In this document: in pieces, positions 1-51,482 of the stretch
Layout: every line of letters starts with the position of its first letter
How positions within the stretch are numbered: position 1 is the first letter of the stretch
Source: Streptomyces phytophilus
Lineage (GTDB): Bacteria > Actinomycetota > Actinomycetes > Streptomycetales > Streptomycetaceae
NCBI RefSeq assembly: GCF_013870535.1
Contig: NZ_JACBXC010000001.1
Location: forward strand, 1-51,482
DNA: 51,482 bases
Direction: 5' to 3'
Notes under the pieces: generated by a model
The model's input: only the letters and a program-made list of their open reading frames with translations
Database searches by the model: none
Told to the model about the DNA's origin: nothing
Made by a program: the position numbers and the translations under genes

Positions 1-368
1 CCGGTGTGCAGCTCGCGGCGGGTGACCGGGGTGACGGGGCGGCTGAACAACTCGGCGTGGGCCCAGGTGAGGTGGTCGAGCCCGGCGCCGGCGAGGCGGT
101 CCACGGCGACGTACGAGCAGTGCAGCTTGGCGGCGAGCGGCACCTCGCGGTGGAGCCTGCGGTGCAGCGCCTTCAGCCGCCCGCGGACGGCGGGGTCGGC
201 GGCGGCGTCCTCGCGGACGACGGCGATGAGGTCGAGGTCGCTGCGGTACGGGCGGTAGTCGCCGAGGGCGAGCGAGCCGTGCGCCCACAGCGCCTCCAGC
301 GGCGCCGCGGCGCGCAGGGCGGCGAGAAACCGGTCGAGGAGCGGCCGGGCGGCGTCGCGTGCGGTCAC
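1..368 (-). CDS. Nucleotidyltransferase-domain protein, partial (3' end outside window)
   Basis: Read leftwards from a GTG at 366-368, just 1 base after the stop of the upstream DUF402 gene, so the two are probably translationally coupled. The first ~45 residues contain the nucleotidyltransferase signature HGSLALGDYRPYRSDLDLIA: a Gly-Ser turn followed by two metal-binding aspartates in a DLDL context. Aminoglycoside adenylyltransferase-like and related NTases share it. The frame stays open to base 1, so the C-terminus is missing and the substrate cannot be predicted. Small stand-alone NTases of this kind are common on Streptomyces chromosomes, and I take this as host DNA flanking the element. 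Confidence 0.7.
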   Translation of the reverse strand, partial: MTARDAARPLLDRFLAALRAAAPLEALWAHGSLALGDYRPYRSDLDLIAVVREDAAADPAVRGRLKALHRRLHREVPLAAKLHCSYVAVDRLAGAGLDHLTWAHAELFSRPVTPVTRRELHT

Positions 369-369
369 G

Positions 370-858
370 TCAGGCGGCCAGCAGCTCGTCGAGGCCGTCG
401 CGGGCCAGCTCCGCCAGCTCGTCGAGCGCCGCGCGGGCGCGGGCGGCCGTCGCGGGGTCCCGCTCGGGCAGGCCGCTGGCGACGAACTCGTCCTCGTCGA
501 GCCTGAGGACCGTCTGCCGGTCGCCGGAGAGCCAGAGGTCCAGCTCCAGGTCGTGCACGGTGACCCGGTCCTGCTCGACGCGGGCGGGCCGGGCCACGTC
601 GCAGTACCAGCCCTTGAGGCGGCCGTCGGCGGCGTGGATCTCCTTGACCGAATACCAGCGGTCGCGCCAGAAGTGCTCGGTCCACACGTCGCCCCGCTCG
701 AACCGCACGTAGCCGGCGTCGCGCTCCTTCGGGCCGGCCCAGGGGGCGCGCACCACCGCGTGGTCGCCGTCGTCGCGGAGGACGACCGCCGCGTAGCTCA
801 GGCCCGGTCGGTGCTGCTTGACCAGCGTGACCTCGACCTCGTGGCCCGGTGTCAGCAT
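370..858 (-). CDS. DUF402-domain protein
   Basis: 162 residues from ATG 858 (MLTPGHEVEVTLVKQHRPG). The frame continues upstream but without a plausible ribosome site, while an AAGGG-type purine run precedes this ATG. The central WTEHFWRDRWYSVKEIH and the WYCDVARPARV segment, followed by an aspartate-rich stretch and DLELDLWL, are typical of the DUF402/FomD-like barrel fold. Many members bind divalent metal and hydrolyse nucleotides or act on phosphorylated small molecules; the substrate here is unknown. The neighbour downstream is an NTase whose GTG lies at the stop codon. Probably chromosomal, close to the left end of the element. Confidence 0.75.
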   Translation of the reverse strand: MLTPGHEVEVTLVKQHRPGLSYAAVVLRDDGDHAVVRAPWAGPKERDAGYVRFERGDVWTEHFWRDRWYSVKEIHAADGRLKGWYCDVARPARVEQDRVTVHDLELDLWLSGDRQTVLRLDEDEFVASGLPERDPATAARARAALDELAELARDGLDELLAA

Positions 859-922
859 GCCCTTCCTCCCGTACGCCTCCCCCGGGACGGCGCCGGGGCG
901 GGCCGGGCGCCGCGGCAATTGG

Positions 923-955
923 TGAGGCCCCGCGACGGGGGAGCGCGGGGCCTCA
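923..955. terminator. Hairpin, probable intrinsic terminator
   Basis: Perfect 12-bp inverted repeat (923-934 with 944-955) around a 9-nt loop, just upstream of the DUF402 gene. A second near-perfect 16-bp hairpin lies at 1023-1061 (loop of about 7 nt, one G-U pair). The stretch 859-1199 holds no convincing gene. The two hairpins make it look like a transcriptional boundary between host genes and element, and the left attachment site may lie here. Confidence 0.5.
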
Positions 956-1022
956 TACCGTCAAACGGCAGACGTGGGCTCCGGGTTCCCCGCAGGACGA
1001 AAAAGTTTCTGCTACGAGGCAT

Positions 1023-1061
1023 GGTGGGCTCAGGCGATCCCCCGCATCGCCCGAGCCCACC
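1023..1061. terminator. Second hairpin in the left junction region
   Basis: GGTGGGCTCAGGCGAT pairs with ATCGCCCGAGCCCACC (one G-U pair) across a short C-rich loop. No T-run follows on either strand, as is usual for Streptomyces hairpin terminators. No gene is visible between this and the next hairpin at 1200. Confidence 0.4.
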
Positions 1062-1199
1062 TGTGTACCTCGAATGGAGCACCACTCCCCCACCATTCAC
1101 CAGGCAAAAGACCGGGTTGCTACGGAGGTTCGCCGGATTCCGCGGGATTCCCCAGTCAAGATCATCCCCCAACTGCCCCCCCAATCGCGCCCACACGAA

Positions 1200-1241
1200 G
1201 GCCCCGCCTGCCAGTGGATCTGCGGCGCGGCAGGCGGGGCC
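1200..1241. terminator. Strong hairpin terminator downstream of the 1296-1505 gene
   Basis: Perfect 13-bp stem (1200-1212 with 1229-1241) and 16-nt loop. It lies directly past the stop codon of the leftward gene ending at 1296, so it plausibly ends that transcript. Confidence 0.6.
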
Positions 1242-1249
1242 AGTCGAGA

Positions 1250-1285
1250 GCCCCGCTCGCCACCGGGGGTGCGGACGAGCGGGGC
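1250..1285. terminator. Tandem hairpin terminator
   Basis: 10-bp stem GCCCCGCTCG (1250-1259) with CGAGCGGGGC (1276-1285), immediately downstream of the leftward gene at 1296-1505. It forms a tandem pair with the 1200-1241 hairpin. Confidence 0.55.
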
Positions 1286-1295
1286 CGTCCGGGGG

Positions 1296-1505
1296 TCAGC
1301 GGCGGGGTGTCTCTTCGGGGGCGCGGAGGAGGTCGGGCTGGAGGGCGACCCATTCGCCCTTGGGGTGGCCGCCGCCGCGGATGGTGTAGTCGCCGGCCCG
1401 GGAGATGTCAGTGAGGATGCCGGTGCGGTTCTCGACGGGGTCATGGACCTCGTCACCGATGCTCCACGCTGCCGCTGCCGCCGGCCTGTCGTTAGCCTGT
1501 GTCAT
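1296..1505 (-). CDS. Small beta-barrel-like protein of unknown function
   Basis: 69 residues from ATG 1505, chosen because AGGAG lies 3 bases upstream; the in-frame ATG at 1532 has no comparable site. After a short Ala-rich start, the body (WSIGDEVHDPVENRTGILTD, then YTIRGGGHPKGEWVALQPDLL) reads as five short strands with KOW/SH3-like spacing. Proteins of this sort are frequent in Streptomyces prophages and integrative elements but have no assigned role. It is transcribed away from the GntR-type gene, towards two hairpin terminators. Confidence 0.55.
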   Translation of the reverse strand: MTQANDRPAAAAAWSIGDEVHDPVENRTGILTDISRAGDYTIRGGGHPKGEWVALQPDLLRAPEETPRR

Positions 1506-1587
1506 GGCTCCTGCTCCGCTCAGAGAGTCCACGCCCCCGGGCCGTTACCGCGGCCGCGGGGGTTCTTGCTGCTCAGACGGTACCGCT

Positions 1588-1661
1588 ACATGCCGCCCCA
1601 TGTCGCCCCATGGGGCCATCTGCGGATGCTGGGTGTGACATGCCGCTCTAGCGTGCGGATC
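1588..1661 (+). promoter_or_regulatory. Promoter/operator region of the GntR-type gene
   Basis: A TANNNT-type -10 (TAGCGT, 1649-1654) lies 7 bases before ATG 1662. This is the classic spacing for a leaderless actinobacterial transcript. TGTGACAT sits upstream as a weak -35. ACATGCCGC occurs twice (1588-1596 and 1638-1646), and GCCCCATGGGGC (1605-1616) is a perfect 12-bp palindrome with a second GCCCCATG half-site beside it. Autoregulation by the GntR-type product is inferred. Confidence 0.5.
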
Positions 1662-1910
1662 ATGGATGACGAGATCGGCTACGTGTACATGCAGGTGGCC
1701 GACACGATCGAAGCGGAGATCCGGTCGGGCCGGCTGCCGGTGGGTGCGCGGCTGCCGAACGAGCGGGACATGGCCCGCGAGCGTGGGATCGCGCCGGGCA
1801 CGGTCCGCCGGGTGGTGCGCGAGCTGCGGGACCGCGGGCTGGTGAGGACGCTGCCGAACAAGGGGACCTACGTCGTCACGCCCCCGCCGGCTGACACTGC
1901 CTCGCCGTAG
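1662..1910 (+). CDS. Short GntR-family winged-helix regulator
   Basis: 82 residues from ATG 1662. The whole protein is a GntR winged helix: VYMQVADTIEAEIRSGRLPV, the LPNERDMARERGI segment (the family's LPSERxLA motif), GTVRRVVRELRDRGLV as recognition helix, then the wing. There is no C-terminal effector domain, so it is far shorter than typical GntR regulators (~230 residues). GntR-type repressors such as KorSA and TraR control transfer genes in Streptomyces plasmids and AICEs, so a role in controlling this element is plausible but unproven. The promoter appears leaderless. It is the first gene of the rightward early block. Confidence 0.75.
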   Translation: MDDEIGYVYMQVADTIEAEIRSGRLPVGARLPNERDMARERGIAPGTVRRVVRELRDRGLVRTLPNKGTYVVTPPPADTASP

Positions 1911-1920
1911 CCTGTCTGTC

Positions 1921-2097
1921 ATGCTTTCGCCACCCGCCCCGCCGCGCCCTGCTGCCCATGTGCAGGCGGACATCGCCGCCTGGCTGAAGCTGCCGGTGGC
2001 GTTTCGGGTGCGGTTGGATCCGCGGCGTGAGGTGCTGCCGGGGCTGTGGGCGGAGTGGCTGGCGGCGGACCGCGCCGAGGTCGTGAAGGCGGCGTGA
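1921..2097 (+). CDS. Small hypothetical protein
   Basis: 58 residues from ATG 1921, beginning 10 bases after the GntR-type stop. The N-terminus is Pro/Ala-rich and the C-terminal part (GLWAEWLAADRAEVVKAA) is predicted amphipathic helix. Its TGA overlaps the GTG of the next gene (GTGA), which supports it as a translated member of the early operon. No family recognised. Confidence 0.55.
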   Translation: MLSPPAPPRPAAHVQADIAAWLKLPVAFRVRLDPRREVLPGLWAEWLAADRAEVVKAA

Positions 2098-2399
2098 GTC
2101 GCGACGCCGTCGAAGTCCCGCCCTGGCGCCCCGAGATGGGCCCGCGGCCGCGGGTCACCGTCTACCCGGCCCGCAATCCGCCCCGGCTGCGGGTGCGCGT
2201 GGACGGCGATTGGCGCGACGCCGAGGTGATGGCGCGGCATGACTGGCCGTCCGGGGTGATCGCGGTGCAGGTGACGATCCGGCTGCCTGCGGAGGATCTC
2301 GGCGGCGGGCTTCAGACGTTCGGGCGGACGTACCTGTGGGACTCGGGCGCGATGCACGTGCTCGACGAGCAGTGGGGCGGCCCGGCGACGAACCCCTAG
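2094..2399 (+). CDS. Small hypothetical beta-rich protein
   Basis: 101 residues from GTG 2094, which overlaps the previous stop as GTGA. The frame extends upstream to 2046 but only through the preceding gene. Alternating charged and hydrophobic segments (RVTVYPARNPPRLRVRVDGD, WPSGVIAVQVTIRL, TYLWDSGAMHVLDEQW) suggest a small beta sandwich. No family recognised. Last gene before the operator-rich promoter at 2405. Confidence 0.55.
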   Translation: MSRDAVEVPPWRPEMGPRPRVTVYPARNPPRLRVRVDGDWRDAEVMARHDWPSGVIAVQVTIRLPAEDLGGGLQTFGRTYLWDSGAMHVLDEQWGGPATNP

Positions 2400-2404
2400 G
2401 CCGG

Positions 2405-2440
2405 TACAGCTTGACGCTGTACAGCGTGAGGCTGTATTTT
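2405..2440 (+). promoter_or_regulatory. Promoter with two overlapping TACAGC-N5-GCTGTA operators
   Basis: TACAGC-N5-GCTGTA occurs at 2405-2421 and again at 2420-2436, overlapping by 2 bases, for a 15-bp period. The first contains the -35 (TTGACG, 2411-2416) and the second runs into the -10 (TGTATT, 2433-2438; 16-bp spacer). The half-sites leave little room for RNA polymerase if occupied, so repression by a dimeric regulator is inferred. It drives the gene at 2463. Confidence 0.6.
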
Positions 2441-2462
2441 GGTGGTGTCGAGAGGGGCACCC

Positions 2463-2996
2463 ATGAACACCACCGACGCAGCCGCCCAGGCCGGAGTCAC
2501 CACCCCCACCATCCGCCTGTGGTGCCGCATCGGCGCCCTCGCCGCCGTCAAGCACGCCGGCCGCTGGATCATCAACACCGCCTCCCTCGCCGCACGAATC
2601 GCCATCGGGCACATAAAGGGGAAGGCCATGACCACCACCGGGACGCTCGTCGAGATCCCCGGCCAGTACTACGGAGTCCGCGGCGACACCGACACGCTCG
2701 CCGCCGCCTACCAGAACGGGGCCGCGGTCACCGTGGACAGCGGCCCCTACGCCGGTGACCGGGTCTACCTCGGCCTCACCCGCTGGACCCTCGGCGGCTA
2801 CGGCCGAACCCAGGAGATCCTCGGCCTCGCCTACACCAAGGACGACGGTCAGGCCGTCTACTACCTGGACACCAACCGCCTCGCCGAAGCGCCCGCCATC
2901 GCCGCCGCGTTCCAGCGCTTCGACGACGAGGTCGCCGCGGCCGACGCGAAGACGCGCGCCCAGGATGACGCCTACCTCAACGACCCCTACGAGTGA
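2463..2996 (+). CDS. MerR-like HTH protein with C-terminal domain of unknown function
   Basis: 177 residues from ATG 2463, with GAGAGGGGCAC upstream as ribosome site. Residues ~3-45 form a MerR/excisionase-type HTH (TDAAAQAGVTTPTIRLWCRI followed by GRWIINTASL). The rest (GQYYGVRGDTDTLAAAYQNG, YLGLTRWTLGG, VYYLDTNRLAEAP) looks like a small alpha/beta domain of unknown role. The HTH end resembles excisionases and phage regulators. It sits directly under the tandem-operator promoter and just ahead of another DNA-binding protein, so a regulatory role is likely. Confidence 0.55.
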   Translation: MNTTDAAAQAGVTTPTIRLWCRIGALAAVKHAGRWIINTASLAARIAIGHIKGKAMTTTGTLVEIPGQYYGVRGDTDTLAAAYQNGAAVTVDSGPYAGDRVYLGLTRWTLGGYGRTQEILGLAYTKDDGQAVYYLDTNRLAEAPAIAAAFQRFDDEVAAADAKTRAQDDAYLNDPYE

Positions 2997-3007
2997 GGAC
3001 ACCCCTG

Positions 3008-3670
3008 ATGCCGACCATCAAGCTGTGGCTGCGCACCGACGCCGTCCGAGTCGACGACGAGACGGGCGAGGACGTGCCCATCCCCCGCTACGCCGACGCC
3101 ATCGACCTTGACAGCCTCAGCCCCCGCGCCCGCGCGCTCGCCGAGGCCGTCGCCCAGATGCGGGTCACCCCGACGAGGGACGGAGACAAGAGAAACGGCC
3201 TCGTGCTGTGCCAGCACACCACCCGCACCGTAGGCGACGTCACCCCCGGCGCGGAGGGATGGATGTCCCCCGAGAGGGCCGCCCAGCCCGACACGATGAC
3301 GTGGAAGGACTGGGACCGCTTCCCCGCCGACCGGGAGATGCCCGGGGAGGAGTACCTGGAACGGCAGGCCCGCAAGATCCCGCACGACTACGCCATCGTT
3401 GGCGGCGTGCGCTCCTCCCTGGACTGGGCGCGACAGCGGCCCGACCCGGTGCCGTCCAGCGCCGCAAGCGGCGAGGACCGCCACCTCACCCGGGACCAGG
3501 TGCTTAACTACATGCGTGAGCGGGGCCGGGCCATCAGCGCCTCGACGTGGAGCAGCTACACCGCCCGCGGTCAGGCCCCTCGGCCGGACCGCCACATCAG
3601 CCGTACCCCGCTGTGGGCCGTCGAGACCATCGACGCCTACCTCGACGGAAGCTGGAAGGCGCCCGCCTGA
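3008..3670 (+). CDS. HTH-containing protein of unknown function
   Basis: 220 residues from ATG 3008, with GAGGA 7 bases upstream; GTG 2993, which overlaps the previous stop, is an alternative start. The C-terminal ~55 residues (RDQVLNYMRERGRAISASTW, then PLWAVETIDAYLDGSW) form an excisionase-like HTH in which the DNA-binding element is C-terminal. The N-terminal 150 residues are acidic and match no family I know. A 26-bp repeat begins at its stop codon and recurs after the 3843-4616 gene. Confidence 0.5.
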   Translation: MPTIKLWLRTDAVRVDDETGEDVPIPRYADAIDLDSLSPRARALAEAVAQMRVTPTRDGDKRNGLVLCQHTTRTVGDVTPGAEGWMSPERAAQPDTMTWKDWDRFPADREMPGEEYLERQARKIPHDYAIVGGVRSSLDWARQRPDPVPSSAASGEDRHLTRDQVLNYMRERGRAISASTWSSYTARGQAPRPDRHISRTPLWAVETIDAYLDGSWKAPA

Positions 3671-3693
3671 CCCCCGCACAGCACGACACCCCC
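3668..3693 (+). repeat. 26-bp direct repeat, copy 1
   Basis: Starts at the TGA of the 3008-3670 gene. TGACCCCCGCACAGCACGAC followed by RCCCCC matches 4614-4639 at 25 of 26 positions, and the second copy also begins at a stop codon (4614-4616). Recent duplication of an intergenic unit is the simplest explanation. Confidence 0.7.
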
Positions 3694-3747
3694 GCCCTGG
3701 CGTGTTATCGAGGGTGCAGGCCACAGGCGACACCATGCGGAGGAAGG

Positions 3748-3792
3748 TATGGCACCCCTCACATTGACATCCTATGGTGGGGGTGCCATAGT
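3748..3792 (+). promoter_or_regulatory. Promoter bracketed by a 10-bp inverted repeat
   Basis: TTGACA (3764-3769), a 17-bp spacer and CATAGT (3787-3792) make a good sigma-70-type promoter. TATGGCACCC (3748-3757) and its exact complement GGGTGCCATA (3781-3790) bracket the -35 and overlap the -10. A second nested pair, CTATGG/CCATAG (3772-3777/3786-3791), lies inside. This geometry implies a repressed promoter for the gene at 3843. The half-sites differ from those at 2405, so a different regulator is expected. Confidence 0.6.
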
Positions 3793-3842
3793 GAAGGTGT
3801 CGGCGGGGAACGGCCCCCCGCCCCACCAGAGGGGGAACCCCA

Positions 3843-4616
3843 ATGCGACCCATCACCGCCACCGACATCATCGAGTTCCACAACTCCGGCGCGGAGCTGC
3901 TGGTTCTCGACTCCACCACAGGGGAGTTCGAGTTCATCGAGGCGCCGTGGCCGCTTTCCCGCCCCGAGGCCAGCGCCTACGACTTCATCACCCTAAAGGA
4001 CGTGTTCGGGACCTCGGAGGGCGACCTCATCACCGAGAACGAGCGGGAGGTCCAGATCCTCATCGCCACGCCCGACGGCGGCGAGTGGCACGAGAACATC
4101 GTCGACGACGCCCTCGACGAGTCGGGCAACCTCCGCGCCTCCGTCGCCGACGAGATGGCCGACATCATCAACGCCGACGGCATCCTCCCCAGCCGCGTCC
4201 TTGGCGCCCGCCACGCCGAGGAGCAGTGGAAGGCTGCCGCCGCCGAAGCCGACCGGAAGGCCGGAGCCCGCGCCCACCGGGTCGCCACCGTCGTGGCGTT
4301 CTGCGGCGGCAACCAGTCCGAGGCCGCCCGCCAACTCGGAGTCGACCAGTCCACGGTCAACAAGCTGGTCAAGAAGTCCGCCATGCGCACCGTCGCACTC
4401 GTCTCCGCCGCCCCCGGCGACCGGGTCCCCGGGCGTGAGCTGGGCGACCCCGAGTGCCCCGAGATCCCCGGCCTGATGGAGCGCCCCGAGGTGAAGTCGT
4501 TCTTCGCCGAGCACGACTACGACGCGGACCACGACGACGAGTTGATGTACCTCGTGACCGCTGGCGAGATCGACATGATCCCCGACGACTTCCCGTACCT
4601 GATCGTCCGGTACTGA
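3843..4616 (+). CDS. HTH-domain protein with acidic C-terminus
   Basis: 257 residues from ATG 3843, with AGAGGGGGAA upstream. The N-terminal ~90 residues are beta-rich (ELLVLDSTTGEFEFIEAP, then DVFGTSEGDLIT). Residues ~155-180 form an HTH (GGNQSEAARQLGVDQSTVNKL), like those that pair with a short coiled segment in phage regulators. The C-terminus is highly acidic, including a DYDADHDDE run, and might contact polymerase or mimic DNA; both are speculation. It has its own operator-bracketed promoter and is followed by a hairpin. Confidence 0.55.
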   Translation: MRPITATDIIEFHNSGAELLVLDSTTGEFEFIEAPWPLSRPEASAYDFITLKDVFGTSEGDLITENEREVQILIATPDGGEWHENIVDDALDESGNLRASVADEMADIINADGILPSRVLGARHAEEQWKAAAAEADRKAGARAHRVATVVAFCGGNQSEAARQLGVDQSTVNKLVKKSAMRTVALVSAAPGDRVPGRELGDPECPEIPGLMERPEVKSFFAEHDYDADHDDELMYLVTAGEIDMIPDDFPYLIVRY

Positions 4617-4639
4617 CCCCCGCACAGCACGACGCCCCC
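4614..4639 (+). repeat. 26-bp direct repeat, copy 2
   Basis: Second copy of the 3668-3693 repeat, again beginning at a stop codon. Here it runs into the 4632-4660 hairpin. Confidence 0.7.
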
Positions 4640-4660
4640 TCCCGCGAGCGGCAGGGGCGT
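4632..4660 (+). terminator. Hairpin terminator of the rightward early block
   Basis: ACGCCCC (4632-4638) pairs with GGGGCGT (4654-4660), with an inner CCG/CGG pair, 16 bases after the stop of the last rightward gene. Confidence 0.5.
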
Positions 4661-4743
4661 TGCGCGTCTCCGGGGGCCTCTGCCCCGCCACCACGGCGGG
4701 AGGGATGCGGTCACCCGCGCCCAGCTTGTCCCGGCAGACGAGA

Positions 4744-4799
4744 CCGCCCGCCTTGAGCCGGAAGACCGGGTGTCACGGCGTCCCGTGACAGGCGGGCGG
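4744..4799. repeat. Nested palindrome in the convergent intergenic zone
   Basis: An outer inverted repeat CCGCCCGCC/GGCGGGCGG (4744-4752/4791-4799) encloses a perfect inner one, TGTCACGG-CGTC-CCGTGACA (4771-4790). It could be a bidirectional terminator, an operator or a recombination/packaging site. The rest of 4661-4915 contains no protein gene. Confidence 0.5.
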
Positions 4800-4803
4800 A
4801 TTC

Positions 4804-4879
4804 GGTGCGACGTGGTGGGGATTCGAACCCCACATCTCTGCGTCACCGCTGCCTCTGCCGTTGGGCCACACGCCGCACC
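4804..4879 (-). tRNA. Degenerate tRNA-like sequence
   Basis: On the minus strand there is a perfect T-arm (TGGGG-TTCGAAT-CCCCA). A D-arm-like GCCC, an AACGGCAGA loop and GGC also match a tRNA. The ends pair as an 11-bp helix (GGTGCGGCGTG with CACGTCGCACC, one G-U). The segment between D- and T-arms is about 5 nt too short: only a GCG-GTGA-CGC mini-hairpin replaces the anticodon arm and no anticodon can be read. No CCA is encoded. It looks like a tRNA remnant or tRNA mimic, and a functional tRNA is unlikely. Confidence 0.4.
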
Positions 4880-4915
4880 ACCAGCGTAGCCGCCGCCACC
4901 GACAGCGGGCACACG

Positions 4916-4946
4916 AAAACCCCGCCGCCCGGGAAGGGCGGCGGGG
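4916..4946 (-). terminator. Rho-independent terminator of the late operon
   Basis: Perfect 11-bp stem (4920-4930 with 4936-4946) and 5-nt loop. On the minus strand it is followed by a TTTT run at 4916-4919. It lies 55 bases past the stop of the collagen-like gene, the last late gene. Confidence 0.75.
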
Positions 4947-5001
4947 CTCAGCTACTAGGTTGGGAACAACTGGTAGATCATTGGGAGTTCGTGCCCGCCC
5001 C

Positions 5002-5694
5002 CTACGAGTACTGCCGTCGTTGCGGGTCGAGTGCCGCGGCGAGCGGGCCGTTCCCGTTCCCTGGGTTGTCGTCGGGGGGTGGCCCGTCGGCCGCGCACGC
5101 GTACTGCGTCGACCCGTCCGCGGTCGGCGTGCAGGTGTAGGTGACGCCGCCGTACACGAACTTCCACGACGAGGGCGGCGGTCCGGCGGGCCCGCGCTCG
5201 CCCTGCGGTCCCTGCTCGCCCTGGGGTCCGGCCGGCCCGGGTTCACCCTGCGGCCCCACGGGTCCGGCTTCTCCAGCCGCGCCGGGCTGGCCGTCGGCGC
5301 CGGGGCTGCCTGGTGCTCCTTCGGCGCCGGGGGTTCCTGGCGGGCCCGACGGTCCGGGGCTGCCGTCGTCACCCGACTGGCCCTTCTCGCCGTTCCCCCC
5401 GCGGGGCCCACGGTCGCCGCTCTCCCCGGGCTGCCCGGTGGGTCCCGGACTGCCGGGCACACCGCGCGCCCCCGCCTTACCGGGGTCTCCGGCGACGGGA
5501 TCGCCACCGAGGCGCTGCACCTGCGCGGCGAGCGCGTCGCGGGCTTCGTTGGACTCCCGCAGGTCGCGGTTGAGGCCCTGGAGCGCGAGGACAACCCACG
5601 CGACTGCGCTGCCGAGGGCGACGGCGAGGAGCACGGTCCACAGGTCGCCGCGCCTCCAGCGGCGGGCATCGTCTCTCATCTGCGACCGCGTCAC
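5002..5694 (-). CDS. Membrane-anchored collagen-like protein
   Basis: 230 residues from GTG 5694, which overlaps the upstream stop as GTGA. A short basic start precedes a transmembrane helix (residues ~20-42, [20 protein letters not shown]), then a helical/coiled-coil linker (~43-67). About 35 uninterrupted Gly-X-Y triplets follow, and a C-terminal ~55-residue domain with two cysteines in a YTCTP...YACAAD pattern. Collagen-like repeats occur in phage fibre and lysis-region proteins of actinophages. As the last late gene after holin and amidase, it may be a lysis-stage envelope protein or a virion fibre. The membrane anchor favours the former. Confidence 0.7.
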
Positions 5695-5987
5695 GTACCC
5701 GCCCCCCGAGTCAGCAGGATGATCACCGGCAGGAGGATCCCGATCAACGGCACGATCACCGCACCGACCAGCCACCGGCGGGTCGCGACGATCCGCTCCG
5801 CGTCCTTCTCCCTCAGCGTCTCCAGCGCCTGCACCCGTGCCGTCAGCGCGTCGTGCCGCAGCGTGTACACGTCCGTCGACACCTTGGAGTCGAGCCGGTG
5901 GCCGATCTGCTGGATGTCGTCCCGCACGTCGGCGAACCGGTCCTCGAAGCGCCTCGCGAGTTCGCCCAGCGTCGGTTCATCGGCCAC
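5691..5987 (-). CDS. Small coiled-coil membrane protein of the lysis cassette
   Basis: 98 residues from ATG 5987. Residues 1-68 are charged heptad-like helix ([39 protein letters not shown]). Residues ~72-92 form one strong transmembrane helix ([19 protein letters not shown]), then a short tail. This coiled-coil-plus-TM architecture recurs next to holins in actinophages, where such proteins are candidate accessory holins. Its stop overlaps the start of the collagen-like gene. No catalytic motif. Confidence 0.6.
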
Positions 5988-6002
5988 AGATCACCGCCCA
6001 GG

Positions 6003-6347
6003 TCAGACGCCGCGAACGGGGGTCTTGTCTACCGGCGACACCTGGCCGCGGGTCAGCAACCCCAGCACGGCGAGGACGGCGGCGTTCAGCGCGCCCACCG
6101 TCTCCGCGGACACCGCCAGCCCGTAGGCCGCCAGCAGCGCCACCGCGGCGGCGACGACACCGGTGAACGCGGCCGGTGCGATCGGCCGGGTGACGGCGGC
6201 GGTCGCCGCAGCGAACGCGGCGGAGATGACGGCGACGATCGCCGCGGCCTGCTCTGCGTCCAGCCCGAACTGGAAGCTGACGAGGAGGGACAGGCCGGCC
6301 GATACAGCGGCGAGAACGAGCGCGGGCTCATAGCCGAAGATCTTCAT
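6003..6347 (-). CDS. Holin-like multi-pass membrane protein
   Basis: 114 residues from ATG 6347. Three to four hydrophobic helices (residues ~8-25, 33-52, 58-78, 82-98) rich in Ala and Val, with a short polar C-terminus (TRGQVSPVDKTPV). Size and position right after the amidase gene fit a phage holin that permeabilises the membrane to release endolysin. Many actinophage holins are too diverged for a family assignment by eye, so the call rests on topology and context. Confidence 0.65.
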   Translation of the reverse strand: MKIFGYEPALVLAAVSAGLSLLVSFQFGLDAEQAAAIVAVISAAFAAATAAVTRPIAPAAFTGVVAAAVALLAAYGLAVSAETVGALNAAVLAVLGLLTRGQVSPVDKTPVRGV

Positions 6348-6359
6348 GGGTGACGCCTT

Positions 6360-7106
6360 TCACTTGCCGCGCAGGAGCGCGAGCACCTGATCGAGCTTGG
6401 AGTCCGCGGACTCGGAGGCCCTGCGGGCGCCGCGTGCGGCGCGGGTCTGGGTGGCCACGTGGCTCTTCCACGTCCAGAAGCGGTTCGTCTTGTACGACTC
6501 GGCGTCCTCCGGCGCCTCGAACACGCCGTCGGTGCTGATCAGCTTCTTGAACACCGCGTCGGCGATGCGCTCGATGTCGTCGTTCGTCACTTCGTCCTCC
6601 TCGGGTCGCGGGGCGCCCTTCTGCACCCACGCGTAGAGCACCGGTCCCGGGCACGAGGTGGCGTAGCCGTCGCGGTGGCCCTTGATTTCGGAGCCCGCCG
6701 GCCCCTCGCTGCGGCAGTACTCGATGGCGTCCCGCAGCCCGTGCAGCTGCGCGTCCGGGGGTGTCGTCACGCCCGAGGTGCCGACCAGCCCGAGCACCGC
6801 GTAGTGCGCCTCGTTCAGGCTGGTGGTGCCGTTCGCGCTGTTGCGGCGCCTCAGCCCGCGGCCCTCGTACACGTAGCCGTGGGTGCACACGACGTAGCTG
6901 TAGCCGATGTCGGACCAGCCGTTGGTGTCCATGTGCAGGCTCTGCACGGAGCGGACGTAGTCGTCGCAGCGGGAGTGCTCCCGGTCCGTGTAGGCGCCAC
7001 CCAGGTAGTGGATCTTCACGCCGCGACGCGGGCCCGCATACTGGATCGCGCCGGACGGCAGTCGGTAGGCGCGGGCACCCCACGCCGAGCGGGAGACGAG
7101 CTTCAT
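6360..7106 (-). CDS. Endolysin: PGRP-type N-acetylmuramoyl-L-alanine amidase
   Basis: 248 residues from ATG 7106, overlapping the upstream stop as ATGA. Residues ~1-160 form an amidase_2/PGRP domain: N-terminal SRSAWGAR, zinc ligands H33 (KIHYLG), H144 (KGHRDG) and C152 (SCPG), plus WSDIGYSYVV and GRGL motifs. It cleaves the amide between MurNAc and L-Ala. The C-terminal 80 residues are charged helix (NDDIERIADAVFKKL, then SADSKLDQVLALLRG) and may bind wall or oligomerise. No signal peptide is seen, so export would depend on the downstream holin. Confidence 0.88.
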   Translation of the reverse strand: MKLVSRSAWGARAYRLPSGAIQYAGPRRGVKIHYLGGAYTDREHSRCDDYVRSVQSLHMDTNGWSDIGYSYVVCTHGYVYEGRGLRRRNSANGTTSLNEAHYAVLGLVGTSGVTTPPDAQLHGLRDAIEYCRSEGPAGSEIKGHRDGYATSCPGPVLYAWVQKGAPRPEEDEVTNDDIERIADAVFKKLISTDGVFEAPEDAESYKTNRFWTWKSHVATQTRAARGARRASESADSKLDQVLALLRGK

Positions 7107-7852
7107 CGGGACTCCTGCCGCAGGTAGTAGTTCCGCGCCATCTGCTCCAGGCCCGGCTCATCGAACTCGGCGGTGTACCTGCCGCTGTTGGCAGCGGTGA
7201 GGTAGCCGCCCGACGGCGCGCACATCACCGGCCGCCGGCCCGCGCTGTTCCGCACGCACTCCCCGTCCTCGATGCGCCCGTCGCCGTCGCGGTCGTAGTT
7301 GACGTGCGCCAGGCCCATGATGTGGCCAAGTTCGTGCAGCACCCCGTTGGCCTGCTTCGCGGCGTTCGTCGTGTCGTTGCTGGAGAACCAGTTGTCGACC
7401 GTCCAGTACTGGCTATTCATGTACACGTTGCCGCCCCAGGCGCTGCCGTTGGCCGCTGCGTGGCACGGGTAGGAGATCGACGCCCACGACCCCTCCACCG
7501 GCCGGTGCTTGTAGTGGAAGCGAATCTCGTGCCGCGGCTGATCCGAGCACGACGACCGCGGACCCGGCACGATCGTCGAGGACACCGTGACCTGCACGCC
7601 CGTCACGTCGGTGATCTGAGCCGCGACCTTCTTCAGGTAGGGCGACAGCCGGTCCCGGCCCGCTTCGGACGCGAACACGATCGTGTACGGGTCGGGGCTG
7701 ATCGAGTAGATGCCCTTGGCGGTGTACGCCTTCCAGCCGCGCCCGGAGTACACCGGGGATTCCGCGGCGGACGCGGGCGGGGCGGCCAGCGCCATGGCCG
7801 CCGCCACGGCGACAGCGGCAACGATCAGCATCCGGACGCGTTGGAACATCAC
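7103..7852 (-). CDS. Secreted zinc metalloprotease (metzincin-like)
   Basis: 249 residues from ATG 7852. A classical signal peptide spans residues 1-30 (basic MFQRVR, hydrophobic core, ASA/AES cleavage). The catalytic motif HELGHIMGLAH has the metzincin pattern HExxHxxGxxH with ligands H173, H177 and H183 and catalytic E174. A DRDGDGRIEDGE loop follows and looks like an EF-hand calcium site. Six to seven cysteines suggest disulfides outside the cell. It sits between distal tail genes and endolysin, with ATGA overlap to the amidase gene. It could be a lysogenic-conversion gene, or it could help degrade the proteinaceous envelope at lysis or entry. Confidence 0.8.
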   Translation of the reverse strand: MMFQRVRMLIVAAVAVAAAMALAAPPASAAESPVYSGRGWKAYTAKGIYSISPDPYTIVFASEAGRDRLSPYLKKVAAQITDVTGVQVTVSSTIVPGPRSSCSDQPRHEIRFHYKHRPVEGSWASISYPCHAAANGSAWGGNVYMNSQYWTVDNWFSSNDTTNAAKQANGVLHELGHIMGLAHVNYDRDGDGRIEDGECVRNSAGRRPVMCAPSGGYLTAANSGRYTAEFDEPGLEQMARNYYLRQESR

Positions 7853-7877
7853 GAGACTCCCAGGGGGTTGAAGAGGG

Positions 7878-8021
7878 TCAGGCTTCGGCGGGCGGCGGCT
7901 GCGGCGGCTCCGGAGACGGGACCGGCGGTTCGTCCATCACGCCGAGGTCCACCAGCGTCGGCACGTCGGCGTCCGTCATCCCAGGGCGCGGCGTCACCTG
8001 CACGGGTACCGGATCGGTCAC
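7878..8021 (-). CDS. Short proline-rich protein
   Basis: 47 residues from GTG 8021, with GAGGAG upstream; it sits between a tail protein and the protease gene. The C-terminus is strongly proline-rich (PPVPSPEPPQPPPAEA). The start contains a VTDPVPVQVTPRPGM segment. Short proline-rich ORFs at this place are common in actinophage tail regions. No function assigned. Confidence 0.5.
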   Translation of the reverse strand: MTDPVPVQVTPRPGMTDADVPTLVDLGVMDEPPVPSPEPPQPPPAEA

Positions 8022-8031
8022 GGCAGGCTCC

Positions 8032-8646
8032 TCACAGGCTGTAGAAGACGCCGTTGAACCCGATCCAGCCCGGCCTGTTAGTGGAGGCGTTGGTGCCGTA
8101 GATCTCCAGGTGGCCATCCGTCTTCGCGTCGAGCTTCAGCGTGATCCGGTCGGAGTTGACGTCGGAGCAGGGGATGACGACGGTCCGCAGACTCGCGGGC
8201 CGGGCGGCAGTCGGCAGCGGCGACGAGGTGAAGATCCCCGAGTTGGGGATGCTGCCGCCGCCGTAGGTGACCGACAGGGCGCCCTGCAGCTGCACGGAGA
8301 TCTCCCCGAAGAGGTTGATCCGCCGGTACTGCACGGTGCCGTTCGAGTTGCCGTTGTGCGAGAAGCCGCTGACCAGGCTGATGGTGGTCCAGCTGGAGAT
8401 GCTGGCACCCATCGTCACCCACGTGCCGGCGACCCGCGCGTCCAGCCGCTGTTCGGCCGCCAGGTAGGTGACCATCCCATCGGCCGGGGAGGTGAGCGTC
8501 GCGTTGCGGGCGGAGGCGGTCGCGAACCGCATCACCGACCGTTCGGTGATCGCGTTGGCGATGTCCTGGGCCAGCGTCGCCGCGTTCGGCGCGTCGGTCA
8601 GGGCGGCGATGCTCACGCCCTGCCCGTAGTCGTCGGTCGTCGGCAT
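8032..8646 (-). CDS. Minor tail/fibre protein
   Basis: 204 residues from ATG 8646, overlapping the previous stop. The N-terminal helix (TLAQDIANAITERSVMRF) is followed by a beta-rich region typical of phage adhesins (SPADGMVTYLAAEQRLD, VQYRRINLFGEISVQLQGAL). The end has a GWIGFNGVFY strand. Position at the distal end of the tail genes, just before the lysis cassette, suggests a receptor-binding or fibre-tip protein. Host receptor unknown. Confidence 0.65.
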   Translation of the reverse strand: MPTTDDYGQGVSIAALTDAPNAATLAQDIANAITERSVMRFATASARNATLTSPADGMVTYLAAEQRLDARVAGTWVTMGASISSWTTISLVSGFSHNGNSNGTVQYRRINLFGEISVQLQGALSVTYGGGSIPNSGIFTSSPLPTAARPASLRTVVIPCSDVNSDRITLKLDAKTDGHLEIYGTNASTNRPGWIGFNGVFYSL

Positions 8647-8870
8647 CAGATTTCCGTCTCGACCACACCGTGGTGGGTCGCGGACACGGATGCCACCTCA
8701 GGCGATGCCAGCATCGCCTGCCTGATCGCATCGGCGATGACCTGGTTGGTCACCCCGCCAGGCACACCGGACCCGCCGAGAATGGTGTACTCCACGGTGA
8801 TGCGGTTCTCCGGGTCGACGCCGACTGCTCTGACGGCGGTGAACGGCAGGTCTCCGGTGGTGAGCGCCAT
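8646..8870 (-). CDS. Small tail-region protein
   Basis: 74 residues from ATG 8870. A compact alpha/beta sequence (ENRITVEYTILGGSG, VIADAIRQAMLASPEV) whose stop touches the next start. It lies between two minor tail genes with no gap and is probably a tail-tip or fibre-attachment component. No family recognised. Confidence 0.5.
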   Translation of the reverse strand: MALTTGDLPFTAVRAVGVDPENRITVEYTILGGSGVPGGVTNQVIADAIRQAMLASPEVASVSATHHGVVETEI

Positions 8871-8880
8871 GGGCTCCTCC

Positions 8881-9552
8881 TCAGGTGGCGGATTCGTAGG
8901 TGGCGGTGATTCGGAGCACGTCGCCGCTGCCGACGGCTTCCGGGGCGTTGATGGCCGGGTTCATCTGTGTCAGCCGGACGTCGGCGGCTCCGGAAGGGAA
9001 GAAGGGGGTGCCAGTCGTGCCCGCCGGGGCGATGACGAACTGACCGGCCCATCTGCTATTGCCGGCCCAGTGCGCGTGACCGATGTACGTGCAGCCCGCG
9101 TTGGCTGCCTGTACCGGCAGCGACAGGAAGCTGTTGCCCGTCCCGCCGGTGGTGGTCGTGCCGATCGACAGGTTGATCGTCATGTGCACTGTCCGGCCGA
9201 CCTTGTGGTAGCGGCCGACGAGCACGCCGTTGCCCAGCGCCGGGGCGGTGCCGCTGGACGTCCAAGCTGCCGGGTAGCTGGGCCATGCGGTGTCGGCGGC
9301 GGTCGCGGTGCGGCCGTGGGCGACCCAGTTGCCCTGCCCTGAGCGGGAGATGACGGCGGTGTCGCCGACGGTGGGGTTGAGGTAGGAGTCCAGGCGGCGG
9401 GCGCGGATGTCGCCGCAGTCGACGGTTCCGGTGCCGACGGCGGTGACGGTGGCGGTCTGCCAGTCGGCACCGCGCACCGCCGGTGTGGTCCGGCCTTGCC
9501 GGACGGCTTCGCCTGCGATGGCGTCTGCGAGCGCCCGCGTGCTGGAGCCCAT
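8881..9552 (-). CDS. Minor tail protein
   Basis: 223 residues from ATG 9552. An N-terminal helix is followed by a small beta barrel (TVTAVGTGTVDCGDIRARRL, then GDTAVISRSGQGNWVAHGR). This resembles the OB-like domains of baseplate/tail-hub accessory proteins. After a SYPAAWTSSGTAPALGNG linker comes a beta-sandwich region as in phage adhesins. It overlaps the upstream DUF5047-like gene by one base. Confidence 0.65.
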   Translation of the reverse strand: MGSSTRALADAIAGEAVRQGRTTPAVRGADWQTATVTAVGTGTVDCGDIRARRLDSYLNPTVGDTAVISRSGQGNWVAHGRTATAADTAWPSYPAAWTSSGTAPALGNGVLVGRYHKVGRTVHMTINLSIGTTTTGGTGNSFLSLPVQAANAGCTYIGHAHWAGNSRWAGQFVIAPAGTTGTPFFPSGAADVRLTQMNPAINAPEAVGSGDVLRITATYESAT

Positions 9553-10652
9553 CAGCCGTCCTCCTTGCCGCCGATGAGCGCGAGGGCGAACGTGCCGCTG
9601 GGGCTGAGGTCGATCGAGAAGGACTGCACCTGGTGCAGGTCGCGGCGGCCGTTGCCGTACACCGCCCGGATCACGTCGCCGGGCTCCAGGCAGGGGTTCG
9701 GCAGGCTGGTGATGTCGGCGCTCGCCGCGGGCTTCACGCTGTCGCGCAGCAGCTTGTTCGCCGCGCCCGTCGCGATGCCGACGCTGGTCAGCGTCGGCGA
9801 GGAGTAGAAGCGCACCACCCGGCCGAACGGCCCCAGGTAGTACGTCGGGCTGGTCACGTCGTCGTCCATGGCCGTGCCGGTGGCTGACGTGTTGTCCTCG
9901 GAGTTCTCACCGCTCGCGACGACGATGTTGTACATGCCCTGCCGGGAGAACTCGCGGTTCGCCTCGATGAGCACGCCGCCGTCACCGGCCGCGACCTCCC
10001 ATACGGGCTCGGTGGCGAGGATGTCCGGCAGTTCGGCGATGGTGAACACGCCGTCGGCGTTGCAGTACGCCTCCGCTCCGACGGCGGTAGCGATCTCCTG
10101 CACCGCGGCCCAGCGGTCGCCCTCCCGGTCCCAGGTGCGGGTGCCCAGCGCCGTGTTGTCGGCAGTGGAGGCGATGATCGCGTCCGGCAGCGTGTTCTGG
10201 ATCAGCGCGGTGATGGAGGTGACCGCGGCGGTCGCCCCGCGGGTGGAGTAGGGGGCGGTGAACTTGTCGTCTGCGATGGTCGCTTCGAGCCCGGACGCGG
10301 TGATCGTGACCGGGCCTGTGTCGGGGTCGCCCGAGAGAGCATCGAGACGGCCGAAGAAGATCGGCACGGACTCGACCAGGCCGCCGGGGTAGACGATGCC
10401 GCGGCGGATCCGGATCCGCGCCCCGGAGATCGCCAGGTAGTCGGCGGCCGTCCACGGCAGCAGCGACAGGTCCGGGACCTCGACGGTTGCCGTGCGGCGC
10501 ACGGCGGCGCCGCGGTCCACCGTCACCGACCCGCCGGTGTGCGGCAGTTCGTCGACATGCCCGTCCGGCCAGTGCAGCTCGACGGCGGACGCGAGGACAT
10601 GGCTACCAGCGAGCGCGGACAGGAACCGGTCGGACGGCGGTGGATACACCAC
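9552..10652 (-). CDS. Tail hub-like protein (DUF5047-type)
   Basis: 366 residues. The N-terminal part (SDRFLSALAGSHVLASAVEL, GGSVTVDRGAAVRRTATVEV, IRRGIVYPGGLVESVPIFFG) matches the pattern of the DUF5047 minor tail proteins common in Streptomyces phages. The later region (WAAVQEIATAVGAEAYCNAD, then EPVWEVAAGDGGVLIEANRE) resembles siphophage tail-hub (gpJ/gp27-like) folds. It follows the large distal tail protein and probably forms part of the tail tip complex that carries the receptor-binding proteins. Confidence 0.72.
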   Translation of the reverse strand: MVYPPPSDRFLSALAGSHVLASAVELHWPDGHVDELPHTGGSVTVDRGAAVRRTATVEVPDLSLLPWTAADYLAISGARIRIRRGIVYPGGLVESVPIFFGRLDALSGDPDTGPVTITASGLEATIADDKFTAPYSTRGATAAVTSITALIQNTLPDAIIASTADNTALGTRTWDREGDRWAAVQEIATAVGAEAYCNADGVFTIAELPDILATEPVWEVAAGDGGVLIEANREFSRQGMYNIVVASGENSEDNTSATGTAMDDDVTSPTYYLGPFGRVVRFYSSPTLTSVGIATGAANKLLRDSVKPAASADITSLPNPCLEPGDVIRAVYGNGRRDLHQVQSFSIDLSPSGTFALALIGGKEDG

Positions 10653-12890
10653 TCACCCCCCGATGGGACGGTTGAACAGCACGTCCTCCCAGGTGGCGAA
10701 CCGGTCCAGTACGTCCTGCCAGGTGGTGTTCTCCGACAGGATGTCCTGCCAGGTGCGGCCGGCGGAGCCGCCCACCCCGACTGCCGTGGGCATGTCCGTC
10801 TGCGTCAGCGGCAGCGACCACGCCCGCCAGCCCTCCGGCGCATACGTCGTGATCCGCGCCTCGGTGGCCTCCCCGACGGACACGTACATGTCGTCGACGC
10901 CCATGCCGGGTGCGGCCTGCCACAGCAGCGTGTTGCCCGAGTCGAGCAGCCAGTGCAGCGCCGTCCGCTCGGCGTCATCCCGCGTCCACACCGCAAGTTC
11001 GCCCTCAAGGCCGCCACGCACATCCGAGATCGTCACGGTGTTGCGGCGCCCGCGGATCCGGTGCCCGGTCTGCTCGATCGGCCGCGTCCAGTCCGGGGCC
11101 CGCTCCACCAGCAGCCGCAGGTTGCGCTGCGGCAGCCCGGGGTCCTTCAGCCACGCGAGATTCGGGTCGCCGGGATCGACGGTGACCGTGTCGCTCTGCC
11201 TGAAGGACTCCAGTGCGTTATCGGAGGCGTCGTAGCACTCCGCGGCATACGACACCGGCACCCCGAGCGGCGCCTCGTAGTCCTCGAACACCATCAGGTC
11301 AGAAGTGATCGGAATGCGGTCGACGAGGCCGTCGGGGCCACGGACCAGCGTGCGGATGCCGTCGCTGCCGACACGCCACAGGGACAGCAGCTCGCCCGGC
11401 TCCAGTTCCCGCAGCGTGATCGTGACACTCCCCGTCCCGGGCTGCGCCGTAACGAGGAAGAACGGCAGGACTTGCCACAGCGCGACCCGGTCGATCGCGA
11501 CCGCCGACGACACGGCGGTCGCCGTCAGTTCGAGTTCGATCTCCGCCCGCGCCGCCCCGGTCGGTGGGGTGAAGTCGTTCTGCAGCCACCACCAGTTCGG
11601 GGTCGGCACGGCTGTCGGCGACGAGGCGGTCGAGCTGATGAAACTGCTGCCGGCGTCGTACCAGCGCACCCTGAGGATGCTGTTCCACGATCCGGCGGTG
11701 ACGTTCGTATACACCTCGATGCGGTGCGACAGGCCGCTGACGTCGCCGCCCAGGCTCCAGCGCGGGGAGCGGATCACCGAGGTGGTCGCCGTCGCACTGG
11801 AGACGATGAGGCTGTAGGAGCCCTCGTAGGCCACCGCGCCCCACGGTGTCGACCGGGGGGCGGTCGCCACCCCCGACGTCACGCTCCAGCCGGAGACGCC
11901 CTGCTCGAACGAGGCGTCGCTGTAGCGGACCACGCTGTCCGGCCGGAACTCCAGGTCGGTGCCGATGACGGCCTGCTCCACCCGCAGCACCTGGCCGAGG
12001 CTCGCCGAGTCGATCCCGACGGCCAGCGCGCACGTCACCGCGCCGGCCGGGGCGACCGCCGAGGCCCGCTGCCGGTACCAGCCCGTGCCCGGCGCGGCGA
12101 GTTCGCCGCGTGTCGCCTGCAGCTGGGTGTCCGCGGCGTCGTAGAAGCGGACCTCGACCCACGTGTCGGCGGCCGACGTCGGCGGGTTGAGGTAGCAGAA
12201 CGCCAGATACTCCTGCCCCTCGGTGCAGGGCACCCGGGCCGTGCGCATCGCCTGGTCTCCGGCCGCGGTGGCGGTCATCGACACGACGTGCCCGCCGGTC
12301 GGGTAGTAGTCCACCGGCCACTGCACCACCGGCACAGTGCGGGCGATCGTGACGGAGCCGATTCCCGTCCACGACGTGGTGTCGATCTCCGGGGACTCCG
12401 CGTTCCACGGCAGCAGGTTGCCCATGATGTGCTGCGGCAGGCCGAGGTAGACGTTCTCGAAGAAGCTGATCACCGCAGCCGCGGCTGGCGTCGATGACAG
12501 CAGCACCTGCGCCCGTGCCGCGTCCGGCGGCGCCACCCCGCCGACGCTGATGCGGTGCCACGTCGCGGACGCCGCCGCCGTCGTCAGCGACCACGTCACG
12601 GAAATCTCTGTGTTCGCCGCCGTCAGCCAGCGGATACCGATGCGCTCCGGCACCGTCGCGCCCGAGGCGTCCGCGAACGCGTGGTACGTCTCGCCCGCCG
12701 CGATGGGGTAGGAGGAGACGGTGCGGGCCTGCATCTCTCCCGCGGCCACGCTCTTGACGATCAACGTTCCGGCGCCGTTCCGGCCGCCGGAACCCAGGCT
12801 GATCGTGCAGTTGAGCTTCTTCACCCAGCCCGACGTGTTCGGATCCACTGACTCCGTCGTGACGCTCAGCAGGTTCCCCGGGATCGCCAC
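10653..12890 (-). CDS. Large distal tail protein with repeated carbohydrate-binding-like modules
   Basis: 745 residues from ATG 12890, starting 3 bases after the tape-measure stop. At least three jelly-roll/CBM-like repeats are visible (~1-150, ~155-330, ~335-500). Each starts with a short aromatic SGW/TSWTG segment and includes an RIGIRWLTAANTEI- or VEVRFYDAADTQL-type strand pair. The C-terminal third contains a PGTGSVTITLRELEPGELLS strand region. Position after the tape measure corresponds to distal tail/tail-fibre-network proteins. The CBM-like modules suggest binding of cell-wall or surface polysaccharide, which is inference. Confidence 0.7.
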   Translation of the reverse strand: MAIPGNLLSVTTESVDPNTSGWVKKLNCTISLGSGGRNGAGTLIVKSVAAGEMQARTVSSYPIAAGETYHAFADASGATVPERIGIRWLTAANTEISVTWSLTTAAASATWHRISVGGVAPPDAARAQVLLSSTPAAAAVISFFENVYLGLPQHIMGNLLPWNAESPEIDTTSWTGIGSVTIARTVPVVQWPVDYYPTGGHVVSMTATAAGDQAMRTARVPCTEGQEYLAFCYLNPPTSAADTWVEVRFYDAADTQLQATRGELAAPGTGWYRQRASAVAPAGAVTCALAVGIDSASLGQVLRVEQAVIGTDLEFRPDSVVRYSDASFEQGVSGWSVTSGVATAPRSTPWGAVAYEGSYSLIVSSATATTSVIRSPRWSLGGDVSGLSHRIEVYTNVTAGSWNSILRVRWYDAGSSFISSTASSPTAVPTPNWWWLQNDFTPPTGAARAEIELELTATAVSSAVAIDRVALWQVLPFFLVTAQPGTGSVTITLRELEPGELLSLWRVGSDGIRTLVRGPDGLVDRIPITSDLMVFEDYEAPLGVPVSYAAECYDASDNALESFRQSDTVTVDPGDPNLAWLKDPGLPQRNLRLLVERAPDWTRPIEQTGHRIRGRRNTVTISDVRGGLEGELAVWTRDDAERTALHWLLDSGNTLLWQAAPGMGVDDMYVSVGEATEARITTYAPEGWRAWSLPLTQTDMPTAVGVGGSAGRTWQDILSENTTWQDVLDRFATWEDVLFNRPIGG

Positions 12891-12893
12891 CGC

Positions 12894-15800
12894 TCACCTC
12901 CCCGTCCGGCCGGAGCGCAGCGCCGACGCCAGCTCTCGGTTCTCGTGCTGCACCACGCCACGGACCTGGCCCAGGAACTCACCGCTGTCGAGGTACAGAT
13001 CGCCGGTGAAGTCGCCGCCGCCAGAGGCGGTGACGCCCGTCGACGCGGCGCCCTCCATCGCCTTGAACTGCTGCGGGGTGAGCACCGCCTCCGGCCGGCT
13101 GAGCCCGTTGAAGCCCAGGCCGCCGGGCGGCAACCAGCCGCCGTCGTCATACCAGCCGACGCGCTGGCTGTGTGCCCATGCCCCGGCCGGGTTGCCGTAG
13201 CGGCCGTCGATGTAGCCCAGGCCCCACTTGATCTGTGTGGCGGGGTTGGTGCGCCAGTCGGCGCCGGCCGACGCCATCTTCCAGGCGGGCAAGCTCTGCG
13301 GGATGCCGAAGGCCCCTGAGCTGGGGTTTCTTGCGTTCCAACGCCACCCGGACTCGCGGGTCCACAGCTTGTCCAGCGGGGGCCACTGGCGGTCGCCCCA
13401 GCCGAACTGCCCGAGCATCTCCCGCGCTGCCGACTTCGCCCCCGCGATGCCGGTGATGCTGCCGCCGCCGATCGACGGCGCGAAGCCATACACCGAACTG
13501 AACATGGGGTGGTTCGCGCCGCGGGCCCGGCCGCCGACGAGCACGCCGTCGCCGCCGCGGGACTCGACGTTGACACCGCCGAGGGTGCCCGCGGTGTGGC
13601 CGACTCCGCTGTGCGTAACGCCGATCTGGTACGGCGCCCTCAGGCCCCGCTTCCACCCGGGGGGTGCGGCGCCGCCCGCGAAAGCGTGCGTCGACCACCG
13701 GCGGTGCGGCTTCTGCCCGCGGATCACCGATTCGATCGCAGAGACGAAGCCGCTGCAGTCCCAGCTCGGGTTGCCGTTGCCGCCCCACTGGTAGGGCTTC
13801 CCGGCCTGTGTGCGGGCCCAGCGCAGCGCATCGGCGACCTTCGCGCCGCCGCCCGCCGCACCACTCACGAGCCCCTTCAGTCCGCTGATGATGGTCTTCG
13901 GCAGGGCGAGGACCATCTGACCCCAGCCCGTATCTCCGATCTTCCGCAACGGCTTCAGCAACGGGTCAAGCAGGCGGCCCAGATTCCCGACCGGGTCGGA
14001 GAGGAACTTCGCGCCCTTGGCGGTGCCGCTGGTCCCGATGCCGACGAGGCGGCCGAGCTTGCCGACGATGCCGCCGTCCTCCATCAGCTGACCGCCAGCC
14101 TGCTGCCACAAGCCCAGAGCACGCGAACGGTACTTCGGGTCCGTCGGGATGACGTACTCAGGGTGAGAACCCCGCCCCTCGCCGACGATCGCGGTGGGCC
14201 TGTTGAACACACCAGGCTGGGCGGGGATCGCACCGCCGCGCTCCAGCAGCGGCACAGTCTTCAGGTCGGGAAGACCGGGGATCCAGCCGCCGATCTTCTT
14301 CCAGACCTTGACGATGCCCTTGTTCCAGACGGTGTTCAGGACGAAGTTGATCGGCTTCTTCGTCAGACCCTTGATCTTGTCCCAGGCGCGGCCGATGGCG
14401 TCCTTCGCGGTCCGGAAGGCGTCGGCGACGCGGCCGATGGCGGTCTTCAGTGCGTTGAACGCCGGCCGGATGCCCTTCTCCCACACGCCCTTGATCACGG
14501 AGCGGATGCCGTTGAAGACGGGCGTGACGACCTTCCGCCACAGCCAGCGGAACACGTCGGCCAGGACGCGGATCGCGGCCCGGACCAGGCCGAAGTAGCG
14601 CTTCACGACCTGGGTCCACCACAGGCGGATGATCGTCGATATGGCCTTGAAGGCGAGCTGGAAGACCTTCCGCCAGAACCAGATGACGATCGCGCCGATG
14701 GTCTGGAAGTAGAACTTGACCAGCGAGAAGAACCGCTTGATGACCTGCTGGTACCAGAACTTGACGATCTTCCCGATGGCCTTGAAGACGGGCTCGAAGA
14801 TCGTCTGCCACAGCCACAGCGCGATCCGGCCGAGGAGCCGGTAGTACGCGAAGACGAAGTCGAAGTACGGCTTAATGATCTTCGTCCACAGCCACATCAC
14901 GATCGTGCCGATGGCCTCGAACACGGGCTTCAATGCCGCATTCCAGGCCGCCAGAGCAGCCGTCTTGATGCCCTCCCAGGCGGCCTGCACCCCGGCGCGG
15001 AACCAGCCGAACCTCTTGTACGCATAGACGACCGCGGCGACGAGGGCGACGATCGCGATGATGATCAGCGTGATGCCGCTGGCCGCGAACGCCGCGTTCA
15101 GCAGCCACTGCACGAGCGTCCACGCCTTCGTGGCGATGATCACCAGGTAGATGCCCTGGACCAGCCACGGCAGCGTCTCCGCGATAGAGGCGACGCCGCG
15201 TGCCAGCGCGCCGAGGGTCTCCAGCGCCGGCCCCGACAGCGGGGCCAGGCTCTTCGAGACCTCGTAGAACGCGCGGCCGATGTCACCCAGCCCGGCTGCG
15301 AGCACGGGCGCCATCCGCGACGAGTAGTCGAGGAACCCCTCGAACTCCGGACTGCCCTTCAGGCTGGTGCCCCAGTTCGCGAACCGCTCCGTGATCCCGA
15401 CCATCCGATCGGAGATCGAGTCCATGTGAGGCAGGAACGCGGCGACGATGCCGCCCAGGCCCTTCGCGATGTTCCCGAGCGCGACGCCCAGCCCGACGAT
15501 CGCCGGACGGACGGAGCCCGTGAGGTCCTTCTTGAACGTCTTCCAGCCCTTCGACTGGAAACCGCGGGCCGCCCGGTTCTGCAGTTCCCCGACCGCCTTC
15601 GCGGCCTCGATCACGAACGGCGTCAGTCCGGGCAGGGCCCGCCGCAGCCCGTTGATGCCGCGCGTGAACAGCGGCATGATCGTGGGCTGCAACTCCCTCG
15701 ACCAGCCCTTGAACGCGGTCCGCAGCCGCACGAAGGCGTTGAAGGTGCCGCGCGCCGCGGGCGACATAGCCGCCAGCGCGGCCTGGTACTTCGCCTGCGC

Positions 15801-17600
15801 AACCGCCGCCTGATCCGCACCACCGGCCGCCGACAGTTGCGCCGAGCGGATCTGCCGCTGAGCACCCGCGATAGAGTCCGCCGCCGACTGCTGCGCTACT
15901 ACGAGCTGCTCCTGCGCGCGGGCCACGGACCGGGCGCCGTCCTCCTGGACCCGCACAACGTTGCGCTGCGCCTCCGCGACCCGCTGCTGGGCGGCGGCGA
16001 TGTCCTGCTGGGACTGCACCTGCTGCCGGGCGGCCTCCCGCTGCGCGTCCGCCAGATCCCTGGCGCGGTCGCGCACCGACTCCTGGGAGTCCGCCAGCCG
16101 CTGCTGCGCGGTGCGCACCTGCTCCGAGCCGACGACGCCCGCCCGGTCCGCAGCCTTCTTCTCCGCCGCGAGCCGGGTCGTCTCCAGCTTCTGTTCCTTG
16201 AGCCGCTGCACCGCCTGGTCGTAGGCGAGCTGCGCGCGCTGCTGCTCCAGCAGCGTCGCGTTGCTCCCGGCGGCCTTGACGGCGTTGAGACGGGCCATCG
16301 CCTCCTGCGCATCCAGGACGGCGTCCCGCTCGCTGAGTTGTGCGCCCGCGAGGCGGTTGCCGAGGTCGACCAACTCCTCGGCGGCCTCCCGCCGGGCGGC
16401 GGTGAGGTCGCGCTGCGCCTGCCGGGCGGTGCGCTGGGCGTCGGCGAGGGAGTCCTCGGCGTTCTCGACCTGTTCCGCCGCGGCACGCTGTCGGTCCGCG
16501 GCCTGCTCGACCGCGGATGCGAGGGAGGACTTGGCGTCTTGGACCTGCTGTGCGGCCTGCTCGCTGTTCTCCGCCGCCTGCCGCACCGCGTCGGACACGC
16601 CCTGCTCGGCCTGCCCGATCTGCCTCGCCGCGTTGCGGTGCGCCGTGGCCAGCGCCTGCTGCGCGCCTTCAAGCTGCGTCGCCTTCTGGGCGGCCTGTGC
16701 GGCGGTCTGGCCGCCCTTTGCCGTTGCGGTGGCCGCGGCATCGGACGCCGCCTTCTGCGCTTTCAGGGCGTTCGCGATGTCCATGACCGCCGGGACCGCC
16801 GCGGCGGCGAGCGCACCGACGCCGGCGCCCGCGGCGAGCGCAGCCGCCGTGATCGACCCGATGCCCGCGGCCAGTACCGGCACCGCGGGGATGGCGACGA
16901 GGCTGCCGATCGCGGCGGCCAGCACGAGCACCGCCATGCGAGCCTGGCGGGTGCTCACGTTGATGTCGATGTCGCGGCGGTCCAGTGCCGACATCATGGC
17001 CCCGACGGCGGCGAGTTCCGCCATCGCCTGCCCGGCGTCGACACGGACCTGCACGTCGGCATCGGACGCGGACAGGGCCTGCAGACGGGCACGGATGCGC
17101 TCGATCTCCGCCATCGCCGCACCCGAGCTGATGTCGACACCGATCTCCTGATCGGCCAGGCGTGCCAACTGTGCGCGAAGCCGCAGGATCTCGGCCTGCG
17201 CCGGAGTGGTGTCAGCGCCGATCTCGACGTCCGGCAGGTTCCGCATCGCGGCCTCGATACGAGCCCGGGCGGCGCGCGCGAACGCGCCGCCCGACTCGGA
17301 GCCCTGCCGGGTAGCGGCGGGCCGTCCGGCCCGGCCGCCGTTGTTGATGCCGTCGCGGATGCTGTCGCTGATCTCGGCGACGATGCGCTGCCCGATCTGG
17401 CGGCCGATGCGCTGTCCGATGACAGATGCCGACCCGCCCGCGGCGTCGGCCATCGCAGGGCCGAAGCGCCTGCCCGCGGCCTCACCGGCATCCTGGCCCG
17501 CGCGGCTCGCCTCGGGGACGAGTTGAGACCGCAGCCGCTGGTAGATGCCTCGCGTGTTCGGGACGACATCGACCTCGACGGAGCCAACGGTGATCGCCAC
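12894..17600 (-). CDS. Tape measure protein with NlpC/P60 and lytic transglycosylase domains
   Basis: 1568 residues. The N-terminus (SVEVDVVPNTRGIYQRLRS) is typical of actinophage tape measures. A hydrophobic Ala-rich segment (~215-275) is followed by long coiled coil (~280-570), a second membrane-like region (~820-870), and Trp/Phe-rich tandem units (~870-1060). Then an NlpC/P60 domain with C~1281 (PSWDCSGFVS) and a transglycosylase SLT domain (~1390-1490) with E~1416 in LWTRESGWRW and SSGAFGIPQ. At roughly 0.15 nm per residue the tail would be about 235 nm. The two wall-lytic domains fit local peptidoglycan opening during DNA entry. Confidence 0.9.
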   Translation of the reverse strand: MAITVGSVEVDVVPNTRGIYQRLRSQLVPEASRAGQDAGEAAGRRFGPAMADAAGGSASVIGQRIGRQIGQRIVAEISDSIRDGINNGGRAGRPAATRQGSESGGAFARAARARIEAAMRNLPDVEIGADTTPAQAEILRLRAQLARLADQEIGVDISSGAAMAEIERIRARLQALSASDADVQVRVDAGQAMAELAAVGAMMSALDRRDIDINVSTRQARMAVLVLAAAIGSLVAIPAVPVLAAGIGSITAAALAAGAGVGALAAAAVPAVMDIANALKAQKAASDAAATATAKGGQTAAQAAQKATQLEGAQQALATAHRNAARQIGQAEQGVSDAVRQAAENSEQAAQQVQDAKSSLASAVEQAADRQRAAAEQVENAEDSLADAQRTARQAQRDLTAARREAAEELVDLGNRLAGAQLSERDAVLDAQEAMARLNAVKAAGSNATLLEQQRAQLAYDQAVQRLKEQKLETTRLAAEKKAADRAGVVGSEQVRTAQQRLADSQESVRDRARDLADAQREAARQQVQSQQDIAAAQQRVAEAQRNVVRVQEDGARSVARAQEQLVVAQQSAADSIAGAQRQIRSAQLSAAGGADQAAVAQAKYQAALAAMSPAARGTFNAFVRLRTAFKGWSRELQPTIMPLFTRGINGLRRALPGLTPFVIEAAKAVGELQNRAARGFQSKGWKTFKKDLTGSVRPAIVGLGVALGNIAKGLGGIVAAFLPHMDSISDRMVGITERFANWGTSLKGSPEFEGFLDYSSRMAPVLAAGLGDIGRAFYEVSKSLAPLSGPALETLGALARGVASIAETLPWLVQGIYLVIIATKAWTLVQWLLNAAFAASGITLIIIAIVALVAAVVYAYKRFGWFRAGVQAAWEGIKTAALAAWNAALKPVFEAIGTIVMWLWTKIIKPYFDFVFAYYRLLGRIALWLWQTIFEPVFKAIGKIVKFWYQQVIKRFFSLVKFYFQTIGAIVIWFWRKVFQLAFKAISTIIRLWWTQVVKRYFGLVRAAIRVLADVFRWLWRKVVTPVFNGIRSVIKGVWEKGIRPAFNALKTAIGRVADAFRTAKDAIGRAWDKIKGLTKKPINFVLNTVWNKGIVKVWKKIGGWIPGLPDLKTVPLLERGGAIPAQPGVFNRPTAIVGEGRGSHPEYVIPTDPKYRSRALGLWQQAGGQLMEDGGIVGKLGRLVGIGTSGTAKGAKFLSDPVGNLGRLLDPLLKPLRKIGDTGWGQMVLALPKTIISGLKGLVSGAAGGGAKVADALRWARTQAGKPYQWGGNGNPSWDCSGFVSAIESVIRGQKPHRRWSTHAFAGGAAPPGWKRGLRAPYQIGVTHSGVGHTAGTLGGVNVESRGGDGVLVGGRARGANHPMFSSVYGFAPSIGGGSITGIAGAKSAAREMLGQFGWGDRQWPPLDKLWTRESGWRWNARNPSSGAFGIPQSLPAWKMASAGADWRTNPATQIKWGLGYIDGRYGNPAGAWAHSQRVGWYDDGGWLPPGGLGFNGLSRPEAVLTPQQFKAMEGAASTGVTASGGGDFTGDLYLDSGEFLGQVRGVVQHENRELASALRSGRTGR

Positions 17601-17619
17601 AGGAGGACTCCCTCCTGCG

Positions 17620-18443
17620 TCAGGCGGCCCCGCCGTTGATCAGCCGGAACAGACGGTCGGCCCGCTCCTCGGTGAGGGGCGTGGTCTTCTTCCGCGGCGG
17701 ACGTGAGCCGGGTCGGCGCACCGGCTCCGGAGGCTCGATGCCGCGCCGCGCCTTCTTGTCGCTGTTGGCGACATGGAAGGCGTACAGGGCTTGCCGCTGC
17801 ACGTCGATGAGGATCGCGAGGAGCTGCTCCATCTGCGACCAGCGGCCCTTCTCCGGCTCCGCGGCCGCCGAGGCACGCTCAAGCTCTGCTTCGGGGGTGG
17901 CGTTGCGGATCGCGGTCATCGTCGCGGACTCCGGCGGCAGGTGCTGGATCAGCACCCGCAGCCGGCGCCACGACAACTCGCCGCGGTAGATGCCGAGGAG
18001 GTCGGTGCCCGGGTAGTAGCGGGCGAAGTCGGCCTCTATCGCCTCCGCGTGCGCCTGGAGCGTCCGGCGCGTCCACGCGATTTCCCCAGGCTCTCACCGG
18101 CCTGCCCTGCCGCGTCGGCGACGAACGCCTCGAACTCGTCGTTCGTGGGGTCGATATCGAAGTACGTGTCGAGGTCGTCGGGGTGCACCACGTGCTCGGC
18201 GAAGACGTTGAACTTGCCCTCGGCGAGGGCCGTCTGCCACGACTGCCGCCACGCGCCGGGCGGCACGATGCGGATCTCCTCGCCTGCCAGCAGCGCTGTG
18301 ACGTAGTGGCCCTCGGCTTCGATCTCCTGCGCCTCGGCGGCGTCCGGGTAGTCGTCGTCGGTGTCCTCGGCAGGCTCGCTGCGGGGTATGGCCCGGGGGG
18401 CGGACGGCTTGCGGCTGGTGGCCTGTCGTGTGGTGGGCGGCAT
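17620..18443 (-). CDS. Tail assembly chaperone GT, -1 frameshift product
   Basis: Translation begins at ATG 18443, as for the shorter chaperone, shifts -1 at the GGGGAAA heptamer (18087-18081) and continues to the stop at 17620. After the slip the frame reads KIAWTRRTLQAHAEAIEADF, then a conserved-looking LSWRRLRVLIQHLPPES and a basic C-terminus, giving about 273 residues. This G/GT arrangement immediately before the tape-measure gene is a hallmark of siphophages. The two proteins fold the tape measure for tail-tube assembly. Any 17976 start for the second frame is only internal. Confidence 0.85.
18036..18443 (-). CDS. Tail assembly chaperone G (unshifted product)
   Basis: 135 residues from ATG 18443, preceded by AAAGGG; the open frame upstream to 18635 has no ribosome site and crosses the intergenic hairpin region. 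The N-terminus is disordered and charged (SRKPSAPRAIPRSEPAED). The folded core reads EGHYVTALLAGEEIRIVPPG and WQTALAEGKFNVFAEHVVHP, followed by DPTNDEFEAFVADAAGQAGE. The end (KSRGRAGRSRRTRRR) is what is translated when the ribosome does not slip. Confidence 0.8.
   Translation of the reverse strand: MPPTTRQATSRKPSAPRAIPRSEPAEDTDDDYPDAAEAQEIEAEGHYVTALLAGEEIRIVPPGAWRQSWQTALAEGKFNVFAEHVVHPDDLDTYFDIDPTNDEFEAFVADAAGQAGESLGKSRGRAGRSRRTRRR
18081..18087 (-). other. -1 ribosomal frameshift slippery heptamer
   Basis: On the coding strand the heptamer is G GGG AAA in phase with codons CTG-GGG-AAA, a canonical X XXY YYZ tandem-slip site. A -1 slip gives an uninterrupted frame to 17620. Confidence 0.85.
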
Positions 18444-18531
18444 GCGCGGGCCCTTTCTCTCGTGGCGCGGGCAGGGGGTTGGAGGTGGCGGGCCGGGCCC
18501 GCGCCAGGTCGGCCCGCCACCCGTCAGGGGG

Positions 18532-19116
18532 TCAGGAACCCGTGTACGCCGGCGTCTCCGGCACCCGGTCCGCGTGATAGACCGTGTTGCCGGCAGCGTC
18601 CGGATAGGCGGTGATCGTCCACTGGAAGCCCGCAACTTCGTCCTGCTTGTGCGTAACGTCCGAGCGTTCGGTGATCTCCCCCTCGGGGACGTAGAAGCCG
18701 CGGTCGATCTCGCCGTCCAGGACGACGAACCAGAACACCCGTCGGTCCGGCAGCGGGCTCGCGGTCTCCGCGAACGTCGTCAGCCCGCTCACCGGGGCGA
18801 GGTCGGCGATGTCCTTGCGGTACTGCAACGACTGCACGACGACCCGACCGGTTTCCCACGCGGTGATCGAGAACGTCCGCAGGCTCTGGGTGATGCTGGT
18901 GCGGATCGGCGACGTGTAGCCCCAGGGGGTATGGCTCTGACTGTCCTCGTCGAAGCCTTGCACGAGGCCGTCCTCGCTCAACGCGCCGATCGGCAGATAC
19001 GGGTCTTCCGGCTGTACCTCCGGGTCGCCGGGCGAGGCGGTGCCCAGCGGCGCCACCCACCCTCCGCCGTCTGCGCCGACCTCGATCAGGTCCGCCGCAC
19101 GGGTGATCTCAACCAT
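18532..19116 (-). CDS. Major tail protein (tail tube)
   Basis: 194 residues from ATG 19116, with GGGAGA four bases upstream. Motifs typical of actinophage tube proteins: GTASPGDPEVQPEDPYLPIG near the start, a WGYTSPIRTSITQSLRTFSI strand region, TGRVVVQSLQYRKDIADLAP, and PLPDRRVFWFVVLDGEIDRG with the terminal FQWTITAYPDA strand. It lies between the tail terminator and the tail assembly chaperones, which is the conserved position. Confidence 0.82.
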   Translation of the reverse strand: MVEITRAADLIEVGADGGGWVAPLGTASPGDPEVQPEDPYLPIGALSEDGLVQGFDEDSQSHTPWGYTSPIRTSITQSLRTFSITAWETGRVVVQSLQYRKDIADLAPVSGLTTFAETASPLPDRRVFWFVVLDGEIDRGFYVPEGEITERSDVTHKQDEVAGFQWTITAYPDAAGNTVYHADRVPETPAYTGS

Positions 19117-19191
19117 GGGGTCTCCCAACATGCGAAATCCCCGCGCGGCGGCGGGGGTCGGTGATTCAGGTCCGGCGCGGGCCCGAACCGG

Positions 19192-19593
19192 TCAGGAGAC
19201 CGGGTGAAAGTAGATCGAATAGGTGGCGCCGATGCGGCGCAGGGCGGTGTTCTCATACGGCCGCCGGGCAGGCGCGGCCTCGGTGACGATCCGGCCGAAG
19301 ACGGCGTTCTCGGTGACCGAGCCGCGCAGCTGCGTGTGCAGCAGGCCGCGGATCAGGTTGGCTAGGTCGGCGGCCTCGCTCTTCGTCGCCGCGTACACGT
19401 CGACGTCGACCAGGGCATGATCGAGGCGGATACCGTCATCGGCGCCTGCGGGCAGGCGTTCCACCTGCACTGTCGGCAGCTCGTTGAGGAGGGTGTTGTC
19501 GAGTTCGTCGCGGACCACGACATCCGGATCGAGGCGCGCGACCAGCCAGGCGATCAGCTCCACCTCGATGTCGACGGAGCCGACGGCGGCCAT
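19192..19593 (-). CDS. Tail terminator-like protein
   Basis: 133 residues from ATG 19593; its A is the last base of the previous TGA (TGATG). The frame continues to 20364, but that part is out of phase with the real genes there. The sequence (VDIEVELIAWLVARLDPDVV, TVQVERLPAGADDGIRLDHA, VDVDVYAATKSEAADLANLI, then a TYSIYFHPVS end) follows the DUF3168/gpU-like tail terminator pattern. It caps the tail tube at the head-proximal end. Confidence 0.72.
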   Translation of the reverse strand: MAAVGSVDIEVELIAWLVARLDPDVVVRDELDNTLLNELPTVQVERLPAGADDGIRLDHALVDVDVYAATKSEAADLANLIRGLLHTQLRGSVTENAVFGRIVTEAAPARRPYENTALRRIGATYSIYFHPVS

Positions 19594-19925
19594 CAGTTCC
19601 GGCCCCCGATCTGCGCCGCGCGCAGCAGGATGTGCCGGCCGGGGTGGTTCTCGGTGCCGTACTCGACGAACTTCGCGTGCGGTGCAGTGTTGTAGACCGT
19701 GGCGGTCGCCCGGTCCTTCTTCCAGCCGCCGCGCCGCGACGACTTGACGTGCCACGACGCCTTGTACAGGCCGGGATGTGGATCCCGGGCGGCATCCCCC
19801 GTCGGGGAGGTCGCCACCGCCACACCCTTGATGGTGTGGCCGCGGCGCAGCATCTCCGTCTCGACCATCGGTGAGCGCAGGAGTTGCCCGACGCCCTTGC
19901 TGGACATGCGGAACTTCGCAGGCAT
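19593..19925 (-). CDS. HK97 gp10-like head-tail/neck protein
   Basis: 110 residues from ATG 19925. The C-terminal half (VYNTAPHAKFVEYGTENHPG, then HILLRAAQ) is the recognisable HK97-gp10/neck signature, in which an AxxVEYGT motif precedes a final helix. It probably links the connector to the tail. It is coupled to the terminator gene by a TGATG overlap. Confidence 0.72.
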   Translation of the reverse strand: MPAKFRMSSKGVGQLLRSPMVETEMLRRGHTIKGVAVATSPTGDAARDPHPGLYKASWHVKSSRRGGWKKDRATATVYNTAPHAKFVEYGTENHPGRHILLRAAQIGGRN

Positions 19926-19934
19926 GGCCGCCCC

Positions 19935-20297
19935 CTATCCCGTGACCCGGTCGGCGGCGAATTCGAGCGGGGCGCCAGTCCCGGTGAACGGGTTGCGGGC
20001 CCAGTCGCCCGGCTGGCCGGTGATCCCGCAGACCTCGCCGCGGATACGCACCTGGTCGGTCGTCTGCCAGTCCCTGCGCTGCGGGTCGTAGACGATGTAG
20101 CCGACGATGACCGTATCCCGGGCCTGCTGCAGCGTTCCGCCCGCGGACGGGGCCTCCGACCAGCCGGTCCGGGGAGCGACTACGCATCCCGGCATTTCCG
20201 TCTCGGTCAGCGGCCCCGGGATCGGCTGCCCCCGCGGATCCCGGCCCGGCGACGGCCCGCGGCGCAGCCGCACCACCGTCTCCCCGCGCCCGATCAC
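19935..20297 (-). CDS. Head-closure (stopper)-like protein
   Basis: 120 residues from ATG 20297, overlapping the upstream stop. A beta-rich protein (GETVVRLRRGPSPGRDPRGQ, GWSEAPSAGGTLQQARDTVI, DQVRIRGEVCGITGQPGDWA) with size, composition and position expected of siphophage head-closure proteins. No catalytic motif. Confidence 0.65.
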   Translation of the reverse strand: MIGRGETVVRLRRGPSPGRDPRGQPIPGPLTETEMPGCVVAPRTGWSEAPSAGGTLQQARDTVIVGYIVYDPQRRDWQTTDQVRIRGEVCGITGQPGDWARNPFTGTGAPLEFAADRVTG

Positions 20298-20917
20298 AGC
20301 GCCCGCACCTGCGTGGTGCCGGCGGTGCGCCGGTGGCCGCCCGCAGTGAGAAGCGCGCGGTCATCGCCCGTCATCGTCACCCCGATGCCCGACCCGGAGC
20401 CGTCCGTGCGGTACGAGTACGGGCCCATCGTCTCGCTGGTGACGCCACCCGCGGCGGTCGGCGCCGTCAGGGTCCGCGTCACCATGCGGCACACGACCGC
20501 CACCACATCCGCCGGCGGGGTCGCAGTCCCGTGGGAGTACGTCACCTGGTAGGTGTCCGGGCCGTGCGCCCTCCACCATGTGGGGGTGTCGTCGCCGGCC
20601 GGGGTTGCGCACATGAGGTCGACCTTGTCGCGTCCGTCCCACATCCAGCCCGACAGGGCGATGTCCGGCTCGCCATCGCGGCCGACGGCATGCACGCTCG
20701 CGACGGCCGTGACCGGGCGCTGCGGCAGCCGCACCACGGTACCGACAGGGTGCAACACGATCGCGTCGTCCGTCACGACGGAGAACTGCTGCCTCGTCCA
20801 GGCCCGCACCAGCGCGCTGGCGTCGTCGACGAGAGCGACCGCCCGCGCGGCCTCATCGGACGTCAGCGACCGCCCGAGGCGCGCTTCCAGGGAGGCGACT
20901 GTCGCGAGAGGCTCCAT
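20294..20917 (-). CDS. Head-tail connector (gp6/adaptor-like)
   Basis: 207 residues from ATG 20917, which has AGGTGG upstream. The start PLATVASLEARLGRSLTSDE, with AVALVDDASALVRAWTRQQF, is the typical adaptor pattern of two helices before a beta domain, followed by RPVTAVASVHAVGRDG and YQVTYSHG. It forms the ring below the portal. The gene overlaps the end of the glycosyltransferase gene by 65 bases. Confidence 0.75.
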   Translation of the reverse strand: MEPLATVASLEARLGRSLTSDEAARAVALVDDASALVRAWTRQQFSVVTDDAIVLHPVGTVVRLPQRPVTAVASVHAVGRDGEPDIALSGWMWDGRDKVDLMCATPAGDDTPTWWRAHGPDTYQVTYSHGTATPPADVVAVVCRMVTRTLTAPTAAGGVTSETMGPYSYRTDGSGSGIGVTMTGDDRALLTAGGHRRTAGTTQVRAL

Positions 20918-21578
20918 GACCCACCTCCATTTCGCCGACCAGCGCCGCCATGGCGTCAGGGGTGCGGGCCGCACGGCGGTACCGCTCGTACAGTGCCCGC
21001 CCGGCTACCGAGCCCCAGCGGGAGGAGTCCCTCGGCTGCGTCGGGTGCCACAGGTGCCACAGCGGCCAGGTGCCGCGCCACGGCAGGCCCGCGAGGGTGC
21101 GCAGCGCCAGCGCCCACGCTTCGTCCTCCTGGCCCCAGCCGGTGAACCGCGGATCCAGCGGCACCCGTTCATAGAGCGCGCGGGGCAGGACCGTGATGCC
21201 GCCGCCGGCGTACCCGGTGTACGGGGGGCGGGTCAGCGGACCCTCGGGGGCGCCGCCGGCCAACATGATGGCGGTGGCCGTTTTGCTCAGGCGCCGCACC
21301 TGCCCGTGCGGGACCGCCCACGGCGCACCGCCCCGGACTGCGGCGACCGCGGCCTCGACGCCGTCCGTCCACACGTCCGCGTCCGCGATGACCAGCAGTT
21401 CGCCCGAGACGCCGGGCAACGCAGCGGCGACCGCAGCGGCTTTGCACCACGGCCCGGCCGGAGGCTCGCCCAGCGCGGGCGCGTATCCGGCGGCCTGCCA
21501 CTGCTGCAGCACCCAGGTGAGCGCCGCCTCCCGGTGCGGGCAGCCGGCCCGCCATGGGACGACCACGGACACGGTCAT
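20853..21578 (-). CDS. GT-A glycosyltransferase in the capsid operon
   Basis: 241 residues from ATG 21578, in ATGA overlap with the upstream fusion gene; the longer frame to 21713 lies inside that gene. MTVSVVVPWRAGCPHREAAL opens a GT-A fold. The metal/nucleotide-sugar DxD is DAD at 66-68 (LLVIADADVW). The distal GWGQEDEAWALAL is the GWGxED-type acceptor-site motif of GT2/GT27-like enzymes, followed by a HLWHP metal-histidine segment. It should transfer a sugar from a nucleotide donor. Embedded between capsid and connector genes, it probably glycosylates a virion protein. Confidence 0.8.
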   Translation of the reverse strand: MTVSVVVPWRAGCPHREAALTWVLQQWQAAGYAPALGEPPAGPWCKAAAVAAALPGVSGELLVIADADVWTDGVEAAVAAVRGGAPWAVPHGQVRRLSKTATAIMLAGGAPEGPLTRPPYTGYAGGGITVLPRALYERVPLDPRFTGWGQEDEAWALALRTLAGLPWRGTWPLWHLWHPTQPRDSSRWGSVAGRALYERYRRAARTPDAMAALVGEMEVGHGASRDSRLPGSAPRAVADVR

Positions 21579-23620
21579 GGCCGGCACTTCGTGACCGCCC
21601 GGCGGCTCCCGGCGCCGGTGTGCACGAACACCCCGGGCACCAGCTGTGCGACCCCGCGCAGGCCAGCTCCGTGCGCACGTCCCTGCGCCTCCCCCTCCCC
21701 GCCTGCCGGCCACACAGCCGCAATGTCCGCGGCCCGGGTCAAGTTGGGGTTGGTCGTCAGGTGCGCTTCCGGCGCGAACCGCCAGCCGTCCCGGGCCTTC
21801 CAGCGCAGCCGGGCCTTGGTGCGCATGTGCCAGGCCAGCACCTGCTCGCTGTCGTGCCGCAGCCGCACCTGATACACCTCAGGCTGCTGGTTGAGGATGG
21901 TCCGGGCCGCGTCGAGCCAGCCGGGATGGTCCGCCAGGGCCCGCCAGTCGTCCTCCAGGTGCAGCCAGTACGGCCGCCCGGTTGCCGCCGCTGCGGCGGC
22001 GAGGTGGGAGGTGGCTTCACCGATCGCCGCGCGGTCCGGCAGGTTCTCGCGGACGTCGAGCACGTCGGCGTACTCGTCGAGAACGGCGCCGCTGTCGGGG
22101 TCGGCCCCGTTGTCCAGGGCGATGACGTGCGCGCTCTCCAGCAGCCCCGGTGAGCTCTCGCGGAGCGCGGCGAGGGTGTCGGCCAGCAGTTCGGGCCGGT
22201 CGCCGGTCAGTAGTGTGAGGACCACCTCGGAGGCATCCACCCGCCCGGGGGCCCGGGCGCGCACCAGCGCCATCGGCTTCCCATCGGTGGACAGATGCTC
22301 CACCACCGCGCCGGATCGCTCCCACGCGGTGAGCGCGGCACGCTCCCCCGGCCGGCCGGCGTCGTCGAGGAGCAGCACGGCGTCCGCGGCCAGATGCGGG
22401 GAGAGGTTCGCCAGCGCCGCGGCCCGGCCGCCGTCGCCTTCCGGCGGCCCGTCGACGAGGGCGAGGCCGATACCGTCGGGCAGTGCCGTGTCGTACCAGG
22501 GGCCGGCGGGCGTGCGGCGCAGAGGAGCGAGCCGCAGATCCACATACCCGGCCAGTCCCCGGCCGGCCAGCAGCTTCGCTGTGGCGTCCCGGTGGCGGCG
22601 CTGGTGCTCCAGGGAGATGACCGTGGCGCCGCGGTCGCGGGCGTACTCGGCCAGCAGCACCGTGGACGAACCCGAACCTGCCTCGACGACCAGCTGCGGG
22701 GAGTGCTCGGCGAGCAGTTTGGCGACCGCCTGTGCGCCCGGCTGGTCCAGCGCCCACCCGGACCACAGGCCCGCGTCCTCCACGGCCGGGGGCTCAGATG
22801 CCGCAGAGGGGGTGGTGTCGCCGTCGAGGAGCGCGACGAGCCGGCCGGCGTCGGCGGCCACGTGCTCGCGGTCCTCGGCGGACACCGCAGCGGTGAGGAC
22901 CGTGCGGACTGCGGCCTCGCCGTCGTCGGCGGCCTTCGTCATCGCCGGCCACGTCGAACGGAGCCGGGCGGTGGTCTCCTTCCGCAGCGGCGAGCGGACT
23001 CCGGTGGACGGCGCGTTCGTCAGTGAGCCGCGGCGCCGGTGCCGTTCGTACAGCGGATCGTCCAGCACCACGGCACGGCCCATCGCCAGCGCGGTCCCGG
23101 TCAGCATGGTGTCCCAGCCCACCCGGTAACCCGGGTGCGGACCGCCGAGCGCCGTCAGGAAGCTGGTGCGCCACAGGCCGGCCATGTGGGCGTGATGGCG
23201 GTAGGCGCCGTCCGCCCACGGCCGCACCTTCTCGGTGACTGTCTTCCCGTTGAGTTGGTGCACCGTCTGCGACGTCAGCACCACGTCCGCGCCGTCGACG
23301 GCGGCGAGCATGGTGGCCAGCCAGCCGGGTGCGGCCCGGTCGTCGGCGTCGTGGATTGTCCACCACTCGGTGCGGCACGCGGCGAGGGTCACGGCGTCGG
23401 CGAAGTACCGCCCCCGCTGGGCGGGAAGGTCCAGGCGCACCAGCCGCTCGTCGGTGATGTCGGCCAGCGCCGGCCACGGCGGCGCCGCGGTGTCGCCGTC
23501 GTTGACCACGACACACACCAGGTCGGTGTGCGTCTGGCCGAGGACCGCGTCCACGGCGCGCCGGACGGTGTCCGGGCAGCCGTGGTACGGCATGGAGACG
23601 GTAACGGTGGCCACAGGCAC
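21575..23620 (-). CDS. Tri-domain glycosyltransferase-methyltransferase-glycosyltransferase
   Basis: 681 residues from ATG 23620. Domain 1 (~1-230) is GT2: VTVSMPYHGCPDTVRRAVDA and the DxD-type WWTIHDADDRAAPGW (D91-D94). Domain 2 (~285-440) is a class I SAM methyltransferase: motif I VVEAGSGSSTVLLAEYA, the VISLEH acidic strand end, and LALVDGPP/AVLLLDDAG strands. Domain 3 (~455-650) is a second GT-A-like domain with VVLTLLTGDRPELLADTLAA and a YWLHLEDDWRAL DxD-like motif. It probably builds or methylates a short glycan. Located straight after the major capsid gene and ATGA-coupled to the next glycosyltransferase. Confidence 0.8.
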   Translation of the reverse strand: MPVATVTVSMPYHGCPDTVRRAVDAVLGQTHTDLVCVVVNDGDTAAPPWPALADITDERLVRLDLPAQRGRYFADAVTLAACRTEWWTIHDADDRAAPGWLATMLAAVDGADVVLTSQTVHQLNGKTVTEKVRPWADGAYRHHAHMAGLWRTSFLTALGGPHPGYRVGWDTMLTGTALAMGRAVVLDDPLYERHRRRGSLTNAPSTGVRSPLRKETTARLRSTWPAMTKAADDGEAAVRTVLTAAVSAEDREHVAADAGRLVALLDGDTTPSAASEPPAVEDAGLWSGWALDQPGAQAVAKLLAEHSPQLVVEAGSGSSTVLLAEYARDRGATVISLEHQRRHRDATAKLLAGRGLAGYVDLRLAPLRRTPAGPWYDTALPDGIGLALVDGPPEGDGGRAAALANLSPHLAADAVLLLDDAGRPGERAALTAWERSGAVVEHLSTDGKPMALVRARAPGRVDASEVVLTLLTGDRPELLADTLAALRESSPGLLESAHVIALDNGADPDSGAVLDEYADVLDVRENLPDRAAIGEATSHLAAAAAATGRPYWLHLEDDWRALADHPGWLDAARTILNQQPEVYQVRLRHDSEQVLAWHMRTKARLRWKARDGWRFAPEAHLTTNPNLTRAADIAAVWPAGGEGEAQGRAHGAGLRGVAQLVPGVFVHTGAGSRRAVTKCRP

Positions 23621-23683
23621 CTCCTGTGCATCGCAGACGGGGAAGGGGCGCGGCCCGCCGGCGGGGGGCGGGCCGCGCAGCGG

Positions 23684-24667
23684 TCAGGACCCGGCGCTGT
23701 CCGCGAGCCCGGTGATCTTGCCGTGGGCCTTCTGGTTGCCGTACTTCAGCCCGACCTCGCCGTAGATCTGGCTGCGCTCGGCCGCGCCGACCTTCGCCAG
23801 CGGCTCCACGAACAGGAACCCCTTGCCCGGGATGAGCAGGAACGCCGGGGCGCACTGCTCCAGCGACACGGCCGCGATGGTGTCCGTCGGCATGTACCGG
23901 TTGAGCATGACGTTGAGGCGGCCGAAGTCGGTCTCGATGGTCGACACCGAGACGCCGCCGACGCTCCGGGTCTGCTCCTGGTAGTTGTTATCCGTGATGA
24001 AGATCTTCGTGAGCCGGCGCTTCTGGTAGCCGTTGCACATCAGGGTCGCCGTGTCGGACTCCTGGATGCCGCCGTTCTCCCACGTCATCTGCAGGAGGTC
24101 GATGACGGTGTCGTCGTCGAGCTGAGCGCCGGCCGCGTCGATCGCGTTCGTGGTGATCGCCGGCAGCAGGCCCCGCGTCTTCCGCGGCGTGGAGTTGTTC
24201 GCCGGGTTCTGGAACGTGCCGCCGATGAACGTCTTCTCGATGTCGCGGGCGATCTGCACAAGGGCCTGGCGGATCTGCCAGTCGGCCTCATTCATCACCG
24301 GATTCGAGCCCTCGATGCCCACGCTGCCCGGGTGCGTCGAGCCCGTCGAGTTGAACTGCCCGGTGGCCGCCAGCTTGGTGTAGGAGACCTCGATGGCCTC
24401 CTGGTGGATCTCCACCACGTTCGTGACGTTGAACCGCGCGCGCTGCTCGGCGGTCGGCGCGTTGGCGCCTTCCAGCCGCTGCCGGTCGTCGGCGGCGTCC
24501 CGCAGGTCGTAGCCCTGCCACTGGAACAGGGTGGTGGCCGCGGCCTCGCCTCCCGTCAGCCCGCCGATCGCGGACAGGAACGGGGTGTCCTGCGGCGACT
24601 CCGCGAAGAGTTCCCCGACGTAGTTCGGCAGGTTGAACGTGGTCCCCTGCCCGGTGATCCCGGCCAT
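23684..24667 (-). CDS. Major capsid protein (SU10/DUF5309-type, HK97 fold)
   Basis: 327 residues. The N-terminal GQGTTFNLPNYVGELFAESP and the PFLSAIGGLTGG segment, then SYTKLAATGQFN and DWQIRQALVQIARDIEKTFI, are typical of the SU10-type capsid family. In this family the HK97 fold lacks a long cleaved delta domain. The C-terminal part contains IETDFGRLNVMLNRYMPTDT and FLFVEPLAKVGAAERSQIYG. It follows a scaffold gene, and the glycosylation genes come next. Confidence 0.88.
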   Translation of the reverse strand: MAGITGQGTTFNLPNYVGELFAESPQDTPFLSAIGGLTGGEAAATTLFQWQGYDLRDAADDRQRLEGANAPTAEQRARFNVTNVVEIHQEAIEVSYTKLAATGQFNSTGSTHPGSVGIEGSNPVMNEADWQIRQALVQIARDIEKTFIGGTFQNPANNSTPRKTRGLLPAITTNAIDAAGAQLDDDTVIDLLQMTWENGGIQESDTATLMCNGYQKRRLTKIFITDNNYQEQTRSVGGVSVSTIETDFGRLNVMLNRYMPTDTIAAVSLEQCAPAFLLIPGKGFLFVEPLAKVGAAERSQIYGEVGLKYGNQKAHGKITGLADSAGS

Positions 24668-24700
24668 TTCGGCCTTCCTTCCTGGCAGGGACTCCTGCCG

Positions 24701-25342
24701 TTAGGTCTGCTGTGTCATTTCGACCAGCTGCTGTGTCTTGAGCCGCCGCGCCGTGCCCCAGTCGTTGGCCTTCTCCGCGGCGGCGATCTGCTCCGGGAGC
24801 GTCGGGGGCTTCGGTGTCGGTAGGCCGCCCGGCCGGAGCCTCTCCGGCGGCGTCCGCTGCGCCGCAGGCTCGCCGTCCGGCGCAGGGTCGCGATCGGCGG
24901 CGGCGTCCGGCTCAGGCGTCCCGCTGGGGCCGAACACGGTCAGCAGGTCGTCCGCGTCCGCTTCCAGCTCCTCGCGGGTCGCACCCACGAGGCGCCTGGC
25001 CTGCGCTGCGGTCAGGCCCTTCTCGGCCGCGACCTCCGAGCGCAGCAGCCTCTGCTCCGCGTCGACGGCGCGCCGCTCCGCCGCAGTGAGCTTCTCGTTG
25101 AGCTTCTCCTCGGCGGACTTCCGCGCCTCACGCGCCTTCTCTGCCTCGGCCGCCAGCGGCTCCAGCTCCTTCAGGCGCGCTTCGGCCTCTCTGCGTAGCC
25201 GCGCCTCCTCCCGCCGGCCCTGGCGCTCCTCCGCGAGTGCCTTCTTCCCGGCGTCACCCAGATCGGCCGGCTGCGGGGTGGGCTCCGGCTCGTCGCCCGT
25301 CGCGGGCGTCTCCGGATTGTCGGTGATCTCTTCGTCAGCCAT
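24701..25342 (-). CDS. Capsid scaffolding protein
   Basis: 213 residues from ATG 25342, with a GGAAAGGGAG site upstream. The frame is almost entirely charged helix/coiled coil (residues ~40-125: RREEARLRREAEARLKELEP and similar). A proline-rich linker follows, then a short C-terminal helix with EQIAAAEKANDWGTARRLKT, which likely contacts the capsid. Acidic N-terminus (DEEITDNPETPATGDEPEPT). Position just before the major capsid gene and composition identify a scaffold. Confidence 0.8.
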   Translation of the reverse strand: MADEEITDNPETPATGDEPEPTPQPADLGDAGKKALAEERQGRREEARLRREAEARLKELEPLAAEAEKAREARKSAEEKLNEKLTAAERRAVDAEQRLLRSEVAAEKGLTAAQARRLVGATREELEADADDLLTVFGPSGTPEPDAAADRDPAPDGEPAAQRTPPERLRPGGLPTPKPPTLPEQIAAAEKANDWGTARRLKTQQLVEMTQQT

Positions 25343-25388
25343 CGCGGCCAACTCCCTTTCCTTCGCCCCGCCCTCGCGGCGGGGAATC

Positions 25389-26132
25389 TCAAGCAGCGGC
25401 GCCCTGGCGGCGTTTGGCGTCCACATGGGCGCGCCACGCCCGCAGCGATGCGGCGCCCGACGTTCCGTGCGTCGCCTGCCGCCACTGCCGGTACAGGTCC
25501 TGCACCTCCGGCGGCTCGGCCTCGTGCCGGTACAGCGGCTCTGGTGTGCACGCGCACCAGTCGTGTGCCTGGAACGCCGCCGTCGCCTTGGAGTACACGG
25601 CGCCGCGGGAGACCAGCGCCAGGCAGAACGCGCAGGGCTCCGGCCGGCCGGCGACCCTTCGCCACCCCGCCGCGCCCCCCGAGTCCTGCACGGTGCGCAA
25701 CACGGTGCCGCGGTGGCCCTCCAGGACCAGCCGGGTCGCCGAGCCCTCCAGCCGGTCGGCCATCGTCCGCACGCTCGCGTCCGGGCTGCCGCTGATCTGC
25801 ATGTGCTCGCGGAACGCCACCGGGCCTGTTACGCGCAGGCTCGTAGCGACCTGCTCGGGTGACGGCTGCCAGTCCGCCGGGCGGCCCAGCCGGACACCCT
25901 CCAGCCGGGCATGCTCCACCACATAGCCGCGCGCCAGCCGGGCCAGCGCCGACTGCCCGGCCAGGATCTCGTCCTGCACGAGCGGCGCGATGCGCTGCCA
26001 CCAGCCGTCGATATTCTCGGCGTCAGCGCGCAGTGCGACCGTCCGCAGGCGGCGGGCCAGCAGTTCAGCCAACCGCAGCACGGTCCGCTGGTGACGGCGC
26101 GTCAGCGCCTGCGCGGTCGGGTTCGGCATCAT
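25389..26132 (-). CDS. MuF-like minor head protein
   Basis: 247 residues. A long N-terminal helical region (RRHQRTVLRLAELLARRLRT) is followed by the MuF/SPP1-gp7-like cysteine motif: RPEPCAFCLALVSRGAVYSK, then AFQAHDWCACTPEPLYR. The CxxC...CxC cluster probably coordinates zinc. Such minor capsid proteins bind the portal and are packaged. Its start overlaps the portal C-terminus by 68 bases, indicating tight coupling. Confidence 0.78.
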   Translation of the reverse strand: MMPNPTAQALTRRHQRTVLRLAELLARRLRTVALRADAENIDGWWQRIAPLVQDEILAGQSALARLARGYVVEHARLEGVRLGRPADWQPSPEQVATSLRVTGPVAFREHMQISGSPDASVRTMADRLEGSATRLVLEGHRGTVLRTVQDSGGAAGWRRVAGRPEPCAFCLALVSRGAVYSKATAAFQAHDWCACTPEPLYRHEAEPPEVQDLYRQWRQATHGTSGAASLRAWRAHVDAKRRQGAAA

Positions 26133-27579
26133 CCACCCCCGGGTCCTCGCCCCCGTCGGGCGGTGGCGAATCCAGCAGCGCCGCCATGTCCTCCATGCCG
26201 GCCCGTTCGTCCGCGCCCCGCTCCCACCGCTCCACGTCCTGCTGCGTCACCCCGGGAATCCGCTCCCACAACTCCCGCGGCGGGATCTCCAGTTGTGTCG
26301 CGAGCTTCCCCAGAGCGTCGGCGATCTGCGCCAGGGACCGCGGGGTGGTATCGCGCCACACCACTTGGGCGCTGGTGTCCTCCCACGCCGCCTCATCGCC
26401 CGCCGCGCGCCCGCACAGCCGCAGTAGCTGCTCGTTGGACTCCCCGAAGCTGGTCTTGTGCTCGGCGATGTCCTGCTGGTGCCCGGCCTCCAGCGCCGCC
26501 AGCGCCTCCGCAGACACGTTGGACACGGCGTTGCCGACGACCAGGGAGTGCGGCGGGATCTGCCGCGCGCTCGCGACGTACAGCAGCGTCTTGTCCCGCG
26601 AGTCGAGGTAGCCCGACAGGTTCGTCTCCGCGAAGTCCCCGAACTTCGTGTCCGGCGACTCGGCGTGCCACACCCTGTTGACCGCAGCGTTCCACGCCTC
26701 GACCGGGCTGCCGTCGTTGTCCTCGGGGATCGCCATGCCGGTGACCCAGCGCTGCCGGAAAGCGGTGTACAGCTCGGCCATCGATAGCCCGAACGTCGAC
26801 TGGTTCAACTGCCGCTGCGCGGGCAGCATCGGCCACACCACGCCCTCCGGCCCGTCGTCCAGGTCGCCGAAGCTGTCGAGGTAGCGCACCACCGGGCACA
26901 CGCCCTGATCATGCTCGCCGACCTTCACCTTCGCCGGGTCGATCGCCAGCCCTTCGAACGGCAGATACTCCGAGAACGCGCCGGACACCGCCGGAGTCAC
27001 CAGCTCGGCCGGCAACTCGAAGGTGTACACGGCTTGATCGTCGTACACGGTGATGTCGGTGACCATCTGCGGCGTCTTCGCATCCAGCACCGGTCGGGGG
27101 ATCCCCACGCTCACCGCATACCGCGGCCACTCGTCATTGATCGGATCCGCGTACAGCGCCGTCATCCGCCGCGGCGACCACGGAGTGATCACCGGATGCC
27201 CCTGGTCCGCATCCTCCGCGGCGGGCAGCACCGTGGCGTAGGAGTAGCCGTACCGCAGCGCCGACCGGTACAGCCCGGCCTGCCGCGCATCCATCCGGTT
27301 CGCCTGCCACACATCCCACGCCGAGGCGTTCTCGCTGAGCCCGGCGGGCCGGTAGCCATCGACGAACAGGTTCTGCGCGAGGCTCGACACCAGCAACGGC
27401 AGGATGTTGAACCGTGCCTGATCCACCAGCTTGCGGTACTCCGCCGTCGCCGACGCCGGCACGTAGATGTCCTGCATCTCGCCGCGGATCCACTGATGGA
27501 TCAGCGACAGCCGCCCCGACTCCGCACGCCGCGCGGACAGCAGCCACGCCGAGATGTTCGTCAGCTCCGAATCGCTCAT
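26065..27579 (-). CDS. Portal protein
   Basis: 504 residues from ATG 27579; the open frame to 27702 overlaps the terminase end and lacks a ribosome site. Portal motifs: AESGRLSLIHQWIRGEMQDI, LVDQARFNILPLLVSSLAQN, FVDGYRPAG, then VCPVVRYLDSFGDLDDGPEG and the long-helix region QRQLNQSTFGLSMAELYTAF of SPP1-gp6-like portals. It forms the dodecameric DNA gate. Highly acidic C-terminus. Confidence 0.85.
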   Translation of the reverse strand: MSDSELTNISAWLLSARRAESGRLSLIHQWIRGEMQDIYVPASATAEYRKLVDQARFNILPLLVSSLAQNLFVDGYRPAGLSENASAWDVWQANRMDARQAGLYRSALRYGYSYATVLPAAEDADQGHPVITPWSPRRMTALYADPINDEWPRYAVSVGIPRPVLDAKTPQMVTDITVYDDQAVYTFELPAELVTPAVSGAFSEYLPFEGLAIDPAKVKVGEHDQGVCPVVRYLDSFGDLDDGPEGVVWPMLPAQRQLNQSTFGLSMAELYTAFRQRWVTGMAIPEDNDGSPVEAWNAAVNRVWHAESPDTKFGDFAETNLSGYLDSRDKTLLYVASARQIPPHSLVVGNAVSNVSAEALAALEAGHQQDIAEHKTSFGESNEQLLRLCGRAAGDEAAWEDTSAQVVWRDTTPRSLAQIADALGKLATQLEIPPRELWERIPGVTQQDVERWERGADERAGMEDMAALLDSPPPDGGEDPGVDDAEPDRAGADAPSPADRAAVG

Positions 27580-27592
27580 CGGCACGGTCCGC

Positions 27593-29275
27593 TCACCCCC
27601 ACGCCACCACGCGCCCGGGGCGCTTCTTCGGACCGGCCTTGTACTTCGTCCACGCCGGCGACGCCAGCAGTTGCCTGCGCACCATCCGCGCGCCGATCGC
27701 ACACACCGCCAGGTCGATCTTCCGCGGCGACTCGCGGCCCTCCTTCGAGATGCTCACGCCGAACTTGTTCGGGCGGCGGCGGGCGTTGAGGATGTGCCGC
27801 TGCAGCCGGGAGTCGCCGTCGTGCGTGACGTCCCGCTCCCGGATGTCGATCTCCATGCGTTCGCACGCCTCGGTGAACTCCTTCACCCGCGCCCGCATGT
27901 CCCACGCCACCGGGTGCGCGTACCGCCCCACCGTCGCTTGGATCAGCAGTTGCTCACCGAACTCCTCGCCCCAGGCGTCGATGTACGACTCGAACTCCGC
28001 CAAGTCCCCGAAGAACGCCAGGACGTTGCGGGCGCCGAGAGCCTGCCGGACCACGCGGTCGACGTCCGCCCGGTTCACCAGCCAGTCCTTGCCCTGCGGG
28101 CCCAACGGCTTCTCCCAGCAGCCCAGCGTCACCAAGTGCCCGGTCTCCACATCGCAGCCCACCAGGCCGGTCGCGTCATCGCTCTTGGAGCCGTCGAAAA
28201 ACATCACCATCGGGTCCGAGTCGGCGACCACGATGTCCGGCCGCGCCCCGGCCGCCCACAGCGGCTTCGTCGTCCACGCGTCTCGGGCCGCCGTCGGCTG
28301 GTTGAAGAAGTACCGGCGGCTATCCTCCGGGTCCTTCTCGATGTTCCAGAACTCGTTCTCGATGATCCCGTCGAGGTCCAGCACATCAGCGAACGGGCCG
28401 TACACCTCCCGCAGCGCCGCCGTCAGCTGCTCCCCATCGGACAGATCCACCTCGGCCGGAGCTTCACGGTGATCAAACAGCAGGCGCGTCCCCCGCGTCT
28501 TGCCCTCCGCGATCAGCTTCGCCCGCTCGTGCGTCTTCTCCGCCACGCTGTTGTCGCCCGGCTGGTACATCGTTGTGGTCTGCAGCGCCCACGGCTGAGC
28601 GTCCTTGCGCTTACGGCAGTTCCGGTCGACCGTCGTGTACATCCGCCGCAGCTCAGGCGTGATGTACAGATGCGTCTCGTCGAAGATCGTGCACGTCTCC
28701 TTGCCGCCGTCCTTCGCAGACGACGACGCCGTGCTCGGCCGGATCTCCCCACCGCCGGGAATGAACGTCCGCGTGATCCCCGCCGCCCCCGACGGCAGAT
28801 CCTCCCCGAGCGGGCCTTCCGTCAGGTTGAAGTGGATGTTGTCGTAGGTGTTGCCCGACTGCTCCTCTTCCGTGGCCAGGCACCGGACGAACGGGTACGT
28901 CACGAAGCGGCCCATCGGCTCACCCGGCTCGTACTCGTACCGCCAGCCATTCCACTCGAAGACCTCGCCACCCTCGGCCCAGCCAGCGAACCGGCACGGG
29001 CCGAACGCCTCGAACAAGCCGATGAACCCCGCCAGCTCGGACTTCGAACGCCCCTTGCCCCGCGAGATGACCGCCGAGTCGTACAACCGGCGCCCCTCCG
29101 GCCGCAGGGCATAGGCGTCTACCAGGAAGCCGCCGAACTCCCCGTCCAGCTCCACCGGATCGCCCTGCACGTCGCCAGGGCCATGGACGCACCACTTCTC
29201 CACCCACGCCCAGCACAGCAGCCCGAGCGACCGCTCACGGTCATGCCCGGGTGCGTGCAGCAGCTCACGAGGCAT
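27593..29275 (-). CDS. terL: Terminase large subunit
   Basis: 560 residues from ATG 29275, 11-base overlap with the small-subunit gene. The ATPase domain has an atypical Walker A (residues 71-79, SRGKGRSKS) and a Walker B/catalytic TCTIFDETHLY (~194-204). The nuclease domain is in the C-terminal half, with VGCDVETGHLVTLGC and AFFGDLAEFESYIDAWGEEF aspartates suited to two-metal catalysis. It translocates DNA into the procapsid and cuts it. Whether packaging is cos- or pac-type cannot be read from this sequence alone. Confidence 0.9.
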   Translation of the reverse strand: MPRELLHAPGHDRERSLGLLCWAWVEKWCVHGPGDVQGDPVELDGEFGGFLVDAYALRPEGRRLYDSAVISRGKGRSKSELAGFIGLFEAFGPCRFAGWAEGGEVFEWNGWRYEYEPGEPMGRFVTYPFVRCLATEEEQSGNTYDNIHFNLTEGPLGEDLPSGAAGITRTFIPGGGEIRPSTASSSAKDGGKETCTIFDETHLYITPELRRMYTTVDRNCRKRKDAQPWALQTTTMYQPGDNSVAEKTHERAKLIAEGKTRGTRLLFDHREAPAEVDLSDGEQLTAALREVYGPFADVLDLDGIIENEFWNIEKDPEDSRRYFFNQPTAARDAWTTKPLWAAGARPDIVVADSDPMVMFFDGSKSDDATGLVGCDVETGHLVTLGCWEKPLGPQGKDWLVNRADVDRVVRQALGARNVLAFFGDLAEFESYIDAWGEEFGEQLLIQATVGRYAHPVAWDMRARVKEFTEACERMEIDIRERDVTHDGDSRLQRHILNARRRPNKFGVSISKEGRESPRKIDLAVCAIGARMVRRQLLASPAWTKYKAGPKKRPGRVVAWG

Positions 29276-29699
29276 CGCTCATCCGCTTACGGCGAGCCGC
29301 CTTGATGTCCGCCACCCCCGCCGGCGCAGCCTCCGGGGTGGGCTTCGGGTGCTCCACCGTGATCCGGCCACGAAGCCGGTCCACATGCGTCGCACCCAGC
29401 AGCGACTCGTTCAGCCGGATCTCCGCGAGGAGCTTCGTCGACGGCTCCAGGTAGTACTCGTCGACCAGCGGGGCCAGCATGTGCAGGCGCTGCCAGTCCG
29501 TACCGACGAACGCCCCGGCCTGCGGCGCCCGCCGCCACGTCTCGTACCAGGCGCGCACCTGCGGCCCGTACAACTTCGCGTGCGGCAACTCCGGCCCATA
29601 CAGCTCGCCGTCGGCGACAACCGTCACCGCCTGCTCCTCGAACTCGTCCTTGTTGCGCCGGCGTTTGTTCTCCGACGGCGGGGGGCCGTGTCCAGCCAT
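29265..29699 (-). CDS. terS: Terminase small subunit
   Basis: 144 residues from ATG 29699, chosen over ATG 29708 because GGGGGG lies about 8 bases upstream. Basic N-terminus (SENKRRRNKDEFEEQ). Helical core with LYGPQVRAWYETWRRAPQAG, FVGTDWQRLHMLAPLVDEYY and LLAEIRLNESLLGATHVDRL, as in P27-type small terminases. It would bind packaging-start DNA and load TerL, which is encoded next with overlapping frames. Confidence 0.78.
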   Translation of the reverse strand: MAGHGPPPSENKRRRNKDEFEEQAVTVVADGELYGPELPHAKLYGPQVRAWYETWRRAPQAGAFVGTDWQRLHMLAPLVDEYYLEPSTKLLAEIRLNESLLGATHVDRLRGRITVEHPKPTPEAAPAGVADIKAARRKRMSDAS

Positions 29700-29717
29700 C
29701 ACCGGCACCCCCCTGCG

Positions 29718-30308
29718 TCAGGTCAGCGAGGCAACCACCTCGGACAGATCAGCCAGCCGTACCGGTGCGCCCTCGAACCTGCGGCCCGTCACCGCCACAT
29801 AGCGGCCGTGCCCGTACACCTCGACCGCCGCACCGTCCCGGCGCAGCCGCCGGCCGTGGTCGACGCGGCCGTGCCCGAAGATGTGCAGCCCATCGCCGGA
29901 CTGCGAGACCTCCACGAACGTCGGCGTGCAGCGGTTCAGGATCTCCCGCGCCCACGGCGCCAGCTCGCCGCCGTCGAGGCAGTGGTCCAGGTCCACCACG
30001 ACCACGCCGTCACCCTCGGCCAGGACGTAGCCCATGCCCACGCCCACCGGCGAGGTGGCGGCGTCGGCGTGCTCCGCCCAGGTGCTCGGCGAGACCACCG
30101 AGGCGAAGCCGCCGTCCAGCGTCCGCGGCGCCTTCCGTGCATCGCGGCGCACCCAACGGCGGCGGCCAGTCAGCTCTTTCGGCAGCGCGGTCTCCGCCCG
30201 GCGGGCGCGATGCGCGGCGACGCGGCAGCGGCCCGAGCAGAAGCAGGCGTGCCGCCGGGCGAGGATCGGGAGGTCCCCGCCGCACTGCTCGCACACCGTG
30301 TTCGCCAT
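29718..30308 (-). CDS. Prim-pol-like protein with N-terminal zinc ribbon
   Basis: 196 residues from ATG 30308. N-terminal zinc finger: CEQCGG, then CFCSGRCRVAAHRA. The rest matches the bifunctional primase/polymerase N-terminal domain: ALPKELTGRRRWVRRDARKA, VGVGMGYVLAEGDGVVVVDL with catalytic-type DLDHCLD, TFVEVSQSGDGLHIFGHG and VYGHGRYVAVTGRRF. Short relatives are frequent just upstream of actinophage terminase genes. Primase activity is plausible but the protein is shorter than replicative prim-pols. A -10 element lies 6 bases before its ATG. Confidence 0.7.
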   Translation of the reverse strand: MANTVCEQCGGDLPILARRHACFCSGRCRVAAHRARRAETALPKELTGRRRWVRRDARKAPRTLDGGFASVVSPSTWAEHADAATSPVGVGMGYVLAEGDGVVVVDLDHCLDGGELAPWAREILNRCTPTFVEVSQSGDGLHIFGHGRVDHGRRLRRDGAAVEVYGHGRYVAVTGRRFEGAPVRLADLSEVVASLT

Positions 30309-30343
30309 GCCCCCAGTCTACCGGAGCATGTAACGCTTTCACA
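30309..30343 (-). promoter_or_regulatory. Leaderless-type promoter of the late operon
   Basis: On the minus strand TAGACT (30320-30315) lies 6 bases before ATG 30308, matching TANNNT-N6-ATG leaderless promoters of actinobacteria. The -35 is weak (TGTGAA at about 30343-30338), suggesting activator dependence. The remainder of 30344-30512 shows no convincing gene. Confidence 0.45.
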
Positions 30344-30512
30344 GCTCCGACCTGCGACTACTTCACGCAACGATGAGATTCCTTCGTGGCCGTCGGCGAT
30401 ACCCGCAGGTCACAGACCTGTACGCGCCGCGCCATGCTATGCAGCCCGATGGCGCCAACACATTCGATCTTGGGTCACCCCCCAGGTGGTCCCTGACCTG
30501 CGGAAACATGGA

Positions 30513-30716
30513 TCACCCCTCGGGGTGCTCGCCCTGGTCGATGCGGGTGATGACGGCGCCGCTCATGGCGGAGAGGGCGATACACGGCCCCTGGTCGTCG
30601 GTGAACACAGCCCAGCCATGATCGACGGTGAGGGTGAGCGGGTCGTCCTGGGCGACGATGCTCTCGTCCTCGCCCTTGGGGTAGCGGATCAGGAAGGCGG
30701 GCACGGCTCGGGCCAT
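30513..30716 (-). CDS. Small hypothetical protein
   Basis: 67 residues from ATG 30716, overlapping the end of the preceding gene by 28 bases. Beta-rich and acidic (AVPAFLIRYPKGEDESIVAQ, LTVDHGWAVFTDDQGPCIAL). No family recognised. Last gene before the late promoter. Confidence 0.5.
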   Translation of the reverse strand: MARAVPAFLIRYPKGEDESIVAQDDPLTLTVDHGWAVFTDDQGPCIALSAMSGAVITRIDQGEHPEG

Positions 30717-30931
30717 TCGACTCGGGCGCCGACGAGGGGGTCGTTGGGGTTGAGGCCGGTGAAGAGACTGTGGAGGGATACGGCGATGATCCCGGGTGGG
30801 CCGGACTCTCCATGGCCGACGAAGATCAACCCGTCGGGGAACGTCTCGGTGGGCGGGAACTGGGCGCCGTGCCAGGTGCGGCCGTCGGCGAGGTGGAGGC
30901 GGAACGGGCGAGTCCAGTCTGTGGTGGCCAT
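30689..30931 (-). CDS. Small hypothetical protein
   Basis: 80 residues from ATG 30931, with AGGAAGG upstream. Beta-strand-like segments (DWTRPFRLHLADGRTWHGAQ, GLIFVGHGESGPPGIIAVSL). Unknown function; adjacent to an HNH endonuclease gene in the accessory block. Confidence 0.5.
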   Translation of the reverse strand: MATTDWTRPFRLHLADGRTWHGAQFPPTETFPDGLIFVGHGESGPPGIIAVSLHSLFTGLNPNDPLVGARVEWPEPCPPS

Positions 30932-30945
30932 GGGCGCGGGCCTTC

Positions 30946-31251
30946 CTATCGAAGTCCGGGGTGCTGCTCACTCGGCCTTCGCCTACCGGGCTTGGCGCGC
31001 TGTGCAGCGTTGCCCTCAGCGGAGGACTTGTAGCGGTGGCAGTGGGGCGGCAAGCAGTCATGTGCCCAGTCGAGGTTCTCCGGGCTGTGGTCGTCGCCCG
31101 GGTTGATGTGGTCGAGGTAGTCGCCCCCGGGTTGCCCGCACAGGTGGCAGATGTGGTCGGGGTTGCGTGCGTGTGCGGCGGGGCGGATCTCGCTGCGCCA
31201 GTTGGGGGGCAGCCGCCTCCACCGCTGCGAACCGGACCATCCGCCACTCAT
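30946..31251 (-). CDS. HNH endonuclease
   Basis: 101 residues from ATG 31251 (MSGGWSGSQRWRRLPPNWRS). HNH core: CHLCGQPGGDYLDHINPGDD, then SPENLDWAHDCLPPHCHRYK. This has CxxC, DH and N-H residues plus a second Cys/His cluster for structural zinc. Short HNH proteins near terminase genes often assist DNA packaging/cleavage in HK97-like phages. This one lies three genes upstream of the late operon on the same strand. Confidence 0.82.
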   Translation of the reverse strand: MSGGWSGSQRWRRLPPNWRSEIRPAAHARNPDHICHLCGQPGGDYLDHINPGDDHSPENLDWAHDCLPPHCHRYKSSAEGNAAQRAKPGRRRPSEQHPGLR

Positions 31252-31300
31252 GCGCGCCACACACCCCACGTCTTCTCGGCCGGGTCAGAAGGTGGTGTGG

Positions 31301-31333
31301 CGGCCCGCCCGTTGCCCGTGACCGGGCGGGCCG
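31301..31333 (-). terminator. Hairpin between accessory genes
   Basis: Perfect 11-bp stem CGGCCCGCCCG/CGGGCGGGCCG with an 11-nt loop, between the stop of the 31385 gene and the HNH gene. Confidence 0.5.
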
Positions 31334-31384
31334 CGGCGCGCCGGCTTCGCCGGGGGGAAGTGGCGGTGGCGCGCGTCAGGGGGG

Positions 31385-31675
31385 TCAGGCGGTGGGCAGT
31401 TCGTACAGGTGCCAGACGAGCCCTTCGGGCGTGCGCGCGGTGGTGCCGCGCCACTGGGCTCCGTCCGGGAGGGCATGGCCGGTGCCAAGCACCTGGAACG
31501 TGCGGACGGTCCCGTCGGTCTCCAGGGAGCCTTCCGCCCAGAACTCGACGATGTGCTGGGCGTTGGGGCCGATGCCGAGGCGGCCGGCTGCCGCACGGAC
31601 GACGGGGCCGCCGGTCTCGATCCGGGTCGGCTTGTCGTTGACGAGCAGCCAGTGCCGCAGCATGCGACGGGGCAT
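31385..31675 (-). CDS. Small hypothetical protein
   Basis: 96 residues from ATG 31675, with GAGGTC upstream, 10 bases after the HTH gene stop. Mixed alpha/beta sequence (MLRHWLLVNDKPTRIETGGP, HIVEFWAEGSLETDGTVRTF, WHLYELPTA end). No family recognised. Likely co-transcribed with the 31686 gene from the 32016-32043 promoter. Confidence 0.5.
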   Translation of the reverse strand: MPRRMLRHWLLVNDKPTRIETGGPVVRAAAGRLGIGPNAQHIVEFWAEGSLETDGTVRTFQVLGTGHALPDGAQWRGTTARTPEGLVWHLYELPTA

Positions 31676-31685
31676 GGTGACCTCC

Positions 31686-31919
31686 TCAGGCGGCGACCTT
31701 GGGCCGTCCGGGCTTGACGCGAGATGCGGCGGCGACGGTCGGCAGGTGGAACAGCTCCGGCCCGCCGTCGCCCATGTCCATGGGTTCGATCTTGCCTCGG
31801 CAGACCCAGACGCGGATCGTGCCGGGCTTCACACCTGCGGCCCGTGCGGCTTCCCAGATGTCGCCGAGGTCGTCGCGACTCTCGACGAATCGGGGCGGCG
31901 GGTTGGGGAAGGCGACCAC
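31686..31919 (-). CDS. HTH DNA-binding protein (MerR/excisionase-like)
   Basis: 77 residues from GTG 31919, with GGGGAGG 4 bases upstream. Residues ~15-65 form an HTH plus wing: RDDLGDIWEAARAAGVKPGT, IRVWVCRGKIEPMD, GGPELFHLPTVAAASRV. This layout is shared by excisionases and small phage regulators. Its leader RNA can form a pseudoknot over the ribosome site, suggesting translational control. Confidence 0.6.
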   Translation of the reverse strand: MVAFPNPPPRFVESRDDLGDIWEAARAAGVKPGTIRVWVCRGKIEPMDMGDGGPELFHLPTVAAASRVKPGRPKVAA

Positions 31920-31921
31920 GG

Positions 31922-31973
31922 CACCTCCCCGGGATGCACGAAACCCCCGCGGGAGGTGTCCTCTGCGGGGGTT
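31922..31973 (-). promoter_or_regulatory. Candidate pseudoknot covering the ribosome site of the 31919 gene
   Basis: A hairpin with a 9-bp stem (31942-31950 with 31965-31973; 14-nt loop) lies in the leader. The loop contains CACCTCCC (31958-31951), the exact complement of GGGAGGTG (31929-31922), which contains the Shine-Dalgarno sequence of the GTG at 31919. Stem plus loop-SD pairing is an H-type pseudoknot that would block initiation. The hairpin could alternatively be an attenuator. Confidence 0.5.
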
Positions 31974-32015
31974 CGTTGGGCTCTTGGGACGGATGTCTCA
32001 CCGTCGAATTCTGAG

Positions 32016-32043
32016 ATTACAGATCACGCATGGGTCTTGACAA
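32016..32043 (-). promoter_or_regulatory. Sigma-70-type promoter
   Basis: Minus strand TTGTCA (32043-32038), 16-bp spacer, TGTAAT (32021-32016). Start expected near 32009, giving a leader of about 90 nt that contains the 31942-31973 hairpin. Confidence 0.6.
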
Positions 32044-32065
32044 GCACCACCATGCACAACGGGCC

Positions 32066-32746
32066 TCAACCGCTCGCACTCCACGCGAGATCCTTCTTCA
32101 GCTTGGCGATCTCGGGCCCGGTGTCCGCGTCGGGCATGGCCCACCGGTAGGCGGTTCCGGCGCCGTCCACGTAGGTGAGGGTCCCGCCGGCCCTCTGTGC
32201 CTCGGTGAGGTCGAAGACGACGCTGCCCCAGTCCCAGGTGCCGGGCTGGACTTCCCCGCCGCCGAGGAACGAGTTCGGCGAGACGCCTAGGCTGGCGTCG
32301 GTGTTGGCTTCCTCAATGGCCTGCCCGTCGGCGGCGATCCACTGCCATCCGCCGTTCTCCAGCATCGCCGACTCGGCTGCGGCGACGTCCCCCTTGTTGT
32401 GGTCCTTGATGACGACGACGGAGAAGACGTCGCCCTCCGGGGTCTCGTCGGTGCCGCTGGCGGCGTACACGACGGTCGACGGGGTGATGTCGAGCGTGCC
32501 TTCGGCGTAGGCGCCGGCGGTGTCCTTGGCGGTGGTGCCGAACTCCAGCGGCTTGTCGGCGTCCGCGGGCGCCCCGTCGAGGCACTTCTCGTTGTACTCG
32601 GCTTCGGTGATGTCCGGGTCGTCGCAGCCCGCGTACTTCCCGGCTGGCTTCGACTCCGCGGCTGGCGTGCCGTCATCGTCCGAGCCGCATGCGGTGAGCG
32701 GCAGGGCGAGTGCCGCGGCTGCGGCGGCGATGGTACGGATACGCAT
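32066..32746 (-). CDS. Secreted lipoprotein of unknown function
   Basis: 226 residues from ATG 32746. Lipoprotein signal peptide with lipobox LTAC (Cys20), then an acidic linker, so it is anchored outside the membrane. The mature part has VFSVVVIKDHNKGDVAAAES, GWQWIAADGQAIEEANTD, and a WDWGSVVFDLTEA strand region, as in small extracytoplasmic beta domains. Phage-encoded lipoproteins can block superinfection, and plasmid ones can affect mating. Neither role can be shown here. Confidence 0.7.
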   Translation of the reverse strand: MRIRTIAAAAAALALPLTACGSDDDGTPAAESKPAGKYAGCDDPDITEAEYNEKCLDGAPADADKPLEFGTTAKDTAGAYAEGTLDITPSTVVYAASGTDETPEGDVFSVVVIKDHNKGDVAAAESAMLENGGWQWIAADGQAIEEANTDASLGVSPNSFLGGGEVQPGTWDWGSVVFDLTEAQRAGGTLTYVDGAGTAYRWAMPDADTGPEIAKLKKDLAWSASG

Positions 32747-32768
32747 GATCCCCCCTGAAATGGTGCGC

Positions 32769-32792
32769 GCGCCCCGGGAGTGTACGGGGCGC
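32769..32792 (-). terminator. Hairpin between the DUF6221-like and lipoprotein genes
   Basis: 8-bp perfect stem GCGCCCCG/CGGGGCGC with an 8-nt loop, directly ahead of the lipoprotein start. It could end the upstream transcript. Confidence 0.4.
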
Positions 32793-32821
32793 TCGTCGTC
32801 GGGCGGATGGGCCGGACGGCC

Positions 32822-33220
32822 CTACGGCCGCCACTCCTCGCGGAACTCGGGGTGGTCGGCGTAAGGCCGGGCGAGGGTGCGCAGTGTCGGGCAGGGCCAC
32901 GACAGTTCAGGGAACTGGTGGTCCGGCTCGCAGGAGCGGCATACGGTCGCCGTGGCGAAGTACTGCGCACCACCTCCGGAGCGCAGGGTTGCCCGCCCAT
33001 GCAGCTTCAGCAACTCCCGCTTGGCGTCGATCTCGGCGAGCACCCGCGAGTTCGTCACCTCGACATCGCCCGGCTCGCACTCCGTGCACTTAACCAGGCC
33101 GTACAGCCCGCGCGCAGCGACTGACTTGCCGCAGCCGTCGCAGCGCCGGTCATGCCACTCCCACGCCGCGGCGGCCTCGTCGTCGTACCGCGCCCGCAGG
33201 AATGCCACCAGATCGTCCAT
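32822..33220 (-). CDS. DUF6221-like protein
   Basis: 132 residues from ATG 33220 (MDDLVAFLRARYDDEAAAAW). The N-terminal helix, the DAKRELLKLHGRATLRS helix and the PCPTLRTLARPYADHPEFRE ending are characteristic of the DUF6221 proteins scattered in Streptomyces prophages and plasmids. A CDGCGK...CTEC pair and a later CRSC suggest an inserted zinc site, which is unusual for this family. Function unknown. Confidence 0.65.
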   Translation of the reverse strand: MDDLVAFLRARYDDEAAAAWEWHDRRCDGCGKSVAARGLYGLVKCTECEPGDVEVTNSRVLAEIDAKRELLKLHGRATLRSGGGAQYFATATVCRSCEPDHQFPELSWPCPTLRTLARPYADHPEFREEWRP

Positions 33221-33228
33221 GCCGTCCA

Positions 33229-33699
33229 TCATCCTCCGTTGCTCGTGCTGTTGCGGCCCCACAGCCGGGCGTGGTTGTTCGTGATGTACGTGTCCCCGCC
33301 CCGCTTCTGTCCGCCAGCGGTGAGGCGCAGGGCGAGGAGCAGCGCGAGGGCGAGCGCGAGTCCCGTCGTGCCGGACGCCAGGACCGACAGCACCTGCGAG
33401 GTGCCCCAGCCGACCCCCGCGCCGAGCGCCCCGGCGCCGACCATGCGCTGCGCGATCGGGTCGATCAGCGGCCCGTGGGCCGGGGCCGGTTGCGGCTGGG
33501 CCGCCTGCACGATCGCTGCGCGGAACGCGGCCAGGTCTTCCTGCCGCACGGGCATGAACCCCGGGCCATACGGGTCGGACACGTAGGCGGCGGGCTGCGG
33601 GGTGTACGGCTCAACCTCGGCGGCCGGCGTCGGCCAGCCTTCCAGTGGGCGCCGCTGCCCCACCTCGGGGCGCGGCGTCTCGGGCAGCGGCGTGGGCAT
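33229..33699 (-). CDS. Membrane protein, plasmid/AICE type
   Basis: 156 residues from ATG 33699, with AGGAGG close upstream. A proline-rich N-terminal region, a helix (VRQEDLAAFRAAIVQAAQPQ), then two hydrophobic segments (~88-125: VGAGALGAGVGWGTSQVLSV, GLALALALLLALRL) and a short polar tail. Similar proteins accompany transfer genes in Streptomyces integrative plasmids. No enzymatic motif. Confidence 0.55.
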   Translation of the reverse strand: MPTPLPETPRPEVGQRRPLEGWPTPAAEVEPYTPQPAAYVSDPYGPGFMPVRQEDLAAFRAAIVQAAQPQPAPAHGPLIDPIAQRMVGAGALGAGVGWGTSQVLSVLASGTTGLALALALLLALRLTAGGQKRGGDTYITNNHARLWGRNSTSNGG

Positions 33700-33702
33700 C
33701 GG

Positions 33703-33876
33703 TCAGTCCTCCTTGCGCTCGTCGCGCATGTCGAGCAGTGAGTTGATCGCTGTGTGCGTGTCGTCTTCCTTACGTTTCGGCCCGGTGCGCGAGTAGTTGG
33801 CCGCCTGCTTGCCGAGCATGCTGATCGCTGTGTCGAGGTCGGCGTTGGTCAGAGACCTGTCGTTGCTTCCGGTCAT
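33703..33876 (-). CDS. Small charged hypothetical protein
   Basis: 57 residues from ATG 33876. Mostly helical (SLTNADLDTAISMLGKQAAN, then HTAINSLLDMRDERKED). Three bases separate it from the membrane-protein start, so co-translation is likely. No family. Confidence 0.5.
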   Translation of the reverse strand: MTGSNDRSLTNADLDTAISMLGKQAANYSRTGPKRKEDDTHTAINSLLDMRDERKED

Positions 33877-33881
33877 GGCGG

Positions 33882-34220
33882 TCAGACTCCCTCGGGCTTG
33901 GGCAGGGCGCGGCAGCGCTCGGCGTGGGACTGGGCGCGGCGGCGGATCCCGTACTCGCTTCTGTCGCTGATCTTCTCGGTGCAGCCGCCGCACTCCATCT
34001 CGTAGCGCCACACCGACGAGTGGCCCTCGCCCTTGTCGATGACGTCTACGACCGCCTCGCCGACGGTCAGGTAACGAGCCAGGACGCCCCCAGGCCAGCC
34101 GGGGGCTTTGGGCTCGGGGGCTGGCCAGTTCCACGACGTGTCGGCTCTGGTGCCCTCGGAGGGCACGCTTCGGTACGCGTCGGCTGAGTGACCGAACGCC
34201 GCGGTCTCCTTCCGGTCCAT
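33882..34220 (-). CDS. Small hypothetical protein with CxxC
   Basis: 112 residues from ATG 34220, with GGAAGGAGA upstream. Unstructured N-terminal half, then LTVGEAVVDVIDKGEGHSSV, MECGGCTEK and a helical HAERCRALPKPEGV end. The Cys/His spacing suggests a zinc knuckle. No family. Confidence 0.5.
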   Translation of the reverse strand: MDRKETAAFGHSADAYRSVPSEGTRADTSWNWPAPEPKAPGWPGGVLARYLTVGEAVVDVIDKGEGHSSVWRYEMECGGCTEKISDRSEYGIRRRAQSHAERCRALPKPEGV

Positions 34221-34254
34221 GTCGACCTCCTCTCCTCGCCGGCTGTTCCGGCTC

Positions 34255-34287
34255 CCTGTCCCACCCGGCGGTGCCGGGCAGGACAGG
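34255..34287 (-). terminator. Two-part hairpin between accessory genes
   Basis: CCTGTCC/GGACAGG (34255-34261/34281-34287) encloses CCCGGC/GCCGGG (34264-34269/34273-34278), immediately past the stop of the 34294 gene. Confidence 0.4.
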
Positions 34288-34293
34288 CAGCCG

Positions 34294-34497
34294 TCAGCCC
34301 TGGCGGTCGCGGGGGTCGCGGTAGCGGTCGGGCAGGTGCGGGTCGTCCTCGGCGTCGGCGACCGCCCGGTTCCGCCGGCTGAACTCGCCGGTCTCCTCCA
34401 TGACTCCGGCGGCCTCCTCCCGCCGTGTGTTCGCGGCGAGCCGCGCGTCGGCGACCTTGAAGCGGGCGATGGCCACGGCGGTCTTGATGGGTCGCAT
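34294..34497 (-). CDS. Small helical hypothetical protein
   Basis: 67 residues from ATG 34497, with GAGGAGAAC upstream. Strongly helical and charged (KTAVAIARFKVADARLAANT, RREEAAGVMEETGEFSRRNR). No family recognised. Confidence 0.5.
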   Translation of the reverse strand: MRPIKTAVAIARFKVADARLAANTRREEAAGVMEETGEFSRRNRAVADAEDDPHLPDRYRDPRDRQG

Positions 34498-34580
34498 GTC
34501 GTTCTCCTCTCGTGTGGGTGCCAGCCGGCGCTGACAACTCCCCTTGCCGCCGGTACGGGACCGGCGACGCGGGCAGCCGG

Positions 34581-34823
34581 TCAGCCGCGGTCCAACTCCG
34601 CCTGCTCCCGCTGGTCGTTGATCCGCGCCACGGCCCCGGACAGATCGAGGCTGACGACCAGCCGGGCAGGCGTCTCGCGCCGGGCGCCCAGGCGCTCCAT
34701 CGAGCCCGACGGGGCGAGGGTGCTGACGTGCGCGTCGATCAGGTCGGCGGCGGCGCGGAGGATGTTCCCCGCTTCCTCGATCGTCGTGGCCGTCCACTCG
34801 TAGCGCGGCGGGTTGAAGGTCAT
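34581..34823 (-). CDS. Small hypothetical protein
   Basis: 80 residues from ATG 34823, with AAGGAG 11 bases upstream. EWTATTIEEAGNILRAAADL begins a helical core, and ARLVVSLDLSGAVARINDQR reads as a helix-strand end. It lies directly downstream of the repeat array. Function unknown. Confidence 0.5.
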   Translation of the reverse strand: MTFNPPRYEWTATTIEEAGNILRAAADLIDAHVSTLAPSGSMERLGARRETPARLVVSLDLSGAVARINDQREQAELDRG

Positions 34824-34866
34824 CTCGATCACGTCTCCTTGGTGAAGTTTGTTGTGGTTTGTTCTC

Positions 34867-35030
34867 GGTGTCAGCGTTGGGGGTGCCAGCGGGGTGTCAG
34901 AAGGGGGTGTCAGCTCGCGTGCGCGCACGCATTGACCTAGGTAGACGGGGGTGTCAGGACGGCTGACACCCCCCGCTGACACCTTGATCGGGTGTCAGCG
35001 GGTGTCATTGCTGGTCAGGCGGGTGTCAAC
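34867..35030. repeat. Array of GGTGTCAGC repeats 3' of tra
   Basis: Direct copies (perfect or 1-2 mismatches) at 34867, 34893, 34906, 34950, 34991, 35001 and 35022, and inverted copies at 34962 and 34975. A perfect palindrome GCGTGCGCGCACGC lies within the array (34917-34930). Apart from the overlap with the tra stop region, there is no coding sequence here. The same motif recurs at the tra start (37022-37086). Confidence 0.75.
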
Positions 35031-37033
35031 TCGGGGTACAGCAGCCGGTACGTGCCCGGCTCGGCGTCCTCGACGTCCTCCAGGTGCACGCCCTCGTCGG
35101 CGAGGTTGTTGAGCTGATCGGAGAGCCATCCCCGAGACCTGCCATAGCGCCCCTTGGCGCCGTGCGGCTTGAAGTGCCGGGGGCCGACAAACTCGTGCCC
35201 AGCCTCCCGGAGTTCGTCCAGCAGCGCGTGCAGCCGCGCCACGGCTTCCTCCGTCGTCGGCTTCGTCGCCGGCTCCGGCTCCGGCTCGGCGAACACCCAG
35301 CGCTGCCCGGCGGGCACCGGCGGGATCTCCCGGTCCGGGTCGACGCCTTGCAGATCGGCGATGTCGCCGTCGTCGCCGAGGCGGGCCGCGATGTCCCGCT
35401 CGACCTGCCGGGCCAGCAGCGTGTCCTCGTCGGCCTGGCGCTGCTCGTCGTGCTGCTCCTTGGTCATCGTGACCCCCTCGGTCTGCTGCTGCTCGTCGTC
35501 GGGCAGGTAGATCGCACGGTTGGCATACGCCTCACCTGCGGCGTTGGCGGTCGTCGGGCCGGCGTCCACCGGGGGTGCAGCGGCGAGCACTTCCACGATC
35601 ATCTGGTCGCTCGGCGGGGTGAAGGTCCGGGCCTTCATCGCGTACCGCTCCTCGTCCACGCCCGGCGCGACGAGGTAGTTGTAGCCGCGCTTCCGGCCCT
35701 CCCACGCCTCCGGGCGGGCGCCCGCATCCCGCACGTCGTCCGGCAGCGCCATGTCGGCGGTCGTGGCGCCCTTGACGCCGAAGCACATCACCCCACCGAG
35801 CTGTTCGCGCACGTCGGTGGGCATGCTGGACGCGGACGGCCGCTGCAAGCTGATGATGACGGAGATCCCGGCGGAGCGGGCCTCCATGACCAGCCCTTCC
35901 ATCTCGGTGCCATTGCGGAAGAACCGGCCAGCCTCTTCGATCCACACGATCATGTACGGCATGCCCAGCTTGGCGTGCGCGGCGGGCGTCCAGTTCTTGA
36001 ATCCGTGACGGCCCAGCTCGTTGGCGCGAGCGGTGATGACCTGCGACAGGGCGTCGATCATTGCCTCGCCGCCGGCCTCCGACATCTCCACCCAGTCCAG
36101 CCACGGCAGCAGAGGACCGAAGGTCTGCTGGCCCTTCGCGGGGTCGGCGGCCCACACGATGACATCGGTCCTGGTCAGGGCCTCCACGATGGCGGTGGTG
36201 ATGCCAGCGGACTTGCCGGAGCCGTTCATGCCGAACGCGCCGAAGTGGGTGGCGTTGCGGTCGCCGTCCTCGTCGGCGGGGAACCAGAACTGCTCCGGGT
36301 CGCCGTCCTCGTAGATGCCGACGACCACCGCATCGGTGATGGAGCCGCCGAACGCCGAGGGGCCCGGCCACGGCGTCCCCTCGGTCAGCATGTCCTTCGG
36401 GACGAACACCATCTCGCCTTGGGCGGCGTTCTCCGGGTCGGCCATGATGCGGATCGAGTTCGGCGAAATGCCCAGCTCGGAGGCGATCTGGTTGACCCGT
36501 GAGGAGAGGTCCGCGTTGGTCATCTCCCCGGGGGCGAGTTGGTAGGGGGCGGTGACCTTGTTGGGCTCCACGGTCGGCTCGCCGCGCAGCTTGGCCTTGG
36601 CCTTTCCGAGGCTCTTGACCAGCACCCCGGTTTCCCCGGCCTGCTGCTCGCCCTGCTGCTTGTCGGGGTTGGTGCGCAGCGTCTTGCGGACGTTCCAGGA
36701 GGCGGCGAGCGTTGCGCCGCCGATGGCCAGCCACGACAACTGCGTGCCGCCGAGCGGGTCGGAGTAGGTGGCGACGGTGAAATACCCGGTGGCCACCGCG
36801 GTGGTGGCGGTGGCGTGCAGGCGCCGCTGAGCGCTGGTGTCCCTCCCCGCCCACCAGGTGGCGCCGGTCAGCGCCATGGAGGCGACGGTGATACCGACGG
36901 CGGCGAGCGGGCTGCCGCCCCATGCCTGGTTCGCCGCGAACGTCGCCGGCACCTGGCTGGCGACCGCGATCCACGGTCGGGCGTGCGGGCTCTTCGCGCC
37001 CTTCCATGCGTCGTTCCTGAGGGTGTCAGCCAC
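35015..37033 (-). CDS. tra: FtsK/TraB-like conjugal DNA translocase
   Basis: 672 residues from GTG 37033. Two to four membrane helices (~41-63, 76-115) precede a motor domain with Walker A GMNGSGKS (268-275) and Walker B MIVWIEE (361-367). An ISLQRPS segment follows. The C-terminal ~85 residues (YGRSRGWLSDQLNNLADEGV) form a winged helix. This is the architecture of Streptomyces TraB proteins, hexameric pumps that move double-stranded DNA between mycelial compartments after binding short repeats (clt/TRS). Repeat arrays lie at both ends of the gene. A chromosomal FtsK is ruled out by length and neighbours. Confidence 0.82.
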   Translation of the reverse strand: MADTLRNDAWKGAKSPHARPWIAVASQVPATFAANQAWGGSPLAAVGITVASMALTGATWWAGRDTSAQRRLHATATTAVATGYFTVATYSDPLGGTQLSWLAIGGATLAASWNVRKTLRTNPDKQQGEQQAGETGVLVKSLGKAKAKLRGEPTVEPNKVTAPYQLAPGEMTNADLSSRVNQIASELGISPNSIRIMADPENAAQGEMVFVPKDMLTEGTPWPGPSAFGGSITDAVVVGIYEDGDPEQFWFPADEDGDRNATHFGAFGMNGSGKSAGITTAIVEALTRTDVIVWAADPAKGQQTFGPLLPWLDWVEMSEAGGEAMIDALSQVITARANELGRHGFKNWTPAAHAKLGMPYMIVWIEEAGRFFRNGTEMEGLVMEARSAGISVIISLQRPSASSMPTDVREQLGGVMCFGVKGATTADMALPDDVRDAGARPEAWEGRKRGYNYLVAPGVDEERYAMKARTFTPPSDQMIVEVLAAAPPVDAGPTTANAAGEAYANRAIYLPDDEQQQTEGVTMTKEQHDEQRQADEDTLLARQVERDIAARLGDDGDIADLQGVDPDREIPPVPAGQRWVFAEPEPEPATKPTTEEAVARLHALLDELREAGHEFVGPRHFKPHGAKGRYGRSRGWLSDQLNNLADEGVHLEDVEDAEPGTYRLLYPELTPA

Positions 37034-37086
37034 GGTGTCAGCTCCAGTGTCAGCGAGATGTCAGTGCAGGTCAGATGGGTGTCAGC
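37022..37086. repeat. Array of GGTGTCAGC repeats at the tra start
   Basis: Copies at 37022, 37034, 37046 (A for first G), 37057 (degenerate) and 37078, spaced mostly 12 bases apart. They overlap the tra start codon and the end of the upstream small gene. Confidence 0.75.
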
Positions 37087-37231
37087 CGCGGATCTGGGCG
37101 GCGACGAGGATGTAGGCGAAGAACAGCCCGGCGGCGATCATCAGGCCGTCGTGGATCAGGACGTAGAACTCCAGCCGGAGCCACGCCGCGAACAGCAGCG
37201 CGGCCCCAGCGGCGATGTAGATGTCGGGCAC
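37082..37231 (-). CDS. Very small membrane protein
   Basis: 49 residues from GTG 37231. One hydrophobic stretch (IYIAAGAALLFAAWLRLEFY) and a second (GLMIAAGLFFAYILVAAQI), so two short membrane helices. It lies between tra and the 37236 gene and fits the small Spd-type spreading proteins of Streptomyces plasmids. The start is uncertain. Confidence 0.55.
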   Translation of the reverse strand: MPDIYIAAGAALLFAAWLRLEFYVLIHDGLMIAAGLFFAYILVAAQIRG

Positions 37232-37235
37232 GCCG

Positions 37236-37820
37236 TCACCGCTTGAAGGCGAAGCGCGGGTGCGGCTGCTGCTGGGCACGCCCGCGGCCGATCCTCGACA
37301 GCGGGCCCTCGTACTCGCGCTCGAACGCGGCATACGTCGCCGTGTACCACTTCGCGATCAGCTTCTCTGCCTGGGCGATGCGCTTCAGCCAGCGGGTTAC
37401 GCGGCGGGCCCTGGCTCGCGAGCCGGCCATGCTGCCGAACTCGTCGGGGATGTGCCGCAGCCTGGTCTCCAGTTCTTCTGCGTCCATCCCCCTCGTCGTC
37501 GACCGCTGCCGAGCTTCCTTCCGGCCGCGCTCACAGAAGGCGCGGATGCCTTCGTTCGAGCCGAGGTCGTCTTCCTGGAGGGCCGCGGCACCGTTGCGGC
37601 CGGCAGCCGGGGCGGTGGGCGCCCCGCCCTCGATCTTGGTGATGTTGATCATCGGGTTGAACGACGTGTTGAACCCGCCGCCGTACTTGGCCTTCGGCAC
37701 GGAGGGTTTCGGCGGCCGGGCGAACGGCTGGGCTGCCTGCGCCTGCCGGAAGTTGTCGACCTGCTGCGCCGCCGACGGCGGGCGCTGCGGTCGGGTAGGG
37801 CCGGTTCCGTTAGCCACCAA
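37236..37820 (-). CDS. Plasmid-transfer-associated protein
   Basis: 194 residues from ATG 37820. Disordered Pro/Gln-rich start, then PMINITKIEGGAPTAPAAGR and a basic helical half (LETRLRHIPDEFGSMAGSRA, RRVTRWLKRIAQAEKLIAKW). A FEREYEGPLSRIGRGR tail follows. Proteins of this composition sit beside tra and DUF2637 genes in Streptomyces integrative elements. No catalytic motif. DNA binding by the basic helices is an inference. Confidence 0.6.
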   Translation of the reverse strand: MVANGTGPTRPQRPPSAAQQVDNFRQAQAAQPFARPPKPSVPKAKYGGGFNTSFNPMINITKIEGGAPTAPAAGRNGAAALQEDDLGSNEGIRAFCERGRKEARQRSTTRGMDAEELETRLRHIPDEFGSMAGSRARARRVTRWLKRIAQAEKLIAKWYTATYAAFEREYEGPLSRIGRGRAQQQPHPRFAFKR

Positions 37821-37841
37821 GGGCTCCTCTCAGAGTGGGGA

Positions 37842-38801
37842 TCACGCGGATTCGCGGTAGGTCTCACGGGCCGCCTTGAGGCGGCGGGCGGCGGTCGCTT
37901 CGGAGTCGCTGGCGACGAGGCGTTGAGCGTCTGAGAGCTTCACCGCGTCGGCGTCGCCGCGCTTTCGCATGAGAGCGACGAGGGCGTCGATCTCGCGTTC
38001 GCGGTCGCCTATGGCCGACACTGTCTGCTTGCTCTCGCGTGCACGGCGGCGGGGCTTCGGCTTGCTCTCACTCGGCGGGGACGGGGGGGCGCTCTCACCA
38101 CTCGCATCGGGGCTCTCAGTGGGAGCACTCTCACGCGGACTCTCATCCACGCGCGGCGCCTCACTCGCACTCTCATCCACGGAGGGCGCAGTGCTCTCAA
38201 CCGGAGCACTCGCACTCGGCTTGGGTGCGCCCTCGCGCGGCCGGCCGATGCGGTGGATGCGCCACATGACGACCGGCGCGATAGCGGCCACGCCGACGAT
38301 CAGCCACCACTCCGGGCGGTCCTTCGCGGCCATGCCGAACTCGGTCCGGTCCGCAAGGTGGTAGATGGCGTTCGCGGCGATCATCAGTAGCAGGGCGGGC
38401 AGCACGTCGCGGTGACGGCGGAACGTCTGCACGACGTACACGTCGATCGCGACCGGCAGCAGCCACGCCAGGGAGCCGGAACAGCCGGCGAGCTTCGCGA
38501 GCGCGTACTCGCCGGAGGCGGTCAGGCCGATCGTCGCGGCTAGCGCCAGACGCAGCGACCACTTGTCGAACTTCTCCGCGCGGTCCGGCTTCACCGCGGG
38601 GGCGGGCTCCGGCTTCGGCGAGGGGCGCTCCTCGCGCTGCTTCCGCAGCCCGTCGATCCGAGCCTCCAGTTCCTTGATGCGCCGTGCGTGGTGGTCGATC
38701 GCGGCCTGCTGCGCCGGGTCCGGCTCGGGCTGGAGCGGCAGCAGCGGGCGGAAGCCCTCGAACGACCCGACGGGCGTGCCGTTCGTCGGCGGGGTGGTCA
38801 C
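37842..38801 (-). CDS. DUF2637/SpdB-like membrane protein
   Basis: 319 residues from GTG 38801, overlapping the previous stop (GTGA). A coiled-coil (HHARRIKELEARIDGLRKQR) is followed by DKWSLRLALAATIGLTASGE and three to four membrane helices (~75-185: GSLAWLLPVAIDVYVVQTFR, LLLMIAANAIYHLADRTEF, WWLIVGVAAIAPVVMWR). A Ser/Glu/Pro-rich low-complexity stretch and a helical C-terminus (LMRKRGDADAVKLSDAQRLV) that may be an HTH come next. DUF2637 proteins are SpdB-type spreading factors of plasmid transfer. Confidence 0.72.
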   Translation of the reverse strand: MTTPPTNGTPVGSFEGFRPLLPLQPEPDPAQQAAIDHHARRIKELEARIDGLRKQREERPSPKPEPAPAVKPDRAEKFDKWSLRLALAATIGLTASGEYALAKLAGCSGSLAWLLPVAIDVYVVQTFRRHRDVLPALLLMIAANAIYHLADRTEFGMAAKDRPEWWLIVGVAAIAPVVMWRIHRIGRPREGAPKPSASAPVESTAPSVDESASEAPRVDESPRESAPTESPDASGESAPPSPPSESKPKPRRRARESKQTVSAIGDREREIDALVALMRKRGDADAVKLSDAQRLVASDSEATAARRLKAARETYRESA

Positions 38802-38980
38802 GGCCCTTCCTCTCGGTTGAGGGCGTCGAGGAGGCGCCCGAGGCTGACGAGCAGTGCGCCGAACGCTTCGGCGACTGCGCGGTGGTCGCTGACGTTGGTG
38901 AACCGGTAGCGGTCGACCATTTCGCGGGCGGTGTCGCGCGCATCGGGCAGCGACGGAACGGTGGGGATGTCGCTGGTCAT
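38798..38980 (-). CDS. Small hypothetical protein of the transfer operon
   Basis: 60 residues from ATG 38980, whose A is the last base of the upstream stop (TGATG). Helical (DARDTAREMVDRYRFTNVSD, AEAFGALLVSLGRLLDALNR). Coupled to both neighbours by overlaps, so almost certainly translated. Unknown role. Confidence 0.6.
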   Translation of the reverse strand: MTSDIPTVPSLPDARDTAREMVDRYRFTNVSDHRAVAEAFGALLVSLGRLLDALNREEGP

Positions 38981-39201
38981 CACGCCCACCTCCCGCGCGG
39001 CCGGCCCAGCGACGTGGCGCCCAGCCACAGCACCGTCGCCGCGAGCGCGACCCCGAGGAGGGCGGCACCCAGCTCGGTGGTGAGGAGGAAGTGAAGCGTC
39101 GCCAGCGCGGCGTTGGCGACGGTCGCGAACGCCTGCGGGGCGGCGAGGAACAGGGCGATGGCGAGGAGCTGCGCCAGGACGACGGCCGGGCGGGTGCGCA
39201 T
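38980..39201 (-). CDS. Spd-like small membrane protein
   Basis: 73 residues from ATG 39201. Two membrane helices (AVVLAQLLAIALFLAAPQAF, AALLGVALAATVLWLGATSL) with a short basic tail. Size and context (between SpdB-like and other small transfer genes) fit the spread-gene products of Streptomyces plasmids. Confidence 0.6.
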   Translation of the reverse strand: MRTRPAVVLAQLLAIALFLAAPQAFATVANAALATLHFLLTTELGAALLGVALAATVLWLGATSLGRPRGRWA

Positions 39202-39202
39202 C

Positions 39203-39652
39203 TCACGCCACCGCCTTCGCGGTGGCGTTCAGCAGCAGCTCGTGGGCGGCGAGGGACCGGGCCCGCACGTCGGACAGCTCGGCTTCGCTGGCGTCACCGA
39301 GGGCGAACGTGGCGTTGATCGCCGCCTCGGCGAGGGCGAGCAGCCGCCTGTCGTCGGTGACGATGCGGAGCGTGGTCATGGCCTGCGTCACGGCGGAACG
39401 CGCCTCGTAGCGGGCCTCACGTGCCTCCGGCGCGTCGACGATCCCGTCACGCCGGGCGGCGATCTTCAGGTACTGGTGGCGGCGGTGGTCGACCAGCCGG
39501 CCGATCAGCGCGACGGCCGCCTCGGCGAGTTCCTGCCGGCGCCGCTCGGCACGCTCGGCATCCTCGCGGCGCACCGCCGACACGTGCTGCATGAGGCCCG
39601 CGGCAATACCACCCGCGAGGGTGCCGATCACGGCGATGACCGCGGCGCCCAT
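39203..39652 (-). CDS. Membrane-anchored helical protein of the transfer operon
   Basis: 149 residues from ATG 39652. N-terminal membrane helix (VIAVIGTLAGGIAAGLMQHV) and a long charged helical body (REDAERAERRRQELAEAAVA, RSAVTQAMTTLRIVTDDRRL). It overlaps the upstream stop by one codon. Single-TM proteins with cytoplasmic helices of this kind occur in actinobacterial mobile elements. No known function. Confidence 0.6.
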   Translation of the reverse strand: MGAAVIAVIGTLAGGIAAGLMQHVSAVRREDAERAERRRQELAEAAVALIGRLVDHRRHQYLKIAARRDGIVDAPEAREARYEARSAVTQAMTTLRIVTDDRRLLALAEAAINATFALGDASEAELSDVRARSLAAHELLLNATAKAVA

Positions 39653-39924
39653 CAGGCAGCCGCCTCTCGCGCCGAGCCGACGATCGCCCGCACCTCGTCC
39701 ATGAGCCGAGGCTCGCCCGGGTGGCGCCGGTCCTCCTCGAACGCAATCAGCTCGATGTCGAGGACCCTGCCCCAGCGGCCGTCCGCGACCGCGGCGCGCA
39801 GCTCGGCGAGGAGCGCGGCACGGGTCTGCGGCGGGAGGGGGCGGACGTAGCTCGCCTTGTCGTGGGCGGCGGCGTCGGCCGCCGACATCGGGGTGGGGGT
39901 GTAGGTGGTCAGGAAGGTCTTCAC
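39652..39924 (-). CDS. Small hypothetical protein, first gene of the transfer operon
   Basis: 90 residues from GTG 39924. The C-terminal half (GRVLDIELIAFEEDRRHPGE, then PRLMDEVRAIVGSAREAAA) resembles an alpha-helical dimerisation or regulatory domain. Divergent from the HTH gene at 40071 and sharing its upstream region. No family recognised. Confidence 0.5.
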   Translation of the reverse strand: MKTFLTTYTPTPMSAADAAAHDKASYVRPLPPQTRAALLAELRAAVADGRWGRVLDIELIAFEEDRRHPGEPRLMDEVRAIVGSAREAAA

Positions 39925-40070
39925 GAGTTCTCGTCCCTCGTCTTCCGTCCGGCTTGGTTGACTCCTATAGTTGCAACATGATGAAGCGTTCGCAAGCCCT
40001 CCGGAGGGTCGACCTGACGACCCGACACCTTGCATCTGGCGATTGCAGCCTGATGTGGGACGATGCACCC
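39925..40070. promoter_or_regulatory. Divergent promoter/operator region of the transfer operon
   Basis: This 146-bp gap separates divergent genes. It contains the palindrome GTTGCAAC (39970-39977) beside CTATAG, a -10-like sequence for the leftward operon, and TTGACT (39958-39963) on the plus strand. Further TTGCA motifs at 40033 and 40044 may be extra operator half-sites. Assignment of -35/-10 pairs is tentative. Confidence 0.4.
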
Positions 40071-40343
40071 ATGACGGAGGAGGAGAAGGAGCGCGAGGAA
40101 GCAGCGCTCAGGGAACTCGACAAGCTGACCGCGGCCTACGAGGCTGCCGTTCGTGTAGTCGACCAGCGGCGCGAGGCCCTCCACTCCGCGATCATCAAGC
40201 ACCTGCGCGAGCGCAACGCCCGCCCCGGCCAGGTCGCCGATCACAGCCCCTACGACCGCAATCACGTGGGCCGGATCGCCAAGGCGGCTGGTGTGCCGCC
40301 GCGCCGTGAACCCACGGTGCGCAGCATCAAGAGCGACGGGTAG
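40071..40343 (+). CDS. Small HTH-type regulator
   Basis: 90 residues from ATG 40071; the in-frame ATGs upstream (39954 onward) lie in the regulatory gap. A coiled-coil-like N-terminus (EEEKEREEAALRELDKLTAA) is followed by VVDQRREALHSAIIKHLRER and an HTH-like PGQVADHSPYDRNHVGRIAK recognition region. Divergent from the tra operon, so a Kor-like repressor role is plausible. This is inferred from position only. Confidence 0.55.
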   Translation: MTEEEKEREEAALRELDKLTAAYEAAVRVVDQRREALHSAIIKHLRERNARPGQVADHSPYDRNHVGRIAKAAGVPPRREPTVRSIKSDG

Positions 40344-40369
40344 CGCGGCAGGCCGGCCAGGGGTCACCA

Positions 40370-40488
40370 TGCCTTCGAGTCAACGCGTCATGGCGTTGCC
40401 TCGCGATGAGGCTTCAGTGCAGAAGCAGCGCAGCACCAAGGCATCGTTAGTGCACATCGCTGCTGACCGACCCTCGGAGCGCCGATAG
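40370..40488 (+). CDS. Possible 39-residue protein coupled to the HTH-Nudix gene
   Basis: ATG 40370 with AGGGG 6 bases upstream. The frame ends in TAG whose G is the first base of the next GTG (40488). Sequence MPSSQRVMALPRDEASVQKQ and onward is basic and unremarkable. It may be a leader cistron. Otherwise 40344-40487 holds no gene. Confidence 0.35.
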
Positions 40489-41123
40489 TGGACGTCGTAG
40501 ACGCATGGACGGGGCAGGCTGCCTGCGCACTTCAGGCAGCACTCCGCGAGAGCAACGAGGGCTTTGCTGACCGATTGGGGGTCGCAGTGCGCACGGTTGC
40601 TTCGTGGCACGCCAACCCGGACATCGTCCCGCGCCCCGAGATCCAGCAGGCCCTCGACACCACCTACGAGAAGGCGAGCCCGTCCGTGCGGAGACGCTTC
40701 GACCGTCTAACCCGGCCGCCGGCCGCGGTCACGGCCCAAGCGCTCCGCGTGGCCATCGCCGTCGTGGTCCGCGGAAGCGACGTGCTCCTCGTCTGCCGGC
40801 GCGGCGACGCCTCGATCTCGTGGCAGTTCCCCGCGGGCGTCGTGAAGCCCGGCGCCGCCCCGGAGGCCGTGACCGTGCAGGAGGCTCACGCGGAGACCGG
40901 CGTGCACTGCGCGGTGCGCCAGCACCTCGGCGGCCGGCTCCATCCCGTCACCGGCGTCATGGCCGAGTACTACCTCTGCGATCACCTCACCGGCGAGGCG
41001 AGCAACCTCGACGTGGTCGAGAACGCCGCCGTCCAGTGGGTGCCGATACGTGAGGTGCCGCGCTTCATCCCGCCCGACCGGATCTATCCGCCCGTCCTGC
41101 ACGCCCTGGAGGAAACCGCATGA
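40488..41123 (+). CDS. HTH-Nudix fusion, Pif-like (pSAM2 immunity factor type)
   Basis: 211 residues from GTG 40488. Residues ~1-75 form an HTH (GQAACALQAALRESNEGFAD, then RLGVAVRTVASWHANPDIVP). Residues ~83-205 form a Nudix domain: AIAVVVRGSDVLLVCRRGDA, WQFPAGVVKPGAAPEAVTVQ, and an EAHAETGV Nudix-box core. The canonical first E and RE of GX5EX7REUXEEXGU are partly replaced. HTH plus Nudix is the layout of Pif, which blocks redundant transfer between pSAM2-bearing Streptomyces. ATGA overlap with a second Nudix gene. Confidence 0.72.
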   Translation: MDVVDAWTGQAACALQAALRESNEGFADRLGVAVRTVASWHANPDIVPRPEIQQALDTTYEKASPSVRRRFDRLTRPPAAVTAQALRVAIAVVVRGSDVLLVCRRGDASISWQFPAGVVKPGAAPEAVTVQEAHAETGVHCAVRQHLGGRLHPVTGVMAEYYLCDHLTGEASNLDVVENAAVQWVPIREVPRFIPPDRIYPPVLHALEETA

Positions 41124-41530
41124 CCGACCAGACCACCGACCAGCCCGGCATTTCCGCTGCGATCGTCGTTCAGGATGGCCGGGTGCTGATGGTGCGTCGC
41201 CGCGTCCGGGAGGGCGAGCTGATGTGGCAGTTCCCGGCCGGCGCGATCGAGTCGGGCGAGTCCGCGGAGGCGGCGGCCGTCCGGGAGACGCAGGAGGAGA
41301 CCGGGCTGACGGTCGAGGCGGTGAAGCTCCTCGGCGAGCGGGTGCACCCGAAGACGGGCCGGCTCATGTCGTACACGGCGTGCGACCCGACCTCGGGCAC
41401 CGCGCGCGTCGCCGACGCCGACGAGCTGGACGCCGTTGCGTGGGTGACTCTCGGCGAGATCCCCGAGTACGTGCCCTACGGACTCTTCGAGCCGGTGCAG
41501 GCGTACCTGGACGAGGTGATGCCCTCCTGA
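41120..41530 (+). CDS. Nudix hydrolase
   Basis: 136 residues from ATG 41120, in ATGA overlap. Complete Nudix box: GAIESGESAEAAAVRETQEE, then TGL. It follows ISAAIVVQDGRVLMVRRRVR and FPAG. Intact catalytic glutamates make it a likely nucleoside-diphosphate-derivative hydrolase; the substrate is unknown. The pairing with an HTH-Nudix suggests that one regulates or diversifies the other. Confidence 0.8.
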   Translation: MTDQTTDQPGISAAIVVQDGRVLMVRRRVREGELMWQFPAGAIESGESAEAAAVRETQEETGLTVEAVKLLGERVHPKTGRLMSYTACDPTSGTARVADADELDAVAWVTLGEIPEYVPYGLFEPVQAYLDEVMPS

Positions 41531-42018
41531 ACGACATAGCGCCCGGGCCACCGAGACCCCCGGGAGCGTGCGGTGATCTCGCCGCTGCCGGAAAGATCCG
41601 TGATCGTTTTGTCGCTGGCGGCAAAGTCTGCCGTGCGGGCAGAAGGGAGCTCGGGAAGCGTCTAGAGTCCCGATCAGCGCCCGACACAAGGAGCACCCGA
41701 TGGCTACACGACAGGCTGGCAGGACAGGCACCGCGTCGGTTTCCGGCCATCCTCCGCACTGCCCGTGACCCGTGGTAACTGTGAGGTCTCCGGAGTGGGG
41801 AGGAGAACTTCGCGCCCTTTCACGCCTGTTGACGACCTTTCACGACCCTCACCCCGGCGGCTTCCGGTCGGTGAACCGAAAGCCACGATCGAGTGACGTC
41901 TAAAGTCTCGAACAGCACAGCGGCCAGGCACTCGTAGAGCACCCGGCCACTGAGCGATCAATGCGGGTTCGCGGCCCGCTGATCAAGAAACCCCTACTCG
42001 CGCAAGAGAGGAAGTTCC
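41531..42018 (+). promoter_or_regulatory. 488-bp intergenic region with a 22-nt promoter-like repeat
   Basis: A 22-nt sequence at 41659-41680 recurs at 41897-41918 (18 of 22 identical). Each copy contains a TANNNT -10-like core (TAGAGT at 41663, TAAAGT at 41901). The first is followed by AAGGAG and an ATG opening a 22-residue frame (41701-41769, MATRQAGRTGTASVSGHPPH...), which might be a leader peptide. The second leads to the gene at 42019. No other gene seen. Confidence 0.45.
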
Positions 42019-42228
42019 ATGACCGACAGCTTAGTGCAACAGGTTGTGCATACAACTCGGTTGCACTATCCCCCCGCGGACCTGGCCGCGATCGTCGCGC
42101 AGCCCCCGCCGCCCCTGTCCCTCGCCGACCGCCTGGCGGACTTGGCGGCGATCCGCACGCTGTTCCCGGCCCTGTCGCCGCTGTGTGACGAGCTGGAGGC
42201 GCTGCTGCGCCGGGAGGTGGTCGCGTGA
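42019..42228 (+). CDS. Small helical hypothetical protein
   Basis: 69 residues from ATG 42019, with GAGAGGAAG upstream. Helical (LHYPPADLAAIVAQPPPPLS, LADRLADLAAIRTLFPALSP). GTGA overlap to the next gene supports translation. Unknown function. Confidence 0.55.
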   Translation: MTDSLVQQVVHTTRLHYPPADLAAIVAQPPPPLSLADRLADLAAIRTLFPALSPLCDELEALLRREVVA

Positions 42229-42470
42229 GCGGCCCCGAGGTTCTGTCGCGCCTGTTCGCGGCCGCCCCGCTGGAGTCGCTGCTGATGGCGACGGGCGCCG
42301 AGCTGGTGGAGTGCCCGATCGAGGATGACGAGTTCCTCGGCGGTGTCGTGGAGCGGAAGGACGGCCGCGTATTCCTGGCGATGCCGCCGGGCCGGCCGGC
42401 GGTGGAGCGGGAGACCATGGCCCGGGATCTGCTGGCGCGGATCGTCGGCGTGGAGCGCCGGGCGGCCTGA
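42225..42470 (+). CDS. Small hypothetical protein
   Basis: 81 residues from GTG 42225. Segments AELVECPIEDDEFLGGVVER and VFLAMPPGRPAVERETMARD resemble the strand-helix part of ImmA/IrrE-type proteins, but no HEXXH is present. The next element is the IS30 left end 40 bases downstream. Confidence 0.5.
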   Translation: MSGPEVLSRLFAAAPLESLLMATGAELVECPIEDDEFLGGVVERKDGRVFLAMPPGRPAVERETMARDLLARIVGVERRAA

Positions 42471-42510
42471 GCACGACAGAGCGACGCCCCCGACCCGGCT
42501 GGCGGATTCT

Positions 42511-43961
42511 TGGGGTCCTCGCAACACCTGATGGCTTATGCGGCCGTCAGTAGATCACGCAGGCGCTCGGCTGGGGTTCTCCAGCCGAGCGTTTTGCGTG
42601 GTCGGCCGTTGAGTTGCTGGGCGACGTGTTCGAGGTCTGCGGGACTGTGCGCGGACAGGTCGGTGCCTTTGGGGAAGTACTGCCGCAGCAGGCCGTTGGT
42701 GTTCTCGTTCGATCCGCGCTGCCAGGGTGAGTGCGGGTCGCAGAAGTAGACGGGGACTCCCGTGGCCACGGTGAACTGTTTGTGCGCGGCCATTTCGCAG
42801 CCCTGGTCCCAGGTCAGCGAGCCGCGCAGGTGCCCGGGCAGGGCCTGGATCAGGGGCACTAGGACGTCGCGGACCTCCTCGGCGGTGTGCCCGCCGGGCA
42901 GATGCCCGAGCATGACGTAGCGGGTGGAGCGCTCGACCAGGGTGACGATCGCGCTGTCGCTGCGGGGGCCGACGATCAAGTCGCCTTCCCAGTGGCCAGG
43001 CACCGCCCGGTCCTCGGCCTCGGCCGGGCGTTCGGAGATCATCACCATCTCGTCGACGAAACGGGACGTTCGCTGCTCCGCACTGCGGTGCGGCTTGCGG
43101 CGGGTGCGGCCGGTGCGCAGCGCCAGGGCGACCTCGCGACGCAGTCCGCCACGGGCCTGGACGTAGACCGCCTGGTAGATCGTCTCCGGACTCACGCGCA
43201 TGCTCTCATCGTCGGGGAACTCGATGAGCAGAGCGTGGCAGATCTGCTCGGGCGACCAGCGTTCCTGGAGCCTGGCCGCAACGAAGTCGCGCAACGCTCC
43301 TTCCCGGGCCAGCTTGGAGTCCTTGGGACGCGACCGGCTCTTCGCCCATGCCCGCTGGGCTTGGTGCGGCCGGTAGACGCCGTCGACCGCACGGGCGTCA
43401 ATCTCACGCTTGACGGTGGAAGCCGGCCGGCCGAGTGCCCGTCCGATCGCGCGCAGCGAGCGGCCCTCACGGCGCATGTCGGCGATCAGCTCCCGCTCGG
43501 CCACGGTGAGGAAACGGGGGTGCAGCCCGGCCTCGACCGCGGCAACGGACGGCTCCGACGCGCCGGCAACGATAGTGATCACACCGGTCGTATAGTCGAT
43601 CAGACGGCCGTCTGCATGCAGGCGCGAGTGGCCGATCTGCCGGATCCCTTGGTCCCAGTCCCGAGCGGTGCGCTCGTGGACGCCGACCTGCGCGGCGGCA
43701 CCGCGGCGATGGACTCCGGCCGCACGCAGCCGCTCGTACTCCGCCCGACCGGGATGCCCGGATGTGCCGGGCTTGCCGCGACCTCGGACACCAGCCTTCC
43801 GGGCCCATCCGAATGCCGTATTGCGGTTCACTCCCACTGCGCGAGCGGCAACAGTGATGCCACCGTCCTCCCGATCCAGCGCCTCGAAGAACCTCGCCTT
43901 CAGCACCTCAAAACCCACGATCCCCGCAACTCCCTAAACTCCAGGGTGTTGCGGGGATCAG
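42511..43961 (-). mobile_element. IS30-family insertion sequence
   Basis: Transposase flanked by imperfect inverted repeats with core TCCTCGCAACACC (42516-42528) and GGTGTTGCGGGGA (43945-43957). Exact outer ends and target duplication were not resolved. A 12-bp inverted repeat (43919-43930/43948-43959) lies between the right end and the transposase start. The IS sits between the Nudix-side genes and the 43997 cassette without visibly breaking a gene. Confidence 0.8.
42536..43918 (-). CDS. IS30-family transposase
   Basis: 460 residues from GTG 43918. N-terminal HTH domains (GITVAARAVGVNRNTAFGWA; SLRAIGRALGRPASTVKREI). DDE core: PGHWEGDLIVGPRSDSAIVT (first Asp), SLTWDQGCEMAAHKQF (second Asp), YFCDPHSPWQRGSNENTNGL (Glu), followed by LRQYFPKGTDL and LNGRPRKTLGWRTPAERL, all diagnostic of IS30. 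The frame is complete, so the IS may be active. Confidence 0.95.
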   Translation of the reverse strand: MGFEVLKARFFEALDREDGGITVAARAVGVNRNTAFGWARKAGVRGRGKPGTSGHPGRAEYERLRAAGVHRRGAAAQVGVHERTARDWDQGIRQIGHSRLHADGRLIDYTTGVITIVAGASEPSVAAVEAGLHPRFLTVAERELIADMRREGRSLRAIGRALGRPASTVKREIDARAVDGVYRPHQAQRAWAKSRSRPKDSKLAREGALRDFVAARLQERWSPEQICHALLIEFPDDESMRVSPETIYQAVYVQARGGLRREVALALRTGRTRRKPHRSAEQRTSRFVDEMVMISERPAEAEDRAVPGHWEGDLIVGPRSDSAIVTLVERSTRYVMLGHLPGGHTAEEVRDVLVPLIQALPGHLRGSLTWDQGCEMAAHKQFTVATGVPVYFCDPHSPWQRGSNENTNGLLRQYFPKGTDLSAHSPADLEHVAQQLNGRPRKTLGWRTPAERLRDLLTAA

Positions 43962-43996
43962 TAGAACCCGCCTCTGGGTCGGGGGCGTCGCTGTGC

Positions 43997-44737
43997 TCAG
44001 GGCCAGAAGAGCTTGACGTCCTCCGGCGACCGCCGCGGGTGCGGTGTCTTGGGCTCTTCGACCTGGTAGCCGAGTAAGCGCAGGGCCTCCGCGGCGGCTT
44101 CGGGTGCGTCCCGCACGGCGGACTTGACCTGCACAAGTCGCCATTCGCGTAGCCGCTCCTCAAGGATCGTCCGCCACCCTGGCTGCGTGTCGATGTCGAA
44201 CTCGCGCTTCAGGAAGAGGAGCACGTCTTCGAGAGCCGGCCGCATGCGGTGGCCACCGACGGGGAGGTGCATCTCCGCGAGCTTGGGGAGCTTCCTCCTG
44301 TTGAGCCCTCGCTTCGGCCGGCCCGATTCGGAGAGCCGCAGCAGGTAGGCCATCTCGTCTCGGTGGGCGTGGATCTGGATGTGGGCGCCTGGTGGCTCCT
44401 GCCAGCCGCGTTCGTACTCGAAGCGCATCAGCGGGTCGGGGACGTCTTCGAAGAACAGGTGGATCTGCGTCTTGTCGACGGCGAGGAACGTGCCGGCTCC
44501 GTCGAAGCAGCAGTAGTTGATGACCGCAAGCCTGAGGGTGGGCTCGCCGTTGATGCTGACGGGGATGCGGCAGATGATCTCATCATCCCGTATGGGGGCA
44601 ACGCGCACCTTATCGCCGGTGTTGACGGCGTGAAAAGGCGGGGAGCCCTCTCCAAGGACTCCCCGCGTCAACGTGGTCAGCTTGTCGGCAAACTCTCTTG
44701 CCAGCGCGTCGAGTGATGACGCCTCGTCAGCAGTCAC
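43997..44737 (-). CDS. Unknown protein of a two-gene cassette
   Basis: 246 residues from ATG 44737, overlapping the small upstream gene by 11 bases. N-terminal helix (LDALAREFADKLTTLTRGVL), a beta-rich middle (EIICRIPVSINGEPTLRLAV, FLAVDKTQIHLFFEDVPDPL), then GAHIQIHAHRDEMAYLLRLS and HLPVGGHRMRPALEDVLLFL. The HxH...HR cluster could be catalytic or metal-binding. I do not recognise the family. The small-plus-large overlapping layout resembles toxin-antitoxin or defence pairs, without direct proof. Confidence 0.6.
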   Translation of the reverse strand: MTADEASSLDALAREFADKLTTLTRGVLGEGSPPFHAVNTGDKVRVAPIRDDEIICRIPVSINGEPTLRLAVINYCCFDGAGTFLAVDKTQIHLFFEDVPDPLMRFEYERGWQEPPGAHIQIHAHRDEMAYLLRLSESGRPKRGLNRRKLPKLAEMHLPVGGHRMRPALEDVLLFLKREFDIDTQPGWRTILEERLREWRLVQVKSAVRDAPEAAAEALRLLGYQVEEPKTPHPRRSPEDVKLFWP

Positions 44738-44927
44738 CTTTGAGAAGGTAGTCGATGCCCTGGATGGTGTACCACACGTCCAGCTCTTCCGTGCTGAGGC
44801 TGTATGTCTCGGCGCGGTCGCGAAGCTCTTCGTAGCTCATGTGGACGCTGCCGAGCATCTGCTTGCGCTGCTTGAGTAGTTGCTCGCGCGTCCTGTGGAT
44901 CACCGTGGGTCGAGTCGCTGTCCCCAT
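44727..44927 (-). CDS. Small partner protein of the 43997 cassette
   Basis: 66 residues from ATG 44927, with GGGGAG upstream; the frame to 44978 is longer but lacks a site. Helical (TREQLLKQRKQMLGSVHMSY, EELRDRAETYSLSTEELDVW, YTIQGIDYLL). Acidic-helical character and tight overlap with the larger gene are antitoxin-like, but this is inference. Confidence 0.6.
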   Translation of the reverse strand: MGTATRPTVIHRTREQLLKQRKQMLGSVHMSYEELRDRAETYSLSTEELDVWYTIQGIDYLLKGDC

Positions 44928-45054
44928 ACTGCGCTCCCCTTCGTCGATGCGATCCAGTAGAGCAGGTCGCACTGACAAGTCTCCTGCAACGCAACGATGT
45001 TGTCACCCGAGCGGGCTACGTAAACGGGGGCGCGAAGCTGTCGTCGTCGGTCAC
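44900..45054 (-). pseudogene. Possible frameshifted remnant gene
   Basis: A GTG at 45054 overlaps the stop of the zinc-ribbon gene (GTGA) but its frame (VTDDDSFAPPFT) ends after 12 codons. A neighbouring frame continues with protein-like sequence (YVARSGDNIVALQETCQCDL, LYWIAST) to a stop at 44900. A single indel near 45016 would join them into a 50-residue protein. Chance overlap cannot be excluded. Confidence 0.3.
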
Positions 45055-45671
45055 GCTGCGGCGCTCCGTTCGGCGAGGTCGATGAGTTCCTGCCAGGAGT
45101 ACGAGGTCTGGCAGCCTGGGCAGCGGAGGGTGTCGAGGCCCATGGTGACGTGGAGGGTCTTGCCGCAGGGGCAGGGGACGCGGGCGGAGGCTTCGCGGCG
45201 CCCTTCGGTGATGGTCTTGGCGCGGCCGTACCAGCGCTTGATCTCGTCGTGGTAGGGCTGGACGCCGGTGAAGCTGGAGTAGATCCAGGGGGCGTTGTTG
45301 GCGAGGAACGTGACGGCGCCGGCGAGGGTCTGGTCGTAGTCGCCGCGGAAAGTGGCCCGGCTGTAGCGGATCTCTTCGCGGATGGCCGTCTCCCACTGGG
45401 TGAGGACGGTGACGAGCCCGCCGGGGCCGCGCATGACGAGCACTTCGCCGCCGGGGAGGGGTGCGCCCTTGCTGCCCGAGATCCGGCCGCCGCCGGATCG
45501 CACGCCGGGCTGCAGGTGGTCTTCCAGCGCGGCGTGGAGGCTGGGGAGTGCCCGCAGCATCTCGGTGCCGTGTTCCTCGCAGAGTCGGCAGGCGAGTCGG
45601 CGGATGGGCTGGAGTTCGTCGTCCCACAGTGCGCGTCCGCAGGCGGTGCAGCGGGGCGTGTCCGTGTCCAT
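45051..45671 (-). CDS. Zinc-ribbon protein of unknown function
   Basis: 206 residues from ATG 45671. N-terminal CTACGR and CRLCEEHG pairs, helical middle (EIRYSRATFRGDYDQTLAGA, FLANNAPWIYSSFTGVQPYH) and a C-terminal zinc ribbon CPCGKTLHVTMGLDTLRCPG plus CQTSYSW. Such two-ribbon proteins are common in Streptomyces prophages and AICEs; they may bind nucleic acid. No catalytic residues seen. Confidence 0.65.
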   Translation of the reverse strand: MDTDTPRCTACGRALWDDELQPIRRLACRLCEEHGTEMLRALPSLHAALEDHLQPGVRSGGGRISGSKGAPLPGGEVLVMRGPGGLVTVLTQWETAIREEIRYSRATFRGDYDQTLAGAVTFLANNAPWIYSSFTGVQPYHDEIKRWYGRAKTITEGRREASARVPCPCGKTLHVTMGLDTLRCPGCQTSYSWQELIDLAERSAAA

Positions 45672-45722
45672 GGTCGTGCCTTTCGTGCGGGTGTGCGGGC
45701 GGGCGGGCGGGCCGTAGGGGCT

Positions 45723-45908
45723 CTACCAGGCAGGCCAGTCGGTGGGGCGGGAGGGGTACCGCGGGGCGAGCGGGAAGTCATCAGGTTCGGCGAGCTGAGC
45801 GGGCGGTTCGTCGTCGGGCGCCGCCCCGCTGCGCATGGCGTCGGGTCCGACGCTGCTGTCGCGGATGGCGGCGTCGATCTGGTTGAGGATGTCGTCGGTA
45901 CTGGTCAC
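45723..45908 (-). CDS. Small acidic protein
   Basis: 61 residues from GTG 45908, overlapping the PP2C stop (GTGA). DDILNQIDAAIRDSSVGPDA followed by an acidic, proline-rich tail. Widespread short Streptomyces ORF type with unknown function. Co-translation with the phosphatase is likely. Confidence 0.55.
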   Translation of the reverse strand: MTSTDDILNQIDAAIRDSSVGPDAMRSGAAPDDEPPAQLAEPDDFPLAPRYPSRPTDWPAW

Positions 45909-46615
45909 GGTCGGTTCTCCTTCGGGGTGTGGCGACGGAGGACGATGACGGTGGCGTCGTCGCGGTATCCGCCGTCGTCCTCGGGCGCGGCTGCGGTGAG
46001 GGCGTCGGCGAGGGCCTGCGGGTCGCCCTCGTGCTCGGTGGCCAGGCGTTCCATCTCGCCGTGGGGGATCTGGTCGTGAATGCCGTCGGTGGTGAGGAGC
46101 ACGAGGCCGGTCTCCGCGGGGATGGCTCCCTCCATGACGGTGGCACTCGTCGCCTGCCATAGCCCGAGGCGGAACCAGTTGTCGTGTCGGCGGGCGATGT
46201 CCTCGGGTACGCCGCCGTTGAGTCGGAGGAACTCCCCCAGGGTCTGGTCGGTGGTGTGCTGGGCGAGCCGCTGACCGTCCCAGCCGTAGGCGCGGCAGTC
46301 GCCGATCCAGTACAGCCAGGTGCGGCCATCGGGCGCCATGCGCGCGGTGACGGCGCTGACGTGCGGTGGTGTGTCGTAGGCGTGCGCCATCTGCCCAGCC
46401 GTGATCATCGCGGCGAGGCCGCCGACGACGGCCGAGGTGTGGGTGATCACGGCGGGGGCGAGGTTCGCGTAGGCGACGGTGTCGGGGGCGTGGCCGGCCC
46501 CGTCACAGACGGCGGCGTAGACGTATCCGTCGTGGCGCTGGATGTGCGCGCCGTCGGCGCACGGCGGTTCGGTGCCAGCCCTCTGCCCGACGGCGGCCTG
46601 CACTTCGGTGTCCAT
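45905..46615 (-). CDS. PP2C-family serine/threonine phosphatase
   Basis: 236 residues from ATG 46615. PP2C motifs: YAAVCDGAGHAPDTVAYANL (metal Asp), YWIGDCRAYGWDGQRL, DQTLGEF, GLVLLTTDGIHDQIPHGEME and DDATVIVL with terminal metal aspartates. No transmembrane or kinase domain is attached. The gene lies within element accessory genes, separate from the flanking host phosphatase at the right edge. It may alter host phosphosignalling; the target is unknown. Confidence 0.82.
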   Translation of the reverse strand: MDTEVQAAVGQRAGTEPPCADGAHIQRHDGYVYAAVCDGAGHAPDTVAYANLAPAVITHTSAVVGGLAAMITAGQMAHAYDTPPHVSAVTARMAPDGRTWLYWIGDCRAYGWDGQRLAQHTTDQTLGEFLRLNGGVPEDIARRHDNWFRLGLWQATSATVMEGAIPAETGLVLLTTDGIHDQIPHGEMERLATEHEGDPQALADALTAAAPEDDGGYRDDATVIVLRRHTPKENRP

Positions 46616-46677
46616 TTGTCCTCCCGATTGGTGTGGGTCAGAGGTTGGCGCGGCCTGCCGAGGGGCGGGCGCCGCGA

Positions 46678-46705
46678 TCTGAGAAATTTCTGAGCCCGCT
46701 CTGAG
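46678..46705. repeat. Three TCTGAG direct repeats at 11-bp spacing
   Basis: TCTGAG at 46678, 46689 and 46700 with 5-bp spacers, enclosed by GCGATCT/AGATCGC (46674-46680/46704-46710). It lies in the gap upstream of the PP2C gene. One-turn spacing suggests a regulator site, not yet tied to any protein. Confidence 0.5.
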
Positions 46706-46713
46706 ATCGCTGG

Positions 46714-47607
46714 TCAGCTCTCCTCGGTGGTGTCGGTGTGGGGGCCGGTGATGGTGGCGGTGCAGGTCGGGTCGGTCATGGGCTCGGTCTCCTCCGGGGT
46801 GAGGATCTTGTCGAGTGCGTCGGCGATATAGCGGGCGCCGGTGACGCCGCGGAGGTCGTCGGCGAGGCCGCGGACGGAGGCGAGTTGCTGCTCCGCCGCT
46901 TCCCGCTTCTGCACCTCGGCGGCGAGGGCCGCGCGGAGCTGGCGTTCGGTGTCGGCGTGGAGGGCGGAGACGCGGCGCAGTTCGGCTTCGGCGGTCTCGG
47001 CGCGCTTGGCGGTGGAGGGCACGACGTCGGGATCGTCGGCGAGGGCGTAGATCAGCCAGTCACGGACGCTGCCGCGCGCTTCGTCGGCCACCGCGCGCAC
47101 CCGGGCCCGGAGCTTCCGGTACTGCGCGGTGTGCTGCTCGATGACCGGCAGCATGGCGCGCAGGGCGTTGCGGTCGGACGTCCTCCCGGCAGCCCAGATC
47201 GCACGCTCCAGCTCACCCCAGAGGGGGTGCCCGGGGCCGTGAGCGATGGGGCTGGCGCAGGACCCGTCGGGTGAGTCCTCGCACGGGCTGCCGTGCCCTG
47301 CGTGCTGCTCCGGCGACCACTCCGCCTCGGCGATCGCGTCGCGCAGCGCGGCGGGCGGGGCAGCCACCAGCTCGGGGTGCGCCTTGAGGTGGGCGCGGTA
47401 CGCCTCGACGGCGAACGCGCGGGCCCCGGCCGGCTCAGGCCACATGCCGACGCCGCTGTGCCCGTTCTCGACGTGCCAGCCGCCGGTGTCCTTGTGGTGG
47501 ACGACGCGGGAGGGGTTGCCCCACTTGGTGCCGCGGCCGACGTACACGGCGCCGGGCGGCATGCCGGGCTGCCCCCGGCGGCGGGTGCGCTGCACACGGG
47601 TGGGCAT
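46714..47607 (-). CDS. DUF4326-domain protein with coiled-coil C-terminus
   Basis: 297 residues from ATG 47607, overlapping the upstream stop. The N-terminal ~90 residues contain AVYVGRGTKWGNPSRVVHHK, the DUF4326 signature, and AFAVEAYRAHLKAHPELVAA. A Cys-rich region (SPCEDSPDGSCASPI) follows, then long coiled coil (RAETAEAELRRVSALHADTE). The domain is common in phages, often near nucleotide enzymes. Biochemical activity unknown. Confidence 0.75.
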   Translation of the reverse strand: MPTRVQRTRRRGQPGMPPGAVYVGRGTKWGNPSRVVHHKDTGGWHVENGHSGVGMWPEPAGARAFAVEAYRAHLKAHPELVAAPPAALRDAIAEAEWSPEQHAGHGSPCEDSPDGSCASPIAHGPGHPLWGELERAIWAAGRTSDRNALRAMLPVIEQHTAQYRKLRARVRAVADEARGSVRDWLIYALADDPDVVPSTAKRAETAEAELRRVSALHADTERQLRAALAAEVQKREAAEQQLASVRGLADDLRGVTGARYIADALDKILTPEETEPMTDPTCTATITGPHTDTTEES

Positions 47608-47795
47608 CAGCGGGTCTCCTTCAGACAGGCGGGGCAGGTGATCGCCTCGTCGTCGTGCTGGGCCCGGTCGACGGCGCGGAGCCGACGGCTGCCGCATGCG
47701 GTACGGGCGATGCCGTTCTCGTCGCGGATGACGGCGTGGACGACGCGGCCACCTCGGACGATCACGCGGGTCATGGGCTGGATGTACTCGGACAT
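47607..47795 (-). CDS. Small zinc-finger-like protein
   Basis: 62 residues from ATG 47795. TRVIVRGGRVVHAVIRDENG, then C34 and a CPAC pair suggest zinc binding. One-base overlap with both neighbours. Unknown function. Confidence 0.55.
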   Translation of the reverse strand: MSEYIQPMTRVIVRGGRVVHAVIRDENGIARTACGSRRLRAVDRAQHDDEAITCPACLKETR

Positions 47796-47968
47796 CAGGT
47801 CTCCTGTCGGTTGCAGCGGCGGGTGTGGTCGGTCGCGTCGCGGTGCGCGTCGGGCAGCGCCCAGTACCGGCCGGGTGCGGCGGTCACCCCGGGGCGGCAG
47901 CCGTGCGTCCACGCCCACGGCGGTCCGGGGGCGCCGGGGACACGGAACACGCGGGCGCGGGTGGTCAT
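47795..47968 (-). CDS. Small hypothetical protein
   Basis: 57 residues from ATG 47968, in ATGA overlap with the previous gene. Contains WAWTHGCRPGV and a RYWALPDAHRDATDHTRRC ending. Probably translated because of overlaps on both sides. No family recognised. Confidence 0.5.
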   Translation of the reverse strand: MTTRARVFRVPGAPGPPWAWTHGCRPGVTAAPGRYWALPDAHRDATDHTRRCNRQET

Positions 47969-48306
47969 CGGGTCTCGCCTCCGATCGCCCGCGCCACCGC
48001 GAGGGTCTCCTCGCCGCCGATGCGGTGCAGCAAGTCCGGGTCCATGTCGACCATCCGCGCCCACACCTCGAACACCGCGGCGAGCGCCAGCGCCACGCCC
48101 GGGTGCATCACGGCGATGTACGCCAGGTCGGCCCGCTCGGCGGGATGGTCAGTTCCGCTGCGATCGACGACGACCATGCGGTCTGCGCAGCGGACGAGGT
48201 TCCAATCGGGATCGACGACCCACGGCGCAGGCGACGCCCTGTGCGCGTCCTCGGCCAACTCCCGCAGCCGCTCGGCCGCGGCGCGCAGTTCGGCCGCCGC
48301 GCTCAC
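47965..48306 (-). CDS. Hypothetical protein of the accessory operon
   Basis: 113 residues from ATG 48306, in ATGA overlap. Helical start (LRAAAERLRELAEDAHRASP), a PWVVDPDWNLVRCADRMVVV strand pair, then DLAYIAVMHPGVALALAAVF and a WARMVDMDPDLL helix. Similar ORFs are frequent in Streptomyces prophages and are sometimes grouped with DUF6221-like proteins. Function unknown. Confidence 0.55.
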   Translation of the reverse strand: MSAAAELRAAAERLRELAEDAHRASPAPWVVDPDWNLVRCADRMVVVDRSGTDHPAERADLAYIAVMHPGVALALAAVFEVWARMVDMDPDLLHRIGGEETLAVARAIGGETR

Positions 48307-48698
48307 CGCGACACCCCCGGGTCGACCGCGGGGTGCGTGAACCGCACCGGCTTGCCCAGCGACCGGGCGTAGGCGATCTCCGCGCGGGTCGAGTCGCCCA
48401 CGTAATCCCCGACGACCAGCACCTCATCCGCCAGCCGGATCTTCGCCCGGTGCAGACGGTCCAACTCGACCTTCAGCCGCTCGGCGTCCACCGGATCCGC
48501 CCACAGCGCGTGCGGGGTCTTCATGTCGCAGCCCGGCTTGACGACGATCATTCCGGCCGCAGTCAACTGCCGGTCCATCTCCGCCATCGCATCCATGAAC
48601 CGGGTGGAGCCGCAGATCACCACGATCGTCGGCACGCACAGGTCACGCTTCGCCTCCGCCAGCTTCTCGCCTGGCGTCAGCAGCTTCGGGTAGCTCAT
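48303..48698 (-). CDS. Nucleoside 2-deoxyribosyltransferase-like protein
   Basis: 131 residues from ATG 48698. Rossmann-like: TIVVICGSTRFMDAMAEMDR, IVVKPGCDM, LHRAKIRLADEVLVVGDYVG and DSTRAEIAYARSLGKPVRF. The GSTRF and D-S-x-x-x-E-I-x-Y-A pattern is that of the nucleoside deoxyribosyltransferase/MazG-neighbour fold. It could cleave or transfer nucleoside bases. Neighbouring Nudix and DUF4326 proteins suggest a nucleotide-related module. Confidence 0.65.
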   Translation of the reverse strand: MSYPKLLTPGEKLAEAKRDLCVPTIVVICGSTRFMDAMAEMDRQLTAAGMIVVKPGCDMKTPHALWADPVDAERLKVELDRLHRAKIRLADEVLVVGDYVGDSTRAEIAYARSLGKPVRFTHPAVDPGVSR

Positions 48699-49234
48699 CA
48701 GGATTCCTCCGAGGTCGTAGCGAGCAGATCGATCAGCCGGAGGTCACCAGGGCTCACGGCGACAGCGCCCAGGACGGCGAGCCACTGCACCCACACGGGC
48801 TCGACACCGGGGCGGGCCGTGAACTCGGATGCAGCGACCCGGCCGTGGGCGTGGGCGAGAGTGCGCTCCGCGAGCGCCTGAAGGTCCGACGCCGGGATCC
48901 AGCGGACATTGCGGGTTTCACGGACACTCGGCGACAGGCTGCCGATCACCGACGCCCGGAAGACCGTCCAGTCGTGGCCGACGCCACGGGCGCCGGGCTG
49001 CCTGCGGCAGCGGTTGGGCCGCCACCAGCCGGTGACGTGGGTGAGCCGCTCGACGGTGAGGCCGAGTTCCTCCTCGGTCTCGGCACGGGCTGCGTCCTCG
49101 GCGGTGCCGTGGCCGTCGATGTGCCCGGCGCAGGGGGCGATGCCCGGCGGAAACGTGGCGCGGTCGAACATCAGGTAGTCGCCTGCGGCGTTGGTGATGA
49201 CGACGCCGACGGACAAGTTGTCGCAGACCTTCAC
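48698..49234 (-). CDS. Nudix hydrolase with degenerate box
   Basis: 178 residues from GTG 49234, with AAGGAGA upstream; the longer frame to 49285 has no site. VGVVITNAAGDYLMFDRATF, then a Nudix box GHIDGHGTAEDAARAETEEE in which the conserved Glu after GX5 is Gly and the RE Arg is Ala, but the EExGL catalytic end is kept. A VRETRNVRWIPASDLQALAE segment follows. Activity may be reduced. The gap 49235-49337 has only a 13-codon frame coupled to this GTG. Confidence 0.7.
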   Translation of the reverse strand: MKVCDNLSVGVVITNAAGDYLMFDRATFPPGIAPCAGHIDGHGTAEDAARAETEEELGLTVERLTHVTGWWRPNRCRRQPGARGVGHDWTVFRASVIGSLSPSVRETRNVRWIPASDLQALAERTLAHAHGRVAASEFTARPGVEPVWVQWLAVLGAVAVSPGDLRLIDLLATTSEES

Positions 49235-49337
49235 GACCGGCTCTCCTTCAAGGGCGGGATGATCTTGGTCATGTGCTGCTCCCATCGCGGGTTGAGGTTC
49301 CGTGCGGCACCGTTGCCGCGGGTCAGGTGCGGGGCGG

Positions 49338-49532
49338 TCACGCGGCGGCGGCGTCGGGCACGGGGCGCAGCGGGGACTCGCCGATCGCGGCGGCCAGCGC
49401 GGCGTAGTGCCGGTCGGCGTCCTGGCGGGTGACTGGCGGTGGGGGCTCGCCGCGGCTGCGGTCGTTGGGCCGCGGGCCGCCGAACGTGCCGGTCGGCAAC
49501 TCCTCGGCGAACAGCCGTTCCAGCGGCGTCAC
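49338..49532 (-). CDS. Small hypothetical protein
   Basis: 64 residues from GTG 49532, overlapping the upstream stop (GTGA). Unstructured, Pro-rich middle, then VTRQDADRHYAALAAAIGES helix. No family recognised. Confidence 0.5.
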   Translation of the reverse strand: MTPLERLFAEELPTGTFGGPRPNDRSRGEPPPPVTRQDADRHYAALAAAIGESPLRPVPDAAAA

Positions 49533-49966
49533 GTCGTCACCTCGGCGGGCGGCTTGTGCACGGTCCACGTGCGGTCCGGGTGGCGGACGACCCAGTCGCC
49601 GTAGCGGGCGACGATGCGAGCCTCACCGGTGCCGATGCGGAGGCCGACGCAGACGGTCTTGCCGTTGTCGGAGTCCCACTCGAAGTAGCCCTTGGCGTAG
49701 ATCCCGTCACGGTCGACGGTGTCGTCGACGGCACCGATGTTGCGCCGGGTCAGCCACCAGGCGCGGCAGCCGGTCATCTCCAGAGCGACGATCGGCGCGC
49801 AGAACGGGCACTCGCCGCGGACGTCGGTGAGGTTGCCCCGGTCGTCGACGTCGCGGTTGTCGACGTCGCCGAGCTTCCGGCCGCAGCCGTTGCAGCAGCG
49901 CTTCATGGTGATCGTCGTGGAGCCGTCGGGGTTGGTGCGATCGGGTGTGTTGATGCGCGGGTTCAT
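49529..49966 (-). CDS. Zinc-binding hypothetical protein
   Basis: 145 residues from ATG 49966, in ATGA overlap. CCNGCGRKLGDVD and CPFCAP pairs form a zinc ribbon in the N-terminal half. The C-terminal half (YGDWVVRHPDRTWTVHKPPA) is beta-rich. Typical of short zinc proteins in actinophage and AICE accessory operons. Unknown function. Confidence 0.6.
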   Translation of the reverse strand: MNPRINTPDRTNPDGSTTITMKRCCNGCGRKLGDVDNRDVDDRGNLTDVRGECPFCAPIVALEMTGCRAWWLTRRNIGAVDDTVDRDGIYAKGYFEWDSDNGKTVCVGLRIGTGEARIVARYGDWVVRHPDRTWTVHKPPAEVTT

Positions 49967-50274
49967 GTCGTCTCCTGGGCTTCGGTTTCGCGGGCCGGGT
50001 GGACGGCGCCCTGCGGCAGCGGGCGGCCGTCGAGGTGGCATTCGACGCCGGGCTCGACCTGGCACAGCGGGCAGCACGCCACACCGCGCACCCACGCGGA
50101 GATCCGCGCCGGATGCGGCAGCGGCAACTGCCGCTGGTTGGTCTTCATCACGCACGGCCGGTGCTCCGCAGCCGCACACCACGGGCAGGCGACCGCGCGG
50201 GCCGGATGCTGGCCGGCGCGCAGCAGGTGGCGGAGGCTGTCGGGCATCGGGGTCGAGTAGCGATGGCGGGTCAT
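49963..50274 (-). CDS. Double zinc-finger protein
   Basis: 103 residues from ATG 50274. Two Cys/His clusters: CPWCAAAEHRPCVMK and CCPLCQVEPGVECHLD. Its ATG overlaps the stop of the PAS-sensor gene (ATGA), so it should be translated with it. It is the first element-type gene at the right edge. Nucleic-acid binding likely. Confidence 0.6.
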   Translation of the reverse strand: MTRHRYSTPMPDSLRHLLRAGQHPARAVACPWCAAAEHRPCVMKTNQRQLPLPHPARISAWVRGVACCPLCQVEPGVECHLDGRPLPQGAVHPARETEAQETT

Positions 50275-51242
50275 GTCGTGGCCTCCTCGCGGGCGGCGCG
50301 TTCGGCGAGCTTGCGGGCGAACACCTGACGGCGGTGCTCGATCTCCTCGGGCGAGTCGGGTTCGACGGCCTGACCGCGGGCGGCGGAGGTCGCGTCGAAG
50401 ATCTGCGCGCGCAGGCTCGTGGCCTGCTGCGGGGCCCGGTGCAGATCGAAGATGGCGTTCCGCAACTCCTGGATGGTGGCGTCGAGTTCGGCGACGACGC
50501 CCTCGATACGGGCGGTCGCCCGGCCGTGGTCGAGGAGGGGGGTGACGCCCTGGAGGGTCAGCCCGGCGGCGAAGACGCGCTGGATGACCATGTCGTGCAG
50601 GTCGCGGGCGATGCGCTCGCGGTCGGCCATCACCTCCCGCTCGGCGCGGGCGGCGGCCAGCTCGGACTGCAGCGCCAGGCGGCGGCCGATGTCCTGGCCC
50701 ACGATGGAGTAGCCGATGACGGCGCCGTCGGCGTCCCGCATCGCGGAGACGGTGACGGAGACGTCGACGAGGCCGCCGTCGGCGCGGCGCCAGCGGGTCT
50801 CCACCGGCTCGGCGTGCTGCCCCGAGCCCGTACGGGCCAGCGCGTCCTCGAACGCCGGGCGCGCACCGTCGGGGAGGAGTTCGTCGACGGAGGTGCCCAC
50901 CCTCGCGTCGGGGTCGCGGCCGAGGAGGTGCGCGGCGGCGGGATTCCAGGTCTGGATCACGCGCTGGGGGCTGATGGAGATCATGGCGTCGCCGGAGGAC
51001 GTGACCACGGCGGCGAGCCGGGCGGCGGCGCCGCGCGCCGCCTCCAGTTCGGCGTGCAGGGCGATCAGGCCCTGGTCCGCGTCGCTCAGTTCGTGGCTCA
51101 GCTCGGTTATCTGGCGTCTGCCGTCGGCCAGTTCGGCCTCCCGCAGCCGCAGCAGTTCCGCCGCCTCGGCGAGCGTACGCGGTGGCTGCGCGCTGTTCAC
51201 GTCGCCTCTCCCGGGCCCGTCGTGGTCGTCACCCCTCATCAC
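50271..51242 (-). CDS. PAS/HisKA-type sensor protein lacking an ATPase domain
   Basis: 323 residues from ATG 51242. A coiled-coil (~20-70) precedes a PAS domain (~75-195: DAMISISPQRVIQTWNPAAA, HLLGRDPDARVGTSVDELLP). Then a HisKA_3-like dimerisation helix with the phospho-His in RERIARDLHDMVIQRVF. The HATPase domain that should follow is absent. The last ~33 residues (EPDSPEEIEHRRQVFARKLA and on) look unlike a kinase and read into the element gene by ATGA. I infer a truncated host gene fused to element sequence near 50372-50400. Confidence 0.65.
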   Translation of the reverse strand: MMRGDDHDGPGRGDVNSAQPPRTLAEAAELLRLREAELADGRRQITELSHELSDADQGLIALHAELEAARGAAARLAAVVTSSGDAMISISPQRVIQTWNPAAAHLLGRDPDARVGTSVDELLPDGARPAFEDALARTGSGQHAEPVETRWRRADGGLVDVSVTVSAMRDADGAVIGYSIVGQDIGRRLALQSELAAARAEREVMADRERIARDLHDMVIQRVFAAGLTLQGVTPLLDHGRATARIEGVVAELDATIQELRNAIFDLHRAPQQATSLRAQIFDATSAARGQAVEPDSPEEIEHRRQVFARKLAERAAREEATT

Positions 51243-51482
51243 GGCACCTCGGTGACGACGAGGACCGTGGCGTCGTCGGCCGGCCGGCCGTGGTCGCGGT
51301 GGAGCACGGCGGCGGCGACGGCCGGGTCGTGCCGCAGCAGGCCGCGGTACGCGGTCAGGTCCCAGCCGCTGCGGATCCCGTCGGAGGTCAGCACCAGGGT
51401 GGCGCCGGGCGCCCAGGGCACCCGCTCCACGGGGGTGTTCGGCGGGGACAGCCGGGTGCCGAGGGTGCCGGGCCGGCCGAGG
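51239..51482 (-). CDS. PP2C/SpoIIE-type phosphatase, partial (5' end outside window)
   Basis: The C-terminal ~80 residues only. TLVLTSDGIRSGWDLTAYRG and ADDATVLVV are the two terminal metal-site motifs of PP2C/SpoIIE phosphatases, as in RsbU/RsbX-like stress regulators. The stop overlaps the PAS-sensor ATG (ATGA), so the pair is an operon. Judged chromosomal. Confidence 0.7.
   Translation of the reverse strand, partial: LGRPGTLGTRLSPPNTPVERVPWAPGATLVLTSDGIRSGWDLTAYRGLLRHDPAVAAAVLHRDHGRPADDATVLVVTEVP

Follow-up and report, generated by a model that had tools for sequence, protein, structure and literature searches.

Organization of the locus

The window, meaning the whole 51,482-nucleotide stretch of DNA that was analysed, contains two adjacent genes named FUS and GT3. 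FUS encodes a fusion of a GT2 glycosyltransferase (GT) domain, a methyltransferase domain and a presumed second GT domain, and the start of GT3, a separate GT, lies inside the FUS stop in an ATGA overlap. The gene for the major capsid protein (MCP) is upstream of the pair and that for a head-tail adaptor downstream, giving the order MCP, FUS, GT3, adaptor. The DNA carrying these genes is probably a prophage of a Streptomyces-like bacterium. The features, including the major tail (tube) protein (MTP), are as follows.

23684..24667, minus strand: MCP (SU10-type), predicted acceptor from the association tests; SU10_MCP, PF17236, E 2.8e-94 in the Pfam scan of window proteins; ends ...GLADSAGS
23684..23692, minus strand: predicted MCP acceptor tag, last codons Gly-Ser plus stop; site inferred from association only
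23621..23683, minus strand: MCP-FUS intergenic stretch with a 12-bp GC-rich hairpin (z -1.53) and the FUS Shine-Dalgarno
21575..23620, minus strand: FUS; GT2 domain (residues 3-235), Methyltransf_24 (about 288-440) and LEDD-type, presumed GT, domain (about 462-665); from Pfam, relatives, AF2 and motifs
20853..21578, minus strand: GT3, GT-A glycosyltransferase, GT7C/beta4GalT-like, Che8 gp109 family, 241 aa; from PHROG, AF2, fold and profile
20294..20974, minus strand: head-tail adaptor Ad1, the gene after GT3 and flank of the module; phrog_442, E 1.1e-28
18532..19131, minus strand: MTP, predicted second acceptor; PF25681, E 2.5e-12, and phrog_117, E 5.8e-35; ends ...PAYTGS
18532..18540, minus strand: predicted MTP acceptor tag, last codons Gly-Ser plus stop; inferred

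Strong hairpins of different sequence were seen at the same place in the MCP-FUS gap of five relatives looked at. The initial annotation, made without database searches, had described a GT2-methyltransferase-GT fusion and a separate GT, ATGA-coupled between the major capsid and connector genes. This held by Pfam, PHROG, motifs and gene order, with the third domain a presumed GT. It had also called for structural models and for a search for the same architecture beside other capsid genes. The whole FUS chain and GT3 were modelled and matched GT folds, and the search gave 14 near-full-length FUS loci, the capsid-FUS-GT3-adaptor order being kept in five named relatives (L001, L019, L020, L025 and L026).

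The FUS fusion protein

FUS comprises 679 to 681 residues, depending on the start. The 681 residues initially annotated hold as a reading frame, but the first GTG overlaps the Shine-Dalgarno AGGAGG and the starts of relatives align with the next GTG at 23614, which is therefore the likelier start and gives 679 residues. Residues 8-129 matched Pfam Glycos_transf_2 (E 2.4e-14, 54.1 bits against a cut-off of 23.3) and residues 312-420 matched Methyltransf_24 (PF13578; E 5.5e-10, 40.5 bits against 26.3), while the Pfam scan gave no match for residues about 462-665. All 13 aligned sequences, the window included, retained WLHLEDDW in this third domain, and likewise the GT2 DxD (as HDADD, HDSDD or LDSDD) and the SAM motif ExG[SG]GxS. 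The expected catalytic motifs are kept in FUS and GT3. That the third domain is a GT is inferred from the motif, the fold match of the whole chain and the first reading of the sequence; the domain was not modelled alone.

The AF2 model of the whole chain had a mean pLDDT of 88.6 and a pTM of 0.48. Foldseek placed Pasteurella heparosan synthase 2 and E. coli K4 chondroitin polymerase at ranks 1-7 and 16. Like FUS these polymerases have two GT domains per chain, but whole-chain superposition was poor (rmsd about 27-30). These polymerases are not known to carry a methyltransferase between the domains, and their product is a free polysaccharide. The FUS fold also matched SpsA, TarP and TarS. A search of solved-structure sequences gave merely five chains at E 0.67-0.71, and tblastn against annotated phages gave no match at E 1e-5.

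Matches covering almost all of FUS came from 14 viral-contig loci, so the fusion is more than a chance event. These loci are not all independent, as at least L021 and L024 share an identical sequence, and one (L018) is apparently identical to a Streptomyces genome contig (L001, Streptomyces sp. SBT349), whose FUS has 70% identity to that of the window. In L023 and L027 FUS has an extra N-terminus and follows tail-fibre-like genes, with no GT3 on the short available stretch. Because the fusion is split into two overlapping genes in L028-L031, and in 72 of 83 distinct GT3 loci the available stretch does not contain every FUS domain, a fused gene is one arrangement among several and is dispensable. 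This corrects the initial suggestion that the glycan is made by a single polypeptide.

The partner glycosyltransferase GT3

GT3 contains the motifs DAD and GWGQED, the latter confirming the GWGxED motif of the initial annotation. It matched PHROG 1721 'galactosyl transferase' (E 3.8e-9), fell below the cut-off for Pfam Glyco_transf_7C (PF02709; 18.1 against 23 bits) and had no match among solved-structure sequences. The AF2 model (pLDDT 89.0, pTM 0.85) superposed on 1tvy, of the GT7 beta4-galactosyltransferases, with a Z of 15.2 and an rmsd of 2.7 over 179 aligned residues. The fold is not specific for GT7, because other GT-A enzymes match as well (heparosan synthase 2, Z 16.7; GalNAc-T2, Z 14.1).

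A GT3 profile rebuilt without Che8 matched gp109 of phage Che8 over nearly its full length (86 bits, E 2.9e-26), and GT3 belongs to the Che8 gp109 family. Single-sequence tblastn with GT3 reached seven Streptomyces phages of 184-200 kb, and Che8 gp109 as query reached 176 records. Membership of the wide GT3 family is less strict than that of the initial ten-sequence set; among its 92 distinct members, 70 have the DxD[LVI]-type motif, 66 the xED-type and 84 the HxWH-type, the motifs being given as we wrote them.

C-terminal serine on capsid and tail tube proteins

Where GT3 is present, MCP and MTP tend to end in serine, usually preceded by a small residue; this is shown as an association. On contigs with GT3 the final residue was Ser in 52 of 53 distinct MCPs, which fall into four sequence families, and in 48 of 50 distinct MTPs, and the ending was a small residue plus Ser in 49 MCPs and 43 MTPs. 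On the same contigs a final Ser was found in terminase 0/28, portal 1/30, protease 2/31, scaffold 0/32 and neck 0/7, and in 114 of 1047 other open reading frames (ORFs), these being the longest non-overlapping ORFs of at least 130 aa and not called genes. The structural-gene tally left out the tape measure protein. Adaptor (7/39) and head closure (9/34) proteins ended in Ser somewhat more often than the other ORFs. The last Ser codons were TCC (54), AGC (30), TCG (15) and TCA (1); an origin of the final Ser as a by-product of ATGA overlaps (TCA-TGA) was rejected, since TCA made up only one of the 100.

The ending was also compared between loci with and without GT3. A final Ser was present in 13 of 13 SU10-type MCPs with GT3 against 7 of 36 without (Fisher 3e-7), in 32/32 against 3/17 MTPs (1e-9), and in 21/21 against 3/51 members of the MCPc family. 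The tag followed GT3 in six independent MCPc pairs (median p 0.031, range to 0.0625). In one family the terminus -GADAA becomes -GADAAGS with GT3, and L265 differs by just the added -GS. MCP relatives with no detected GT had a final Ser in 13 of 93 cases, among them prophi91-3 (...LTGS). When loci were fetched by MCP alone, 28 of 31 MTPs ended in Ser with GT3 or a GT4-type enzyme against 1 of 6 without (p 7e-4); two of the 31 came from contigs already in the earlier sample. The tree-controlled test on starred branches was underpowered for SU10 MCPs (4 pairs, median p 0.125, small residue plus Ser) and MTPs (3 pairs, 0.25).

The scans kept the best 80 of 143, 332 and 438 relatives. Loci without GT3 or GT4 and with less than 6 kb downstream of MCP were left out as short, which dropped 37 distinct MCPs, 16 of them ending in Ser, and one MTP from the MCP-fetched test. 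ORFs below the length limits were also dropped, and identical sequences were collapsed, near-identical ones not. The MCP family counts exclude the window fragments L034 and L036 and also L037-L039 (duplicates of L059-L061). Absence of a GT means that none was found on the available stretch, and some of these assignments may be wrong because the Che8 GTs lie far from the capsid genes; Che8 was set by hand to GT3-positive in the MCP family counts and the MCPc pair test.

The MCPb family at first resembled a counter-example, as its final Ser is near-universal whatever the GT (GT3 10/13, GT4 40/41, neither 3/6), and its ending is therefore uninformative by itself. A GT4-type enzyme often adjoins the capsid gene in this family. 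These genes were found near some of the capsids post hoc, and the GT4 test uses a profile built from five of them. The MCPb capsids favour a rival explanation in which -GS acts as an assembly signal in certain capsid types, has no link to glycosylation and merely co-occurs with GT genes. The occurrence of tags on both MCP and MTP in several sequence families, and their repeated appearance in MCPc, in GT3-positive members of clades that mostly lack the tag, make this very unlikely.

GT3-positive MCPs without a final Ser were L322, L330 (...GSA), L316 (...ASV), L031 (...PTV) and that of Baka (...APSF). Among the MTPs there were two ending in Thr; L316 ends in ...TLT. The annotated putative major tail protein of Gordonia phage GMA2, which has a GT3-family gene, ends in ...REVIR, and the L320 MCP and the L333 and L309 MTPs lack a final Ser although GT4 is present. 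Firecracker, Brujita, Tesla and Cornie, which have GT3-family genes, have Ser at the end of both MCP and MTP, whereas the proteins annotated as capsid decoration in Tesla and Cornie have a different last residue. In Bobi and DeadP the tags persist although little more than a fragment of gp109 is left; both phages have other annotated GTs.

Such exceptions bear on the possibility that MCP and MTP are glycosylated at another residue, with the final Ser acting in recognition or docking, or with the glycan placed on a nearby Ser or Thr. The evidence is association only, without site mapping, some GT3-positive proteins end one residue past Ser or in Thr, and many tails contain several Ser or Thr. 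Against this, the last residue itself is invariant in the SU10 and MCPc sets with GT3, L265 shows only -GS added, and Mycobacterium phage glycans are reported at C-termini. Glycosylation at a different residue is thus considered unlikely.

Comparison with known systems

The gp108-gp109-gp110 genes of Che8 form a virion glycosylation system (Freeman et al. 2023). Che8 is among the phages with glycosylated virion proteins in the literature, gp110 is reported essential, and Mycobacterium phage glycans are described at the C-termini of capsid and tail tube; the only phages named with glycosylated virion proteins in the relevant passages were Che8, Corndog, Myrna and Rita. Che8 resembles the window in that gp108 is a GT2 and Methyltransf_24 fusion (PF00535 and PF13578), as in FUS, that gp109 is a GT3-family enzyme, and that MCP and MTP end in ...KTGS and ...SDGS (...SAGS and ...YTGS in the window). 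It differs in that the three genes lie at the genome end, outside the capsid operon, gp108 has no fused second GT domain, and gp110 is a GT25-type enzyme whose relation to the LEDD domain is not shown.

A profile of the FUS methyltransferase failed to match gp108. The LEDD domain has a motif in common with gp110, with an hhalign probability of 1.2% from a drifted alignment: the first third-domain profile, when iterated, drifted into GT2-type domains, and the derived profile matched the FUS GT2 at 114 bits. Homology of the third domain to gp110, gp108 and four Firecracker and Baka proteins (hhalign 1-17% with the drifted alignment) is not claimed.

GTs and methyltransferases between capsid and connector had already been described in cluster J mycobacteriophages in 2013, which amends the initial annotation. 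That cluster has a two-GT protein (Omega gp16), a methyltransferase-GT protein (LittleE gp17) and, between capsid and head-tail connector, Baka gp13-gp20, of which gp16 belongs to the GT3 family. Unlike the window, no single-chain GT-methyltransferase-GT appears in the relevant section of the 2013 paper, and the Baka MCP has no final Ser. Firecracker (genus Corndogvirus) has an O-methyltransferase, the GT3-family gp35 and another GT beside its capsid genes (gp33-gp36), with MCP ending ...LVGS and MTP ...KGDS, but as separate genes located upstream of the protease. Its gp33 resembles the methyltransferase half of Che8 gp108 (54%). No paper on C-terminal serine with phage GTs, or on the Che8 C-terminus together with the tail tube, was found in the literature searched, which did not cover the full text of Freeman et al. 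2023.

Proposed function

FUS and GT3 probably constitute a virion-glycosylation module that O-glycosylates the C-terminal Ser of MCP and MTP through a fused methylating assembly line, although no chemistry was measured. In this model the two genes would be expressed late and act during assembly; expression with the virion, as initially annotated, is an inference. The targets would be MCP and MTP, the two most abundant virion proteins, and a short O-methylated glycan would be built on the last Ser of each (...DSAGS and ...YTGS), the inferred attachment site. Each GT domain may add one sugar, the Methyltransf_24 domain would methylate a sugar hydroxyl, and the fusion may keep the steps together. 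The first sugar-serine bond may be made by GT3 or, by analogy with Che8 gp110, by the LEDD domain; the two are not decided between. The initial proposal of virion glycosylation is supported by the link of GT3 to the gp109 family, the C-terminal Ser association and published glycans, and a methylated or elongated glycan remains the best reading, gp108 being itself a GT2 and Methyltransf_24 fusion, although no glycan was measured in this analysis.

Prophage gtr genes are known to modify host surface glycan, and the GTs could instead alter host cell-wall glycan for superinfection exclusion or receptor masking. The SpsA, TarP and TarS fold matches and the prophage-like context fit this explanation, and the 2013 cluster J paper left viral and host targets open. 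It is nevertheless very improbable, as the module sits within the capsid operon and host modification does not predict a terminal Ser that tracks the enzyme on two bulk virion proteins in several families. Glycosylation of the phage genome, which some phage GTs can modify according to the literature, can be all but excluded: no pyrimidine hydroxymethylase or similar base-modifying enzyme was present among the window proteins scanned (many small ORFs were not covered), and the capsid-operon placement and C-terminal tags also speak against it.

A bolder reading of the virion-glycosylation model is that a terminal small residue plus Ser forms a portable acceptor site for O-glycans on virions, gained by unrelated capsid and tail-tube proteins with capsid-linked GTs of at least two unrelated kinds (the GT-A GT3 and the GT-B GT4). 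In that case the final two residues of capsid and tail-tube proteins would be enough to predict virion glycosylation, which would be common among soil phages. The balance of evidence tips only slightly towards this view. The GT-methyltransferase-GT chain resembles a compact glycan assembly line whose parts are revealed by its split relatives, and is of relevance to glycobiology and the recognition of phage particles. The tag points to a system testable in Streptomyces and suggests a simple sequence test for sugar-bearing phages; if the reading is true, it would predict the glycosylated phages, the two proteins concerned and the modified residue.

Organization of the glycosyltransferase locus

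The window is a complete contig (C1, 51.5 kb) from a draft assembly that totals 6.9 Mb over 1772 contigs. A structural operon of siphovirus-like type lies on the minus strand and runs from terminase, portal, protease, scaffold and the major capsid protein (MCP) through FUS and GT3 to the head-tail adaptor, connectors, the tail-tube protein (MTP) and the tape measure; the following features are considered here:

23684-24667, minus strand: MCP, SU10-type
23621-23683, minus strand: strong GC-rich hairpin in the MCP-FUS gap (shuffle z-score only -1.53)
21575-23620, minus strand: FUS, GT2-methyltransferase-GT fusion
20853-21578, minus strand: GT3, 241 aa, GT7C-like
18532-19131, minus strand: MTP

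The initial annotation of a 681-residue fusion between the MCP and connector genes, coupled through ATGA to a separate glycosyltransferase, held: FUS contains GT2 and Methyltransf_24 domains followed by a third that Pfam does not name, and GT3 starts within the FUS stop. The Shine-Dalgarno sequence AGGAGG includes the first GTG of FUS, so that the start is probably 23614, giving 679 residues. A strong GC-rich hairpin of differing sequence occupied the MCP-FUS gap in 6/6 loci examined (the window and related loci L001, L020, L025, L026 and L071), shuffles being run for the window only, and could conceivably lower enzyme output relative to capsid.

Other features of the contig were:

35015-37033, minus strand, outside the structural genes: member of a PHROG family without assigned function (E 3.4e-89) that also resembles FtsK/SpoIIIE (E 2.9e-12)
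42536-43918, minus strand: transposase with rve integrase core and HTH domains
48698-49285 and 50271-51242, minus strand, contig end: NUDIX and PAS-histidine kinase genes

The last two genes are host-like, and this end may therefore be chromosomal.

Conserved motifs and predicted structures

Across 13 aligned sequences covering each FUS domain, the window included, the GT2 DxD (HDADD, HDSDD or LDSDD), the SAM motif ExG[SG]GxS with the [VI]DGP and LDD/VDD motifs, and WLHLEDDW of the third domain were all kept; the loop VVVNDGD was variable. Such residues are catalytic or metal-binding in these families. Although inferred from sequence alone, this conservation argues against dead enzymes, which the initial annotation had named as a refutation of virion glycosylation.

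The AlphaFold2 and Foldseek analyses it had proposed matched both proteins to glycosyltransferase folds. For GT3 (pLDDT 89.0, pTM 0.85) human GalNAc-T2 ranked first (E 8.5e-6), followed by mycobacterial glucosyl-3-phosphoglycerate synthase and beta4GalT7; VIA-align gave Z 16.7 against heparosan synthase 2 and Z 15.2 against beta4GalT1. The FUS model had a pLDDT of 88.6 but a pTM of 0.48, so the single domains are good and their relative placement is not. Its best matches, obtained with the whole chain and never with the third domain alone, were heparosan synthase 2 and SpsA. Among viral models, Pas34 of Actinoplanes phage phiAsp2 ranked third and a 391 aa Che8 glycosyltransferase eighth, which we take from its length to be gp108, the GT2-methyltransferase fusion of Che8.

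Distribution of FUS and GT3

Viral contigs contained 16 FUS loci, 14 matching over nearly the full length (39-70% identity of the best segment). The genome scan gave one close full-length match, in Streptomyces sp. SBT349 (L001; 70%), on a contig that appears identical to that of viral locus L018, and a further 16 weak matches, all to the third domain. Among 392 genomes of the window's genus, full FUS occurred only in the genome that holds the window, and one other matched residues 3-270 at 35%. The proposed search for the three-domain architecture beside other capsid genes was successful, the order capsid-FUS-GT3-adaptor being kept in L001, L019, L020, L025 and L026; in L001 the module adjoins an MCP without a tblastn link to that of the window. 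In L028, L029, L030 and L031 the GT2 domain is encoded separately, by a gene whose end touches or overlaps the beginning of a methyltransferase-GT gene. Longer FUS proteins of 1034 and 1018 residues (L023 6930-10034; L027 3171-6227), with an extra N-terminal region of untested class, follow genes that by eye resemble tail-fibre and baseplate genes, and GT3 was absent from the approximately 1 kb available past them; their target may be the tail fibre.

All three FUS domains were found in 11 of 83 distinct GT3 loci (the window and five stretches from annotated phages among them), the third domain only in 11 and none in 61, within the sequence available. GT3 is therefore the common component and the fusion an add-on.

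A C-terminal serine accompanies GT3

Inspection of structural protein ends revealed that in several phages with FUS both MCP and MTP finish in -GS, though the L001 MCP is unlinked by sequence to that of the window. This tag, a terminal Ser mostly after a small residue, is a predicted O-glycan acceptor. It was examined in families gathered by profile, blind to protein ends, among loci retrieved with FUS, MCP or GT3 as query. On GT3-positive contigs, distinct MCPs ended in Ser in 13/13 (SU10), 15/15 (MCPb), 19/19 (MCPc) and 5/6 (MCPe) cases, and MTPs of four groups in 32/32, 12/12, 1/1 and 3/5, the two exceptions ending in Thr. A small residue preceded the Ser in 49/53 MCPs and 43/50 MTPs. Controls from the same loci ended in Ser in 0/28 (terminase), 1/30 (portal), 2/31 (protease), 0/32 (scaffold), 7/39 (adaptor), 9/34 (head closure), 0/7 (neck) and 114/1047 (other ORFs). 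Five of the 25 minus-strand ORFs listed within 1545-30308 of the window end in Ser, only MCP and MTP in Gly-Ser.

In the SU10, MTP and MCPc sets, relatives without a detected GT3 were mostly untagged. SU10-type MCPs ended in Ser in 13/13 GT3-positive vs 7/36 GT3-negative cases (Fisher 3e-7), with a small residue before it in 12/13 vs 2/36, and MTPs in 32/32 vs 3/17 (1e-9). Among the best 80 loci fetched by MCP alone for each of MCPc and MCPb, the MCPc values were 21/21 vs 3/51. In a quick MCPc tree omitting the last 15 residues, the tag went in the same direction as GT3 in on average 5.9 of six independent pairs (median p 0.031, range to 0.0625), the GT3-positive tips L265, L175, L139/L182, L147/L165 and L136 being nested in mostly untagged clades. 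The L265 MCP ends GADAAGS and its neighbour L274, like many others, GADAA, exactly -GS having been added. The SU10 and MTP trees gave only 4 and 3 starred pairs, too few for significance, with almost none in the opposite direction.

Published phages

The MCP and MTP end, respectively, in KTGS and SDGS in Che8, LVGS and KGDS in Firecracker, ETAS and EAGS in Brujita, PQGS and FGGS in Tesla, and PEGS and GDGS in Cornie; the decoration proteins encoded by Tesla and Cornie have other endings. Gordonia phage GMA2 has TGS on three structural-region proteins and REVIR on the annotated putative major tail protein, and the Baka MTP ends VGLS, yet its MCP APSF. Four controls without an annotated glycosyltransferase in the ~20-22 kb inspected (Bernal13, Mendokysei, Doucette, BigBern1) were untagged on MCP and, except Bernal13 (TES), on MTP. 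Prophi91-3 (L189) is a true exception: its MCP (20042-21019) ends LTGS and its MTP VTA, with no annotated glycosyltransferase in the entire record.

Bobi and DeadP retain the tags alongside other annotated glycosyltransferases, including close homologues (88-90%) of the GT25-type Che8 gp110, while tblastn detects only a 36-38 residue remnant of the GT3-family gp109; for this reason the glycan in Che8 may be started by an enzyme of the gp110 kind rather than of the gp109 kind. Bobi gp102 gave a weak GT7C match.

Candidate alternative enzymes

Most MCPb capsids ended in Ser irrespective of GT3 (10/13 with, 22/25 without). When 10 ORFs neighbouring the MCPs of six MCPb loci were scanned against Pfam, 5/10 proved to be GT4-type (GT-B) glycosyltransferases, unrelated to GT3, lying after MCPs of this largely Ser-ending family:

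L289 10881-13613: GT4-type, two genes
L292 12238-13611: GT4-type
L325 10965-11963: GT4-type
L342 10955-11965: GT4-type

The ORFs picked in L284 and L302 had no Pfam match. GT4 may have taken over the function of GT3 without being homologous to it. With a profile built from these five genes, MCPb Ser endings were 40/41 with GT4, 10/13 with GT3 and 3/6 with neither; no GT3-negative SU10 or MCPc row matched within 9 kb. Within MCPb no association of tag and enzyme can be demonstrated; across families the data fit one. Pooled over SU10, MCPb and MCPc, MCPs ended in Ser in 44/47 (GT3), 40/41 (GT4) and 13/93 (none) cases, the p values (5e-21 and 1e-21) being descriptive only as families and relatedness are mixed. 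MTP ends, used in no definition, were Ser in 28/31 MCPc/MCPb loci fetched by MCP alone with either enzyme vs 1/6 without (p 7e-4); the 31 include two previously seen contigs (L282, L352) and several near-identical GT4 rows.

Three further GT3-less phages with Ser-ending capsids have candidate enzymes. Nebkiss, whose MCP and MTP both end -GS, carries a coupled pair that is tentatively a third kind of virion glycosylation module:

L188 7828-9179: Nebkiss gp166 (Stealth_CR2, below cut-off) and gp167 (Methyltransf_24)

L090 has a glycerophosphotransferase-like match (below cut-off) and a methyltransferase, and L080 (MCP ending EES) Methyltransf_24 only.

Proposed mechanism

Virion-protein glycosylation in mycobacteriophages, cited in the initial annotation, is indeed described: glycans were seen at the C-termini of capsid and tail tube subunits alike (PMC12619734), and glycosylated proteins were detected in Che8, Corndog and Myrna, gp110 of Che8 and gp38 of Corndog being essential (PMC12363180). 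Freeman et al. 2023 reportedly found O-linked glycans at the C-terminus, in agreement with the tag reading. Cluster J phages have 8-10 genes inserted in the capsid-connector gap, including glycosyltransferases and methyltransferases such as Omega gp16 (two GT domains) and LittleE gp17 (methyltransferase and GT), and whether their targets are viral or host was left as a question (PMC3706429).

The expectation that the enzymes are expressed with the virion, and that one polypeptide makes a methylated or elongated glycan, held for gene order and domains; expression and glycan remain inferred, and the genes are split in L028-L031. The mechanism is likewise an inference, gene order and domains alone having been observed. 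Late transcription would yield MCP first, then the enzymes, then connector and tail, and the hairpin may cut read-through into the enzyme genes. The enzymes would act on the C-terminal end of freshly made MCP and MTP, one glycosyltransferase placing the first sugar on the terminal Ser, the others lengthening the glycan and the methyltransferase domain capping or modifying a sugar. The fusion would hold extension and methylation together.
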